The position numbers and the translations under genes were made by a program. The notes below the pieces were generated by a model, which saw nothing but the letters and a program-made list of their open reading frames with translations, had not been told where the DNA came from and did not search any database. Shown here piece after piece: positions 1 through 52,400 of a DNA stretch of 52,400 nt. Each line of letters starts with the position of its first letter. Within the stretch, counting starts at the first letter, position 1. This stretch comes from Paludibacteraceae bacterium (GTDB lineage: Bacteria; Bacteroidota; Bacteroidia; Bacteroidales; Paludibacteraceae). The stretch spans positions 1-52,400 of the forward strand of contig JAFYZR010000045.1 of the NCBI GenBank assembly GCA_017557345.1, read 5' to 3'.

Positions 1-834
1 GAGGGACGTGAGCATCTGCTGATTACGCAAGTAGGGCTTGAGGTGCTTGTCGACTGCGGAGCGGGGGTTTGTTACACGACGGAGAAGGTCAAGGCGGTAG
101 GCGGTGGCTTGTGCAGCGAAATCAGGGTCTTGCAACAGTATTTTGGCATAGAGCGAAGCCGCTCCCATCTTCTGACGATGAAGCGTCTGGGCATCGCTCC
201 AGTGGTCGGGCTTGTTCTGGTAGCAGTAGGTAGATTCGTAGATGCCGGCTTTCATCTGCTCCACTGGCACAGTCATTGTGAATCGCGGGTTGAGGATGGC
301 GAACTTAGGCATCAGACGACTGTCGAACACGTGTCCAAGTTTATTGCTATGCTCAGCATCGGTAATGACCGAACCGCCGTTCATCTCGCTACCTGTTCCT
401 GCCATCGTCAGGATACAACCGATAGGCAAAATCCGCTGGTCTTTCGGCGGTTGGTTACCTTCCACCCAGAAGTTTTGCCAGTAATCGCCCTCAAAGAACA
501 CAGACGCCGCTACTCCTTTGGAGTAGTCGCACACGCTGCCGCCACCGAGTGACAGTATCCAGTCCACCTTATGCTCACGGGCAATGCGGATACCTTCGTT
601 CAGTTTCTCCAACGTCGGGTTACTCATCACGCCGGGATTCTCGACGATGGTCTTGCCGCCGTCACGAAGAATAGCCACCACTTGGTCGTAGATGCCGTTA
701 CGCTTGACGCTACCGCTGCCGTAATTGAGCAGTACGGTCTGACCGAAGTTCGCTAACTCGCCCTTGAGTTTGTTCAGGGACTCTTCACCAAAATAAAGCT
801 TGGTGGGGTTGTAGTACGTAAAATTGCCTTGCAT
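1..834 (-). CDS. Iron-type alcohol dehydrogenase, N-terminal half joined to an unrelated tail (partial)
   Basis: Reads in from an ATG at 834 and is still open at the window edge (278 codons). Residues 1-199 fit the NAD(P)H-dependent butanol/lactaldehyde type of iron alcohol dehydrogenase: a YFGEESL-like opening, the nucleotide-binding GGGS at 97-100 and TGSEMN at 147-152. After AGIY at about 196-199 the family expects Asp, and a His four residues later, as metal ligands, followed by a helical domain. Here the chain reads ESTYC and continues with a Trp/Lys/Arg-rich stretch (KPDHWSDAQ, RRVTNPRSAV, HLKPYLRNQ) that does not look like ADH. It could be a natural fusion, an interrupted gene or an assembly chimera. 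It lies 25 nt downstream of the outer-membrane protein gene and is probably its last operon partner. As written, the enzyme would lack its metal site. Confidence 0.7.
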   Translation of the reverse strand, partial: MQGNFTYYNPTKLYFGEESLNKLKGELANFGQTVLLNYGSGSVKRNGIYDQVVAILRDGGKTIVENPGVMSNPTLEKLNEGIRIAREHKVDWILSLGGGSVCDYSKGVAASVFFEGDYWQNFWVEGNQPPKDQRILPIGCILTMAGTGSEMNGGSVITDAEHSNKLGHVFDSRLMPKFAILNPRFTMTVPVEQMKAGIYESTYCYQNKPDHWSDAQTLHRQKMGAASLYAKILLQDPDFAAQATAYRLDLLRRVTNPRSAVDKHLKPYLRNQQMLTSL

Positions 835-859
835 AATATTTATTCTTTTGGTTTAATCA

Positions 860-3103
860 TTATAACGAATAACGCAAACTCAAGCAGATACGGCGATTGT
901 CGTGCCGCATAAACTGGTGAAGAAGACTGCAATCATAGTCCACTCGCATTTCCTGCTGTGTCATGCCTAATATATCTTTCGCTTCCAGTCTAAGCGTGAG
1001 CGCATCATCCTTCAAGAAACTCTTCTGAACGGCTGCAGACAAGTTGTGGCTGCACGCCATGAGTCGTGTGTTCCATGAAGTGTGTCCGGGAGTGATGAGT
1101 TGGTAGTTCAGTTCCAGTTGCCATGCATGCTTGAGCACGAAAGCATTGGTTATGCTGATGTTTCCTACCGGGATATACGATGAATGCGCGAGTGCTGTCA
1201 TGGATGCCGTCCAAATAGGATGATAGAAACCCCAGACGGGTTTGTAATTGACAAAAGCATTGAGTTGGTGAATCGGTTGCGGATGGTTGATGAGGTGGAA
1301 CAAGACCGTATTGCCGTCATTGAGAAGCGCTACATCCGTCAGTATAGCACGGCTACGATGCTCGTAGTTCACACCGGCAGTCAGTTGCAGATAGCGCAGT
1401 TGGAGCGACAGTTCATGTTTGATTTCCGATTGTAGCCGCGAGTTACCTTGCGAAAGTGAATAACGGCTGTCATAGATGACTGCATCGTTCATCTCTTCAA
1501 ACTCAGGCCGACGTGTTTTCATTGCGTACGTGAGTCCTAATTGCACACCGTTGATCTTCACATCATAACTCAAGGACGGAAAGACGTGATTCTCATGGCG
1601 ACGAAAAACGGAGTCAGCCAGATGATCCACGATGCGATCTGCCTCATGTTCGTAGCGCAAACCCACCACCAGCGAACCATAGGTTTCAAAATCATGCAGG
1701 TACTCCGCATAGCCGGCATAGACATGCTTGTACATATCCTCGTTGAAGGCCACGATGCCACTTAGGTTGTTTTCATTCGAATAAAAACGATGGAAGAACG
1801 ACAACTCTGTGCCGACACGTATCTGCCCTTTGCCGATCGTGTACGCGCCATAGGCTTTGGCTACGTATAACTGGGATTGCGACTGCGTGAGCGAGAACAT
1901 CGTCTGACTGGCTTCGTCTATCCGATTACGCTCCGTATAGCGATAGTTGTACGAATCAAATTGCGCGCCAATTTCTGCTTGTCCTATCTTACCGACATAC
2001 CGCGTGTTCGTCCATCCGCCGATAAGCCCGCAGTTGGGTGCAAAGGCACGTGTGTGCGTTTCTGTATGGAGTGCATCAACAGGTTTACCGTCGGCAGATA
2101 AATTGTTGTTAACCAGCACGATAGTTGTATCGTTCAGCTGCTGCTCTATCATCGCTTCCAGCGAGATAGTGTGGTTTTTGTTAATCGCCCAACTGAGTCC
2201 TAACAGATAGTTGAGGTTGTATCCTCGATAGCGAAAATCCTTATCTCCGTTCAGGTCGAACGTGTGCGTTTGTCCTTCCTTGTTCAGCCAACTATGCTGC
2301 TGAGACGAACTGATGTCCGTCACGGAGGTATGCCAGAAATTAAGTCCTGCTTTCAGTTCCACATTCTTGATTCGATAGCGCAGGTTAGCGGTGATGGAAG
2401 GGTCTATGTTCGTTCGCCAATAATCAAGCGAGTGCTCATATCGTCCGGTCACCTCCACGCCTAAACCTTCAGCAAAATGATTACGCGTGAAGATACGCAC
2501 AACCGCCATCGTTTGACCGTCATAAGCAGCTCCGGGATTAGTGATTACTTCTACGCGCTCTATCTGACGGCTGTTCAGTCGTTTGAGTTCCACCAACTCC
2601 ATCACTTTGCGTCCGTTGATATAATACACCGGCTCGCCTTTGCCAATCACCACTAAGGTCTCTCCGCTACGTTGCATGCCCGGCACACGCGCTAACATCT
2701 CCTCCAGCGAACCCACTTCTTGCAGGTCCGAACCTTCGATATTGGTGATGATGGCGCCGCCTTCGATTTTGGTATGTACACGTGTGCCTATGGCGACAAC
2801 TTCATCCATGAGCACAGTGTCTTCGTATAACCGAATGTCCATCGATGGCTTGTCGCAGGCGTTGATGAGTTGCGGTTTATAACCGATCATAGATATTTGC
2901 AGGTCGCACTTCCCTTCCGGCATGTTGAGCGAAAAACGCCCATCCATGTCGGTAATAGTGCCCTCGTTAGAACCCACCACAAGCACATTGGCACCTACTA
3001 TAGGTTCATTGCCATCCGTCACAACGCCCGTAATAGGTGTCACCTGCGCGAATAGAGCACACGTGGCGATTGCAAATAATCCTATAATCAGATGTCGTCT
3101 CAT
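860..3103 (-). CDS. TonB-receptor-like outer-membrane beta-barrel protein
   Basis: 747 residues. The signal peptide is MRRHLIIGLFAIATCALFAQ. Residues about 24-95 form a carboxypeptidase-like regulatory (CarbopepD_reg) fold with ITGVVTDGNEPIVGANVLV and DMDGRFSL. Residues about 100-215 form a plug (IEGSDLQEVGSLEEMLARVPG, YYINGRKV, IERVEVITNPGAAYDG). The remainder is a beta-barrel of the outer-membrane beta-barrel family 3 type, with alternating aromatic strands and a C-terminal LSLRYSL strand. It is shorter than SusC proteins and no SusD gene is adjacent, so a glycan-uptake role is not supported and the substrate is unknown. The gene follows the flavin reductase by 17 nt, which suggests one (-) transcript. 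Confidence 0.8.
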   Translation of the reverse strand: MRRHLIIGLFAIATCALFAQVTPITGVVTDGNEPIVGANVLVVGSNEGTITDMDGRFSLNMPEGKCDLQISMIGYKPQLINACDKPSMDIRLYEDTVLMDEVVAIGTRVHTKIEGGAIITNIEGSDLQEVGSLEEMLARVPGMQRSGETLVVIGKGEPVYYINGRKVMELVELKRLNSRQIERVEVITNPGAAYDGQTMAVVRIFTRNHFAEGLGVEVTGRYEHSLDYWRTNIDPSITANLRYRIKNVELKAGLNFWHTSVTDISSSQQHSWLNKEGQTHTFDLNGDKDFRYRGYNLNYLLGLSWAINKNHTISLEAMIEQQLNDTTIVLVNNNLSADGKPVDALHTETHTRAFAPNCGLIGGWTNTRYVGKIGQAEIGAQFDSYNYRYTERNRIDEASQTMFSLTQSQSQLYVAKAYGAYTIGKGQIRVGTELSFFHRFYSNENNLSGIVAFNEDMYKHVYAGYAEYLHDFETYGSLVVGLRYEHEADRIVDHLADSVFRRHENHVFPSLSYDVKINGVQLGLTYAMKTRRPEFEEMNDAVIYDSRYSLSQGNSRLQSEIKHELSLQLRYLQLTAGVNYEHRSRAILTDVALLNDGNTVLFHLINHPQPIHQLNAFVNYKPVWGFYHPIWTASMTALAHSSYIPVGNISITNAFVLKHAWQLELNYQLITPGHTSWNTRLMACSHNLSAAVQKSFLKDDALTLRLEAKDILGMTQQEMRVDYDCSLLHQFMRHDNRRICLSLRYSL

Positions 3104-3120
3104 GTAGTATGTCTTTCGAA

Positions 3121-3657
3121 CTATATGCTTTTTCCTAATTCGTACGCGGCTTGTAACTTCGGATTACCGGCTATCTCACGCGGATCGTTCACGCCGCCGC
3201 AGAATAGATGGGCTTTGAGCGTGGCTTTCTCGAAGCAGTCTATCCATCCTTGCAAACCGCTCTCGGCACGTTTGGGCGTGTAGTCTTCATCCTCGGCAGC
3301 CGTAGTCAGCAGGTAGATGTCGCGGAACTTGTAATCCTTTGGATACATAGCGTTCATGCGGTCGATAAGCGTCTTCATCTGCCCTGCCATCTCGTAATAA
3401 TAGATCGGCGTTGCCCAGCACACCACGTCTGCGTTCAGCACGCTCTCCATGATAGCCGGCACGTCGTCTTTGAACACGCACGCACCTGTCCGTTGGCAGC
3501 CGAAGCAACCGATACAGAACTTTATTTCCTTGCCGCGAAGCGAGATCAATTCCACTTCATGTCCGGCTGCTTTTGCGCCTTCGGCAAATTGCTCCGCCAT
3601 CATGTGGCTGTTGGACCCGGGGCGAAGAGAGGTTGAGATAATTACTACTTTGCTCAT
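3121..3657 (-). CDS. NADPH-dependent FMN reductase / flavodoxin-like protein
   Basis: 178 residues from MSKVVIISTS. A longer reading from 3717 would begin upstream of and across the promoter, so the ATG at 3657 is preferred. The fold is a flavodoxin-like NADPH-dependent FMN reductase: SLRPGSNSHMMAEQF is the phosphate-binding loop (about 10-24), CIGCFGCQRTGACVF (about 48-62) is the cysteine-rich motif common in this iron-sulfur-flavoprotein-like group, and ATPIYYYEMAGQMK (about 83-96) is the family signature. It probably transfers electrons from NAD(P)H to a flavin acceptor; the partner cannot be named. It is first in a (-) operon with the outer-membrane protein and the ADH-like gene. Confidence 0.82.
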   Translation of the reverse strand: MSKVVIISTSLRPGSNSHMMAEQFAEGAKAAGHEVELISLRGKEIKFCIGCFGCQRTGACVFKDDVPAIMESVLNADVVCWATPIYYYEMAGQMKTLIDRMNAMYPKDYKFRDIYLLTTAAEDEDYTPKRAESGLQGWIDCFEKATLKAHLFCGGVNDPREIAGNPKLQAAYELGKSI

Positions 3658-3686
3658 TGTTGTTTTGTTTTGCGTCAATCTTGGTG

Positions 3687-3717
3687 CAAAAGTACAAAAA
3701 AAAATCCACATGTGCAA
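3687..3717 (-). promoter_or_regulatory. Bacteroidota-type promoter for the flavin reductase operon
   Basis: On the (-) strand a TTG (-33 element, 3715-3717) is followed by a 20-nt spacer and TACTTTTG (-7 element, 3687-3694), matching the Bacteroides TTTG/TAnnTTTG rule. The start codon lies 29 nt downstream. Confidence 0.75.
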
Positions 3718-3770
3718 GCAAAATGCAAAAAAAGTCGAGAACCGAATGGACTTCGGGCTGATAAACCGCC

Positions 3771-3803
3771 AAAAAGATAGAGGTACCTCGATGGTGCCTC
3801 TAT
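3771..3803 (-). terminator. Intrinsic terminator after mutB
   Basis: An 11-bp stem (777-787 with 793-803 of the 3.7 kb block, one G-U pair) with a 5-nt loop is followed on the (-) strand by a T-run at 3771-3775. It lies about 30 nt beyond the mutB stop. Confidence 0.75.
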
Positions 3804-3830
3804 TCTTTCGCTCTCAGCCCTCGGCTGACA

Positions 3831-5972
3831 TTACTCTTGCATAAGGAGTTGCATTACAACTTTCGCCGAATAGGCGACCGGTGTTCCTGGGCCAAAGATG
3901 GCTGCGACGCCGGCTTTGTACAGGAAATCGTAGTCTTGGGCCGGAATAACTCCACCAGCTGTTACCATAATATCCGGTCTGCCTAACTTTTTCAACTCTT
4001 CAATCACTTGAGGAATCAAAGTTTTATGACCAGCTGCCAGCGAGGAGACACCCAGCACATGGACGTCGTTTTCGACGGCTTGTTTGGCTGCCTCGGCAGG
4101 GGTTTGGAAGAGCGGACCCATATCGACATCGAAGCCGCAATCGGCGTAACCGGTAGCGACGACTTTGGCGCCACGGTCGTGTCCGTCCTGTCCCATCTTA
4201 GCGATCATGATACGAGGTTGCCGTCCCTCTTTCTTGGCAAATTCGGCAGTGAGACGACAAGCTTCCTGGAAGTTGTCATCCTGTTTAGTTCCTGAAGCGT
4301 ACACGCCTGAAATAGTTCTAATGGTTGCTTTATATCGTCCGACAACTTTCTCGCAAGCGTCGGAGATCTCTCCGAGCGAAGCGCGAAGTCCGGCTGCTTT
4401 GACTGCTAATGCGAGTAGGTTCTCGCCTTTACCGCCATCCGCCCATTTCTGGACAGACTCAGTGATCTCGTTGAGGGCAGCTTGTACGGCTGCTTCGTCA
4501 CGGTTGGCACGTAGCTCAGCGAGTCGAGCGACCTGCTGTTCGCGTACGGCCGTGTTATCGATCTCAAGGATATCGATGGGGTCCTCATGCTCAAGTCGGT
4601 ACTCGTTGATGCCGATGATCTTCTGGTTGCCGGAGTCGATACGCGCCTGCGTACGTGCAGCGGCCTCCTCGATACGCATCTTAGGGATACCGGTTTCGAT
4701 AGCGGCAGCCATGCCACCGAGTTTCTCGATCTCCTGGATATGTTCCCAGGCCTTGTTAGCGAGTTCCTGCGTGAGTGCCTCGACATAATACGAACCGCCC
4801 CACGGGTCGATCTCCTTGCAGACCTTGGTCTCCTCCTGGATATAGATCTGGGTGTTACGAGCGATACGTGCGGAGAAGTCGGTAGGCAAAGCGATGGCCT
4901 CGTCGAGTGCGTTGGTATGGAGGGACTGGGTGTGGCCGAGTGCGGCACCCATCGCCTCGATACAGGTACGTCCGACATTATTGAACGGATCCTGCTCGGT
5001 GAGCGACCAGCCGGAGGTCTGCGAGTGCGTACGCAGGGCCATGGACTTGGGGTTCTTGGCACCGAAAGACTTGACGATCTTCGCCCACAACATACGTCCG
5101 GCACGCATCTTAGCGATCTCCATGAAATGGTTCATACCGATCGCCCAGAAGAAGGACAGACGGGGTGCGAAAGTGTCCACATCCATGCCCGCATTGACAC
5201 CGGCACGGAGGTACTCCATACCGTCGGCCAGGGTATAAGCGAGCTCGATATCCGCGGTGGCACCGGCTTCCTGCATGTGGTAACCGGAGATGGAGATGGA
5301 GTTGAACTTAGGCATGTTGCGGCTGGTGTACTCGAAGATATCAGCGATGATCTTCATGGAGAACTTAGGCGGGTAGATATAGGTGTTGCGGACCATGAAC
5401 TCCTTGAGGATATCGTTCTGGATGGTACCCGCCATCTCGTCGAGCTTGGCGCCCTGTTCGAGGCCGGCGTTGATATAGAAGGCCAGGATAGGCAGGACGG
5501 CGCCGTTCATGGTCATGGAGACGGACATCTTGTTGAGAGGGATGCCGGCGAAGAGGACCTTCATGTCCTCGAGGGAGCAGATAGACACACCTGCTTTGCC
5601 GACATCGCCGACGACACGCATGTTATCGGCGTTGTAGCCGCGGTGGGTCGGGAGGTCGAAAGCGACGGACAGACCTTTCTGACCGGACGCGAGGTTTCTT
5701 CTGTAAAAGGCGTTCGATTCCTCAGCCGTGGAGAAGCCGGCGTACTGACGGATGGTCCACGGACGGAGCGGGTACATGGCGCTGTACGGGCCACGCAAGA
5801 ACGGAGGAATACCGGACACGTAGTCGAGGTGCTCCATGCCTTGCAGGTCTTCTTTGGTATAAATAGGCTTGACGTCGATGAGTTCGGGCGTCTGCCAGGT
5901 GGCGGTGTTCGGGCCAACAACTTTCGTTGCAGCCACTTTCTTAATGTCGATATCTTTAAAATTCGGTTTCAT
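3831..5972 (-). CDS. mutB: Methylmalonyl-CoA mutase, large (catalytic) subunit
   Basis: 713 residues, the usual length. It interconverts (R)-methylmalonyl-CoA and succinyl-CoA with adenosylcobalamin, the key step of the succinate-propionate route in Bacteroidales. The TIM-barrel part carries [11 protein letters not shown] (about 57-67), [12 protein letters not shown] and TQNDIL-like IQNDILKEF. The C-terminal cobalamin domain starts near residue 588 and holds the base-off motif D596-G-H598-DR-G601, with His598 as the lower axial ligand, followed by [11 protein letters not shown] and the GGVIP loop. It begins 8 nt after mutA, the standard mutAB arrangement. The N-terminal 40 residues fit the short subunit-contact extension. 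No truncation or missing residue is seen. Confidence 0.97.
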
Positions 5973-5980
5973 AGGGCTAC

Positions 5981-7873
5981 TTATTTTTTGAGAAGTTGTT
6001 GATTAAATTGTTTCAATGTTTCAAGCACGTTGCAACGGATATGGATGAAGTTCTGGATGCCGAGCTTCTGGAGGTCCTCCATGCACGCCGGGGCACCGGC
6101 TACGATGAAGAGCTCCTTCTTGCCCTGCAGCTTCTTCCACGCCTTCGGCGCGAGGTCAGCGTACTCGTCGTCAGACGAACAGAGGACGATGATGTCCGCT
6201 TTGGCCTTGCGTGCCGCCTTGATACCCTCGGCGATGGTCGCAAAACCGTTGTTGTCGATGACCTTGTATCCCGCACACGCGAGGAAGTTACAACTGAACT
6301 GCGCACGCGCAATACGCATAGCGAGGTTGCCGATGGTCAGCATGAAGGCGATAGGTTGCTTCTTAGCGGCCTCGGTCTCCAGACGGAGTGCTTCGAACTC
6401 CTCTGCGGCACGAGCAATAGGAAGGGTCGGAAGGGCTGGAGTCTCGCAAGAACCGGCGCAGCCGCATGCTTTCGACTTTCCACTTTCCACTTTAATCTTC
6501 TTCCCTGCTTTCTCGGTGAAGTTCGGGAACTGGTTCGAGCCGAGCAGCACCTCTTTGCGCTTAGCCACATCGCCCAAACGCGCTTTTAGGTTAGCCGCCA
6601 TGGCCTCCTGCACCTTACCCTCACTCACGAGCTGGAACATACCGCCCTGCTCCTGAATGGCGAGGAACTGCTTCCATGCCTCGGCTGCCAGCGAGGCCGT
6701 CAGGTTCTCCAGATAATACGAACCCGCTGCCGGGTCTACCACCTTGTCGAAATGCGCCTCTTCCTTGAGCAACAGCTGCTGGTTGCGTGCGATACGCTCG
6801 CTGAAGTCCGTCGGGTCCTCGTAGGTCACGTCGAACGGCGTCACGGTGATCTCGTCCACGCCTGCTAATGCTGCACTCATCGTCTCCGTCTGGCTGCGCA
6901 ACAGGTTGACATACGCGTCGAAAATAGTCATGTTGAAACGGCTCGTCTCCGCACTCACGTTCATCTTCGCTGCATTACGCAACGCGGTGGTGAAGATAGG
7001 CTGCTTGTACGCCTCTACGATCTTCGCCCACAGCAACCGGCCGGCACGGAACTTGGCAATCTCCATGAAGTAATTGCCGCCGATGCCCATGTTGAAACGG
7101 ATGGCGTTCGCTGCACGGTAATTGGGCACACCCGCCTCCGTCAGCATCGTCATGTACTCGGCACCCCAAGCCAGCGCGTAAGCCAGCTCCTGAGCCGCGT
7201 AAGCACCCGAGTTGTTCAGGATCACGCTGTTCACAGCCACCACGCGGTAGTTAGGCAGCGACTTGGCAGCCTTCACCACCTCGGCTATCTTGGCACTCAC
7301 CTGCTCGCGCGTCAACGCCTTGCCTTTCAGTAACATGCCTTTGATCGGGTCCACGTTGATTGAACCCACCATGTGCTTCGTGTCGTAACCCATGCGACCG
7401 TAGTAACGCACCAGAATGTTCGCCAGCTCAGCCGCCTTGCACGGGCAGATGCTGAAGTTGATAGCGATGCAGTCAGCCGCGATGCCGTTCAGCAAAGTCT
7501 TGATGAAATGATAATTGAGTTTCTCGTGATCGAGACAGAAACCCAGCGAGTTGATGCCTTTGTTCAGCACCTCCAGCGCTTTCGCGTTCGCCTTGCGCGC
7601 ATTCTTGCATGCGCAGATGTTCTGACGAATCGCCCAGTCGTTGGTCGTGCGGGTGCCGCGTACATAGGGGAACTGGCCGGGAGCGGAGACGGTGGTCTTC
7701 AAACCCTTGAGGTCCTCGCGGCGGTAGAAAGGCTGGACGCTGAAGCCTTCCGGCGTGCGCCACACGAGCTTCTTGTCAAAGTCCGCGCCTTTGAGATCGG
7801 CGATGATTTTGTCCTTCCATGCCTGAGCCGACACCGGTGCAAAATCCGCCTGCAAATTCAATTTTGTTGCCAT
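5981..7873 (-). CDS. mutA: Methylmalonyl-CoA mutase, small subunit
   Basis: 630 residues, within the family range. It is the non-catalytic partner of MutB: the barrel domain is kept ([27 protein letters not shown]), but the C-terminal flavodoxin-like domain has [10 protein letters not shown] where MutB has DxHxxG, so it should not bind cobalamin. That is normal for MutA. The linker before the C-terminal domain contains an odd [18 protein letters not shown] stretch at about 456-473; its DNA carries a short 7-bp repeat (6473-6500), probably an in-frame array insertion. It is the first gene of a two-gene operon with its own promoter at 7924-7955. No cobalamin riboswitch is visible upstream. Confidence 0.96.
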
Positions 7874-7923
7874 GAGATTTAATGTTAGTTATATATTAAA
7901 TTAGAATTTTTCACAAAACCTTA

Positions 7924-7955
7924 CAAAATTACTGCTTATTTTTGAAATGTGCAAA
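7924..7955 (-). promoter_or_regulatory. Bacteroidota-type promoter for mutAB
   Basis: TTTG at 7952-7955 (-), a spacer of 20 nt, then TAATTTTG at 7924-7931. The 50-nt leader is AT-rich and shows no riboswitch fold. Confidence 0.75.
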
Positions 7956-8026
7956 TTTTTTTGCATTTTTTTGTAAAATTTGCCGTTTTAGCGTATTTGG
8001 GAGCTATTTTTTGTGTTTTTGAGCAT

Positions 8027-8063
8027 AAAAAAAGAGAATCTCCGTAGATGGGACTCTCTTTTT
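8027..8063. terminator. Probable bidirectional terminator after the nuclease operon
   Basis: A 12-bp imperfect stem (8029-8040 with 8052-8063, one mismatch) is flanked by A-runs and T-runs on both strands. It lies about 40 nt past the stop of the last nuclease gene on (-). Everything else in 7956-8101 is AT-rich and featureless. Confidence 0.7.
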
Positions 8064-8101
8064 GAGGTATTTTACCAGCCCGAAGGCCTTGCAATAGTCT
8101 T

Positions 8102-9856
8102 TTACCGCACTTTTTGGCCCGTTATTGTAAATAATTGCTCACCCACGAGGATATACATCTGTCCGCCGATGAGGATTTTCTTTGCGGCCTGCTCGTCAAC
8201 GGAAGTATTGATAATCTCCGTAGCCGTCTGGCACGACGTGATATATCGGTCGTAGGTTACGCTGATTCCTGTTGCATTAATGATGGCTGAAGAAATCCCC
8301 ACTCCATTGCCGGAACTATAATTGGTCGAGAACGTTATCGGAGACTTGCCGGTTAGGGTCTTGTCATTTGTCCACGTGAAGTCCGTTAGTGTCGTTCCCT
8401 TATTGGTGGTAATCGTGGCGATGGTCTCGTCATTAGCAGACACATTCAATGTGTTATTGCCGGTACCGCCAAATGTACGAATCGTGACGGTAATCGAACT
8501 AAGACCAGCGAGATTAACTTCCGGCGAAGTAAGTTCATTACCTTGGCTTAACAACCAATAACCGCTCTTGCTGGTTCCGGTATTTGTCCAACCAGTCTGA
8601 TGATCGGCATCAAAAGTATAGGTTGCCGGCTCACTTCCCTCGACGGTAGTTTTCCTTGCAAAAACGGCATACAGGGAAATATCCTCTGTGATGGCAGGGA
8701 TATCCGCCGGTTTAGTGTAAAGTACTGCAGGTGCCTCGTCTTGAGTTCCGGATATAGCATTCGGAGCCCAACCGATGAATTCCGAACTCTCAGCAGAACA
8801 GGAAACTGGTTTATCCGGTAAGGCCGGTATCTTCTTGTTCTCAATAACCGAATCCACGGATAGTTCCTCGCCATTAACCGTCCATGTAACGCCATACTTG
8901 GGTTTCGGCGCCGGAGGTGTTCCTCCTTCGCGCCATCCGTTACTCTCACCCGGGACAAAATCATCATCAAAAGAGGCTACTAAATTTGCCAATTCTACCT
9001 CTTCTCCGGCACGCTCTCCCCAAATATATTCCGCGAGGTACGGATAATCGATAAACGGGTTGCGGTTATGCTGGTAATTGCTTACGGCATCGGCACGATT
9101 TATCTCTTTTACTGAAACCGGATCCTGGCGATGCCAAGTGATGAGCACTTCCTGTTCCCATGGCTGAAATTCCAGATAATTATCATTTTGCATAGCGAAT
9201 TTCGAGCCCACATCGGGATTATCCAGGCGCCAGCCTTGGTAAGCGGAACAAACTGTAGCATCGTAATTGCCATTCTTATCTTTGCCATAGCAGGTAGCCA
9301 TGTAGAAATAAGCTCGTGCAAAATCGCCTTTATATTCATCTTTGGGTTCAAAAACATAATGGTCCACATTCAGTCCTTCGTGATGGCGCTTACCTACTTT
9401 AAGGGAACCGGTTGTAGATTGATCTTTAAATTCCTTTACCGGCACACCTAACGGATAATTGCTTCGAGCACTATTGGCTGTAGAGTTAGATGGGTTGAGG
9501 TGGTAACAGTCTTTGTACGCGTCGTTTTTCGCTCCGCCCCACCAAGATTTTGCAAAACTATGCTCAATATTACAACCGGAAACGGCCGAACCGGGAGCCC
9601 CGAATTTCTTCCAGTCATCGCAATACATATCCATGCAATAACCCTCTTCATTACGATCGGAATAGTAGAAGACCTCCCATGTATCATCACCATAAGGGAT
9701 AGCAGTATGGTTTCTAATAATCGTTTTCAGCGTGCCTTTTAGAATAGAATCTTGCGTGCCGTTAATGGCATCATAATAATTCGCCGGCATCTCTTCCGCC
9801 CATGCAGACAAAAGAGCACAAACCACCAGACTTATAGATATGAGATACTTTTTCAT
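8102..9856 (-). CDS. Secreted endonuclease I-family protein with InlB-like, beta and C-terminal tag domains (third of trio)
   Basis: 584 residues. The signal peptide ends near WAEE (about residue 20). The endonuclease I (NucM/EndA-type) core spans about 22-290: NIEHSFAKSWWGG, then DCYHLNPSNSTANSARSNYPLG (metal-binding His/Asn region), DPVSVKEI and NPFIDYPYLAEYIWG. An InlB/Listeria-Bacteroides repeat-like module with FIGWAPN and LYAVFAR follows at about 325-405. Next comes a ligand-binding-like beta domain (YTFDADHQTGWTNTG ... GLSSITVTIRTFGG), then a short tag ending LFTITGQKVR that resembles the C-terminal targeting tails of secreted Bacteroidales proteins. It probably degrades extracellular DNA or RNA. 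It overlaps the preceding paralogue by 4 nt (ATGA). Confidence 0.85.
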   Translation of the reverse strand: MKKYLISISLVVCALLSAWAEEMPANYYDAINGTQDSILKGTLKTIIRNHTAIPYGDDTWEVFYYSDRNEEGYCMDMYCDDWKKFGAPGSAVSGCNIEHSFAKSWWGGAKNDAYKDCYHLNPSNSTANSARSNYPLGVPVKEFKDQSTTGSLKVGKRHHEGLNVDHYVFEPKDEYKGDFARAYFYMATCYGKDKNGNYDATVCSAYQGWRLDNPDVGSKFAMQNDNYLEFQPWEQEVLITWHRQDPVSVKEINRADAVSNYQHNRNPFIDYPYLAEYIWGERAGEEVELANLVASFDDDFVPGESNGWREGGTPPAPKPKYGVTWTVNGEELSVDSVIENKKIPALPDKPVSCSAESSEFIGWAPNAISGTQDEAPAVLYTKPADIPAITEDISLYAVFARKTTVEGSEPATYTFDADHQTGWTNTGTSKSGYWLLSQGNELTSPEVNLAGLSSITVTIRTFGGTGNNTLNVSANDETIATITTNKGTTLTDFTWTNDKTLTGKSPITFSTNYSSGNGVGISSAIINATGISVTYDRYITSCQTATEIINTSVDEQAAKKILIGGQMYILVGEQLFTITGQKVR

Positions 9857-11547
9857 TTTATACGTTGACCCGTTATTGTAAATAATTGCTCGCCCACGAG
9901 GATATACATCTGTCCGCCGATGAGGATTTTCTTTGCGGCCTGCTCGTCAACGGAAGTATTGATAATCTCCGTAGCCGTCTGGCAGGACGTGATATACCGG
10001 TCATATACCGCCCCTGCTCCCGTAGCATTGATTACCACCTTGGTAAATCCTATACCCTGATTTTCACCATAATTCGTAGAGAAAGTCAAAGCGGAAGAAC
10101 CGGATAATACTGCTGTATTATTCCATGTGTAATCTTTCAACGTCTTACCACCCGTTGCCTCAATCGTAGCAATTTGTGTATTGCCCGCTTTGACATCTAA
10201 ATTGCAATATTGTGTTCCTCCGTAGGTACGCATATTTACCTCAATGGACGATAATCCCGCCAAGTCGATTTCTGGTGATGTAAGTATTTTGCCTGCATCA
10301 AGTAGCCAATAAGAATTGTTAGTCCAAGCACCCGTATTGGTCCAGCCGTCTTGATGAGTCTCATCATATGTATATACAGCAGGTGCGCTCCCCCCCTGTA
10401 TCTCCTTATGAGCAAAGACAGCATAATACGTTATATCTGCTGTAACGGCAGGGAAGTCGGCTGCTTTCGTATAAAGCACAGCGGGGGCATTATTGGAAAT
10501 ACCACTAATAGGCGTATTGGTCCAGCCCACAAACTCCGAACTCTCAGAAGAACATGAAGTCGGCGATTCAGGCAAGAGTTCGGGTTTCTTATTCTCCTTA
10601 ATCGAATCAACAGAAAGTTCTTCGCCATTAACCGTCCATGTCACACCATGCTTAATGACAACAATCGGAGTAGAACCGCCACCCTCGCAAGTAGGCGTCA
10701 TGGACGATAAATCAACCGTCTGTCCCACTAAATCGCCCCATATATATTCCACCAGATCGGGATAATCAATAAACGGGTTACGGTTTTTCTGCTCGCCATA
10801 TACACCTTGGTTACGGTCAATCTCTTTCTCCGAAACCGGGTCATTACGATGCCACTGAAGCAAGAAAGAGAGACTGTATGCCGTCAAGTTGGTAGGGCTA
10901 GAAGTAAACATATTACTTCCTTCGCTGGAATTGAGGGTATTATTACGATACCGCGCAACCATATAGAAGAACGTACGTGCGAAGTCTCCTTTGTAACGGT
11001 CATCGGGTTCATATACTTTGCCGGAATAGCCGGATAGTGCCGAATTACCCAATTTGCCCAAAGCATGTTTGTCCGGGTCGCTTGACATACCGTTACTGGA
11101 ACCGGAAACTACTCCATAGGGATAGTTTGATCGCAAGTTATTGACGCGTGCATCGGTTGGATAGACATTAAACATATCCGACACCATGGGTCCGTTCCCC
11201 AGCCATGATTGACAGCACACATGCTCTTTGTTCCAGCCGTCACACAAAGCACTCTGTGCTTTATTGGCATCCTCATAATCAAAACGACAAGTGGAATACA
11301 TATCCCAAAGCGTATCCGCATAGAAATCGGTCTTGAGATAGTGCGGTTCCAGACCTTTGTATGCTATCTCATTGTAGCCCGTTGTGATGCAAGTCTGCAG
11401 CGCATTAAGGATATTATCTGCACCTTTCTTGCCACTTACTCCATTGTAATAGCCATCAGGAATAGCTGCTACGCCCGTTACGACGTTACCCCACGCGCCA
11501 AGCGCACAAGCACAGAGAGCGAGAGTTATAATTACTTGTTTTTTCAT
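9853..11547 (-). CDS. Secreted endonuclease I-family protein with InlB-like, beta and C-terminal tag domains (second of trio)
   Basis: 564 residues with the same architecture as its downstream neighbour. The signal peptide ends near GAWG. The nuclease core (about 25-275) has WNKEHVCCQSWLGNG, DMFNVYPTDARVNNLRSNYP, DPVSEKEIDRNQGV and NPFIDYPDLVEYIWG. An InlB-like module (FVGWTNTP, YYAVFAH), the beta domain (YTYDETHQDGWTNTG) and the tag ILIGGQMYILVG...TGQRIK follow. The last 134 bp are almost identical to the 3' end of the next gene, with three differences. Overlaps of 4 nt at both ends indicate translational coupling in a three-gene operon. A secreted nuclease role follows from the family; specificity is unknown. 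Confidence 0.85.
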   Translation of the reverse strand: MKKQVIITLALCACALGAWGNVVTGVAAIPDGYYNGVSGKKGADNILNALQTCITTGYNEIAYKGLEPHYLKTDFYADTLWDMYSTCRFDYEDANKAQSALCDGWNKEHVCCQSWLGNGPMVSDMFNVYPTDARVNNLRSNYPYGVVSGSSNGMSSDPDKHALGKLGNSALSGYSGKVYEPDDRYKGDFARTFFYMVARYRNNTLNSSEGSNMFTSSPTNLTAYSLSFLLQWHRNDPVSEKEIDRNQGVYGEQKNRNPFIDYPDLVEYIWGDLVGQTVDLSSMTPTCEGGGSTPIVVIKHGVTWTVNGEELSVDSIKENKKPELLPESPTSCSSESSEFVGWTNTPISGISNNAPAVLYTKAADFPAVTADITYYAVFAHKEIQGGSAPAVYTYDETHQDGWTNTGAWTNNSYWLLDAGKILTSPEIDLAGLSSIEVNMRTYGGTQYCNLDVKAGNTQIATIEATGGKTLKDYTWNNTAVLSGSSALTFSTNYGENQGIGFTKVVINATGAGAVYDRYITSCQTATEIINTSVDEQAAKKILIGGQMYILVGEQLFTITGQRIK

Positions 11548-12611
11548 TGTATTCTTTGTCCTTGAAGGTTAAACATCTGTTCGCCGACGATGATATAGAG
11601 TTGGCCGTCCATCAGCACTTTGCGAGCCGCAGGCGCAACCTCAATCTCGTCAATTCCTTGCGATGACTCATTCGCATAAGGAGAGTCCAAAGCAGAAATA
11701 GTCACGCTCTGCCCTTTCTTATTGCCCCATATATACTCCACTAACTCCGGATAATCGATAAACGGATTCCGGTTGCCTTGTTTCTTAGAGCTTTTATTAT
11801 AAATCGGATTTCCATAGATAACCTCGTTACGGATGAGCTCTTTTTCAGAAACAGGGTCAAGTCGATGCCATTTGAGCATCAGTTCAGCCGTATAAGCTTT
11901 CAAGCCATTATTATCGCTGCCAAAAGCGCCACCGGACCAACCGGAGCAGACATCGGAATAACGCGTAGCCATATAGAAATAACTGCGTGCAAGGTCTCCT
12001 TTATATTCATCGTCCGGCTCATAGACGGTAGAAGAATAAGTTGTTGATGCTACATACGTCTGCCCGTTATAAGTATATGAAGTCGTTCCGGCTTTCCATT
12101 CGGATGTTCCTTTCTTGCCGGACTCAGAACATTTGTTCGTCGAATAAGACGTGCCTTTGCCGGAAAACTCTCCGTACAGAAAAGACGAGCGGTTATTATT
12201 GGCTTTTGCGTCCGTTGGGTATATATGAAACGCGTCTGCCACCATCGGGTCTTGTTTATTAAACCATGACTGCGGAACGGTATGTTCGCGATTCATGCCA
12301 TCTCCCACATTTCCGGAAGAAATCCATTTTAATGCGCCATTACAAGTGTACGTGCAATTGGTATAGATGTCCACTACTGTCTTTCCGTCGGCATTTTTGG
12401 TGTCAGACCATTGCATAAGAGTAGCCAAACCGCCATAAGTCACGTTGGTATGACCTTTTATTATATCATGCAAAGCTAGCCTGAGTGCGTTATCTGACTT
12501 ACTATTCGCTGTGGCATAATAAGTTTGTAAAGATACGGACGAATCAACTTCTGCCCATACTAACTGCGCAATAAACAACAGCGCAAAAAAGGTATAAAAA
12601 TGTTTTTTCAT
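11544..12611 (-). CDS. Secreted endonuclease I-family protein, minimal form (first of trio)
   Basis: 355 residues. The signal peptide is MKKHFYTFFALLFIAQLVWA. A full endonuclease I core follows: GMNREHTVPQSWFNK, DAFHIYPTDAKANNNRSSFLYG (the standard H...P.D...N.R arrangement), DPVSEKELIRNEVI and NPFIDYPELVEYIWG. It lacks the InlB-like and beta modules of its two paralogues and goes straight to a tag (ARKVLMDGQLYIIVGEQMF, ending LQGQRIQ). It is closest to the canonical family form. It starts 77 nt after lpdA with no recognisable promoter, so it may be transcribed from upstream. Confidence 0.87.
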   Translation of the reverse strand: MKKHFYTFFALLFIAQLVWAEVDSSVSLQTYYATANSKSDNALRLALHDIIKGHTNVTYGGLATLMQWSDTKNADGKTVVDIYTNCTYTCNGALKWISSGNVGDGMNREHTVPQSWFNKQDPMVADAFHIYPTDAKANNNRSSFLYGEFSGKGTSYSTNKCSESGKKGTSEWKAGTTSYTYNGQTYVASTTYSSTVYEPDDEYKGDLARSYFYMATRYSDVCSGWSGGAFGSDNNGLKAYTAELMLKWHRLDPVSEKELIRNEVIYGNPIYNKSSKKQGNRNPFIDYPELVEYIWGNKKGQSVTISALDSPYANESSQGIDEIEVAPAARKVLMDGQLYIIVGEQMFNLQGQRIQ

Positions 12612-12620
12612 GATAATTAT

Positions 12621-12675
12621 TTTATCGAGGGGTTATCGGTATTATGTCGGTATTATATCGAGGTTTTATCGGATG
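12621..12675. repeat. 11-bp tandem array between lpdA and the nuclease operon
   Basis: Five degenerate 11-bp units of the type TTATCGGTATT fill most of the 77-bp gap. A 19-bp stretch (12633-12651) recurs exactly at 46887-46905 inside another 11-bp array. Confidence 0.75.
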
Positions 12676-12688
12676 TTCCAAGTGCATC

Positions 12689-14029
12689 TCAAGCAATTAT
12701 CTCATGCAATATTTCGCTTACTGTAGGATGCGGAAAAACGACTTGCTGGAATTCCGGCAAAGTATAACCGTTTCGCACGGCAAAGGAAGCAGCAGCAATA
12801 AATTCCGAGCAAGGATTGCCGATACAATGTACGCCTAACACGCTTTGATTTTTCGTATCCACTATCATCTTGCAAAGACCTGTTTCGCCTTCGTTCTCCG
12901 CCATAAACCGGCCGCTAAACGTCATCGGCAGACGACGCACTTCGACGGCTATATTCAGTTCCGCAGCTTGCTGTTCCGTGATACCTACTGAGGCAATCTC
13001 AGGATTCGTATAAACAACCGACGGAATGGCGTTATAGGCGATACGTTGAAGCGGAATCTGCTTGAGCAAGCGGCCTACCATCACTTCCGCTTGACGAGCC
13101 GCTACATGGGCAAGCATGATTTTTCCTGTCACGTCGCCTGCAGCAAATACATTCGGCAGGTTCGTCTTCATAAACTCATCTACCACAATCGCTCCCCTAC
13201 TCAACTCCAGGTCTTTGAGCGCTTCCAGACCTTGCAGATTTGCCCTGCGGCCAACACTCACCAGCACTTTCTCTGCCTCATAAACCTCGCCGTTTGCTGT
13301 CACTTTTCCGCCATCCAAAGACTCCACTTTCGTGCCGGTCAAGATATTGATTCCGGCTTTGCGGTATTTGTCGAGAAGAACGGAAACCACTTCTTGCTCC
13401 AAATTCGGCAAGATCGTCGGCATGGCTTCAATAACCGTAACAGGCACACCTAATTCGTGATAAAGTGTGGCAAACTCCATACCAATGACTCCACCACCCA
13501 CGATGATGATGGAAGCCGGTAATTCAGTTGCAGCAAGCGCGTCGGTCGAGTCCCAAACAGACGGATTATCCTTGATACCGGGAATAGGCGGCACGAAATT
13601 GGACGAGCCCGTACAAATAAGCAGGTTTTCTGCCTCGTAAGTCTCGCCGTTGCAAGCGATAGTGACCAATTCGTCGGTACGATTTACCACATTTGCCGCT
13701 CCGGATACAAGCGTACAATGTTCGTTATTCAGCCGTTGTTTGATACCTGCCACCAGTTTGCGTACAACAATCGTCTTGCGTTTCTGCATAGCCGCGTAGT
13801 CAAAGACTACATTTTCTGCCGTCACACCGTATTTCTGCGCATGCGTGGCGTTAAAATATTGCTTCGCGCCGTAGAGTAGCGACTTCGTAGGGATACAACC
13901 AACGTTCAGGCATGTACCGCCTACTGCGTTTTGCTCAAAAAGCACAACATCTTTGCCTGCCTTCGAGGCTTTCTCTGCAGCGGTATAGCCTGCCGGACCG
14001 CCGCCTATGATGGCAAGAAAATATTTCAT
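12689..14029 (-). CDS. lpdA: Dihydrolipoyl dehydrogenase
   Basis: 446 residues, slightly short for E3 but complete. FAD site IIGGGPAGYTAA at 8-19; redox disulfide GGTCLNVGC with Cys40 and Cys45; NAD-binding IIIVGGGVIGME at about 174-185; second FAD motif NVFAAGDVTGK; C-terminal FPHPTVSE with the catalytic His and Glu. It reoxidises dihydrolipoamide of 2-oxoacid dehydrogenase or glycine-cleavage complexes. No E1, E2 or GcvH gene is nearby, so the complex it serves cannot be told. The 5' flank is a 7-bp repeat array that also holds the stop codon of the serine acetyltransferase gene. Confidence 0.93.
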   Translation of the reverse strand: MKYFLAIIGGGPAGYTAAEKASKAGKDVVLFEQNAVGGTCLNVGCIPTKSLLYGAKQYFNATHAQKYGVTAENVVFDYAAMQKRKTIVVRKLVAGIKQRLNNEHCTLVSGAANVVNRTDELVTIACNGETYEAENLLICTGSSNFVPPIPGIKDNPSVWDSTDALAATELPASIIIVGGGVIGMEFATLYHELGVPVTVIEAMPTILPNLEQEVVSVLLDKYRKAGINILTGTKVESLDGGKVTANGEVYEAEKVLVSVGRRANLQGLEALKDLELSRGAIVVDEFMKTNLPNVFAAGDVTGKIMLAHVAARQAEVMVGRLLKQIPLQRIAYNAIPSVVYTNPEIASVGITEQQAAELNIAVEVRRLPMTFSGRFMAENEGETGLCKMIVDTKNQSVLGVHCIGNPCSEFIAAASFAVRNGYTLPEFQQVVFPHPTVSEILHEIIA

Positions 14030-14032
14030 ATT

Positions 14033-14067
14033 TTCAATTTATGATTTCAATTTATAATTTATTCTTT
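14033..14067. repeat. 7-bp tandem array at the cysE-lpdA junction
   Basis: Five AT-rich 7-bp units of the type TCAATTT/ATAATTT. The array includes the cysE stop codon (14052-14054) and ends 4 nt before the lpdA start. Confidence 0.65.
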
Positions 14068-14741
14068 ATTTTTATCTCCGGTGTCGATTGCAGCACCACG
14101 GAATTAGCCGGCACATCCTGTGTCAGCCAGATGTTTCCGCCTATCGTCGTGTCATGACCGATACGCACACGCCCGAGGATAGAGGTATTCGAATAAACGG
14201 TCACATGGTCTTCCAATATCGGGTGACGAGGCAAGTCAATAGGACGGCCTTCTTCGTCAAACTCAAAGTTCTTCGCTCCCAACGTAACTCCTTGATACAG
14301 AACAACATGCGCGCCGATGATAGTTGTCTCGCCGATAACCACACCCGTACCATGGTCGATGCAGAAATACTCTCCTATCTGCGCAGCTGGATGTATATCG
14401 ATTCCCGTGCGGCTATGTGCCAGTTCCGTTAACATTCGCGGGATACGAGGCACGCCTAACTGATATAACACATGGGCTGTGCGGAAATGCAGCATGGCCT
14501 GCGTAAGCGGATAACTGAGGATAACTTCTCCGCGATCGATTACCGCCGGGTCATTATGCAACACGGCATCCACATCCGTTTGCAGCAATCGGCTGATCTC
14601 CGGCACATACGACCAGAATTCTTCCGGCAGATCCAACGTCTTAGGTGCCTCTGCTACCGGAAAATACTCAGGGAAAACAGCATGGCGCATGTGAGCCATC
14701 AGCTGCTTCAGTTCTTCTATAGTTGGTACTTTTATCATCAA
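14052..14741 (-). CDS. cysE: Serine O-acetyltransferase
   Basis: 229 residues. The N-terminal half is the helical SATase domain. The C-terminal half is a left-handed parallel beta-helix of hexapeptide repeats with the diagnostic IDIHPAAQIGEYF, IDHGTGVVIGETT (His117 and His130 positions), LYQGVTLG and GNIWLT. It acetylates L-serine from acetyl-CoA for cysteine synthesis. It lies 2 nt after the C-GCAxxG-C-C gene. The last codons (KIKNKL) run into the 7-bp array. No cysK is in the window. Confidence 0.9.
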   Translation of the reverse strand: MMIKVPTIEELKQLMAHMRHAVFPEYFPVAEAPKTLDLPEEFWSYVPEISRLLQTDVDAVLHNDPAVIDRGEVILSYPLTQAMLHFRTAHVLYQLGVPRIPRMLTELAHSRTGIDIHPAAQIGEYFCIDHGTGVVIGETTIIGAHVVLYQGVTLGAKNFEFDEEGRPIDLPRHPILEDHVTVYSNTSILGRVRIGHDTTIGGNIWLTQDVPANSVVLQSTPEIKIKNKL

Positions 14742-14743
14742 TA

Positions 14744-15229
14744 TTATTTTTCAAGTGTCCGCAAATATATTCTCACAGCCTCTCCCACCATCTCTGCGCA
14801 AGGACGCTTCTCGTAATACTCCGACGTACGGTCAGCAGGACGAGGGTCTAAATCCATCTTAACCGCACATTGCCCTTTCGGTGCTAAGCCTAACAGCTCC
14901 GCGCAAATCAAACTGCCGTATTTGGCTTTGAATTCTCCCGCCAGCTGTTGTACGAAGGCATAGTTCGCCATCTTGCCGTCATTATCATGCGGCGTCGTGC
15001 TTCCGTTGTGCAAACCGGCCAGCATAAACATGCCGTTGGCAGCACCACAAACAAGTCTCATACGTCCTATTCCACCGCCAAAAGAGGCAGAGAGACGAAA
15101 CGCCAATTGCTCATCCTGGATGCCATATAAATCTGCGCAGGCAGCAAAAACCGACTGCGAACAGTTAAATCCTTGTTTAAATAATTCTATTGCACGTTGC
15201 GCGCGAACTTCTATCTCTTCGCTGGTCAT
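14744..15229 (-). CDS. C-GCAxxG-C-C family protein (putative redox-active)
   Basis: 161 residues with the family's defining cysteines: FNCSQSVF at about 21-28, VCGAANG, SLICAELLG and RPCAEMV. The conserved Gly-rich SASFGGGIGRM precedes the central Cys. The family is often called a redox-active disulfide or metal-binding protein; the function is not established. It heads a probable operon with cysE and lpdA and has a clear promoter at 15255-15285. Sulfur or redox metabolism is a reasonable theme for the operon but is inferred from neighbours. Confidence 0.85.
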   Translation of the reverse strand: MTSEEIEVRAQRAIELFKQGFNCSQSVFAACADLYGIQDEQLAFRLSASFGGGIGRMRLVCGAANGMFMLAGLHNGSTTPHDNDGKMANYAFVQQLAGEFKAKYGSLICAELLGLAPKGQCAVKMDLDPRPADRTSEYYEKRPCAEMVGEAVRIYLRTLEK

Positions 15230-15254
15230 AGTGGATCATTAATCTTTGCGGGTG

Positions 15255-15285
15255 CAAAGATACTGCTTTTTTTTGACATACACAA
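15255..15285 (-). promoter_or_regulatory. Bacteroidota-type promoter for the C-GCAxxG/cysE/lpdA operon
   Basis: TTG at 15283-15285 (-), 20-nt spacer, TATCTTTG at 15255-15262, followed by GCACCC as in several other promoters here. Confidence 0.75.
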
Positions 15286-15310
15286 GAAAAAAACGCCTTT
15301 AGGCGATTTT
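15286..15310 (-). terminator. Intrinsic terminator after the trhA-like gene
   Basis: A CGCC/GGCG stem with loop TTTA, followed on the (-) strand by a run of seven Ts. It lies about 35 nt after the hemolysin III gene and abuts the next operon's promoter. Confidence 0.7.
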
Positions 15311-15342
15311 TATTGAATTATTGCGAGGCAAGAGTAAAGATA

Positions 15343-15993
15343 CTACAGCAGTATTAGCCATGTAGCAATCGTATGACTGAGAGCGCCAAGCGTGATGAAT
15401 ACATGCCAGATAGCATGCCAATAGGCATGTTGCTCGTCCCCGTGGAAAAAATATGCCCCGATGGAATATAAGACACCTTCTGCCACAATCCACCAGAAAG
15501 CCGTGTGTGGCATGTTTTGCCACATGGGCCAAAGAATCAGCAGCGCCACCCATCCCATCGCCAGATAAAGCACAAGTGACAGCCGCGGGTGTTTGCCTAA
15601 CGCGATGAATTTCCCGATGATGCCTGCGATGACACAAGCCCATAAAAAGGCAAAAAGAGTCCAACCTATCCAACCGCCTACCACATACAGGCATATGGGC
15701 GAATAAGACCCTGCAATCATCACATAAATAGATATATGGTCAAAGATGCGGAGACGGGCTTTATGTACGGGCGCAGTAACCGCATGATAAAGCGTCGAAG
15801 AGGCAAACATCAATATCATGCCGATAAGGAATAAAAGAGTACCTGCGATGGCCAGAGCATTCTGTGTCAGAGACAAACGGAACAGCGGCCATACAACCGC
15901 TAATGTGGCTATAAGCGGCAGCAGATGCGTCCATGTATTGGCTTTTTCCTCACCGGACAAACGATCAATATATGCATGCCAACGATTCGTCAT
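15343..15993 (-). CDS. Hemolysin III / TrhA-type seven-TM membrane protein
   Basis: 216 residues from MTNRWHAYIDRL; the longer reading from 16095 overlaps the acyltransferase gene and adds a non-family tail. Seven hydrophobic segments. Family motifs: EKANTWTHL near the N-terminus, SSTLYHAV (about 72-79), IFDHISIYVMIAGSYSP, and a His-rich C-terminus HAIWHVF with HTIATW. Members of the PAQR/YqfA superfamily have conserved Ser, Asp and His residues that suggest a membrane hydrolase; TrhA of E. coli is linked to membrane energetics. It lies 7 nt after the acyltransferase gene, fitting a membrane-lipid context. Confidence 0.88.
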   Translation of the reverse strand: MTNRWHAYIDRLSGEEKANTWTHLLPLIATLAVVWPLFRLSLTQNALAIAGTLLFLIGMILMFASSTLYHAVTAPVHKARLRIFDHISIYVMIAGSYSPICLYVVGGWIGWTLFAFLWACVIAGIIGKFIALGKHPRLSLVLYLAMGWVALLILWPMWQNMPHTAFWWIVAEGVLYSIGAYFFHGDEQHAYWHAIWHVFITLGALSHTIATWLILL

Positions 15994-16000
15994 ACGTTTT

Positions 16001-16654
16001 TCATTGTCTGTTGTACCACTCCTCCAAGCGCTCGTTGAACTCGCGTCTGGTGAGGCTCTGTGCCCATGTTTTGACGTCTGAAGTATGGTCCTCAAAAACC
16101 ATCGTTACCGTGCGACGCCATTTCCATTGTTTGGGTTTGAGTTTGGACCATCGGCTGGACTCGAGGCCGCGCATACGGCATAGGATAACACGAACGTTTT
16201 CCGGTAACTCACGGCATACCTCATAGGCCATGCGACGGTTGCCTATTATCTCTTTATCCACCAGTTTGACATGTCCGGACGGATAGAAACAGATCTGTTT
16301 GCCTTCCGCCAGACTCTCAATCGCGATACGACTGAGTTGCCCTGCCGCAGTTGCTCCCTCTGCGCGTGTCATGGCACTCTTGTTGAGATCCGGCACCTCG
16401 ATAGCATCAGCCTTGCGCAGGATATATCCGTACACCTTATGCCGCATGAAGAACTCATCTCCCATCGGGCGGATAGGCAGCCACCACACCTGCGAGAAAA
16501 GGATAAGCGGATCCACATAGGCCGTGTGGTTCGGTAGCACCAGATGCGTGCTGGTGTCTCTGAGCAGTTCTTCGCCCGTCACCTGAATATCGTAATGCAG
16601 GCGGAAAAGGAACTTAAATATTTTGCCTATTGTATAGCGATTCACTATTTCCAA
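16001..16654 (-). CDS. 1-acyl-sn-glycerol-3-phosphate acyltransferase-like protein (PlsC family)
   Basis: 217 residues. The PlsC block I is PNHTAYVD (His43-x4-Asp48), followed by IRPMGDEFFM, then FYPSGH in the place of the usual PEGT block III. It should transfer an acyl group to lysophosphatidate or a related acceptor at the membrane. There is no ATG at the expected start: the reading begins with TTG at 16652-16654, or GTG three codons on, inside a 7-bp repeat array, with a stop six codons upstream. The array overlaps the end of the HAD gene 22 nt away. It is upstream of the TrhA-like gene in the same operon. Confidence 0.82.
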   Translation of the reverse strand: MEIVNRYTIGKIFKFLFRLHYDIQVTGEELLRDTSTHLVLPNHTAYVDPLILFSQVWWLPIRPMGDEFFMRHKVYGYILRKADAIEVPDLNKSAMTRAEGATAAGQLSRIAIESLAEGKQICFYPSGHVKLVDKEIIGNRRMAYEVCRELPENVRVILCRMRGLESSRWSKLKPKQWKWRRTVTMVFEDHTSDVKTWAQSLTRREFNERLEEWYNRQ

Positions 16655-16685
16655 TTTCCAATTTACAATTTACAATCTACAATTC
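16644..16685. repeat. 7-bp tandem array spanning the HAD stop and the acyltransferase start
   Basis: Six 7-bp units (CCAATTT, ACAATTT, ACAATCT). The array contains the HAD stop (16677-16679) and the TTG start of the acyltransferase (16652-16654). Confidence 0.8.
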
Positions 16686-17342
16686 ATGGATAATATCCAT
16701 AAGACTGTCCTTCTGCCGATCGAAGAATAGAGCATCGATGCCGGCAGCCTGCGCGCCTAACACATCGGTCGTCATGCTGTCACCTATCATCAGCACCTCA
16801 TTGGCCTGCATGCCGCAGCGACGCAAAGACTCCTCATAAAAACGTATGTCCGGCTTGTCATAACCGATATCCATCGAGATGAATGTATCTTCGAAATAAT
16901 GCAGTATTCCTGCATGCTCGAGGCGGCTACGCTGCAGATGACCGAAGCTATTCGATGCCGCGAACAGACGGTAGCCTTTCGACTGAAGCGCTTCAAGCAT
17001 CTCACGGGCATTTGGAACCAAGGTATGCGTCTTGCCCCACGCCTCACGAAAAGAATGTTTGAAAGGATCTACCGCCTCAACAGGATAACCGGCTTTCTCG
17101 CAGAACTCCGCGGGATACAGATCCATCACTTCGGCTATCGTGTGCATACCATGTTTCGCCTCCGAGAAGAGTCGTCCGGAAACCGCAAAAAACAAGTCAA
17201 ATAATTCATCCTCACTCATCCCTAATTCGCTAATTCGAGAATCCCTAATTCGCTCAATCGCCACATCAAATGCCTCCCGACAACATGGGATGTAATCGAG
17301 CAAGGTGTCATCTATATCTATAAAAATTGCCTTATAGCGCAT
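16677..17342 (-). CDS. HAD-family noncanonical nucleotidase (YjjG-like)
   Basis: 221 residues from MRYKAIFIDIDD, which gives the usual spacing to motif I (D9-I-D11-D-T). Other HAD motifs: ASNSFGHLQ (motif II), GYDKPDIRFYEESL (motif III Lys) and MIGDSMTTDVLGAQAAG (motif IV). This pattern fits YjjG/YfnB-type pyrimidine nucleotidases, which remove phosphate from noncanonical nucleotides. Residues about 30-42 (RIRDSRISELGM) lie in the cap domain and are encoded by a 7-8-bp repeat array at 17219-17260, an in-frame insertion. The gene diverges from tRNA-Pro. Confidence 0.83.
   Translation of the reverse strand: MRYKAIFIDIDDTLLDYIPCCREAFDVAIERIRDSRISELGMSEDELFDLFFAVSGRLFSEAKHGMHTIAEVMDLYPAEFCEKAGYPVEAVDPFKHSFREAWGKTHTLVPNAREMLEALQSKGYRLFAASNSFGHLQRSRLEHAGILHYFEDTFISMDIGYDKPDIRFYEESLRRCGMQANEVLMIGDSMTTDVLGAQAAGIDALFFDRQKDSLMDIIHEL
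17219..17260. repeat. In-frame 7-8-bp array inside the HAD gene
   Basis: Five units close to CCTAATTC/GCTAATTC. The same unit occurs in intergenic arrays at 19391 and 41104. It encodes about 13 residues in the cap domain. Confidence 0.75.
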
Positions 17343-17357
17343 TTTTTTCTTAAAATA

Positions 17358-17389
17358 TTTGCACAACTCAAAAAAATGTAGTACCTTTG
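17358..17389 (+). promoter_or_regulatory. Bacteroidota-type promoter for tRNA-Pro
   Basis: TTTG at 17358-17361, a spacer of 20 nt, and TACCTTTG at 17382-17389, 28 nt before the mature tRNA. Confidence 0.75.
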
Positions 17390-17416
17390 CACCCGCTTTT
17401 CAAAAATGGGACGCGA

Positions 17417-17491
17417 CGGGTAGTAGTTCAGCCCGGTTAGAATGCCTGCTTTGGGAGCAGGAGGTCGTGAGTTCGAATCTCGCCTACCCGA
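17417..17491 (+). tRNA. tRNA-Pro (anticodon TGG)
   Basis: 75 nt. The acceptor arms CGGGTAG and CTACCCG pair fully. The anticodon stem is CCTGC/GCAGG with loop TTTGGGA, giving anticodon TGG. The T-loop GTTCGAATC is intact, and the discriminator base is A. CCA is not encoded. Confidence 0.96.
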
Positions 17492-17501
17492 CTACCTGAC
17501 T

Positions 17502-17533
17502 CGGGAGTCCACGTGACTCCCGTTTCTTTTTTT
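17502..17533 (+). terminator. Intrinsic terminator after tRNA-Pro
   Basis: Perfect 8-bp stem CGGGAGTC/GACTCCCG with loop CACGT, followed by TTTCTTTTTTT. It begins 10 nt after the tRNA. Confidence 0.9.
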
Positions 17534-17534
17534 A

Positions 17535-19007
17535 TCATAGTTCTACGATCTGCCCTTTCTCCGGCACCTCGACATGCTTAAATCCCGCATCCTGCAGATG
17601 TCCTTTGTAAGTCTGTGCGGACTGCTCTTCGCCATGTACCACAAACACGCGTTGCACTTTATCCACTTGCAGACTGCGCGTCAGGTAATCAATCATCTCC
17701 TGGTAATCGCCATGCCCCGAGAAGCCTTCAATCTTCGTTATCTGCGCCTTGATACGATGATCCTGGCCGAAGATGGAAATCCATTGCAGTCCGGGTTCCT
17801 GAATACGCGCACCCAGTGTACGAGGTTCGCAATAACCCACAATCAAAATCGTACAGCGCGGGTCGGAGATATGATTTGCCACATGGTGCTTGATACGTCC
17901 GGCCTCCAACATGCCGCTGGCGGAGATGATGATACACGGATCCTCTTTATGGTTCAGCGCTTTCGACTCGCGGATATCCGTGATGTAACGGAGCGTGTTA
18001 AATCCGAACGGATCGGGGTCAAAACGCATCGTATCGCGTACTTCGTCACTCAGTTCCTCCGGATACATACGGAAGATATGCGTGGCGTTCGTTGACATCG
18101 GCGAATCGACGTAAACGGGTATATGCGGCAGCCGGCCGTCGTTATACAACTGGTTCAGCACATATACGATCTCTTGCGTACGGCCAACTGAGAAAGACGG
18201 GATAAGCAGCTGTCCCTTGCGATAAACGCAGGTATCATCCACAACGCCCAGCAGTTGTTCTTCGGTCACCAGCTCCTCGTCATGCAACCGGTCGCCATAG
18301 GTCGATTCACAAATCAGATAATCACATTGCGGGAACAGTTGCGGCGATGGCAGGATATGGCAATGTTTCCGCCCGATATCGCCTGTATAGGTCAATCGCT
18401 TCCAGCATTTCTGCCCTTCGTTCCCTAATTCGCTAACTCGAAAATCGTTAACTCGTTCTTCATAAATCTCCAGCGAGCAGATCGCGCCTCCTAACATATG
18501 ACCGGAATTGGTGAATGTCAGCAGCACATCGTCAAACAAACGGAATCGGCGGTCATAGCCATACGTCACAAAATGATGCATCACCTTGTCCACGTCATGC
18601 TGGTTGTAAAGCGGTTCGATGAAATATTTCTTGCCTTTCTCCTTATGCGGGTTCTGCCTGTCGATTTTCTTATTGTATGTCCGCACATCCTGTTCCTGGA
18701 TAAATGCCGTATCGGCCAGCATCAACGCACAGAGGTCACGCGTTGCGGGTGTGCAGTATATATCCCCGCGGAAACCCAGTTTGTAGATATACGGCAGCAA
18801 GCCGGAATGGTCAATATGTGCATGGGAAAGGACGACACAATCTAACTTGGCGGGATCGAATCCCAAGTCTCGGTTAGCGGCATCGGTCTCCATTCCTTTG
18901 CCTTGAAACATGCCGCAGTCCAGCAATATCGTGTGACCCGAATCGGTAGTTATCAGATGTTTGCTACCGGTCACCTCCCGCGTCGCTCCTAAAAATTGTA
19001 CTTTCAT
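17535..19007 (-). CDS. Metallo-beta-lactamase-fold beta-CASP ribonuclease-like protein
   Basis: 490 residues. MBL motif 2 is SHAHIDHSG at about 61-69, the beta-CASP module spans about 245-370 (SFSVGRTQEIVYVLN, VDSPMS), and the RNA-specificity end has SASGMLEAGRIKHH, GYCEPRTLG and GFSGHGDYQEM. It belongs to the CPSF73/YSH1-like bacterial group of zinc endonucleases or exonucleases; the RNA target is unknown. Residues about 182-195 (ERVNDFRVSELGNEG) come from an 8-bp array in the DNA (18423-18462), an in-frame insertion just before the second conserved block. It has its own promoter at 19028-19059. Confidence 0.88.
   Translation of the reverse strand: MKVQFLGATREVTGSKHLITTDSGHTILLDCGMFQGKGMETDAANRDLGFDPAKLDCVVLSHAHIDHSGLLPYIYKLGFRGDIYCTPATRDLCALMLADTAFIQEQDVRTYNKKIDRQNPHKEKGKKYFIEPLYNQHDVDKVMHHFVTYGYDRRFRLFDDVLLTFTNSGHMLGGAICSLEIYEERVNDFRVSELGNEGQKCWKRLTYTGDIGRKHCHILPSPQLFPQCDYLICESTYGDRLHDEELVTEEQLLGVVDDTCVYRKGQLLIPSFSVGRTQEIVYVLNQLYNDGRLPHIPVYVDSPMSTNATHIFRMYPEELSDEVRDTMRFDPDPFGFNTLRYITDIRESKALNHKEDPCIIISASGMLEAGRIKHHVANHISDPRCTILIVGYCEPRTLGARIQEPGLQWISIFGQDHRIKAQITKIEGFSGHGDYQEMIDYLTRSLQVDKVQRVFVVHGEEQSAQTYKGHLQDAGFKHVEVPEKGQIVEL
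18423..18462. repeat. In-frame 8-bp array inside the beta-CASP gene
   Basis: Five units (CCCTAATT, CGCTAACT and variants) without an indel effect on the frame. Same family as the HAD and intergenic arrays. Confidence 0.75.
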
Positions 19008-19027
19008 GGTTTTAACAAATTATGCTG

Positions 19028-19059
19028 CAAAATTACTACAAAAAATTTGAAGTACCAAA
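19028..19059 (-). promoter_or_regulatory. Bacteroidota-type promoter for the beta-CASP gene
   Basis: TTTG at 19056-19059 (-), a spacer of 20 nt, and TAATTTTG at 19028-19035, 21 nt before the start codon. Confidence 0.75.
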
Positions 19060-19120
19060 TAAATTGGCAAAAATATGTATTATGCTGGCATAAAAAAGTT
19101 ATTTTGACGATTTATTTGGA

Positions 19121-19188
19121 GTTCGCTAAATCTAGCGAACGTAATTTCGGGGGAATTGCTCTTTGAGCAAGGCGGAGTCCGAAGTTAC
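19121..19188. other. Structured non-coding element with three stems
   Basis: Part of the 423-bp gene-free stretch 19008-19430. A perfect 8-bp hairpin GTTCGCTA/TAGCGAAC (19121-19140) directly abuts a second fold in which 19141-19150 pairs with 19179-19188 (one G-U) around a perfect inner hairpin TTGCTC-TTT-GAGCAA (19156-19170). No ORF or known RNA family is recognised. The orientation of transcription is unknown. Confidence 0.55.
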
Positions 19189-19233
19189 TACAAATTTTAT
19201 ATCTATTTTTGCCCTTTTTATACAAGCACTCAG

Positions 19234-19258
19234 GTATTATATACTACGTATATAATAC
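19234..19258. repeat. Perfect 11-bp inverted repeat
   Basis: GTATTATATAC and GTATATAATAC are separated by TAC. There is no T-run, so it is not a terminator. It could be a protein-binding palindrome or part of the neighbouring structured region. Confidence 0.6.
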
Positions 19259-19278
19259 TAACGAAATTGCATGCAAAA

Positions 19279-19335
19279 ATTAGTGCGTGATAAGTGCGCT
19301 ATTAGTGCGCTATTAGTGCGCGATAAGTGCGTTAT
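19279..19335. repeat. 11-bp tandem array
   Basis: Five units of the type ATTAGTGCGCT/ATAAGTGCGCT in gene-free DNA downstream of the FISUMP gene. Confidence 0.8.
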
Positions 19336-19390
19336 TCTCGGTGGTAAATAAATGTCCAAAGGCATGAAAAAGCGCCTGCCGAAGCAGACG

Positions 19391-19430
19391 CTAATTCACT
19401 AATTCTCTAATTCCCTAACTCGCTAATCGT
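19391..19430. repeat. 8-bp tandem array abutting the FISUMP stop codon
   Basis: Five units (CTAATTCA, CTAATTCT, CTAATTCC, CTAACTCG, CTAATCGT). It ends on the base before the stop codon of the (-) gene. Confidence 0.8.
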
Positions 19431-21728
19431 TCAACGAACCTCTTGACCGGTGACGGTGTACGTCTTATCCCCGCGAAGGATGAAGATTTGGCCATCGCGG
19501 ATGACCTTAGTAGCCTCTCCCCAGCCCTCCCCTGAAGGGAAGGGAGTGTTGCCAATGCCTGTTGGGACTTGCTCGCCGGTGGTGGTGAATTCGCCGGTAT
19601 AGGAAGCAAGTACGGTCTCTTGGTCATCCTTGGCAGTAAGTGTAAAGGCATAATGCGTGCCGCTGTTAAGTCCCGTGACGGTGAACTGCATTCCATTGGC
19701 GGTAAGAGTAGCTTGTTGTGTTTTGCGTGAACCATCTTTGGATGGAGCGAAAGCGATGCCAGTCAGTTGACCATTGCCATTGAAAATCAAGGTGCAGAAG
19801 ACTACTCCGTCTTTGGTGATTTGAATCGTATAAGAAGCGGCATTGTCGTCTGTCGGCCAAGTCATGGTGGCAGTGTTGTCCGTTGGTTCCACAGTTACCT
19901 GATTGGTTGAAACGGTTGTTCCTTCTGCGCCAATGGATTCTACATAATAGAAATCTCGCCAAACAGAGGCATTCTTGTACATATCAATCGAACTCGGCAG
20001 AACGTACAGTTTGCATTCAAACTTATCCACTCCGTCGAAGGCGGTGCTGTACGCATTGGTCGGCGTCGGGCGGTAGTTGAAGATGGTCTCAAGGTTCACG
20101 CAGTTATAGAACGCGTTGTTATAGATGGTCTTTACCGACTCGCCGATGGTTACTTTCTTCAGCGTGCTGATACCCGCGAAAGCGTTTTCGCCGATGGCGG
20201 TGACGTTATTGCCGATAACGAGTTCTTCCATTTCGGTTGGTGCTTCTACGCCAAACTGCATATTTTCTGTAAACTCGCCGGCATTGCCGATAGTCAGCAC
20301 TTTGTTAGTCGGGTCATATGACCAAACCAATGCGAAATCTTTTCCGCAAGTTCCTACTCGGTCATATGTAAACTCTGCCGTAAAGGTCGTGTCCTTGGTT
20401 ATCTGGAAAATACGCGGGTTATCTTTGAGACCATCCGACCATTGAGTGAAATGATAACCGTAATCGGGGACAACGGTTAGTGTCACATAATCCAAGTATT
20501 CCGCAGAATTATTTCCGGATATAGAGCCGTGCTCGGCGTTTTTAGTGATTGAATATACATTCTTCGCAAAAGTAGCGGTAAAGGTTGTATCTTGTGTTAA
20601 GATAAAAGAACGCTGTTGGGATGTATTACCATCACTCCATTTAGCAAAGTGATACCCATAATTGGCTTGACATGCAAGATACACTTCGCTTCCTGCGTCA
20701 AAAGAGCCGACAGACTCATTGTATTCGATTGTCCCTGCTTTGACTACTTTAGAGATATAGCCACTACCTCTTGCAGCATCAGCACTCTGTACATTCACAG
20801 AGAATTTAGGCGTTTCAAAATAAGCGGTGTAATTGGCATTACCGTTTGTGGTAATGGTTCTTGGATTGTCGGTGTTGCCATCTTGCCAACGAACAAAATG
20901 AGACCACTGGTCACTATTGGCAGTCATTATTGTAAGTTGGCCTCCATGTAAACCAATAAAAGTCTGGTAGTCGTCGCATCCACTGGAGTAAATGCGGATA
21001 GTGTCATTGTCATTCTCTAACGTGCTAAGAGATGGTAGTAGTACAGGCCGCACGGATTGTCCGTAGTAGCGGTAGTAGCCGCTGAGGATGTCGTGGTAGC
21101 CCGAATTGAAGTACAAGGACCACGCGAGGCTCGAGCCGCTCTCGTTGAGCGAAGACGACCAATAGTCGCCGATGGCGCCCACAACGTAGAAGTCGCCCCC
21201 CTCGGAGCGGCAGCTCGCTGCGGGAAGAAAAATGAACTTGTCCGTGTAACCTGCTTTATTACTCGTGACCTTATAACCGTTTATTCCATTCTGTGTAGTC
21301 CACGTCCAGGTGCAGTTGTCATAAAGTTCCTGCCATTCCGCCTTGGTCGGCATTCGCCAACTACCGCCCCAATTAACATGAGCGGCATCGTCTTGCGGGT
21401 CAAGAACAGTTTTGCCACCATCATTATTGTACTTCATAAATGGACTACCTCCATCGTTGATATCAAAATAGGTGGACCAATTGTAAGTCTCTTTAGTAGA
21501 GGTTTCTCCCCAAGCATAGTAGTTGCCATAGCCTTCAGGGGATTCAGCACCCACATTCATATTTGCCCATTTGACACTGAGACCAAGATCCACAGCCTGG
21601 GCAGCTTCGGGAGGAATTGCTTTTACCACTTGTCCATTTAGCCCACATGTTTGATGGACGGTAATAGTTTGTGCCTGAAGGAGCGTTGCTCCCACAACAA
21701 GCACGGAAAAAAGAATTGATTTCTTCAT
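19431..21728 (-). CDS. Large secreted FISUMP / InlB-repeat / BspA-LRR / Fn3 protein with C-terminal tag
   Basis: 765 residues with signal peptide ending near LLQAQ. A FISUMP (Fibrobacter succinogenes major paralogous) domain spans about 44-230 (VDLGLSVKWANMNVGAESP, WRMPTKAEWQELYD, WSSSLNES, ending GQSVRPV). InlB-like and divergent beta repeats follow at about 250-460 (GYHFAKWSDGNT, GYHFTQWSDGLKDNP), then BspA-type leucine-rich repeats at about 485-600 (IGENAFAGISTLKKVTIGES), an Fn3-like domain at about 620-725, and a tag ending ILRGDKTYTVTGQEVR. This is a surface or secreted adhesin-like architecture; the ligand is unknown. Residues 178-229 have a codon pattern like a diversity-generating-retroelement target. 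No promoter of the usual type is seen in the 41 nt upstream. Confidence 0.85.
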   Translation of the reverse strand: MKKSILFSVLVVGATLLQAQTITVHQTCGLNGQVVKAIPPEAAQAVDLGLSVKWANMNVGAESPEGYGNYYAWGETSTKETYNWSTYFDINDGGSPFMKYNNDGGKTVLDPQDDAAHVNWGGSWRMPTKAEWQELYDNCTWTWTTQNGINGYKVTSNKAGYTDKFIFLPAASCRSEGGDFYVVGAIGDYWSSSLNESGSSLAWSLYFNSGYHDILSGYYRYYGQSVRPVLLPSLSTLENDNDTIRIYSSGCDDYQTFIGLHGGQLTIMTANSDQWSHFVRWQDGNTDNPRTITTNGNANYTAYFETPKFSVNVQSADAARGSGYISKVVKAGTIEYNESVGSFDAGSEVYLACQANYGYHFAKWSDGNTSQQRSFILTQDTTFTATFAKNVYSITKNAEHGSISGNNSAEYLDYVTLTVVPDYGYHFTQWSDGLKDNPRIFQITKDTTFTAEFTYDRVGTCGKDFALVWSYDPTNKVLTIGNAGEFTENMQFGVEAPTEMEELVIGNNVTAIGENAFAGISTLKKVTIGESVKTIYNNAFYNCVNLETIFNYRPTPTNAYSTAFDGVDKFECKLYVLPSSIDMYKNASVWRDFYYVESIGAEGTTVSTNQVTVEPTDNTATMTWPTDDNAASYTIQITKDGVVFCTLIFNGNGQLTGIAFAPSKDGSRKTQQATLTANGMQFTVTGLNSGTHYAFTLTAKDDQETVLASYTGEFTTTGEQVPTGIGNTPFPSGEGWGEATKVIRDGQIFILRGDKTYTVTGQEVR
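21042..21197 (-). other. Candidate DGR-type variable region at the end of the FISUMP domain
   Basis: Within the FISUMP gene, codons 210-222 (21063-21101) are thirteen consecutive NNC codons encoding GYHDILSGYYRYY. Further runs of NNC codons (GGC GAC TTC TAC; GGC GCC ATC GGC GAC; AGC GGC) lie between constant framework codons such as TGG TCG TCT TCG CTC AAC. This is the pattern expected from adenine mutagenesis of AAC codons in a template repeat, and it ends at the conserved SVRPV as DGR targets with this fold do. Codons just outside use mixed third bases. No template repeat or reverse transcriptase is in the window. Confidence 0.6.
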
Positions 21729-21769
21729 AATAATTGTTATTTTACTAGTGTTTTTATAAAATTTTTATT

Positions 21770-22432
21770 TCATGATTTGTAACTATTTAGCTCTTTTTTA
21801 TATTTATTGAAATGATAAAATCTTATAATTAGCATAATAACTATGAAGACGACAAAGGATGTGATAAATATGCAATGGCATGTATTATGTATGTGCACAT
21901 CGTGATAGTAATTACAAACTTTGCAATAAGTAATGAAAAAGATTCCCAAAAAAGTTACAACAAGCCATCTTGCAAAAATATCATATGGTCCTTGAACGAA
22001 ATCGCAAAAATTCTTTTGATCTGCATTTCTATAGTATTGAGGAAAAATTTTCTCATCTATTTTTCCAAAGTATGCTTTTTCGCGAATCTTATTAATTTGA
22101 ATTTGTTCTCTTCTTTGTTTTGTACCAATATAAACAGAGACAGAGTATAATATTAATATTATAAAGAAGGAAGCGACTGATACAAACATCAAATCCTGAA
22201 CATAGAATCCAGAATATTTCATCATCGCGCATACTTTACTATTTTCATCCAAAGCTTCTATGGCATGCAGAATTTCGAAATTCATATGAATTAAAACATA
22301 TCCATAAAAACCTATGATTCCAACGAAAGTAACCAATAATGCCATAAAGTTACTTAAATTGGAATTGTTATTTACAGCGTACTGTTCATGTAATTGCAGT
22401 TCTAACTGTTGTCGCATTTCTTCGTCTTTCAT
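21770..22432 (-). CDS. Unknown four-TM membrane protein
   Basis: 220 residues; not recognised. The hydrophilic N-terminus (KDEEMRQQLELQLHEQYAVNN) is followed by TM segments at about 29-50, 79-103, 155-178 and 185-207. Between TM2 and TM3 is a basic region of about 50 residues (TKQRREQIQINKIREKAYFGK). The C-terminus is short and basic. The gene is notably AT-rich compared with the housekeeping genes around it, which hints at transfer. It sits 41 nt upstream of the FISUMP gene on the same strand, and downstream of a highly structured non-coding stretch. Confidence 0.6.
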   Translation of the reverse strand: MKDEEMRQQLELQLHEQYAVNNNSNLSNFMALLVTFVGIIGFYGYVLIHMNFEILHAIEALDENSKVCAMMKYSGFYVQDLMFVSVASFFIILILYSVSVYIGTKQRREQIQINKIREKAYFGKIDEKIFPQYYRNADQKNFCDFVQGPYDIFARWLVVTFLGIFFITYCKVCNYYHDVHIHNTCHCIFITSFVVFIVIMLIIRFYHFNKYKKELNSYKS

Positions 22433-22506
22433 AGATTAAATTTTTTACTATTGCCTCCACTTTATTATTCGGCTTTCGGCATTCTCCATTGTGTTAGATT
22501 TTTTGA

Positions 22507-22538
22507 TGACTAGACTACTAGATTACTAGATATCTGGA
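22507..22538. repeat. 8-bp tandem array
   Basis: Four units (TGACTAGA, CTACTAGA, TTACTAGA, TATCTGGA) in the 367-bp gene-free stretch 22433-22799. Confidence 0.7.
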
Positions 22539-22577
22539 TAATACACACGAAAAGCGTGGGCTTTACGCTCGCTTCAT

Positions 22578-22713
22578 TTGATTGCTTGAGGTCTTCGACT
22601 ACCTTAATAACTCAAACTTACGCACGGAAAACTCACGCTGATACGTGAGCGTGCATAAACCGTACTTGAGTTATTATGATTTCTTGAAGTTGTCGAAGTT
22701 TCAAGCAATCAAG
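22578..22713. other. 136-nt multi-helix inverted repeat, candidate structured RNA
   Basis: Nested pairing: 578-589 with 701-712 (12 bp, perfect), 593-599 with 692-698 (7 bp), 605-615 with 666-676 (11 bp, perfect), 622-626 with 650-654 (5 bp) and 632-637 with 644-649 (6 bp, loop of 6); positions are offsets in the 22 kb block. About 41 base pairs form one long interrupted hairpin. A further perfect 7-bp hairpin AGTGCAA-CGCC-TTGCACT follows at 22734-22751. There is no ORF and no T-run, and no known RNA family is recognised. It lies between the AT-rich membrane protein gene and the DUF4160-DUF2442 pair, so it may be a non-coding RNA or an element end. Confidence 0.6.
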
Positions 22714-22799
22714 TTTGGCTTATTACGCTTTATAGTGCAACGCCTTGCACTTATGGTATATTATATTCGTGCTCGCTATTTTTCCTCTGCGGCGGGAGG

Positions 22800-23054
22800 T
22801 TAGTCTGCAATTACACCTGCATGGAGTTCTTCAATAGGAAAAACAAGATCCCAGTTTTTGCCCCATACGATGTTGCCGTTCTCTATACAAAAACGGTTAA
22901 ACTTACGTTCGTCGAGATACTTATTATACTGCGGATGTGGGTGACGACGGATGAAGTCACCTACATTAACCGTTTGCATGGTATTGTCACTAAACCAAAG
23001 GTTTACCGACAAGTTGCCGGCGTTCGTGGCATTTGTAATATAAAGACGGCTCAT
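22800..23054 (-). CDS. DUF2442 domain protein
   Basis: 84 residues. The C-terminal half matches DUF2442: FNRFCIENGNIVWGKNWDLVFPIEELHAG, in which the Trp-Gly/Asp-Leu and Pro-x-Glu-x-Leu positions are the family signature. The family is small and of unknown function, and commonly follows a DUF4160 gene as it does here (2-nt gap). Such pairs have been suspected to be toxin-antitoxin-like on the basis of size and pairing; nothing in this sequence proves that. Confidence 0.75.
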   Translation of the reverse strand: MSRLYITNATNAGNLSVNLWFSDNTMQTVNVGDFIRRHPHPQYNKYLDERKFNRFCIENGNIVWGKNWDLVFPIEELHAGVIAD

Positions 23055-23056
23055 AG

Positions 23057-23359
23057 TTATAATTTGGTTTTAATGGTTGTACTTTTTACTGCCTGTCTCA
23101 AGACGAAGAACTTAATCCATTTTGTAATGATGTTCTTGCTGTATTTCCTAATAAATTCTTCAGCTGTCTTCTGGTCTTTAGAAGAGAGCGGTTCTTCTCC
23201 AGCTTTCTCACGAACACGGATGTCGACTAACTCACCATCCATCATTACTAGCTCGAAAACACTCTGACACCCTTTGTGGGTAACATGCACATGGATAGGC
23301 TCGTGCTCGTTAGAATAAAAGAAAAAGACAAATCCGAAATATTCAAAAATCTTTGGCAT
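23057..23359 (-). CDS. DUF4160 domain protein
   Basis: 100 residues from MPKIFEYFGFVFFFYSNEH. The longer reading to 23509 would cross the promoter, so the ATG at 23359 is chosen. The signature FFFYSNEHEPIHVHV (about 11-25) is typical of DUF4160, followed by a beta-strand core and a helical tail (KTAEEFIRKYSKNIITKW). It is the first gene of a two-gene unit with DUF2442. The function is not established. It is transcribed divergently from the S9 peptidase gene, and the two promoters share a 124-bp AT-rich gap. Confidence 0.8.
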   Translation of the reverse strand: MPKIFEYFGFVFFFYSNEHEPIHVHVTHKGCQSVFELVMMDGELVDIRVREKAGEEPLSSKDQKTAEEFIRKYSKNIITKWIKFFVLRQAVKSTTIKTKL

Positions 23360-23386
23360 AATAGTGCGCGTTTTCAATTTTGCACG

Positions 23387-23418
23387 CAAAATTACGAAAA
23401 ATATTTGATATATGCAAA
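23387..23418 (-). promoter_or_regulatory. Bacteroidota-type promoter for DUF4160-DUF2442
   Basis: TTTG at 23415-23418 (-), a spacer of 20 nt, and TAATTTTG at 23387-23394. Confidence 0.75.
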
Positions 23419-23433
23419 TAAAATGCAGTAAAA

Positions 23434-23465
23434 TTTGCATAAATGCAAAAATTTTATTACTTTTG
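23434..23465 (+). promoter_or_regulatory. Bacteroidota-type promoter for the S9 peptidase operon
   Basis: TTTG at 23434-23437, a spacer of 20 nt, and TACTTTTG at 23458-23465 followed by GCACC. The leader is 18 nt. Confidence 0.78.
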
Positions 23466-23483
23466 CACCAAATTTTATAAATC

Positions 23484-25574
23484 ATGAAAAAAATCCATCT
23501 TATTGTCATGGCAGCAATTGCTTTAGTAAGTGCGAGTTGTGCGAAGCAGGAAGCTCAGAAAGCCCCTATCACGAAACCTCAGATCACCATCGAAGGTGGT
23601 CGTCTGACGCCCGAAGGACTATGGGCGATGGGACGTATCGGGAGTGTAGCAAGCGATATCGAGACCGGATGGCTGGCATATACCGTCAGCTATTACAGCG
23701 TAGAAGAAAACAGATCCACTTCGTGGATTCGCATCTGCGACCCTTACGCCAAGGAAGGTGAATTGGATGTCTTCGATGAGTTCGTGGGATACGAACCGGC
23801 ATGGTTCGGCGGCAGCGGAACGCTGGCATACATGCGCGGGGGACAGCTGTACTTGCGTCGCGATGGCAAAGATATAAAGGTAGAAGGAGCGGAAGATATC
23901 GATGGGTTCCTACTCTCTCCGATGCGGGACAAGGTCATCCTGATCAAGCAAATAAAAACCGTTCCCTCCACCGTGGATAAATATCCTGACCTGCCTTTGG
24001 CAACAGGTCACATGCACGAGGACTTGATGTACAAACATTGGGACGAATGGACGGAGACTGCGCCGCAGCCTTTTGTATGCGACCTGCAAGTCGAATATAT
24101 CGGTGAAGGCGAGCGCATTAAGTCAGCCAAAGTGAGCGAAGGAGTCAACATCCTCGAAGGCACGGCCTTTGAATGTCCGATGAAACCATTCGGCGGCATT
24201 GAGCAGTTGGCATGGAACCCCAACAACGAGGAGATAGCTTATACCTGCCGCAAGAAAACGGGTCTCGATTATGCCATTTCCACCAATAGTGATATTTATC
24301 TTTATGATTTACCTACGGGCGAGGAGCGCAATATTACGGAGGACAACAAAGGCTATGACACAAATCCCGCCTATTCGTCTGACGGACAATGGATTGCATG
24401 GCTGTCGATGGAGCGTGACGGTTATGAGAGCGATGAGAACCGCTTGTTCGTAATGAACACTCAGACCGGTGAGAAACGATTCCTGAGCAAGACGCTGGAC
24501 AGCAACGTGGATGAGTTTATATGGGCGGACAATACATCTATTCTCTTCACTTCCGTTTGGCATGCTACCGTTCAACTCTACAGAGTGGACTTGGAGGGCA
24601 ATATACAAAAACTGACGGACGGGCAATGGGATTTAGGATTAGGCGATATATGCGACAAGGATATCTATCTGTTACGCCACTCGATGCGGGAGGCAAACGA
24701 AGTTTGCCGATTAAGGATTAGCGAGGGCGAATTGGAGCAGCTGACGCATGAGAATGATAATATCTACAGTCAGATTGAGCGGTCAACGGTTGTGCCGAGA
24801 TGGCAAAAGACAACCGACGGCAAAGATATGCTGACATGGATTATCTACCCACCGCATTTTGACCCGAGCAAGAAATACCCGACGATTTTGTATTGCGAAG
24901 GCGGTCCACAAAGTCCGGTCAGCCAGTTCTGGTCATTCCGCTGGAATTTCATGATGATGTCAGCCGGCGATTATATCATCGTAGCGCCAAACAGACGCGG
25001 TTTGCCGGGATTCGGTTTGGCATGGAATGAAGAGATATCCGGCGATTATGGTGGTCAATGTATGCGCGATTACTTCACAGCCATCGATGAGTTCTGTAAA
25101 GAACCGTATGTGGATAAAGATCATCTTGGCTGTGTAGGCGCTTCGTTTGGCGGATTCAGCGTCTATTGGATTGCCGGACATCATGACGGACGTTTCAAAG
25201 CCTTCATAGCGCATGACGGCATTTTTAACCTCGAGATGCAATACCTGGAGACCGAAGAGAAATGGTTCGCCGAATGGGACATGGGCGGCGCTTATTGGGA
25301 TAAGAAGAACAAAATAGCCCAGCGTACCTTTGCCAACAGCCCGCATAAGTTCGTCGATAAATGGGATACGCCTATCCTTTGCATCCACGGAGAGAAAGAC
25401 TACCGCATATTAGCTAATCAGGCCATGGCGGCTTTCGATGCGGCTAAGATGCGAGGTGTGCCGGCAGAACTGCTGATCTTCCCGGATGAGAACCACTGGG
25501 TGCTCAAACCGCAAAACGGTATTCTCTGGCAAAGAGAGTTCCGCGGCTGGCTAGACAGATGGCTCAAGGAATGA
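23484..25574 (+). CDS. S9-family prolyl oligopeptidase-like lipoprotein (dipeptidyl/acylaminoacyl peptidase type)
   Basis: 696 residues. The N-terminus is a lipoprotein signal with lipobox LVSASC (Cys20), so it is probably anchored in an envelope membrane. Residues about 40-430 are a beta-propeller of WD-like/PD40 blades (NPAYSSDGQWIAW, GEERNIT). The C-terminal alpha/beta hydrolase has the S9 triad: GASFGG with Ser554, HGEKDYR with Asp639 and ENHW with His671. It should cleave peptides exposed in the periplasm, consistent with a peptide-fermenting lifestyle. It is first in a (+) operon with the thioesterase and the RNR-like gene. Confidence 0.92.
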   Translation: MKKIHLIVMAAIALVSASCAKQEAQKAPITKPQITIEGGRLTPEGLWAMGRIGSVASDIETGWLAYTVSYYSVEENRSTSWIRICDPYAKEGELDVFDEFVGYEPAWFGGSGTLAYMRGGQLYLRRDGKDIKVEGAEDIDGFLLSPMRDKVILIKQIKTVPSTVDKYPDLPLATGHMHEDLMYKHWDEWTETAPQPFVCDLQVEYIGEGERIKSAKVSEGVNILEGTAFECPMKPFGGIEQLAWNPNNEEIAYTCRKKTGLDYAISTNSDIYLYDLPTGEERNITEDNKGYDTNPAYSSDGQWIAWLSMERDGYESDENRLFVMNTQTGEKRFLSKTLDSNVDEFIWADNTSILFTSVWHATVQLYRVDLEGNIQKLTDGQWDLGLGDICDKDIYLLRHSMREANEVCRLRISEGELEQLTHENDNIYSQIERSTVVPRWQKTTDGKDMLTWIIYPPHFDPSKKYPTILYCEGGPQSPVSQFWSFRWNFMMMSAGDYIIVAPNRRGLPGFGLAWNEEISGDYGGQCMRDYFTAIDEFCKEPYVDKDHLGCVGASFGGFSVYWIAGHHDGRFKAFIAHDGIFNLEMQYLETEEKWFAEWDMGGAYWDKKNKIAQRTFANSPHKFVDKWDTPILCIHGEKDYRILANQAMAAFDAAKMRGVPAELLIFPDENHWVLKPQNGILWQREFRGWLDRWLKE

Positions 25575-25605
25575 TTGATGGTTTATGATTTATGATTTAT
25601 TTCGA
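25571..25605. repeat. 7-bp array filling the S9 peptidase-thioesterase junction
   Basis: Units ATGATTG, ATGGTTT, ATGATTT, ATGATTT, ATTTCGA. The array includes the stop codon of the peptidase (25572-25574) and ends on the first base of the next start codon. Confidence 0.75.
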
Positions 25606-26318
25606 TGAAATATAGTTACGAATACGAAATAAAATACCAGGAAGTTGACGACCGTAAGAAACTTCGTCTCTTTAACCTGGAGAACTACCTCCTAGAGGTA
25701 GCAGGTACGGTTGCCGATGATTTGGGATTTGGTATCGCGGTACTGCATCCACGCGGTTTGACATGGATTCTCACGCGGCTATCCCTGGAGATGTACGAAT
25801 TGCCCACCTGTTGTGAGAAAGTGCGCTTCGAGACATGGATTGAATCCAATGCACATATGCTCAGCACCCGTGATTTCCGGATATATTCCGGCGACAAGCT
25901 CATCGGACAATGCAAGTCCGTCTGGACGGTGTTAGACATGGAGAAACGAGAAATAGTCAACTGCTTCGATGACCCGATTTTTGCCGACTGCGTCGATGGC
26001 GAAGTGATTGAGATGACACGCGTCCGGATGACGACTATTCCGGAACCGACAGGTATGATGATGCATAAGATTGTCTATTCGGACATCGATTATAACAGCC
26101 ATTGCAACAGCTGCCGCTATCTGCAAACCATGACCGATACTTATCTGCCTGACTATTACGGCAAGAAAATAAGGCTGGATATCAATTATTCCAAGGAAGT
26201 GATGCTGGGAGAAGAGCTGCAAACTCTTTTCCTTATCACGGAAGATGGCGTGCAATACCAGCAAAAGAACGAAAATGGAGAAACTTCGTGCTCAGCAAAA
26301 ATAACGATTAGCGATTAA
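25605..26318 (+). CDS. Acyl-ACP thioesterase
   Basis: 237 residues forming two hot-dog halves. The first begins YEYEIKYQEVDDRKKLRLFNL, the typical bacterial FatA/B-like opening. The second carries IVYSDIDYNSHCNSCRYLQ, where Asp-x-Asn-x-His-x-Asn matches the catalytic network of acyl-ACP thioesterases. It releases fatty acids from acyl-carrier protein. It starts at the ATG right after the 7-bp array. Its own last codons (ITISD and stop) fall within the next 7-bp array. Confidence 0.88.
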   Translation: MKYSYEYEIKYQEVDDRKKLRLFNLENYLLEVAGTVADDLGFGIAVLHPRGLTWILTRLSLEMYELPTCCEKVRFETWIESNAHMLSTRDFRIYSGDKLIGQCKSVWTVLDMEKREIVNCFDDPIFADCVDGEVIEMTRVRMTTIPEPTGMMMHKIVYSDIDYNSHCNSCRYLQTMTDTYLPDYYGKKIRLDINYSKEVMLGEELQTLFLITEDGVQYQQKNENGETSCSAKITISD

Positions 26319-26329
26319 TGATTTGAGAT
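26302..26329. repeat. 7-bp array at the thioesterase stop
   Basis: Units TAACGAT, TAGCGAT, TAATGAT, TTGAGAT. It contains the TAA stop at 26316-26318 plus stops in the other frames. Confidence 0.7.
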
Positions 26330-26818
26330 ATGGAAATACAACAAGAAAACACGATGCTTAAGCGTCCGGCCGAATTGGAATGCGATGTAGTTCGTTTCCA
26401 GAACCAAAAAGACAAATGGATTGCGTTCGTTGGATTGATGGACGGACATCCGTATGAGATCTTCACCGGTCTTGCCGATGATGAGATGGGTATTGCCCTG
26501 CCGAAATCTGTCACCAACGGCAAGATTATCAAAGTGGTGCAAGAGGATGGTTCCAAACGCTATGACTTCCAGTTCGTCAACACGCGTGGCTTTAAGACGA
26601 CGGTGGAAGGATTGAGTTATAAGTTTGACCGCGAGTTCTGGAATTACGCCCGTTTAATATCCGGAGTGTTGCGTTACGGCATGCCTATCGATCAAGTGGT
26701 GCATATGATTAGCGGTCTGCAGATGGATAGCGATTCCATCAATTCTTGGACTACAGGCGTAGCGCGCGTATTAAAAAGGTATATCCCGGGCGCAACCATT
26801 GAAGAGTCCGAAGAATAG
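26330..26818 (+). CDS. Standalone protein resembling the C-terminal domain of adenosylcobalamin-dependent ribonucleotide reductase
   Basis: 162 residues. The sequence (KRPAELECDVVRFQNQKDKW, FVGLMDGHPYEIFTG, FWNYARLISGVLRYGMPI, ARVLKRYIPGA) resembles the region that follows the catalytic barrel in class II NrdJ enzymes of Bacteroidota. The TSCPD-type cysteine motif is absent. No reductase gene is adjacent, so it may be a separately encoded partner or regulator; that is an inference from family resemblance. It ends just before a strong bidirectional terminator. Confidence 0.6.
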   Translation: MEIQQENTMLKRPAELECDVVRFQNQKDKWIAFVGLMDGHPYEIFTGLADDEMGIALPKSVTNGKIIKVVQEDGSKRYDFQFVNTRGFKTTVEGLSYKFDREFWNYARLISGVLRYGMPIDQVVHMISGLQMDSDSINSWTTGVARVLKRYIPGATIEESEE

Positions 26819-26850
26819 AAAAAGACCCGCAATAGCGGGCCTTTTCTTTT
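26819..26850. terminator. Bidirectional intrinsic terminator between the RNR-like gene and rng
   Basis: CCCGC-AATA-GCGGG stem, extended by A/T pairs, with T-runs on both strands. The genes converge here; their stops are only 30 nt apart. Confidence 0.88.
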
Positions 26851-28372
26851 ACTTTTCTGCAACAAATCTTGTCTCGAGCATTCCGAGGGACTGATTTTCC
26901 ACCACCTTAATTCCATATTTGCGGCGCCATTGGTTGGCAAGAGAATGCCATCCGCGCGTTACATAGGCATAGATGTATGGATGTAAATGGAGTTTCATCC
27001 CTTTTCCGTGCTGCTCATATTCATGTGCAATCTGTTCGGCTATCTGGTCAGTAAAGAGGATTGACGCTTGAATCTTGCCTTTGCCTCCACATGTCGGACA
27101 TGTTTCCTCGACTTGAATCTCGACAGCCGGCCGTACACGTTGACGGGTGATTTGCATCAAACCGAACTTGCTAAGCGGCAACACGTTATGTTTGGCTCGA
27201 TCACGTTCCATCAGTTTGCGCACATAATCGTACAATTGCTGTTGGTGCTCCTTGGAATCCATGTCGATGAAATCAACTATGATGATACCGCCTATATCGC
27301 GTAAACGCAGTTGGTGCACCAATTCATCCGCTGCGAGCATGTTGAACTGGAACGCATTCTCTTCTTGGTCCTCAAAGATTTTCTTGCTGCCTGAATTGAC
27401 ATCTATGGAGAACAGTGCTTCGGTTTTGTCTATTATCAGATAACCTCCGTGTTTGAAACCGACCGTCCTGCCGAGTCCCGTTTTCATCTGACGGGTGATG
27501 TCGAAATGGTCAAAAATAGGCTGTGCGCCTTTGTAGTGCTTAACAATCTTTGCGCTTTCCGGGGCGATGAGTTGCAGATAACGACGAACATCATCATAGA
27601 TCGCTTGGTCATTTATCTGTATGGATGTGAAATCCGGGCTTAGCACATCTCGGATGATTCCGAGTGTCCGCCCCATCTCTTCACTCACCAGGCTTACAGG
27701 CTCACGTTGCTGGAGTGTCTTGATTGTTTGCTCCCAACGATCCGTTAGTAAACGCAATTCGTTGTCTAATTCCGCTACGCGTTTGTCTTCCGCTACCGTA
27801 CGGACGATGATGCCGAAACCATTGGGCTTGATAGATAGCATCAACTGTTTAAGCCGCTGACGTTCGGATTCCCGCTTGATCTTCTGGCTTACCATCACAC
27901 CGTCGGCAAAAGGAATGAGAACGATATTACGTCCCGCGATGGATATCTCTGCCGTCAGGCGAGGGCCTTTTGTATTTATCGGCTCTTTAGAAACCTGAAC
28001 CAATATAGGGTCACCTACTTTAAGTACATCCGCTATCTGTCCTTCTTTGCCTACCTCCGCTTGACGAGGAGTCTTGGTCAGTACCGGAATGCGGCGCCTG
28101 TCCGAAACGGCTTTGCTTACATACGTCTGCAGCGTACGAAACTGAGAACCTAAATCCAAATAATGCAGAAAAGCTTCCTTCTCATGACCTACATCCACAA
28201 ATACCGCATTCAACGCCGGCATGACCTTCTTCACACGACCGTAGTAGATATTGCCTACGGCAAAATTATCTTGATCCCGCTTCTCGCGAGCCACTTCTTG
28301 CAATCGGTCATCCTCTGTCAGCGCTATCGCGATTTCTGTCGGCTGTACGTCAACAATCAATTCGCTTTTCAT
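26849..28372 (-). CDS. rng: Ribonuclease G/E family endoribonuclease
   Basis: 507 residues. An N-terminal RNase H-like and S1 region (GNIYYGRVKKVMPALNAVFVDVG, residues about 40-62) is followed by the catalytic DNase I-like core with Asp324 in IDVNSG and Asp367 in IVDFID, 43 apart as in E. coli RNase E. The zinc-link CPTC is at 425-428 followed by GGKGK. It lacks the long disordered tail of RNase E, so it is the RNase G type. It acts in rRNA maturation and mRNA decay. It has no clear promoter of its own in the short gap after the HU/COX24-like terminator. Confidence 0.93.
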   Translation of the reverse strand: MKSELIVDVQPTEIAIALTEDDRLQEVAREKRDQDNFAVGNIYYGRVKKVMPALNAVFVDVGHEKEAFLHYLDLGSQFRTLQTYVSKAVSDRRRIPVLTKTPRQAEVGKEGQIADVLKVGDPILVQVSKEPINTKGPRLTAEISIAGRNIVLIPFADGVMVSQKIKRESERQRLKQLMLSIKPNGFGIIVRTVAEDKRVAELDNELRLLTDRWEQTIKTLQQREPVSLVSEEMGRTLGIIRDVLSPDFTSIQINDQAIYDDVRRYLQLIAPESAKIVKHYKGAQPIFDHFDITRQMKTGLGRTVGFKHGGYLIIDKTEALFSIDVNSGSKKIFEDQEENAFQFNMLAADELVHQLRLRDIGGIIIVDFIDMDSKEHQQQLYDYVRKLMERDRAKHNVLPLSKFGLMQITRQRVRPAVEIQVEETCPTCGGKGKIQASILFTDQIAEQIAHEYEQHGKGMKLHLHPYIYAYVTRGWHSLANQWRRKYGIKVVENQSLGMLETRFVAEK

Positions 28373-28393
28373 TCTGATTAGGGATTATAAAAT

Positions 28394-28452
28394 AAATAAA
28401 AAAGCCTTGTGGCAACTTACACACACTTGTGCAAGCCTCTAGCCACAAAGCT
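28394..28452 (-). terminator. Intrinsic terminator after the HU and mS38-like genes
   Basis: 11-bp stem (28403-28413 with 28442-28452, one G-U), an inner imperfect hairpin, and a T-run on (-). It begins 14 nt after the small gene's stop. Confidence 0.75.
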
Positions 28453-28465
28453 AAGTCATCGTCAA

Positions 28466-28555
28466 TTACTTATGCTTATGACGATTCTTACGCAAACGTT
28501 TTTTACGTTTATGCGTAGACATCTTGTGTCTCTTATGCTTCTTTCCGTTTGGCAT
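28466..28555 (-). CDS. 29-aa AURKAIP1/COX24 (mS38-like) small basic protein
   Basis: ATG at 28553-28555, TAA at 28466-28468. The product starts MPNGKKHKRHKMSTHKRKK and consists almost only of Lys, Arg and His. This is the pattern of the small COX24/AURKAIP1-domain proteins of Bacteroidota, homologous to mitochondrial ribosomal protein mS38, so it is probably a small-subunit ribosomal protein. It lies between the HU gene and rng. It is easily missed because of its size. There is a 35-nt gap to the HU stop, so it is likely co-transcribed with HU. Confidence 0.85.
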   Translation of the reverse strand: MPNGKKHKRHKMSTHKRKKRLRKNRHKHK

Positions 28556-28590
28556 AATTGTTTGTTTATTAAAATGTTGTACTAATGATT

Positions 28591-28878
28591 TTATTTTCTT
28601 TTAGCTTCGCGTACTGCTGCTTTAAATTCAGCTGCAGGCTTGAAATCAGGAATCAGATGAGCAGGAACGGCTATTGTCGTCTCGCGCAAAATATTACGAG
28701 CCACCTTAGCAGCACGCTTTTTGGTTACAAAGCTACCAAAGCCGCGGATGTAGACGTTCTCTCCCTTTACGAGATTGTTCTTGATTCCCTCTGTAAATGC
28801 CTCTAAACATACACCGATCGTCTTCTTGTCAAAACCGGTCTGAATGGCAATTTCCGAAATGAGTTCTGCTTTAGTCAT
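28591..28878 (-). CDS. HU family DNA-binding protein
   Basis: 95 residues. The full HU fold is present: helical MTKAELISEIAIQTGF, the IRGFGSFVTKKRAAKVARN strand and arm entry at about 44-62, with IPDFKPAAEFK at the end. It bends DNA as a nucleoid protein. It has its own promoter (28925-28954) diverging from mutY. The 29-aa ribosomal-like gene follows it. Confidence 0.93.
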   Translation of the reverse strand: MTKAELISEIAIQTGFDKKTIGVCLEAFTEGIKNNLVKGENVYIRGFGSFVTKKRAAKVARNILRETTIAVPAHLIPDFKPAAEFKAAVREAKRK

Positions 28879-28924
28879 ATTATTGTATTTTTATATTTTA
28901 CTTTTTCAAATCCGAAAAACTCTG

Positions 28925-28954
28925 CAAAATTACTATAAATAATTGAAATACAAA
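28925..28954 (-). promoter_or_regulatory. Bacteroidota-type promoter for HU
   Basis: TTTG at 28951-28954 (-), a spacer of 18 nt (shorter than the 20 used elsewhere here), and TAATTTTG at 28925-28932. Confidence 0.65.
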
Positions 28955-28972
28955 AGTTTTTTAGCAAAAAAA

Positions 28973-29003
28973 TTGCAAATTTTGTTATTTTTTTGTAATT
29001 TTG
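28973..29003 (+). promoter_or_regulatory. Bacteroidota-type promoter for mutY
   Basis: TTG at 28973-28975, a spacer of 20 nt, and TAATTTTG at 28996-29003 followed by GCAC. Confidence 0.72.
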
Positions 29004-29046
29004 CACTCGATTTACACATTTTTAGACCCAAAAAGCGCTTTTTCTC

Positions 29047-30066
29047 ATGCTCAATTCGCTAATTTATAGTCGATTATACAATTGGTACGAGATCAATCAT
29101 CGAATACTTCCGTGGCGAGAAACGGAGGATCCGTACGCTATTTGGCTAAGTGAAATCATCTTACAGCAGACACGAGTGGTGCAGGGCATCGATTATTATA
29201 TGCGATTCATCAATCGATGGCCGACGGTCGAAGACTTAGCCGCAGCCGATGAAGCCGAAGTGCTACGGGAATGGCAAGGCTTAGGCTATTACAGCCGGGC
29301 CAGAAACCTCCATAAAGCCGCACAAATGGTGGTTCAGAACGGATGGACTCCTTTCCCTTCCCGTTTTGAAGACATACGCGCTTTGCCGGGTGTGGGTGAT
29401 TATACTGCCGGTGCGATTGCTTCATTTGCATATAACCAGCCCTTCCCTGCCATGGATGGAAATGTGTATCGCGTGGTAGCACGGTTAATGGATTTAGACG
29501 AGCCATTTGACACTTCTGCTGGCAAGAAGCTCTTCCGTCAACAGATAGAACAATTGCTCGACAGAGATCATCCGCGGCTCTTCAATTCCGCCATCATGGA
29601 GTTCGGAGCACTTTATTGCACGCCCGTTTTAGGCGACAATTGTACTTCTTGTCCGTTACAGGCCTGCTGCAAAGCATATACTAACGGCACAGCGGAGTTA
29701 CTTCCCGTGCGCAAACCTAAACCGAAAATAAAAGACCGGTGGTTTACCTATCATATCTATACTACCGGAACAGAGACGCTTATTCATAAGCGCGAAGCCA
29801 AAGACATCTGGTTTCATCTCTACGAATTTCCTTGCGATGAGCACGACATTCCGACAATCGGCAATCGAAAATCGAAAATCGATTTCCCCTATACACACGT
29901 GCTGTCACATCAACGCCTACACGCGCGATTTATAACGCATAAGGTAAAAGAATTGCCTCACATCGAGGGAACGATGGCCATCAAATGGTCTGATCTGGAC
30001 AATTATGCTCTTTCTCGATTAACGCTGAAAGCGCTTGATAAACTGATGTCAGGTCTTCGGAACTGA
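29047..30066 (+). CDS. mutY: A/G-specific adenine glycosylase
   Basis: 339 residues. LPWR and WLSEIILQQTRV with catalytic Glu36; helix-hairpin-helix LPGVGDYTAGAIASF at 113-127; AMDGNVYRV with Asp137. The iron-sulfur cysteines are at about 191, 199, 202 and 208. The first gap holds seven residues rather than the usual six. It removes adenine opposite 8-oxoguanine. Residues about 270-281 (TIGNRKSKIDF) between the cluster domain and the NUDIX-like C-terminal domain are encoded by a 7-8-bp array (29852-29886). The 3' end overlaps the convergent DUF2520 gene by 86 bp. Confidence 0.93.
   Translation: MLNSLIYSRLYNWYEINHRILPWRETEDPYAIWLSEIILQQTRVVQGIDYYMRFINRWPTVEDLAAADEAEVLREWQGLGYYSRARNLHKAAQMVVQNGWTPFPSRFEDIRALPGVGDYTAGAIASFAYNQPFPAMDGNVYRVVARLMDLDEPFDTSAGKKLFRQQIEQLLDRDHPRLFNSAIMEFGALYCTPVLGDNCTSCPLQACCKAYTNGTAELLPVRKPKPKIKDRWFTYHIYTTGTETLIHKREAKDIWFHLYEFPCDEHDIPTIGNRKSKIDFPYTHVLSHQRLHARFITHKVKELPHIEGTMAIKWSDLDNYALSRLTLKALDKLMSGLRN
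29852..29886. repeat. In-frame 7-8-bp array inside mutY
   Basis: Units CGACAATC, GGCAATCG, AAAATCG, AAAATCG. It encodes a linker segment in MutY. Confidence 0.65.
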
Positions 30067-30778
30067 AAGCACCTTGATTTTGTTCGCGCAATAATTCCAA
30101 ATGATGCTTTATCACCTCTTTATCCCCACGAATCGCAGGACCTGTCTGTGCCTCTTGAGGAGATAAGGAGTGTACTTTTGCTGCCGTCTGGTCGATGAGC
30201 GGCAATAATGCCTGGAATGGGATTTGCGTTCCTTTCAGCACTTCTGCGGCCATCTGATACATCAGATTCGTATAGTTGTTCGCAAAAACGCCTGCTATGT
30301 GCAATCGTTCCCGGTCATGTTGATTTGCCTCGTAGATGCGACTTGTCAACACCTGAGCCAATGAGTAAATTGCCGCTATATCGTCAATATTGCGTCCTTC
30401 GATAAAACAAGGAATACCGCTCCAGTCGTCAATCAACTGCGCTTTGCTGAAACTCTGGAAGAAATAGAGAACGCCGGCATGCGGTTTGTCATCACCGAAA
30501 ACACTAATAGGCATCGTACCTGAAGTATGCAGATGAAGCGCACGAGGAGCATTTACTTTGGCTGCCACTTCTGCCAAACCCTTATCGGCCACGGTATAGA
30601 TATATACATCTGCCGACGGCAGTTGACCTTCATTGGCAAGCATTTCTCCTTCCGCATTTTGCCATTTTCCCTCAACTGTCAGATAGGACGAAATCAACTG
30701 TGCGTTAATATGCTTGAGTTCAAACGCATGCTGCAAATTCGTGCCTACATTCCCTGCTCCGATAATAACGATTTTCAT
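29981..30778 (-). CDS. Rossmann-like DUF2520 protein
   Basis: 265 residues. The N-terminal NAD(P)-binding GAGNVGTNLQHAFE (about 7-20) is followed by a reductase-like fold (LHLHTSGTMPISVFG, GVLYFFQSFSK) and the helical DUF2520 domain (AGVFANNYTNLMYQMAAE, GPAIRGDKEVIKHHLELL). The architecture resembles ketopantoate and pyrroline-carboxylate reductases, but the substrate is unknown. It is downstream of the dipeptidase on (-), separated by an 11-bp array. The last 86 bp overlap mutY in antisense; both reading frames look conserved, so the overlap seems genuine. Confidence 0.85.
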   Translation of the reverse strand: MKIVIIGAGNVGTNLQHAFELKHINAQLISSYLTVEGKWQNAEGEMLANEGQLPSADVYIYTVADKGLAEVAAKVNAPRALHLHTSGTMPISVFGDDKPHAGVLYFFQSFSKAQLIDDWSGIPCFIEGRNIDDIAAIYSLAQVLTSRIYEANQHDRERLHIAGVFANNYTNLMYQMAAEVLKGTQIPFQALLPLIDQTAAKVHSLSPQEAQTGPAIRGDKEVIKHHLELLREQNQGAFSSEDLTSVYQALSALIEKEHNCPDQTI

Positions 30779-30796
30779 ACTCCTTCAACCTGCAAA

Positions 30797-30851
30797 TCTT
30801 TAGTTATTCTTTAGTTATTATTTAGTTATTCTTTAGATATTCTTTAGTGAT
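30797..30851. repeat. 11-bp tandem array between the dipeptidase and DUF2520 genes
   Basis: Five units (TCTTTAGTTAT with small changes). The dipeptidase stop codon (30844-30846) is inside the last unit. Confidence 0.82.
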
Positions 30852-32211
30852 TAACGGTATATTGTCTATAGAACTCAGTAACTGCGACAATGCCTTTCTC
30901 CCATACTTCCAGATCCATACTTTCGTTGGGCGAATGAATGGCATTTTGTTCCAGGCCAAAGCCCATCAGAATGGTCTTGCAACCAAGTATCTGTTCAAAA
31001 GCTGCGATGATAGGTATACTTCCGCCACGACGCGCCGCTAACGGACGTTTGCCAAAGGCAATCTCGAAGCCTTTCTCCGCAGCCTTATATGCCGGAATAT
31101 CTATTGGACACACATATCCCTGACCGCCATGCATAGGTGTCACTTTTACACGCACGCCTTTCGGAGCAAGCGATTGAATATAATCCGCAAACAATCGAGA
31201 GATTTTCTCATGATCTTGATTTGCCACAAGTCGGCATGACACTTTCGCATGGGCCTTACTCGGCAAAACGGTCTTGCTTCCTTCGCCTGTATATCCACCC
31301 CAAATGCCGCACACATCAAATGACGGACGGCAAGAATTGCGCTCCAAAGTACTATAGCCTTCTTCTCCAAACACATCATCCACGTCAATCGCTTGATTAT
31401 AAGCCTCTTGCGAGAATGGTATCTGTGCGATCATCGCCCGTTCTTCATCCGGAATAGGCAGCACATCATCATAGAAATGAGGGATGGTAATGCGTCCGTT
31501 TTTATCCACTATTTGCGCCAACATCTCACAAAGAGCGTTTATCGGGTTCTTTACCGCACCTCCGAAATGCCCGGAATGCAAGTCTCTGTTCGGGCCATCC
31601 ACTTCAATCTGCCAGTATGCCAAGCCACGCAAACCCGTTGTGATAGAAGGCGTTTCCTTGCCTATCATCGAAGTATCGCTCACCAGAATAATATCGGCTT
31701 TCAGCATCTCTTTATGGTCTTCCAGGAATGCCTCCAGCGATGGAGAACCTATTTCTTCCTCGCCTTCAAAGATAAACTTCACGTTGCATTTCAACTGCCC
31801 TGTTTGCGCCATATATTCGAAGGCCTTTGCCTGAATCATCGCTTGTCCTTTATCATCATCCGCCCCGCGTGCATAAAGCCTGCCGTCACGAATCTCCGGC
31901 TCCCATGGATTCGATTTCCATTCGCTCAAAGGCTCCACAGGCATCACATCATAATGCGCATAAACCAATACCGTCGGTACATCGGATTCCGAACAGCTGT
32001 ATTCCGCATAAACGAACGGATTACCGGCAGACGGCAAAATCTCCGCTTTCTGACAACCTGCTGCCAGCAGCAATTCTTTCCATCGCTCGGCACAACGCAA
32101 CATATCGCCTTGGTGCTCGGCTTGACAACTCACACTGGGAATGCGCAAAAGACTTGCCCACTCCTCCATAAATCGCTCCTTATGAGCGGAGAGGTAGTCG
32201 TAAATAGACAT
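30844..32211 (-). CDS. M20-family dipeptidase
   Basis: 455 residues, usual length. Zinc-site motifs: VLVYAHYDVMP (first His and Asp, about 81-91), GADDDKG (bridging Asp) and FEGEEEIGS (catalytic Glu pair). The dimerisation lid starts at RGLAYWQIEV and has RDLHSGHFGG. It is a cytoplasmic metallopeptidase that splits dipeptides, completing the peptide breakdown suggested by the S9 peptidase. Its start codon lies 32 nt inside the end of the histidine kinase gene, so the two are probably co-transcribed. Confidence 0.92.
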   Translation of the reverse strand: MSIYDYLSAHKERFMEEWASLLRIPSVSCQAEHQGDMLRCAERWKELLLAAGCQKAEILPSAGNPFVYAEYSCSESDVPTVLVYAHYDVMPVEPLSEWKSNPWEPEIRDGRLYARGADDDKGQAMIQAKAFEYMAQTGQLKCNVKFIFEGEEEIGSPSLEAFLEDHKEMLKADIILVSDTSMIGKETPSITTGLRGLAYWQIEVDGPNRDLHSGHFGGAVKNPINALCEMLAQIVDKNGRITIPHFYDDVLPIPDEERAMIAQIPFSQEAYNQAIDVDDVFGEEGYSTLERNSCRPSFDVCGIWGGYTGEGSKTVLPSKAHAKVSCRLVANQDHEKISRLFADYIQSLAPKGVRVKVTPMHGGQGYVCPIDIPAYKAAEKGFEIAFGKRPLAARRGGSIPIIAAFEQILGCKTILMGFGLEQNAIHSPNESMDLEVWEKGIVAVTEFYRQYTVNH

Positions 32212-34168
32212 AGAATGTAGTTCCTTTTGGGGATGTTTCGAAGGTTATCCGTCCGCCTGACGCTTCCACGATATGCTTGGAAATGGCTAAGCCTAATCCG
32301 TTTCCGTTGGATTTGGTCGTGAAGTTCGGCATAAAGATGCGCGACTGGATATCTTCCGGTATTCCGGTTCCATCATCAGAGATAGATATCTGTATTTCAC
32401 GCTCCGAATAGCTTGCATTAAGCATCACGATGATATCGGTCGGCGAAGCTTGTAGCGCATTACGGATAATATTGACAAATACTTGTGAAATCTGTTCCTG
32501 GTCTGCCAAAACCACTACGCCCGAATCGGCTCCCACATAGCGGATAGGAATCTGCTCATCGTTCGCCCGTTGAAGTGTAATCACATTCGATAACTTCTCC
32601 GCCACATCCACTTCCGTCGTAATGACTTCCGGTTGCTTCGCAAACGTGGAGAACGATTGCGCGATATGCGCCAGGTTATCTATCTCGGAAATAAGCATTT
32701 TGGTCGTTTTGTCGAAATACTCGTCAAACTGCTCTGTTCCTCGTTTGAGCTGCAGTTTCTGAACCGACAGTTTCATCGGAGTCAAAGGATTGTTTATCTC
32801 ATGCGCGATCTGCCGAGCCATCGTACGCCAAGCGCCTTCTCTTTCCGCACTCGCCAAACGTTCAGCCGATTCCTCCACTCGATCCACCAGCATGTTATAT
32901 CGCTCCACCAGCGCACCTAACTCATCATGATAAGGATAATCGATATGATTGTCTTTACCGCCAAGCGCAAAGCGTTTCATCTTTTCTGTCAGCATAGAGA
33001 TAGGTGCTGTCATGGAACGCGAAGCCCAGAAAGCGAAGAAAAGAGCCAGCAGCAGAACGATGATATATGGCGGCAGCAAGCGTGCCAGGAGTGTATCCAC
33101 TTCCGCATTTCGCGTCTCTTCGCTCACAAAATACGGCACGGCGATATAGCCTATCGTTACGAAAGAACCGTTATGGAACGGGATATATGATACCAGATAA
33201 GGATGCGATGCGATATGCTCATAGCAGATAGCCGATGGCGTGCCGCTGAAAATCGCTTCCGGAGCCATTCTGCGCGAAAGAACACCGCTGTTAAACAGTA
33301 CCGGCGAAGAAGAAGCCAACAGTTCTCCCGAAAGCGAATAGACATGTATATCCTGATTCATGTCATAGCCCAAATCATGCAAATCAATCGACAAGCCTTG
33401 CGCTTGAGCAGGCGTCAACGCCACATCCCAATAATAGAGCGAACGCAAATACGACTGTATATACTCCGAACGCATCTGCAAATCATGCCGCTGATGTTCC
33501 TCCTGATTGGTGTGAACATAACTGATTGACATGAAAAAGACATAGATAAAGACCGCTAAAACAGGCGTCAGGATGATATACATGATTCGCGTAGAAAGCC
33601 GCATATTACGTATCCCGCGATGATAAATCAGACCGATGATACCTATTAAAACCATCAAACCAAAGAGCACATGGCAAAGGATGAAATAGAGTCGTGAAGA
33701 TGCATAAGGCTTGTCGCGCGACTCCAACAGTTTGCGGAACGAGAATGTCTGCGAAGCTACGCTGTATATATCCGTATAATCTTGCAGTTCGGTATAGTTA
33801 AGCGGCAAAACGGTCAGCACATTATACATGCCGGCTTTCGTCCAGCGAACCATCGTCTTGGCATTCCGGAAGGATTTCTCACGCCATGTGTCGTAAGTCG
33901 TCAGATAGACTTCGTCGGATGCCAGCCTGTTGCTTGACCAATAAACCATCTGACGGGCATCGAAGATATAAAACAGCACTTCCTCATCTTTCTCAGCGAT
34001 GGCACGAATAGAATCCAACGAAGTGTTTCTGCTCAACGCCTCGCATAACAAAGCCGTCTGATGCTCCGCATATGCTTCCCGTTTGAGAAGCTTCTGGGCT
34101 TCAGAAGAAGACGAATGACAGGCCGTCAGACTCAGCAACAATATAAGGAATCCTAATATCTTACGCAT
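32180..34168 (-). CDS. Membrane sensor histidine kinase (NtrY-like)
   Basis: 662 residues from MRKILGFLILLLSLTAC; the longer reading from 34204 adds a tail upstream of the hydrophobic signal. The start looks like a lipoprotein or signal-anchor (LSLTAC). A periplasmic sensor is followed by two TM helices (about 172-193 and 206-226), a second extracytoplasmic domain, TM4 at about 363-383, and HAMP. DHp box AHEINNPLTPMKLS has the phospho-acceptor at His456, with N-box NIIRNALQA and G-boxes DDGTGIPE and GNGLGLAISKHIVE. The LTPMKLS form is typical of NtrY-type kinases that work with sigma-54 activators, but no response regulator is in the window. Confidence 0.88.
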   Translation of the reverse strand: MRKILGFLILLLSLTACHSSSSEAQKLLKREAYAEHQTALLCEALSRNTSLDSIRAIAEKDEEVLFYIFDARQMVYWSSNRLASDEVYLTTYDTWREKSFRNAKTMVRWTKAGMYNVLTVLPLNYTELQDYTDIYSVASQTFSFRKLLESRDKPYASSRLYFILCHVLFGLMVLIGIIGLIYHRGIRNMRLSTRIMYIILTPVLAVFIYVFFMSISYVHTNQEEHQRHDLQMRSEYIQSYLRSLYYWDVALTPAQAQGLSIDLHDLGYDMNQDIHVYSLSGELLASSSPVLFNSGVLSRRMAPEAIFSGTPSAICYEHIASHPYLVSYIPFHNGSFVTIGYIAVPYFVSEETRNAEVDTLLARLLPPYIIVLLLALFFAFWASRSMTAPISMLTEKMKRFALGGKDNHIDYPYHDELGALVERYNMLVDRVEESAERLASAEREGAWRTMARQIAHEINNPLTPMKLSVQKLQLKRGTEQFDEYFDKTTKMLISEIDNLAHIAQSFSTFAKQPEVITTEVDVAEKLSNVITLQRANDEQIPIRYVGADSGVVVLADQEQISQVFVNIIRNALQASPTDIIVMLNASYSEREIQISISDDGTGIPEDIQSRIFMPNFTTKSNGNGLGLAISKHIVEASGGRITFETSPKGTTFYVYLRLPLRS

Positions 34169-34201
34169 AATTTCTATTTTGGCTGCACACCTTTGCGACT
34201 G

Positions 34202-34233
34202 CAAAATTACTGCTTTTTTTTAACATATGCAAA
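34202..34233 (-). promoter_or_regulatory. Bacteroidota-type promoter for the histidine kinase operon
   Basis: TTTG at 34230-34233 (-), a spacer of 20 nt, and TAATTTTG at 34202-34209. Confidence 0.75.
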
Positions 34234-34258
34234 TAATTTTGCTTTTTCTCCCCCAAAA

Positions 34259-34290
34259 TTTGCGTATATCAAAATTTCTTCGTACCTTTG
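34259..34290 (+). promoter_or_regulatory. Bacteroidota-type promoter for the restriction-modification gene
   Basis: TTTG at 34259-34262, a spacer of 20 nt, and TACCTTTG at 34283-34290. Divergent from the kinase promoter, with 25 bp between them. Confidence 0.75.
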
Positions 34291-34311
34291 CGTCGGCAAA
34301 GGTTTTAGACT

Positions 34312-37300
34312 ATGACAGAACACATCGCGGAGTACATCAAGAGGATTAATCAACTCTACCAAACTCATCAAGCCAGAGAACTTTCTTATCGCGCCGACCT
34401 CAAACGTCTCGTCGAGAACTGCCTGGGTACGGGCTATCTGGTCATTAACGAGCCGGAGCGTATCGCTTGCGGTGCGCCCGATATGGCGATTAAGAAGAAG
34501 GATATCCAGATTGCCTATATCGAGACAAAAGATATCGAAGACGGAGATCTGGACGGACGCAAAAAGAACAAGGAGCAGTTCGACCGCTATAAAGCTTCTC
34601 TGGACACGATTATCTTCACCGATTATTTGGATTTCCGTCTCTACGAACACGGCGAATGGAAGCAGTCGGTGCGGTTGGCGGAGATACAGGGCGACAAGAT
34701 TCGCCTCTCTGACCCGGAGCGCTTTATCGCGTTGATGGAGCATCTAAAGACGGTCTCGCCGCAGAAGATCACCTCCGCATCTAAACTCGCGCAGATTATG
34801 GCGGGTAAGGCGCGGCTGCTACGAGATATCATTGAGTTGGCGCTTATTCAAGATGGCGACAAGCCCTCGGAACTGCATAGCTATATGGATGCCTTCCAGA
34901 AGGTGCTCATTCATGATATCACGCCTAAGAAATTCGCGGACATCTATGCGCAGACGATTGCTTATGGTATGTTTGCTGCGCGTCTTAATGATACATCGCC
35001 GGAGAACTTCACACGTAGTGAGGCTTCTGAACTGATCCCCAAATCCAATCCTTTCCTCCGTAAGGTCTTCCAGCAGATTGCCGGATACGACCTGGACGAG
35101 CGCATCAAATGGATTGTGGACGATCTCGTCGCTGCCTTTGCTGATACGGATATGGAGAAGATTATGGCGGGTTTCGGCAAGAGCACCGAGCAGACGGACC
35201 CTATTCTCCATTTCTATGAGGATTTCCTTTATCAATATGACTCGAGTGCCAAGAAGCAATGTGGCGTCTATTATACCCCGCAGCCCGTCGTCAATTTCAT
35301 CGTGCGGGCTGTCGATGATATACTCCGTTCGGAGTTTAACCTGCCGATGGGATTAGCCGATACCTCTAAGATTGAGGTGATGAAGGAGATCCCGCAAGAC
35401 CCGAAACACAGGAAAGAACCGAAACTCTACCACCGCGTGCAGGTGCTGGACCCCGCTACCGGGACGGGTACTTTCTTAGCCGAGACTGTACGACAGATCA
35501 AGCGTGATCTCAAAGGACAGATGGGTGCCTGGACGCAATATGTGCCCGAGCACTTACTACCGCGGCTGCATGGCTTTGAACTGATGATGGCGCCTTATAC
35601 GATTGCGCATCTCAAACTCGACATGGAGATAGGTGTGCCCACGGAAGAGCGCCTGCGCGTGTTCCTTACTAACTCGCTCGAGGAATATAACAAAGAGGCG
35701 CATACTTTGTTCGGTTATTTCCTTGCCGAGGAAGCGAATAAAGCCTCAGATATCAAGCGCGACGCACCTGTTATGATTGTGATGGGCAACCCACCATATT
35801 CGGTTAGTAGCAGTAATAAAGGAAAAGAATTTGAATGGATTGATGGATTGTTAAATGACTACAAGAAAAATCTCAACGAGAAGAAACTCAACCTAGACGA
35901 CGACTACATTAAGTTTATTCGACTTGCGCAACATTATGTAGAGCGAAATGGCGAAGGAATCTTGGCATATATATGCAATAATAGTTTTATTGATGGTATT
36001 ACACATCGTCGAATGCGTAGCGAATTGATGCGCGTCTTCGATAAGATTTATATCCTTGACTTACACGGTAACGCACGCAAGAGAGAGACCGCACAAGATG
36101 GTGGAAAAGATGAAAATGTATTCGATATCATGCAAGGTGTCAGTATTAATATTTTTATCAAAACATCCGCTAAAACTAGTAAGCCTGCTGGTGTCTATCA
36201 TTACGATTTATATGGTACGCGCGGACAAAAATACGCTTTCTTACAAGATCATTCTTTTGAAAATGTAGACTGGACGCGACTTGCTCCGCAAGAACCGTAT
36301 TTCTTCTTCGTCCCCAAAGATTTTTCCTTACAAACTGAATATGAAAAAGGATTTAAAATTGATGAATTGATGAAGGTTTGTAATTCTGGCGTTCAAACGG
36401 ATAGAGATCCTTTATTTATAGATAATGATTCTACGCAATTAGAAAATCGGATAAAAACACTATTAAGCCCTCCTTTAGATAGATCATTTATTGATGCATA
36501 CAATGTAAATGATTCAAGTTCTTTCAAATTAACTCAAAAAATTCAATCAAAAAAGTTTGAAAAAATACATATTAGAAAATATGAATATAGACCTTTTGAT
36601 TTTGTAAGTATTTATTACGATTGGAGGATTATATCTCGACCAGCATATGATGTCATGCGGCATATGTTACAATCAAATATGGCTCTTCTTACAAAAAGAG
36701 GTTTCCCATATCAAGATAGACCGCAAGGTTTTGTTACAAATGGCCTTTCTGATCGACGCGCTTGGTCGAGTTCTGGAATGCAAGGTGCTGAGTCGGTCTT
36801 CCCCCTCTATCTTTATCCCGAAGAAGGCTCCTTGGATACGGAGCGTCGTCCGAACCTCAACGCGGATATTTGGGCGAAGATCAATGCTTCTATCGGTAGA
36901 GATGGATCGCCCGAAGATATTTTCCATTATATCTACGGAATACTCCATTCTCCGCACTATCGCGAGAAATACAAGGAGTTCCTTAAGGTCGATTTCCCGC
37001 GTATTCCATACCCCAAGAACACCGAGGAGTTTGAGCACTATTGCACCTACGGTGAGCAACTTGCCGAACTGCATCTAATGCACTCTGTACCCGTTCTCGA
37101 TCCCGAAGTGCAGTTCCTACAGGACGGCTCGTTCGTCGTGGACCAAATCAAATGGATGGCGAACCTGGATGCAGAAGAAAACGGTAGTGTCTGGATTAAT
37201 GACACACAGTATTTCTCCAATGTGCCTAAGGTCGCGTGGGACATGTATATTGGTGGCTATCAACCGGCACAGAAATGGCTCAAAGACCGCAAAAACCGGG

Positions 37301-37395
37301 CACTCTCATACAAGGATATCGAGCATTATATCCGTATCATCGCCGTCCTCTCCGAGACCCACCGGATCATGCAACTCATAGACCGGATTGGGTAA
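34312..37395 (+). CDS. Single-chain type IIG/ISP-like restriction endonuclease and N6-adenine methyltransferase
   Basis: 1027 residues. An N-terminal PD-(D/E)xK nuclease has Pro56-Asp57 and, after 13 residues, Glu71-Thr-Lys73. A helical linker (about 150-300) follows. The methyltransferase has motif I DPATGTGTF at 380-388 and motif IV NPPY at 493-496 (N6-adenine type). The C-terminal part resembles the target-recognition region of Eco57I/LlaBIII-like single-chain enzymes, without the helicase of type ISP. No separate R, M or S gene is nearby. DNA from about 35800 to 36790 (residues about 498-826) is much more AT-rich than both flanks and falls on the specificity region, suggesting replacement by recombination. 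Confidence 0.9.
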   Translation: MTEHIAEYIKRINQLYQTHQARELSYRADLKRLVENCLGTGYLVINEPERIACGAPDMAIKKKDIQIAYIETKDIEDGDLDGRKKNKEQFDRYKASLDTIIFTDYLDFRLYEHGEWKQSVRLAEIQGDKIRLSDPERFIALMEHLKTVSPQKITSASKLAQIMAGKARLLRDIIELALIQDGDKPSELHSYMDAFQKVLIHDITPKKFADIYAQTIAYGMFAARLNDTSPENFTRSEASELIPKSNPFLRKVFQQIAGYDLDERIKWIVDDLVAAFADTDMEKIMAGFGKSTEQTDPILHFYEDFLYQYDSSAKKQCGVYYTPQPVVNFIVRAVDDILRSEFNLPMGLADTSKIEVMKEIPQDPKHRKEPKLYHRVQVLDPATGTGTFLAETVRQIKRDLKGQMGAWTQYVPEHLLPRLHGFELMMAPYTIAHLKLDMEIGVPTEERLRVFLTNSLEEYNKEAHTLFGYFLAEEANKASDIKRDAPVMIVMGNPPYSVSSSNKGKEFEWIDGLLNDYKKNLNEKKLNLDDDYIKFIRLAQHYVERNGEGILAYICNNSFIDGITHRRMRSELMRVFDKIYILDLHGNARKRETAQDGGKDENVFDIMQGVSINIFIKTSAKTSKPAGVYHYDLYGTRGQKYAFLQDHSFENVDWTRLAPQEPYFFFVPKDFSLQTEYEKGFKIDELMKVCNSGVQTDRDPLFIDNDSTQLENRIKTLLSPPLDRSFIDAYNVNDSSSFKLTQKIQSKKFEKIHIRKYEYRPFDFVSIYYDWRIISRPAYDVMRHMLQSNMALLTKRGFPYQDRPQGFVTNGLSDRRAWSSSGMQGAESVFPLYLYPEEGSLDTERRPNLNADIWAKINASIGRDGSPEDIFHYIYGILHSPHYREKYKEFLKVDFPRIPYPKNTEEFEHYCTYGEQLAELHLMHSVPVLDPEVQFLQDGSFVVDQIKWMANLDAEENGSVWINDTQYFSNVPKVAWDMYIGGYQPAQKWLKDRKNRALSYKDIEHYIRIIAVLSETHRIMQLIDRIG

Positions 37396-37552
37396 TTTAG
37401 AAGGTGAAAGAATTGTTCTAACTGCCCAAGGAAAACAAGTAGCTGAAGAGATAGAGCGTATACATACCTATAAAGATGCTTCAAGTAAAGATGCTTCAAG
37501 GACCAGGTTTAACTACTTGGTCCTTTTTGCACCCAGCCTGTATCTTTTTTAG
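37391..37552 (+). pseudogene. Coding-like remnant downstream of the restriction-modification gene
   Basis: An open frame without a start reads GNLEGERIVLTAQGKQVAEE and continues for about 53 codons to TAG at 550-552 of the 37 kb block. It resembles the end of a winged-helix or regulatory protein but is not identified. It contains a 14-bp direct repeat (AAAGATGCTTCAAG at 37472 and 37487) and runs through the terminator of the upstream gene. It could equally be chance. The gap 37396-37787 holds only this, a terminator, an 11-bp array and the next promoter. Confidence 0.3.
37498..37530 (+). terminator. Intrinsic terminator after the restriction-modification gene
   Basis: AGGACCA/TGGTCCT 7-bp stem (37499-37505 with 37518-37524), followed by TTTTT. 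Confidence 0.78.
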
Positions 37553-37599
37553 TTTTCGTCACTTCTCAATGTACTATCCGCCACCTATGAAACTATAGA

Positions 37600-37643
37600 C
37601 TTCATATAAAGCTCATATAAACCTCATTAAAGGCTCATATGAA
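37600..37643. repeat. 11-bp tandem array
   Basis: Four units (CTTCATATAAA, GCTCATATAAA, CCTCATTAAAG, GCTCATATGAA), possibly a fifth upstream. Confidence 0.75.
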
Positions 37644-37728
37644 CTAAACGATAAATTTTCTAATCTCTGTTTTTTTTGTTTCTTAGATGTTTTATTAAAA
37701 GAAATTTTGTGTTAAAATAGGCAAACTC

Positions 37729-37759
37729 TTGTATAATTCAAAAAAAAGCAGTAATTTTG
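37729..37759 (+). promoter_or_regulatory. Bacteroidota-type promoter for the CcdA/ArsG-like gene
   Basis: TTG at 37729-37731, a spacer of 20 nt, and TAATTTTG at 37752-37759, followed by GCACCCGC. Confidence 0.76.
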
Positions 37760-37787
37760 CACCCGCAAAATTGAAAAGAACAACAAA

Positions 37788-38510
37788 ATGGTGCAATTTT
37801 TTACTGCTTTATTACTTGGATTACTGACAATACTCGACCCATGCACGCTGATGACAAGCATTACTGCCATCAGTTATATCGATAAGGAGATCAACAATCG
37901 CCGCAAAGTATTAACCAACGGCCTGATGTTCGTTCTAGGCAAACTGGCGACCTATGTTCTTCTCAGCATCCCGTTCCTGATGGGCGCGCAGACAGAAGGC
38001 ATTCAACGCTTGTTGAGTCATTGGGGCGAACCTATTCTCGCGGGATTTATGCTCATCTGCGGCATCGTTTTGCTCTTCAGCGGACATCATCACCATGAGC
38101 ATGACCATGGCATCAGCAAATGGCTCAAAGAGACGGATAGCAAAGAAAGTTGGATCTGGTCATTCATTCTTGGCATCTTCTTTGCCATCGCATTCTGCCC
38201 GCATCGTTTGGTTTATTTCCTGACGATGATTGATATCACCCTCACGCTGCCGAGCACATGGAATTGGCTCATGCCGGTTGTCTTCGGTTTAGGAACAGGC
38301 CTGCCTATTATGCTTATCGCATGGCTCGTAAGTTATAGTGCCGTTAGCATAGCTAAACTGACCAGTAAAATGCAGACTTTCGAGAAATGGTTCAGACATA
38401 TATGCGCCGTTTTATTCCTCATTTTAGGCGTTTATCTGGCCGTGCATTGTATTCTCGAATATCACGAGCATAGTTGTTGCGAACACGAGCATTATGAGCT
38501 TTCGCTTTAA
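37788..38510 (+). CDS. CcdA/DsbD-like six-TM transporter with His-rich loop (ArsG-like)
   Basis: 240 residues. Six hydrophobic segments arranged as two repeats, each with a Cys-Pro-type motif: TILDPCTLMTS with Cys19, and IAFCPHRL with Cys137. This pairing is that of the CcdA/DsbD electron-carrier family. The closest family-type pattern is the ArsG-like permeases (AISYIDKEINNRRKV, GLMFVLGKLATY). A loop GHHHHEHDHG between TM3 and TM4 and the Cys/His-rich tail HEHSCCEHEHYE suggest metal binding. The role could be thiol electron transfer across the membrane or metalloid export; it is not resolved. It overlaps trmN6 by 17 nt. Confidence 0.75.
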   Translation: MVQFFTALLLGLLTILDPCTLMTSITAISYIDKEINNRRKVLTNGLMFVLGKLATYVLLSIPFLMGAQTEGIQRLLSHWGEPILAGFMLICGIVLLFSGHHHHEHDHGISKWLKETDSKESWIWSFILGIFFAIAFCPHRLVYFLTMIDITLTLPSTWNWLMPVVFGLGTGLPIMLIAWLVSYSAVSIAKLTSKMQTFEKWFRHICAVLFLILGVYLAVHCILEYHEHSCCEHEHYELSL

Positions 38511-39228
38511 ACAATTCTTTGTGAACGATGACCGCTGCGCCATGAAAGTCGGCACGGATGGCGTGCTATTAGGTTGTTGGACACCAATCACCGTACACCG
38601 TACACCGTACACCATACACCCTACACCATTCCGGGTGTTAGATATTGGCACAGGTTCCGGACTTATTGCTCTGATGCTTGCCCAGCGTTGCCCAAATGCC
38701 CAAATAGATGCGATTGACATCGATACCAGCGCTATTGAACAAGCCAAGGAGAACTTCGCGCAATCGCCCTTCAGCAATCAGTTAGCCGCTTATCCTTCTT
38801 CGTTGCAGACCTGGCCAGATCATCCATACGACTTGGTTGTTTCTAATCCTCCGTATTTTCAGAATAGCCTTAAGAATCCTGATGAAGGACGAAAACAGGC
38901 ACGCCATACCGATTCGTTATCCTATCAAGAACTGCTTTCTCATAGCGCACGTCTGTTGAATGAAAATGGACATTTAGCCCTTATCTTGCCTGCCGAAGCG
39001 GAAGAGGAAGTATGTCAATTAGCCGCTACCTATTCCTTATATTTAACGCATATCACGCGCGTGTATAGCAAGGACTCCAAACCTGCCAGACGAGTGCTAC
39101 TTTGCTTTGCAAAAGTGGAGATCGGAGATCGGGAATCGGCAATTAAAGAAGACACACTCGTTTTAGAAGACGAAAAAGGCGGCCGAAGCCGCCAATATCA
39201 AGAGTTGTGTAAGGATTTTTACCTCTAA
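38494..39228 (+). CDS. trmN6: tRNA1(Val) A37 N6-methyltransferase
   Basis: 244 residues. FRFKQFFV and CAMKVGTDGVLLGCW open the YfiC/TrmN6 family, motif I is LDIGTGSGLIALMLAQR and the catalytic motif is NPPYF. It methylates N6 of A37 in tRNA1(Val). Between GVLLGCW and motif I are about 17 extra residues (PITVHRTPYTIHPTPF) encoded by a 7-bp array. A second short 7-bp array lies at 39118-39145 (EIGDRESAI). The last coding segment (EKGGRSRQ) contains the hairpin that serves as the rny terminator on the other strand. Confidence 0.9.
   Translation: MSFRFKQFFVNDDRCAMKVGTDGVLLGCWTPITVHRTPYTIHPTPFRVLDIGTGSGLIALMLAQRCPNAQIDAIDIDTSAIEQAKENFAQSPFSNQLAAYPSSLQTWPDHPYDLVVSNPPYFQNSLKNPDEGRKQARHTDSLSYQELLSHSARLLNENGHLALILPAEAEEEVCQLAATYSLYLTHITRVYSKDSKPARRVLLCFAKVEIGDRESAIKEDTLVLEDEKGGRSRQYQELCKDFYL
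38582..38630. repeat. In-frame 7-bp array inside trmN6
   Basis: Seven units of CACCGTA with small changes, 49 bp, placed between two conserved blocks of the enzyme. Confidence 0.85.
39118..39145. repeat. Second short 7-bp array in trmN6
   Basis: Units GAGATCG, GAGATCG, GGAATCG, GCAATTA near the 3' end of the gene. Confidence 0.55.
39173..39193 (-). terminator. Intrinsic terminator of the rny operon inside the trmN6 coding sequence
   Basis: On (-): GGCGGC, loop TTCG, GCCGCC, then TTTTT. A perfect 6-bp GC stem with the stable UUCG tetraloop. It is about 90 nt past the rny stop and encodes trmN6 codons on (+). Confidence 0.85.
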
Positions 39229-39284
39229 CACTTCTTTGTTCTTTTAGTCCGAAGGACGGTCTTTCTTCTTTGAGCGAAGCGGTC

Positions 39285-40817
39285 TTATTTAGCTACATTA
39301 ACCGCGCGAACCTCACGAATAACGGTCACTTTCACTTGACCCGGATAAGTCATCTCATCCTGGATACGCTTTGCCAAATCGAAGGACAGCAGCTCTGTAT
39401 CCTTATCAGAAATCTTATCTGCTCCAACGATGACACGCAGTTCACGGCCGGCCTGCAAAGCATAAGTCTTCACAACACCCGGGAACGACATAGCGAGGTT
39501 CTCAAGGTCATTCAGACGCTTCACATAACTCTCAACGATCTCACGTCTTGCGCCCGGACGAGCACCGGAAATAGCATCACACGCTTGTACGATAGGCGCG
39601 ATAATTGTGGTCATCTCGCATTCATCGTGGTGAGCTCCTACGGCATTGCAGATATCGGGTTTCTCGCCATATTTCTCGCAAAGTTTCATACCAAGCTCTG
39701 CGTGCGGCAGTTCCACTTCATCCTCAGCCACTTTACCGATATCATGCAACAAACCGGCACGCTTGGCTGCTTTGACGTTCAGACCTAACTCTCCGGCCAT
39801 TGCGGCACAAAGATTCGCTGTCTCACGGCTGTGCTGCAGCAAGTTCTGACCGTATGAAGAACGATATTTCATCTTTCCCACCAGACGCACCAATTCAGGA
39901 TGCAAACCGTGAATACCAAGGTCAATAGTGGTACGTTTACCGGTCTCAATGATCTCATCCTCTACTTGTTTGGTCACTTTTGCCACTACTTCTTCAATAC
40001 GCGCGGGGTGAATACGTCCGTCCTGCACCAGTTGATGCAAAGCCAGGCGGGCTATCTCACGACGTACAGGATCGAAAGCGGAGAGCGTGATAGCTTCAGG
40101 GGTATCGTCTACGACGATTTCTACGCCCGTTGCAGCCTCCAAGGCACGGATGTTACGGCCTTCACGACCGATGATACGGCCTTTCACTTCATCATTCTCG
40201 ATGTGGAAAACGGAAACTGTACTTTCTGCAGCGGTCTCTGAGGCTACGCGTTGGATAGTCTGGATAATGATTTTCTTTGCCTCTTTGTTTGCCTCAAGGC
40301 GTGCGTTATCCATAATCTCGTTCACGTAGCTCATAGCTGCCGTCTTAGCCTCATCTTTGAGAGCTTCAACTAGTTGTTTCTTTGCCTCATCGGCTGACAT
40401 GCCGCTCAGTTGCTCGAGTTGTTTCTCTGCCTCGTGATGCAGTTTCTCTACTTCTTGCTGCTTGAAGTCCAACGCTTGCTGACGTTGATCTACCTGCTGC
40501 ATTTTTTGATTCACTTCGTTGAGGGCACGTTGAACATCTCCCTGACGCTGATTCAACTGCTGTTCGCGTTGCTGCAAGCGTTGCTCTTGTTGTTGCATGC
40601 GCTTGTCTTGCTCACGAATAGTATTATCGTGCTCCAATTTCAGGGCGATGAATTTCTCCTTGGCCTCAACAATCTTGTTTTTCTTCACCACTTCCGCTTC
40701 TTCGGTAGCTTTCTTAACGATACCGGCACCGATTAGCGTAGCGATGAGGTAGTACATGCCGGCTCCAACCAGGATGCCGCCGACTACACAAATCACAATA
40801 ATGATTGCTGTGTTCAT
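39285..40817 (-). CDS. rny: Ribonuclease Y
   Basis: 510 residues. An N-terminal membrane anchor ([21 protein letters not shown]) is followed by a Gln/Glu-rich coiled coil to about residue 150, a KH domain ([21 protein letters not shown]), and an HD domain with His358-Asp359 in LLHDIGK. It is a membrane-bound endoribonuclease that initiates mRNA decay. It overlaps zapA by 4 nt. DUF3078, the coiled-coil gene, zapA and rny form one tight (-) operon. Its terminator sits inside trmN6. Confidence 0.95.
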
Positions 40818-41104
40818 TTCGATAGTTTTTCTAATATTAATTGATTTAACTCTTTGAGTTCTTTCTCTACGGGCACCAGACTTTTCTCTCGTGCATCGGA
40901 CTGCAATGCCACAGCCACTTCAAGAGCCGTGTACATCCATAACTGCTCTGCCGAGGCATTGGGACGAAGCTTGAGATAATATTGATAACGCTGATTAAGC
41001 AACTGAGCCGCCTTGCGGAAGTTCGGTTCCTGGTCACGCGGCACATCCAAGCCCACCGAGTGAGCATCCAGATGTAAATTGATATGTTGCTTGTCCGAAT
41101 CCAC
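40814..41104 (-). CDS. zapA: Cell division protein ZapA
   Basis: 96 residues. The short N-terminal strand pair ([16 protein letters not shown]) and the helical [18 protein letters not shown], ending in a coiled coil ([18 protein letters not shown]), match ZapA, which crosslinks FtsZ filaments. There is no ATG; the only usable start is GTG at 41102-41104, on the edge of the 8-bp array, with a stop three codons upstream. It overlaps rny by 4 nt. Confidence 0.85.
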
Positions 41105-41197
41105 TAATCCCTAACTCGCTAATTCCCTAACTCCCTAATTCCCTAATTCCCTAATTCCCTAACTCCCTAATTCCCTAACTCGCTAATTCGCTCATCG
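41104..41197. repeat. 8-bp tandem array between the coiled-coil gene and zapA
   Basis: About eleven units of CTAATTCC with CTAACTCC, CTAACTCG and CTAATTCG variants, the longest array in the window. It includes the stop of the coiled-coil gene and touches the GTG start of zapA. Confidence 0.92.
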
Positions 41198-41467
41198 TTT
41201 CAAGGCTGCAATAGCTCTATCCACTTGCGCTATCAGCGCGTTAATACGTTTCAGTGCCTCCGAGTTTGTCTCTGCGTCCGTTAACGCGTTTGCCACAGCT
41301 ATCCGACGATTCTTCTGCTGTAACTCCACCAACTCGCTATGCGTACGGATTAACTCTTCTCTTTGTCGGTCGAGATCCGCACGCAACTGCATATTCTCCT
41401 GTTGTAACGCTTCGTAGCGCTCCAAGAGAAGATGCAAGTTTTGCGAAAAGGTGTCCAGTGTCTGCAT
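41192..41467 (-). CDS. Small coiled-coil protein (ZapB-like)
   Basis: 91 residues, almost all predicted coiled coil (LLLERYEALQQENMQLRADL, REELIRTHSELVELQQKNRR), with a short C-terminal helix. In Bacteroidota a protein like this usually precedes zapA. A role in division-ring assembly is inferred from that context. Its start overlaps the DUF3078 stop by one nucleotide. The stop lies in the 8-bp array. Confidence 0.7.
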   Translation of the reverse strand: MQTLDTFSQNLHLLLERYEALQQENMQLRADLDRQREELIRTHSELVELQQKNRRIAVANALTDAETNSEALKRINALIAQVDRAIAALKR

Positions 41468-42639
41468 TAGAACGCGTAACCGATACCCAAGCCGATAACT
41501 CCACGGAATTGGCAGCGCTCTGCTACTTCACCATCCGCATTGGCAATCAGCGTACCAGGATAGTACTTCAGGTTCGTCTGAACGGTTACTTGCAGACATT
41601 TGAGGAATTGATAACCCAGTGCTACATCCCAGTCAACATCGAAATGACCGAACTGACGATTCATGTTCGAATATTGGAAATAGGTGTCAGCTACCTTGCT
41701 GCCCTCTACATAGGTATCCAGAGGATTGCCTTTGCCCTTATACGGGGTGAAGAGAGTAAGGGTTGAACTGAGTGTGAAGTCCTCATATTTATAAGCCACA
41801 GAACCCTTGAAGCTCAAACCAAGCTCTGCACGGGCATTGCGGTCATAACATTTAACGCCGTTCTTGTCATAGTACGAAACACCGTAAGCATCTTTCAATA
41901 TGCCGCGAAGATCGGTGTGCGATACTTGTGCTGCATCATAACCGATTCCGCCCATTTCATAAGCCATCTTGGCAATATCGTAAGCGGTCTGAGCTGCTGC
42001 CTTTGTTACATCATCGTCTGCATGATCAAGAGCCCATTGATACTCGCCTAATGCTGCTTCTTCTGTATATTTGCGGTTCCAAGCCTCGCCTACATAAGCC
42101 GTAGCGATACGACCGGCTACCGGAGAGAGATACAACGAGAAATCTGCGCCGTTAACGCTCTTCTTCCAGTCAATACCGACAGATATGTCCGTATAAGAAG
42201 GAGCTAACCATTTGGAAATGATGTTGTTATAACCTGTCTGGTAGTTACGGCCAAGCGCATACTGGCTCTGGAAAGAACCTAAAACCGTCAAGAACCATGT
42301 CGGATGGAACTCCCAACCAAATTTGGTTGCCAATTTAATGTTATCGCTCGACTTCTGGAAAGCATCCTCGTCCTGGTCAATCCATGTTACTCCGAAATCG
42401 GTGTCGAAATTGGTTTCCCATGCGAAAGCATCTTTGCTATAGAGAAGGTGCAGTTTGCCATAGGCAAAACCATTGACGTTGTTTCTACCGCCGGCTGCCC
42501 AGTTTACCAAACCGGTAGCTGCTGCGTTCAAACCAACCGAACCATCAAATTTCCAAGGACCTTGAGCGGCTTCTTCTTGAGCCGATACTGTTACTGCTGC
42601 CAAAACACACAGCATGACTGATAAAATCGATTTTTTCAT
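41467..42639 (-). CDS. DUF3078 outer-membrane beta-barrel protein
   Basis: 390 residues from MKKSILSVMLCVLAAVTVSAQ (signal peptide); the reading from 42687 would add a tail without family support. WKFDGSVGLNAAATGLVNWAAGGRNNVN is the DUF3078 opening, followed by alternating barrel strands and GIGYAF at the end. It is probably an integral outer-membrane protein of unknown role. It is first in the coiled coil-zapA-rny operon, with a promoter at 42696-42727. Confidence 0.87.
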   Translation of the reverse strand: MKKSILSVMLCVLAAVTVSAQEEAAQGPWKFDGSVGLNAAATGLVNWAAGGRNNVNGFAYGKLHLLYSKDAFAWETNFDTDFGVTWIDQDEDAFQKSSDNIKLATKFGWEFHPTWFLTVLGSFQSQYALGRNYQTGYNNIISKWLAPSYTDISVGIDWKKSVNGADFSLYLSPVAGRIATAYVGEAWNRKYTEEAALGEYQWALDHADDDVTKAAAQTAYDIAKMAYEMGGIGYDAAQVSHTDLRGILKDAYGVSYYDKNGVKCYDRNARAELGLSFKGSVAYKYEDFTLSSTLTLFTPYKGKGNPLDTYVEGSKVADTYFQYSNMNRQFGHFDVDWDVALGYQFLKCLQVTVQTNLKYYPGTLIANADGEVAERCQFRGVIGLGIGYAF

Positions 42640-42695
42640 ATTCAAAAATAAATTGTTTGTTACATTATTTTTTTGCCGGTTTTGCAAAAACCGTG

Positions 42696-42727
42696 CAAAG
42701 GTACAACTTTTTTTTCATATATGCAAA
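42696..42727 (-). promoter_or_regulatory. Bacteroidota-type promoter for the DUF3078-zapA-rny operon
   Basis: TTTG at 42724-42727 (-), a spacer of 20 nt, and TACCTTTG at 42696-42703. Confidence 0.76.
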
Positions 42728-42788
42728 TAAATGTCAATTTTTACACATTTTAATACAAAATGTGCACATTAATTTGGAGAAAAAGCAG

Positions 42789-42796
42789 TAATTTTG
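42789..42796 (+). promoter_or_regulatory. Probable -7 element for the BIG2 protein gene
   Basis: TAATTTTG preceded by GCAG and followed by GCACC, the same extended context as at 37752. A clear TTTG at the right distance is missing. Confidence 0.5.
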
Positions 42797-42855
42797 CACC
42801 GTGATTTAATATGGACTAATCCGTACCTATTTATTTGACGAAAATTACACACAAT

Positions 42856-45800
42856 ATGAAAAACATAAAACTTCTAGTTTTAACTATCCTCACAGCCCTT
42901 AGCACAAGTGTTTGGGCAGGCGAAGCAACGTTTACGATGAGTTCCATTTTCGATGGAAATAATCAGTCTGCAGACGTAACATCTCCTGTTGCGGCCACAG
43001 TGTCCACAAATACTTCGAAAGGCAATGCCAAAGAGGGAAAATTAGGTAGCACCGGCAATTATTTTCAAATTGTACTTGCCTCAGAAACTTTTTCTGCTGC
43101 AAAAATAAATGGTTTTATAAATACTGTTCAAACAAACCAGAATTGGGGATTCCAATTCAGCACAGACAAAGGTACTACTTGGGGAAGTGAAGTAACACAA
43201 GCTAACGATGGGAACAAAGACCCACACGATATTACTGTAGAAGCTACTATTCCTTCCGGGGCAAATGGTTTTAGAGTGATTCGCAAAGCAGGAACAGGAA
43301 CTCATGTGCTTTCGATAACACTTACTGTTAGTGGAGAAGGTGGTGGTTCGACGACCGTTCCTGTGACCGGCGTTACGTTGAACAAAACAGAACTGACACT
43401 TGAGGCCGGGCAAAGCGAGACATTGACAGCAACCGTAGCACCTGGCAATGCGACGAACCCTGCCGTCACTTGGACAAGCAGTAAAGAAGAAGTGGCTACC
43501 GTTAGCGCTGATGGTGTTGTTTTGGCCGTAGCAGAAGGAGAAGCCACAATTACGGTTGCTACCGTTGACGGCGATAAAACGGCAACGTGTGCTGTTACCG
43601 TTAAGGCGCCGGCTAACCCTATTCCGGTGACGGCCATCGCACTCAATAAGACAAGTACTACCATCTACAAAGGCGCAACAGAAACGCTTACCGTCAGCTA
43701 TACACCTGAAAATGCCAACACAGGAAAAGCCGTTGTATGGAGCAGTGACAAAGAAAGTGTAGCTACTGTTACAAACGGCGTTGTAAAAGGTATTTCCGAA
43801 GGAACTGCAAACATAACCGTCAAAACAACAGACGACAAATTCTCCGCTACATGTGCCGTAACAGTCGAAAAAGCTGCTGTTCCGCAAACCGACCTTTCCA
43901 TTCACGTTCCAGATGTATATAAGGAGAAATATAAAACCAACTTGGTAGAAAAAGACGGACGATATTTTGAAGTATATTATGCCGGACGTTACGATAACGG
44001 AGGAACAAAACTCACTATTCATACCAAACCCATCGACAAGTCTCATGGTATAACCAAAAACGAGACGGGTTCAGCATATGAAGCCACCGATGACTGGTTC
44101 AAAGGTTCCGGTACTGATAAGGGCACTGGCTTTGCCGCAAAAGATGAGTTTACGACCGCTACTACCCGTTGCCATACGATGGGCAGCTCCAATACGGTAG
44201 AAATGCATATACAAGGATTTGACCAGTTCTCTCTTTATGCAATGGATAAGAAATGGACGCCAAACAAACTGAGTGACTGCAAGTACTTCAAAGTGCTGAT
44301 TGACGGTCAGTTAGCGACAATGGAACAGTCCACAGATGCCACTATTCGCCGTTTCGATATTTCCGAAGACGAACATGTTATCAAGATTGAAGTGATAGGG
44401 GACGGAAACTTATTTGGAGCTTTCTCGCTACGCGAGGCACAGACTCCGCGCGTGCGTTATGTAGAAGGAAACGACACCACGCAAAATGTGCTGGTGACGC
44501 AGAACCTGAAGAATGTCACTTACTACGTAAAGAACGGAAAGGTATCCGGTGCAAAGACCGAACTCAAATGGGATGGAGAAACAGCTACGGGCATCAGTCT
44601 GGACTTTAACGCAGCCGGCGACACAGCATTGCTCAAAGGAACGGTGATGTGCGACCCGGGATTGTACAAATATGCCATCGTAACCACGCTAAACGGCATT
44701 GAGACAAGTACCGTAAACGGGAAGTTCAATGTCTCCACGGACATCAAGACCGAACGCGACACCATCATTGATGCCTATATCGGCGAGGAAATGGATCCGC
44801 TGGAGTTCCGTTATTTCGCCAAAGATGCGTCGGCCATCACCATCACCTGGAAAGATAGGCAAGGCAACGACTGCAACCCGCCTGCCGGACTCGAATTCAC
44901 AGACAACACCTCGACCCATAAATACAGAGGAAGCGGTCTGATAACGGCGGATGAAGGCACCTATCGCTTTACCATCACCATCGCCGGAAACACGGAAACC
45001 GTGATAACAGGTGAGATCATCGTCCTCTCGCAAGATCTGGGAACCGATCCTATCCTCTATCTCTACCGCGACAGGGGCCTGAGAAAGAGCGGCTCGGACG
45101 AAATCACAGAGTCTGTCTTTGCTTTGCTGAAGGACAAGAACCTGAACGTCAAAGCCCGCCGTACCTTGGAAGGAACGCGCCAACCGGATTTCTACAAGCA
45201 GTTCAAGGCCATCATCATCTCCGAAGACGTGAGTGCGGATTGTCCGGAAGTACTGGATATCCTTTCCGGCAACGCCACCAGCCGGCCTATCTTGAATATG
45301 AAAGGATTCACGTACGCGCAAGAGACGCTTAACTGGGGCAAGCCGGACAACGGCACCGTGGACACCGTATCGCATAACAGCGGATCCATCTTCATACAAC
45401 GCGGCGAGCACCCGATATTCAGTAAGTTCACTACCAAAGACACGGAGACTGAGATTAAGATCCTGAATTACAAGGACTTGGAGCACGATCAGGTCAACGG
45501 TGTGATGCCTATTCAAATCAACTCCGACCTCGGCAGCACGTATTGCTTGGCAACCGCCTACACGCGTAGCATGAAAGAGGATGATCCAACGGAGGCATAT
45601 TACAAAGACGGCGTACGGCAAACGGTCATACATGAGATTCCTTCTACCGGCACCGGAAGAGGCAAATATATCTGCTTGCCGCTGGCACTCAAGAGCCTGA
45701 GATACCTGACGGATGACGGCAAGAAACTGATTGAAGGTATCATGGACTATCTGCTTGGTAATGAGCAGTTTAAGATCGAGCAAGCCGTTGACTTGGGCAT

Positions 45801-46239
45801 TACGGAGTTCTCCATCGACGGAGAGAAAGCCGACATCAACCAAGGCAAGAACACCATTTCGCTAACCATGGATAGAGCGCGTTATGAAGAGTTGGACAAC
45901 TTCCGCAAGATCAAGCCGGTTATCAAGTTGTCCGATCCGGAATATACCTTTGTCTCGCCTGCTTCGCGTGAGGAAATAACGCTGGAATACAGTATGTATC
46001 TGCCGTATAAGTTCGTTGTCTCTGACTATATCCGCATCCGCGAATATGAGTTCTCGCTCACGCTCACAGAAAGCCAGGGAATAGATGAAGTCTATGCAGT
46101 AGGCGACTGGGTAAATATCTATGATATTTATGGCAGAAAAGTGGCTACAACGAACGAAAACATCTTCATGGTAGAATTGCCCCACGGCGTTTATATCGCA
46201 GTCACAGCAGCCGGAAAAACGATAAAGATCTTAAGATAA
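42856..46239 (+). CDS. Large secreted protein with two BIG2 domains and a T9SS-like C-terminal domain
   Basis: 1127 residues from MKNIKLLVLTILTALSTSVWA; an upstream start at 42835 only adds seven residues before the signal peptide. A beta domain (about 20-165) is followed by two BIG2 immunoglobulin-like repeats (about 170-355), each with VTGVTLNKTELTLEAGQS-type opening and TCAVTV ending. Then come several beta domains with no family recognised. The last 85 residues (IDEVYAVGDWVNIYDIYGRK, LPHGVYIAVTAAGKTIKILR) match type IX secretion C-terminal domains. It probably reaches the cell surface; the function is unknown. No terminator is evident. Confidence 0.82.
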   Translation: MKNIKLLVLTILTALSTSVWAGEATFTMSSIFDGNNQSADVTSPVAATVSTNTSKGNAKEGKLGSTGNYFQIVLASETFSAAKINGFINTVQTNQNWGFQFSTDKGTTWGSEVTQANDGNKDPHDITVEATIPSGANGFRVIRKAGTGTHVLSITLTVSGEGGGSTTVPVTGVTLNKTELTLEAGQSETLTATVAPGNATNPAVTWTSSKEEVATVSADGVVLAVAEGEATITVATVDGDKTATCAVTVKAPANPIPVTAIALNKTSTTIYKGATETLTVSYTPENANTGKAVVWSSDKESVATVTNGVVKGISEGTANITVKTTDDKFSATCAVTVEKAAVPQTDLSIHVPDVYKEKYKTNLVEKDGRYFEVYYAGRYDNGGTKLTIHTKPIDKSHGITKNETGSAYEATDDWFKGSGTDKGTGFAAKDEFTTATTRCHTMGSSNTVEMHIQGFDQFSLYAMDKKWTPNKLSDCKYFKVLIDGQLATMEQSTDATIRRFDISEDEHVIKIEVIGDGNLFGAFSLREAQTPRVRYVEGNDTTQNVLVTQNLKNVTYYVKNGKVSGAKTELKWDGETATGISLDFNAAGDTALLKGTVMCDPGLYKYAIVTTLNGIETSTVNGKFNVSTDIKTERDTIIDAYIGEEMDPLEFRYFAKDASAITITWKDRQGNDCNPPAGLEFTDNTSTHKYRGSGLITADEGTYRFTITIAGNTETVITGEIIVLSQDLGTDPILYLYRDRGLRKSGSDEITESVFALLKDKNLNVKARRTLEGTRQPDFYKQFKAIIISEDVSADCPEVLDILSGNATSRPILNMKGFTYAQETLNWGKPDNGTVDTVSHNSGSIFIQRGEHPIFSKFTTKDTETEIKILNYKDLEHDQVNGVMPIQINSDLGSTYCLATAYTRSMKEDDPTEAYYKDGVRQTVIHEIPSTGTGRGKYICLPLALKSLRYLTDDGKKLIEGIMDYLLGNEQFKIEQAVDLGITEFSIDGEKADINQGKNTISLTMDRARYEELDNFRKIKPVIKLSDPEYTFVSPASREEITLEYSMYLPYKFVVSDYIRIREYEFSLTLTESQGIDEVYAVGDWVNIYDIYGRKVATTNENIFMVELPHGVYIAVTAAGKTIKILR

Positions 46240-46397
46240 AAAGATTTAACAGTTTTTCTTTCTTTTCAATTGTCTAGCCCGGCCTTGCCTGTCCAAATTA
46301 GTGGTGATGGTATAGAAGAGGAGCGGGAAAATGCAGAGTGGATGCTTTGCATATTAGCAACATTACTTATTTTTTATTATATTTATTATATTATATG

Positions 46398-46481
46398 TGT
46401 CCGATTTTCGTACAAAAATGCACGGAATCCGCACAAACATGCACGCTTTTCGCACACGGCTGCACGAAATCCGTTCAACAT
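46398..46481. repeat. Four 21-bp tandem units
   Basis: Each unit starts TGCACG or TGTCCG and has CCG or TCG in the middle followed by (C)ACA; exact spacing of 21 bp (46398, 46419, 46440, 46461). 21 = 3 x 7, so it encodes degenerate heptapeptide repeats in two frames (for example RTKMHGI, RTNMHAF). The stretch 46240-46487 holds nothing else apart from an AT-rich tract. Confidence 0.75.
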
Positions 46482-46487
46482 TACCCC

Positions 46488-46829
46488 CTAAAAGGGCGCT
46501 CCATCCCCTTCTGACGCCAAATTTGTGTCCGGATTTCGGACATCCGGCTCTTTCGGCGACGGCTCGCGGTTTATTGTGCTGGTAATGAAGCCGTTATAAA
46601 AATGGATATATCCTTTCTCTTCCAAACGATTAATAATATCGTTCATCGTAGAAGGGCTGGTGTGCAATATATTCGCCAAACGACGAACGGAACCGTGCCA
46701 GCCTTGCTTGCCCATTTCTTCTGAAGTAGTTAATCCATGTATATAGGCGTAAACGGCCGCCTCCGCCAGCTTGAGTTGCATGTCCTCAAGCATCCATGAT
46801 TGAATCGAAAAATAAAAAGGTTTTGCCAT
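46488..46829 (-). CDS. Winged-helix DNA-binding protein
   Basis: 113 residues. KFYFSIQSWMLED-like opening (KPFYFSIQSWMLEDMQLKLA), then a winged helix with GSVRRLANILHTSPSTMNDI as helix-turn-helix and LEEKGYIHFYNGF as wing. Small proteins like this are found in Bacteroidota near mobile elements and replication genes. The C-terminus is acidic and disordered. Its leader of about 150 nt carries a hairpin, a duplicated 15-mer and an 11-bp array, suggesting control at the RNA level or autoregulation. Confidence 0.72.
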   Translation of the reverse strand: MAKPFYFSIQSWMLEDMQLKLAEAAVYAYIHGLTTSEEMGKQGWHGSVRRLANILHTSPSTMNDIINRLEEKGYIHFYNGFITSTINREPSPKEPDVRNPDTNLASEGDGAPF

Positions 46830-46858
46830 AGTCTATAAAAAGGTAATTTCTGCGTAAA

Positions 46859-46969
46859 ATGTTCAATTTTTCCACTCTTCGGTGTCTTATCGGTATTATG
46901 TCGGTGTCATTACGTATGCAAAAGGCACTAAAATCGCCATGATTTTAGCCCAATATGTTCAATTTTTCC
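46859..46969. repeat. Repeats and hairpin in the winged-helix gene leader
   Basis: ATGTTCAATTTTTCC occurs twice (46859-46873 and 46955-46969). Between them lie an 11-bp array (about 46878-46918) and a perfect 8-bp hairpin CTAAAATC/GATTTTAG (46928-46948). Confidence 0.65.
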
Positions 46970-46986
46970 TCGCTAAATTTCGACTG

Positions 46987-47017
46987 CAAAGGTACAAAAA
47001 ATATTTGACATATGCAA
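46987..47017 (-). promoter_or_regulatory. Bacteroidota-type promoter for the winged-helix gene
   Basis: TTG at 47015-47017 (-), a spacer of 20 nt, and TACCTTTG at 46987-46994. Confidence 0.7.
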
Positions 47018-47072
47018 GAGAAATAAAAATATTTTATTGAATGCTATTTGGCGACAGAAAGACGTAATAGTT

Positions 47073-47088
47073 TGGCACGGTTTTTGCA
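47073..47088 (+). promoter_or_regulatory. Sigma-54 promoter of the MoxR-Bat operon
   Basis: TGGCACG (47073-47079), four bases, TTGCA (47084-47088). The GG and GC pairs are 12 bp apart as required for -24/-12. It fits the consensus TGGCACG-N4-TTGCW exactly. Start codon 38 nt downstream. No TAnnTTTG box is seen on this strand. Confidence 0.8.
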
Positions 47089-47125
47089 TAGTTGTTTGCG
47101 GAAAATTATAATTAACAATTATACT

Positions 47126-48121
47126 ATGCAAAATCCAGTGGATATCAGAGAACTCCAGGAGCGTGTAGAACGCGAGAGTTCATTCGTAGATGCCTTGACA
47201 TTAGGCATGAATCAAGTAATCGTAGGTCAGAAGCACCTCGTAGAAAGTCTTCTTATCGGTCTGCTAAGTGACGGACATATCTTGTTGGAAGGTGTTCCCG
47301 GTTTGGCTAAGACATTGGCTATCAAGACGTTAAGCGACCTTATCAAAGCTAATTTCAGTCGTATTCAGTTTACTCCCGACTTGTTGCCTGCCGACGTTAT
47401 CGGTACGCAGATTTACAGCCAGAAAAGCGAAGAGTTCAAGATCAAACGTGGTCCTATCTTCGCTAATTTTGTGTTAGCAGATGAGATCAACCGTGCTCCG
47501 GCGAAAGTGCAGTCTGCTTTGCTCGAGGCGATGCAGGAGCGTCAAGTGACCATCGGTGAGCAGTCGTTCAAACTGGACGATCCGTTCCTTGTTTTGGCCA
47601 CTCAAAACCCGATTGAGCAAGAAGGTACTTATCCTCTGCCCGAAGCGCAAACCGACCGTTTCATGCTGAAGGTCGTTATCGGTTATCCGAAGAAAGAGGA
47701 GGAGCAAGCGATTATTCGTCAGAACATCGCCAGCGAGAAGAAACAAGTGCTTCCGATTCTCTCAACAGCCGATATCATCAAGGCGCGCAAGATTGTCGAG
47801 GAAGTGTATCTGGACGAGAAAATCGAGAAGTATATCGTCGATATCGTCTTCGCCACCCGTCAACCGGAAGAGTACGGTTTGAAAGATCTCAAACAGATGA
47901 TTGCTTTCGGTGGAAGTCCTCGTGCTTCCATCAACCTGGCCAAGGCTGCTCGCGCGTACGCGTTTATTCATAGGAGAGGCTATGTAACGCCGGAAGACGT
48001 TCGTGCCGTTTGCTATGATGTTTTGCGTCACCGTATCGGTCTAACCTATGAGGCAGAGGCAAATAATATTACCACAGAAGATATCATTACCGAAGTACTG
48101 AATGCGGTACAAGTCCCATAA
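47126..48121 (+). CDS. MoxR-family AAA+ ATPase
   Basis: 331 residues from MQNPVDIRELQERVE; the upstream reading from 47048 crosses the sigma-54 promoter. Walker A GVPGLAKT at 56-63, Walker B VLADEINRAP, sensor 1 LATQNPIEQEG and a C-terminal lid with PEEYGLKDLKQMI. It is a chaperone-like ATPase that acts with VWA-domain partners, here the DUF58 and Bat proteins. First gene of the Bat operon, sigma-54 driven. Confidence 0.94.
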   Translation: MQNPVDIRELQERVERESSFVDALTLGMNQVIVGQKHLVESLLIGLLSDGHILLEGVPGLAKTLAIKTLSDLIKANFSRIQFTPDLLPADVIGTQIYSQKSEEFKIKRGPIFANFVLADEINRAPAKVQSALLEAMQERQVTIGEQSFKLDDPFLVLATQNPIEQEGTYPLPEAQTDRFMLKVVIGYPKKEEEQAIIRQNIASEKKQVLPILSTADIIKARKIVEEVYLDEKIEKYIVDIVFATRQPEEYGLKDLKQMIAFGGSPRASINLAKAARAYAFIHRRGYVTPEDVRAVCYDVLRHRIGLTYEAEANNITTEDIITEVLNAVQVP

Positions 48122-48122
48122 T

Positions 48123-49010
48123 ATGACTTCAGAAGAGTTATTACAAAAAGTTCGGAAGATAGAGATTAAAACCCACGGGTTGAGTCGTAATATCTTCGCA
48201 GGCGAATATCACAGCCAATTCAAAGGTCGTGGTATGGCGTTTAGCGAAGTGCGCGAATATCAGCCGGGCGATGATGTGCGTTCGATTGACTGGAACGTGA
48301 CTGCGCGAATGAATCGGCCGTACATCAAGATCTATGAGGAAGAGCGAGAATTAACGGTGATGTTGCTCGTCGATGTCAGCGGCAGCCGTAATTTTGGTAC
48401 GGTGAGCCAGATGAAACGTGACACGATGGCCGAAGTAGCCGCCACACTCGCCTTTTCCACCATAGAAAACAACGATAAAGTGGGTGTCATCTTCTTCTCG
48501 AACAAAATAGAAAAATTCATTCCGCCTAAGAAAGGTAAAAGCCATGTGCTGCATATCATCCGCGAACTGCTGAGTTTTGAGCCCGAGAATAACGGAACGG
48601 ACATCAACATGGCGCTGCAATACCTTACTAACGTGCAGAAAAGACGTTGCACGGCATTTCTTATCAGCGATTTACAAGATGCTCATTTTAGCGCCACACC
48701 TGCCAAGAAAGGCGAAGTAGCACCGGTTGTTATTGCAAGCCGTAAACATGATCTGAGCGCTATTCAGATATACGATCGTCGCGACGCGGAAATACCGAAT
48801 GTAGGCCTACTCAAAGTGCGTGATCCGGAAACAGGTGCGCGCGTTTGGGCTGACACTGCCTTAGCAAGCGTTCGTAATGCATACGGACAAGCTTGGCGTG
48901 ACCAGCAAGAAGCGCTGGAGACGGTTTATACCAAGACAGGAATGAATCATGTGAGCATTCGCACGGATGAAGATTATGTGAAAGCATTAATGCGGCTTTT
49001 TCAGAATTGA
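48123..49010 (+). CDS. DUF58 domain protein
   Basis: 295 residues, start 1 nt after the MoxR stop. The DUF58 signature is VREYQPGDDVRSIDW at about 43-57, followed by a VWA-like MIDAS strand with DVSGS at 84-88. It typically pairs with MoxR. The stop codon is the first triplet of a 7-bp array. Confidence 0.9.
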   Translation: MTSEELLQKVRKIEIKTHGLSRNIFAGEYHSQFKGRGMAFSEVREYQPGDDVRSIDWNVTARMNRPYIKIYEEERELTVMLLVDVSGSRNFGTVSQMKRDTMAEVAATLAFSTIENNDKVGVIFFSNKIEKFIPPKKGKSHVLHIIRELLSFEPENNGTDINMALQYLTNVQKRRCTAFLISDLQDAHFSATPAKKGEVAPVVIASRKHDLSAIQIYDRRDAEIPNVGLLKVRDPETGARVWADTALASVRNAYGQAWRDQQEALETVYTKTGMNHVSIRTDEDYVKALMRLFQN

Positions 49011-49049
49011 TGATTGATAATTTATGATTTCTAATTTATTATTAGCGAT
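49008..49049. repeat. 7-bp array at the DUF58 - membrane protein junction
   Basis: Units TGATGAT, TGATAAT, TTATGAT, TTCTAAT, TTATTAT, TAGCGAT. It holds the DUF58 stop (49008-49010) and the ATG of the next gene (49024-49026). Confidence 0.72.
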
Positions 49050-49935
49050 AGTTGTTAGCGCAAGCATCGACTCAACCATGCTGATGTTGGGCGACCAAAC
49101 GGCAATGCACTTGGATGTGACGCACGAAGCTACGGAACGGGTGCAATGGCCTGCTTTTGGAGAAATGCTGCAAGACGGCATCGAGATAGTTGACCGTTCT
49201 GCCGTGGATACCACTACTCTACCCGACGGACGTATACAATTGCATCAGGATCTTGTGCTGACCAGTTTCAAAGACTCGCTGTTTTCCATTAGTGAAGTAG
49301 GTTTTGCATGCGGAGAAGACACTTTCTGGACCGATCCGTTAGCGCTGAACGTCATTCAACCCTTTGAAGTGGACACAACGCTTGCCATTACCGATATCAA
49401 AGATATCGAACGTGCACCTATCTGGTGGTGGGGCATCATACGTTGGATTCTGCTCGGCCTGTTGATTGCAGGCATTGCCGTCGGTGGATGGTATCTCTGG
49501 CGCTGGTGGCAAAGCAAACGCAAACCCGAAGAGGAAGAGATTAACCCCGAGTTACTGCGCCCTGCCGATGAAGTGGCATTGGAGAAACTCGATGAGATTA
49601 AGGCAGCGAAGATTTGGAAGGACGGCAAGATCAAGGAATATCAAACCGACCTGACGGATGTGGTGCGTGAATATATCGGACGTCGTTTTGGCGTACAGAG
49701 CACGGAGAAAACAAGCGATGAGACTTTGCGCGCGATGAAACCGCTGATTGATAAAGATCTGTTCAGCAGTCTGAGTAAGATGCTGCAACTGGCTGACTTG
49801 GTTAAGTTCGCCAAATGGCATACTACCCCGGATGAGAATGAGCAAGGCCTGACAACGGCTTATGAGTTTGTCAATCAGACAAAAATAGTGGAAAGTCAAG
49901 AGTCGACAGATAAAAGTGAGGAGGAAGAAGTATGA
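49024..49935 (+). CDS. Bat-operon single-TM membrane protein
   Basis: 303 residues. A short hydrophobic start (MISNLLLAIVVSASIDS, perhaps a signal), a periplasmic-like domain to about residue 135, one TM at about 139-159 (GIIRWILLGLLIAGIAVGGWYLW), and a cytoplasmic region with an acidic tail. It occupies the position of the conserved hypothetical protein between DUF58 and BatA in Bacteroidota Bat operons. The ATG lies inside the 7-bp array. It overlaps batA by 4 nt. Confidence 0.75.
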   Translation: MISNLLLAIVVSASIDSTMLMLGDQTAMHLDVTHEATERVQWPAFGEMLQDGIEIVDRSAVDTTTLPDGRIQLHQDLVLTSFKDSLFSISEVGFACGEDTFWTDPLALNVIQPFEVDTTLAITDIKDIERAPIWWWGIIRWILLGLLIAGIAVGGWYLWRWWQSKRKPEEEEINPELLRPADEVALEKLDEIKAAKIWKDGKIKEYQTDLTDVVREYIGRRFGVQSTEKTSDETLRAMKPLIDKDLFSSLSKMLQLADLVKFAKWHTTPDENEQGLTTAYEFVNQTKIVESQESTDKSEEEEV

Positions 49936-50918
49936 CATTTGCTAATCCCGGATATTTATTTTTACTGCTACTGTTGCTTCCGGTTATCGGCTGGTATATT
50001 TATGAGCTGTGGAAATCCGATGCAAGTGTACAGTTGAGCGACACAAGCACGCTGGCCAAACAGCCTAAATCAATTCGCATCTGGTTACTTCATGTGCCAT
50101 TTATATTGCGCGTAGCAGTTATCTTCTTATTAAGTGTTGCGCTCGCGCGCCCGCAGTTAACCAACCGCTGGTCCTCGGAATCTACCGAAGGAATCGATAT
50201 TATGATGGCGCTTGATATCTCAGGTACCATGTTAGCGGAAGACCTTCGTCCGAATCGTCTGGAAGCAGCCAAACAAGTAGCATCAGACTTTGTGATTGCC
50301 CGTCCGAACGACCAGATAGGTTTGGTTGTTTTCGCAGGCGAGAGTTTCACACAATGCCCGTTAACGACAGACCATGCCGTTCTCGTTAATCTTTTCAAAT
50401 CCGTTGAATATGGAATGATTGAAGATGGTACTGCTATCGGTTTGGGTCTTGCTAACGCCGTAAACCGAATGAAAGACAGCGAGACAAAGTCGAAAGTGGT
50501 TATCCTGTTAACCGATGGTTCAAATAACCGAGGAGATATCGATCCGCAAACAGCTGCGGAAATAGCCAAGACCTTTGGCATTCGCGTATATACAGTGGGT
50601 GTAGGATCGTACGGACAAACACGCGTTCCGGTGAAAACACCGATGGGCACGCAATATATCACAATGGATTCCGAATTCGATGAAGGAACACTTCGTCGCA
50701 TCGCAGAGACCACTGGCGGACAATATTTCCGTGCAACAGACAATGGCAGTTTGAAACGTATTTACGAGCAGATTGATCAATTGGAGAAGACCAAACTCCG
50801 TGTTCGTGAGTATTCAAAGCACACAGAGAACTTCGCTCCATTCCTTTATGCTGCCCTTTTCTGCTTGCTATTGGAAGTTATTTTGAGATATTTCGTATTA
50901 AGAACGATAAGTAATTAG
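49932..50918 (+). CDS. batA: BatA, VWA-domain membrane protein
   Basis: 328 residues. TM helices near 9-25 and 56-73 and at the C-terminus (LYAALFCLLLEVILRYF). VWA domain with MIDAS DISGT at Asp95, Ser97 and Thr99 and LLTDGSNNRGD. Bat proteins were linked to aerotolerance in Bacteroides fragilis. The operon order MoxR-DUF58-membrane protein-BatA-BatB-BatC fits the usual one. Confidence 0.92.
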   Translation: MTFANPGYLFLLLLLLPVIGWYIYELWKSDASVQLSDTSTLAKQPKSIRIWLLHVPFILRVAVIFLLSVALARPQLTNRWSSESTEGIDIMMALDISGTMLAEDLRPNRLEAAKQVASDFVIARPNDQIGLVVFAGESFTQCPLTTDHAVLVNLFKSVEYGMIEDGTAIGLGLANAVNRMKDSETKSKVVILLTDGSNNRGDIDPQTAAEIAKTFGIRVYTVGVGSYGQTRVPVKTPMGTQYITMDSEFDEGTLRRIAETTGGQYFRATDNGSLKRIYEQIDQLEKTKLRVREYSKHTENFAPFLYAALFCLLLEVILRYFVLRTISN

Positions 50919-50924
50919 TAGTTT

Positions 50925-51956
50925 ATGTTTCGATTCGCACATATAGAAATGCTGTGGCTGCTGGTAACAGTTCCTGTCTTTATAGCAGCTTACGTAGCAT
51001 ATACACTTCGCAAACGCCGTCAACTGGAAGAATTCGGCGATGCAGAATTGATGGCACAGCTAATGCCCAATGCCAGTAGAATACGTCCGAATGTGAAGTT
51101 CTCCATCGTCATGGTGGCATTGACCTTACTCATTTTTGCTGCCGCTCGTCCGCAGTTTGGGCAGAGTGAACGCACAGAGAAACGGCAAGGCATAGAAGCT
51201 ATCGTGGCATTGGATATTTCTAACTCCATGCTCGCAGAAGATGTAGCGCCAAATCGTCTTGACCGCGCTAAACAGATGCTGAGTAAACTGATGGATAATA
51301 TGGTGAACGACAAAGTGGGACTGGTTGTTTTTGCCGGTGATGCTTTTGTGCAACTGCCTATCACTTGCGACTATGTATCGGCAAAGATGTTTCTTAACTC
51401 CATCAAACCGGAATTGATAAAAACGCAGGGAACGGCCATCGGACAAGCCTTGGCTACAAGTATTCGTTGCTTTGGAGAACAAAGTGATGCCAGCCGTGCG
51501 ATTATCCTGATTACCGATGGTGAGAACCATGAGGATGATGCCGTGGCTGTCGCTAAACGTGCCAAAGAAGAAGGTATACAAGTGCTGGTGGTCGGAATCG
51601 GTAAACCAGAAGGAAGTCCTATTCCTATGCCGGGCACAAATAACTTCCGCAAAGACCGTCAGGGAAATGTTGTGGTTAGCCGTCTGAACGAAGACATGTG
51701 TCGTGAGATTGCGCAAGCCGGCGGAGGTATTTATGTTCGCTGCGATAACACCAACACTGCCACAAAAGCCATTCAGAAAGAATTGGATAAACTCGGCACA
51801 CAAGAAATCGAGACACAGGTATTTACGGATTATAACGAGCAGTTCCAGAGCTTTGCTCTGATTGCATTATTGCTCCTTGTTATTGACTTCTTTATTTTCA
51901 ATCGTAAAAACAAAGTGCTCAACCGTTTGGATATATTTGGGGAGGATAAGAAATGA
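50925..51956 (+). CDS. batB: BatB, VWA-domain membrane protein
   Basis: 343 residues. N-terminal TM helices (about 8-25 and 58-75), VWA with MIDAS DISNS (Asp97, Ser99, Ser101), LITDGENHEDD and a C-terminal TM (FALIALLLLVIDFFIF). A paralogue of BatA with the same topology. It lies 6 nt after batA and overlaps batC by 4 nt. Confidence 0.92.
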   Translation: MFRFAHIEMLWLLVTVPVFIAAYVAYTLRKRRQLEEFGDAELMAQLMPNASRIRPNVKFSIVMVALTLLIFAAARPQFGQSERTEKRQGIEAIVALDISNSMLAEDVAPNRLDRAKQMLSKLMDNMVNDKVGLVVFAGDAFVQLPITCDYVSAKMFLNSIKPELIKTQGTAIGQALATSIRCFGEQSDASRAIILITDGENHEDDAVAVAKRAKEEGIQVLVVGIGKPEGSPIPMPGTNNFRKDRQGNVVVSRLNEDMCREIAQAGGGIYVRCDNTNTATKAIQKELDKLGTQEIETQVFTDYNEQFQSFALIALLLLVIDFFIFNRKNKVLNRLDIFGEDKK

Positions 51957-52400
51957 AACGAATAACAGCAATATTAACGCTTTTCCTTATTCCTTGCTCT
52001 TTGCTCTTCGCACAACGCGAGGCAGGAGACGTAAGACGCGGAAACAGAGAATATAAAAAACAGAACTTCACCGAAGCAGAAGTGGACTATCGGCGGGGCT
52101 TGGAAGCCAACAAGAATAGCTACGAGGCACATTATAACTTAGGCGATGCATTGTTTAAGCAGGATAAGTATGCAGATGCACAGGCTGAGTTTGAAACCGC
52201 AGCAAAGATGCTGGACAAGAAATCCGATAAGGAACGTTATGCCAAAGCGATGCATAATATAGGCAACTGCAATTTTGCCCAACAGCAATACGACAAAGCA
52301 GTAGCCGCATACCAAGAGTCCTTGCGTGCCAATCCGAAAGATAATGACACACGCTATAACTTAGTGAAAGCGATGGAGATGTTGCAACAACAGCAACAAC
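51953..52400 (+). CDS. batC: BatC, TPR protein (partial)
   Basis: ATG at 51953 overlaps the batB stop (ATGA). 149 codons are present and the frame is open at the window edge. The signal peptide is MKRITAILTLFLIPCSLLFA. TPR repeats follow: YKKQNFTEAEVDYRRGLEAN, YEAHYNLGDALFKQDKYADA and AMHNIGNCNFAQQQYDKAVA. It ends in a Gln run. Position and repeats fit BatC. Confidence 0.88.
   Translation, partial: MKRITAILTLFLIPCSLLFAQREAGDVRRGNREYKKQNFTEAEVDYRRGLEANKNSYEAHYNLGDALFKQDKYADAQAEFETAAKMLDKKSDKERYAKAMHNIGNCNFAQQQYDKAVAAYQESLRANPKDNDTRYNLVKAMEMLQQQQQ

Follow-up and report, generated by a model that had tools for sequence, protein, structure and literature searches.

DUF1566 and Fib_succ_major domains are already known as targets of diversity-generating retroelements (DGRs): in a 2014 analysis of human microbiomes, 47 and 9 such proteins, respectively, are given in Table 2 (PMC4159848). 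Incomplete loci and action in trans are known as well. In Thiohalocapsa PB-PSB1, DGR loci 1, 3, 4, 5 and 7 are described as incomplete DGRs or remote targets, some of them best explained by trans action (PMC10907252). A large DGR survey started from the reverse transcriptase (RT), and imperfect repeats were sought within 20 kb in the procedure outlined there (PMC8144416). Because such a survey is anchored on the RT, orphan variable regions (VRs) like the one described here would escape it. A literature search for DGRs with FISUMP returned nothing, the domain appearing in papers as Fib_succ_major or DUF1566, and no paper turned up for 'orphan VR' combined with diversity-generating retroelement, which says little about what is in print overall. 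What is new here is a set of related genomes with fresh VRs, recognized by their codon pattern, in which no template or DGR RT was detected.

The gene, its domain and its codons

The window (the whole stretch of 52,400 nucleotides analysed) belongs to a Paludibacteraceae assembly, called G000 below, which consists of 155 contigs and is not a closed genome. The features discussed are collected in Table 1.

Table 1. Positions of the VR, its gene and the related features. Positions without a contig or locus name are those of the window.
Feature	Position	Strand	Basis or remark
Variable-protein gene, 765 aa	19431..21728	(-)	ORF and domain searches; signal peptide by eye
FISUMP/Lcl_C-like domain	21033..21602	(-)	profile matches
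VR, LPAA... to ...SVRPV	21042..21227	(-)	limits set by homology to templates of DGRs in the genus
Thirteen consecutive NNC codons, GYHDILSGYYRYY	21063..21101	(-)	opposite the asparagine-rich core of known templates
Nearly constant VR end, GQSVRPV	21042..21062	(-)	codon alignment
InlB-type B-repeat (PF18998), best match of three stretches	20361..20555	(-)	downstream of the VR
BspA-type leucine-rich repeat (PF13306)	20025..20234	(-)	profile match
Neighbouring gene	21770..22432	(-)	95% identical homologue also adjoins the VR gene in L043
Second DGR-type VR	G000:C73:22578-22754 (gene L289 6570-7688)		C-terminus of a 373-aa protein, apparent signal peptide
Third DGR-type VR	G000:C45 ~7390-7570 (gene L358 6796-10410)		internal to a 1205-aa protein, apparent signal peptide
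Inverted repeats behind cassette VR genes	L129 6045-6110; L359 6103-6154; L296 5478-5547; L297 5307-5374

The encoded protein starts with what looks by eye like a signal peptide, followed by the FISUMP/Lcl_C-like domain with the VR, InlB-type B-repeats, a BspA-type LRR and an fn3-like domain, the last matched below cut-off. The B-repeats lie downstream of the VR, which places it inside the protein. A surface protein of a gut-type Bacteroidales bacterium is predicted. The gene next to it has its close homologue beside the VR gene of L043, so the two loci look orthologous, with differing VR residues.

The domain had been proposed to be of FISUMP type. It does match FISUMP (TIGR02145) and Lcl_C/DUF1566, but both only under the curated cut-offs (27.5 bits vs 41.65 and 24.8 bits vs 34.9, respectively). 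From this similarity and from the account of such targets in PMC4159848, the fold is probably C-type-lectin-like. The AlphaFold2 model of 21033-21671 had a mean pLDDT of 86.8 and a pTM of 0.83. A sequence-profile search of solved structures with the window domain gave no significant match.

The run of 13 consecutive NNC codons on which the original prediction was built was borne out by the codon count. These are codons 210-222 of the gene, in which NNC runs elsewhere reach 6 codons at the longest. Given the amino acids of the run, the chance of 13 C-endings is 5.6e-7 according to codon frequencies taken from 30 ORFs of the window; by the same frequencies, NNC occupies 36 of the 58 codons of 21042-21215 vs 18.5 (SD 3.4) expected. 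Shorter NNC runs are present too, as is the constant framework described before SVRPV. The variable segment had been placed at 21042..21197; this stretch is VR, but the extent is larger and homology to templates reaches ~21227. The GQSVRPV end lies where the homing-initiation site sits in known DGRs, which we take to be its role.

Related genes, complete cassettes and template adenines

Public genomes were searched with the window domain. Eighty-seven relatives were confirmed, and the best 80 of the 87, corresponding to 79 distinct loci, were used. The domain was matched in 44 of the 101 genomes searched (the window's own included), at up to 12 places per genome. FISUMP-like domains thus form large paralogous families, which favours an explanation with no DGR, in which codon bias, recombination between paralogues or positive selection made the pattern. 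Some paralogue sets without the signature overall, for example that of G014, point the same way.

The closest homologues (L042-L048, 69-77% identical) were found in MAGs named Paludibacteraceae or Bacteroidales, the sources named including red deer and sheep rumen. Their genomes are G203, G114, G117, G153, G007 (with both L046 and L047) and G122. These six genomes, G000 and G199, which has a further close VR, make up the eight genomes of group A. The window gene and L042-L048 were aligned by codons (eight genes from seven genomes, G199 being left out). Identity at codon positions 1, 2 and 3 was 0.63, 0.64 and 0.87 in the VR vs 0.92, 0.92 and 0.77 upstream. Where amino acids differed, the third base was the same in 649 of 747 VR comparisons vs 285 of 450 upstream. 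The framework codons TCG, CTC, GCG, TGG, TTG, TTC and CGC were almost unchanged across the eight genes. L048 is partly degenerate and was omitted from the third-base totals; without it, third bases differed in 618 of 2422 comparisons upstream (497 of 2109 at the same residue), in 28 of 336 in the 5' part of the VR and in 82 of 696 in its 3' part.

As a control, 49 homologues, mostly from Prevotella or Prevotellaceae, were chosen from 83 distinct segments by a length of 44 and the motif NRFSGR. Identities of 0.81, 0.90 and 0.55 at positions 1, 2 and 3 gave the usual pattern of selection on the protein. Chance codon bias was ruled out by this control together with the codon-usage probability. 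The ordinary pattern of the control, the fixed third bases with randomized positions 1 and 2, the spared framework codons and the match to adenines of real templates (see below) all stand against the explanation with no DGR, which we judge very improbable. To our knowledge, none of codon bias, paralogue recombination and positive selection yields such a combined spectrum. The signature of conserved third bases and randomized first and second bases detects VRs without a template. FISUMP-like paralogues of G014, G063 and G078 were considered as orphan VRs and rejected: where residues differed, the third base was the same in 0.28, 0.46 and 0.48 of cases vs 0.30, 0.33 and 0.29 upstream, the signature being present at most in part of the G063 and G078 sets.

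Complete cassettes were found in four genomes of the genus (G025, G147, G049 and G055), in the order VR gene, accessory gene, template repeat (TR) and RT. Three of the target proteins were scanned: the G049 protein had a below-cut-off match to Fib_succ_major (E 1e-4), the G055 protein matched Lcl_C with an E of 0.7 and the G147 protein had no match. The cassette targets are called homologous to the window protein because of their VR and framework. The accessory genes code for 170-189 aa; two of the four proteins gave a weak match to MutS domain I, below cut-off (E 0.002 and 0.009), and the other two none. MutS-like accessory proteins occur in DGRs; a literature search for them found no paper. 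All four cassettes have inverted repeats behind the VR gene, with arms of 22-32 nt (raw count). These repeats might be homing hairpins or instead terminators; the Bordetella phage BPP-1 depends critically on hairpins of such a kind (PMC3240598). Behind the window VR, no inverted repeat of at least 7 bases was found within ~180 bases, and L046 alone among the eight group A genes has one (18 nt).

In the G025 cassette (L129), the VR is in the homologous domain and TR and RT lie together; TR and VR mismatch at 25 sites, 24 of which are adenines in the TR. G147, G049, G055, G057, G037 and G018 likewise have a TR next to an RT, giving seven genomes with G025. These seven real TRs are those of other genomes and were not derived from the window, whose own template is not among them. 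When the window VR was compared with the G025 TR, 32 of 50 adenines were changed vs 33 of 127 other bases (p=3e-6). At the AAY codons of this TR, the third base was kept in 16 of 17 and the first or second base changed in 15 of 17. The other six TRs all gave an adenine excess (p from 2e-6 to 1e-3), with the AAY third base kept in 15/21, 13/19, 10/16, 15/19, 17/22 and 15/18. Differences at non-adenine bases are expected, since the comparisons cross species and the alignment was protein-guided. The changes in the window VR are thus concentrated on the adenines of seven real templates of other genomes; they are also concentrated on those of a template inferred from the group A alignment, a comparison that is partly circular.

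Other DGRs were seen as well. One in the genus, L133 (G057:C40:10000-19000), has TR, VR and RT, with 20 of 22 mismatches at A, and its target has by eye the look of an FGE-sulfatase-type protein (RGGSW...GFRVV). L131 (G060:C2:10500-20000) lies among genes that are phage-like by eye, and its TR-VR mismatches are at A in 15 of 15 cases. In G147, RVT_1 matches twice on C23 and three more sites are template-like (L359 and L361 on C23, L360 on C38); this is perhaps a multi-target or two-element case.

The segment ~21042-21227 is therefore very probably the VR of a DGR. Adenine-directed mutagenesis, named from the outset as a possible source of the NNC codons, agrees with variation on template adenines, with fixed third bases, with the excess against all seven TRs and with same-genus DGRs that have homologous targets. 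An error-prone RT would have copied a template with many AAC codons and placed varied bases opposite the template adenines. The cDNA would then have replaced the VR part of the gene, so that about twenty positions of the surface domain became NNC codons. The machinery would have been like the cassettes of the genus, with a target gene, a weakly MutS-like accessory gene, a template and an RT. Points against this reading are the failure to find a template or DGR RT in the assembly (see below), the missing inverted repeat, the internal position of the VR and the 33 of 127 other bases that differ from the TR of G025, the nearest complete DGR; such differences fit a comparison across species but fall short of a clean TR-VR pair. 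We infer the DGR mechanism in the window organism, any current activity and the fate of the element (lost, or missed by the assemblies) from these patterns and from those given below.

Search for the template and the reverse transcriptase

A remote template and RT had been expected elsewhere in the genome; neither was found in the G000 assembly. PF00078 (RVT_1) at E<=10 matched only one group II intron RT. The latter (G000:C14:10215-10600, L001) gave two overlapping matches in two frames and is apparently broken. Used as query at E<=10, the G025 RT had no match in G000 or in 14 other genomes and matched itself in G025 alone. PF00078 at E<=0.001 matched 35 of 178 genomes of the genus, and within group A G000 alone, by its group II RT. 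G018 is absent from this list though its RT was seen by tblastn, so six of the seven genomes in which a TR adjoins an RT were recovered. Nothing in G000 matched the accessory protein at E<=1.

A DNA search of G000 for the cognate TR with the inferred template found the VR itself and the VR on C73; four of the seven first candidates were scored. The 14-base core AACAACAACAAYCG was selected because it is common to the seven known templates (7/7 there by construction). The exact core was absent from group A (0 of 8 genomes) and from four others (G014, G017, G078 and G063). With one mismatch allowed, it had three matches in G000 vs two for the control. When a hidden template in G000 was searched for with the VR itself, five other matches with E of 0.8 to 5 were obtained and taken as chance; a short motif gave three matches with 3 mismatches vs 9 for the control. 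Matches on C73 and C45, obtained with the inferred and G147 templates as queries, were rejected as hidden templates since they turned out to be VRs.

G000 thus holds three VRs on different contigs. Compared with the G147 TR, which fitted both best, the C73 VR had 26 of 53 adenines changed vs 10 of 118 other bases, and the C45 VR 32 of 53 vs 21 of 115. The excess was weaker with the other six TRs (p 1e-5 to 0.07 for C73 and 1e-6 to 0.01 for C45). The C-terminal tail of the C45 protein resembles that of the window protein. Contamination of G000 is estimated at 6.84%. Tetranucleotide correlation with the window was 0.889 for C73 and 0.925 for C45, near the 0.919 obtained for a 20-kb part of the window itself (a part-whole value) and higher than the 0.25 to 0.78 of eight loci from other genomes, so the two contigs probably come from the same organism. 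These correlations speak against C73 and C45 being contaminants, although they do not prove the point. Two further FISUMP-like homologues in G000 (C127:1746-2057 and C71:6592-7107) are not VR-like by eye.

Outside the genus genomes, none of 72,556 plasmid and 50,697 phage records matched the inferred template at E<=1e-5. Among IMG/VR viral contigs, a generic template motif occurred in 115 stretches, none of them close to the group A template; the best-scoring stretch and the inferred template are 76% identical along 97 bases. A group-A-like template motif was found in none of these contigs. Protein relatives of the domain were sought in viral contigs, and none of the five stretches obtained was confirmed.

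The window VR is an orphan VR, with no detectable template or DGR RT in G000 and seven close relatives. Two observations had been named beforehand as speaking against a DGR, namely a lack of RT and template and a lack of variation confined to template adenines. The former holds for this assembly, but adenine-confined variation is present in the between-species comparison.

Fate of the element and comparison with known systems

Comparing third bases in the VR with those upstream suggests whether rewriting outlasted the species split. In the window gene, 1 of 48 third bases in the VR was off the majority vs 21 of 110 upstream (Fisher p 0.002). L042 (0/48 vs 10/107), L046 (1/48 vs 17/109) and L047 (3/48 vs 22/108) were also fresher than upstream, the p values of the four genes ranging from 0.002 to 0.02. 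The deviations in L043 (3/50), L044 (6/49), L045 (4/50) and L048 (8/49) were not significantly below upstream rates. The last rewriting of the window VR looks recent. Its fresh third bases indicate that this rewriting probably postdates the species split, and in those lineages where the VR is fresher than upstream, rewriting probably continued after the genes had diverged. The element that rewrote it is probably since lost, unassembled or extrachromosomal.

Recent loss, to which we assign an even chance, supposes a chromosomal cassette in the clade that lost its template and RT through separate deletions in several lineages, leaving a VR that is now frozen. The complete cassettes of G147 and G055 do sit among genes that look chromosomal by eye (valS-, metK- and htpG-like). 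The VRs of L043, L044, L045 and L048 look decayed in their third bases, and the rarity of inverted repeats behind group A VRs, that of the window included, fits as well. In G007, a truncated accessory gene (C12:10507-10914) lies directly behind one of the VR genes and is followed by genes that look ribosomal by eye; no TR or RT was found behind it, and the truncation points to cassette decay. This reading has to accept separate late losses, given the freshness of the window, L042, L046 and L047 VRs. If the element was lost, this clade offers an example of a hypervariable surface protein that has become frozen.

In the other reading, an element missed in the assemblies or bins (a plasmid, a phage, an integrative element or a strain-variable island) rewrites several chromosomal VRs in trans. 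We regard this as possible, somewhat short of even probability. It would account for several VRs being fresh in genomes that all lack the template core, and for the three VRs on different contigs in G000. VRs of G025 on other contigs fit the TR of that genome, with mismatches at adenines in 20 of 23 (L130) and 20 of 25 (L137) cases, but the paralogues L135 (23/48) and L136 (25/51) fit it poorly. Trans action and RT-intact variants within a population have a precedent in Thiohalocapsa (PMC10907252). The plasmid, phage and IMG/VR searches above and the chromosomal look of the G147 and G055 cassettes count against it. Late loss is placed slightly ahead of trans action from an unassembled element. 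Rewriting from a mobile replicon, if true, would be an uncommon arrangement. That fresh chromosomal VRs throughout a whole Bacteroidales clade are rewritten in trans, by a shared template and RT on an element missing from assemblies, we hold to be unlikely; RT-anchored surveys would be unable to link such a shared diversifier to its targets.

The mechanism proposed for the window is the adenine-specific mutagenic homing of the BPP-1 DGR; the latter is a phage element with a hairpin behind its VR, whereas none was found behind the window VR (PMC3240598). The targets in PMC4159848 have the same domain type as the window protein but were found by a search for DGR systems. In the two examples given there the domain is at the end, whereas the window VR is internal and neither template nor RT was found for it. 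The Thiohalocapsa PB-PSB1 loci concern other proteins and another phylum, and matching templates or RT-intact variants are reported for them (PMC10907252). The DGR of G025 differs from the window locus in carrying its template, accessory gene and RT together on one contig and in a VR gene that ends just after the VR; it shares with it a homologous domain and the framework YWSSSL...AW...F...R..G.SVRP.
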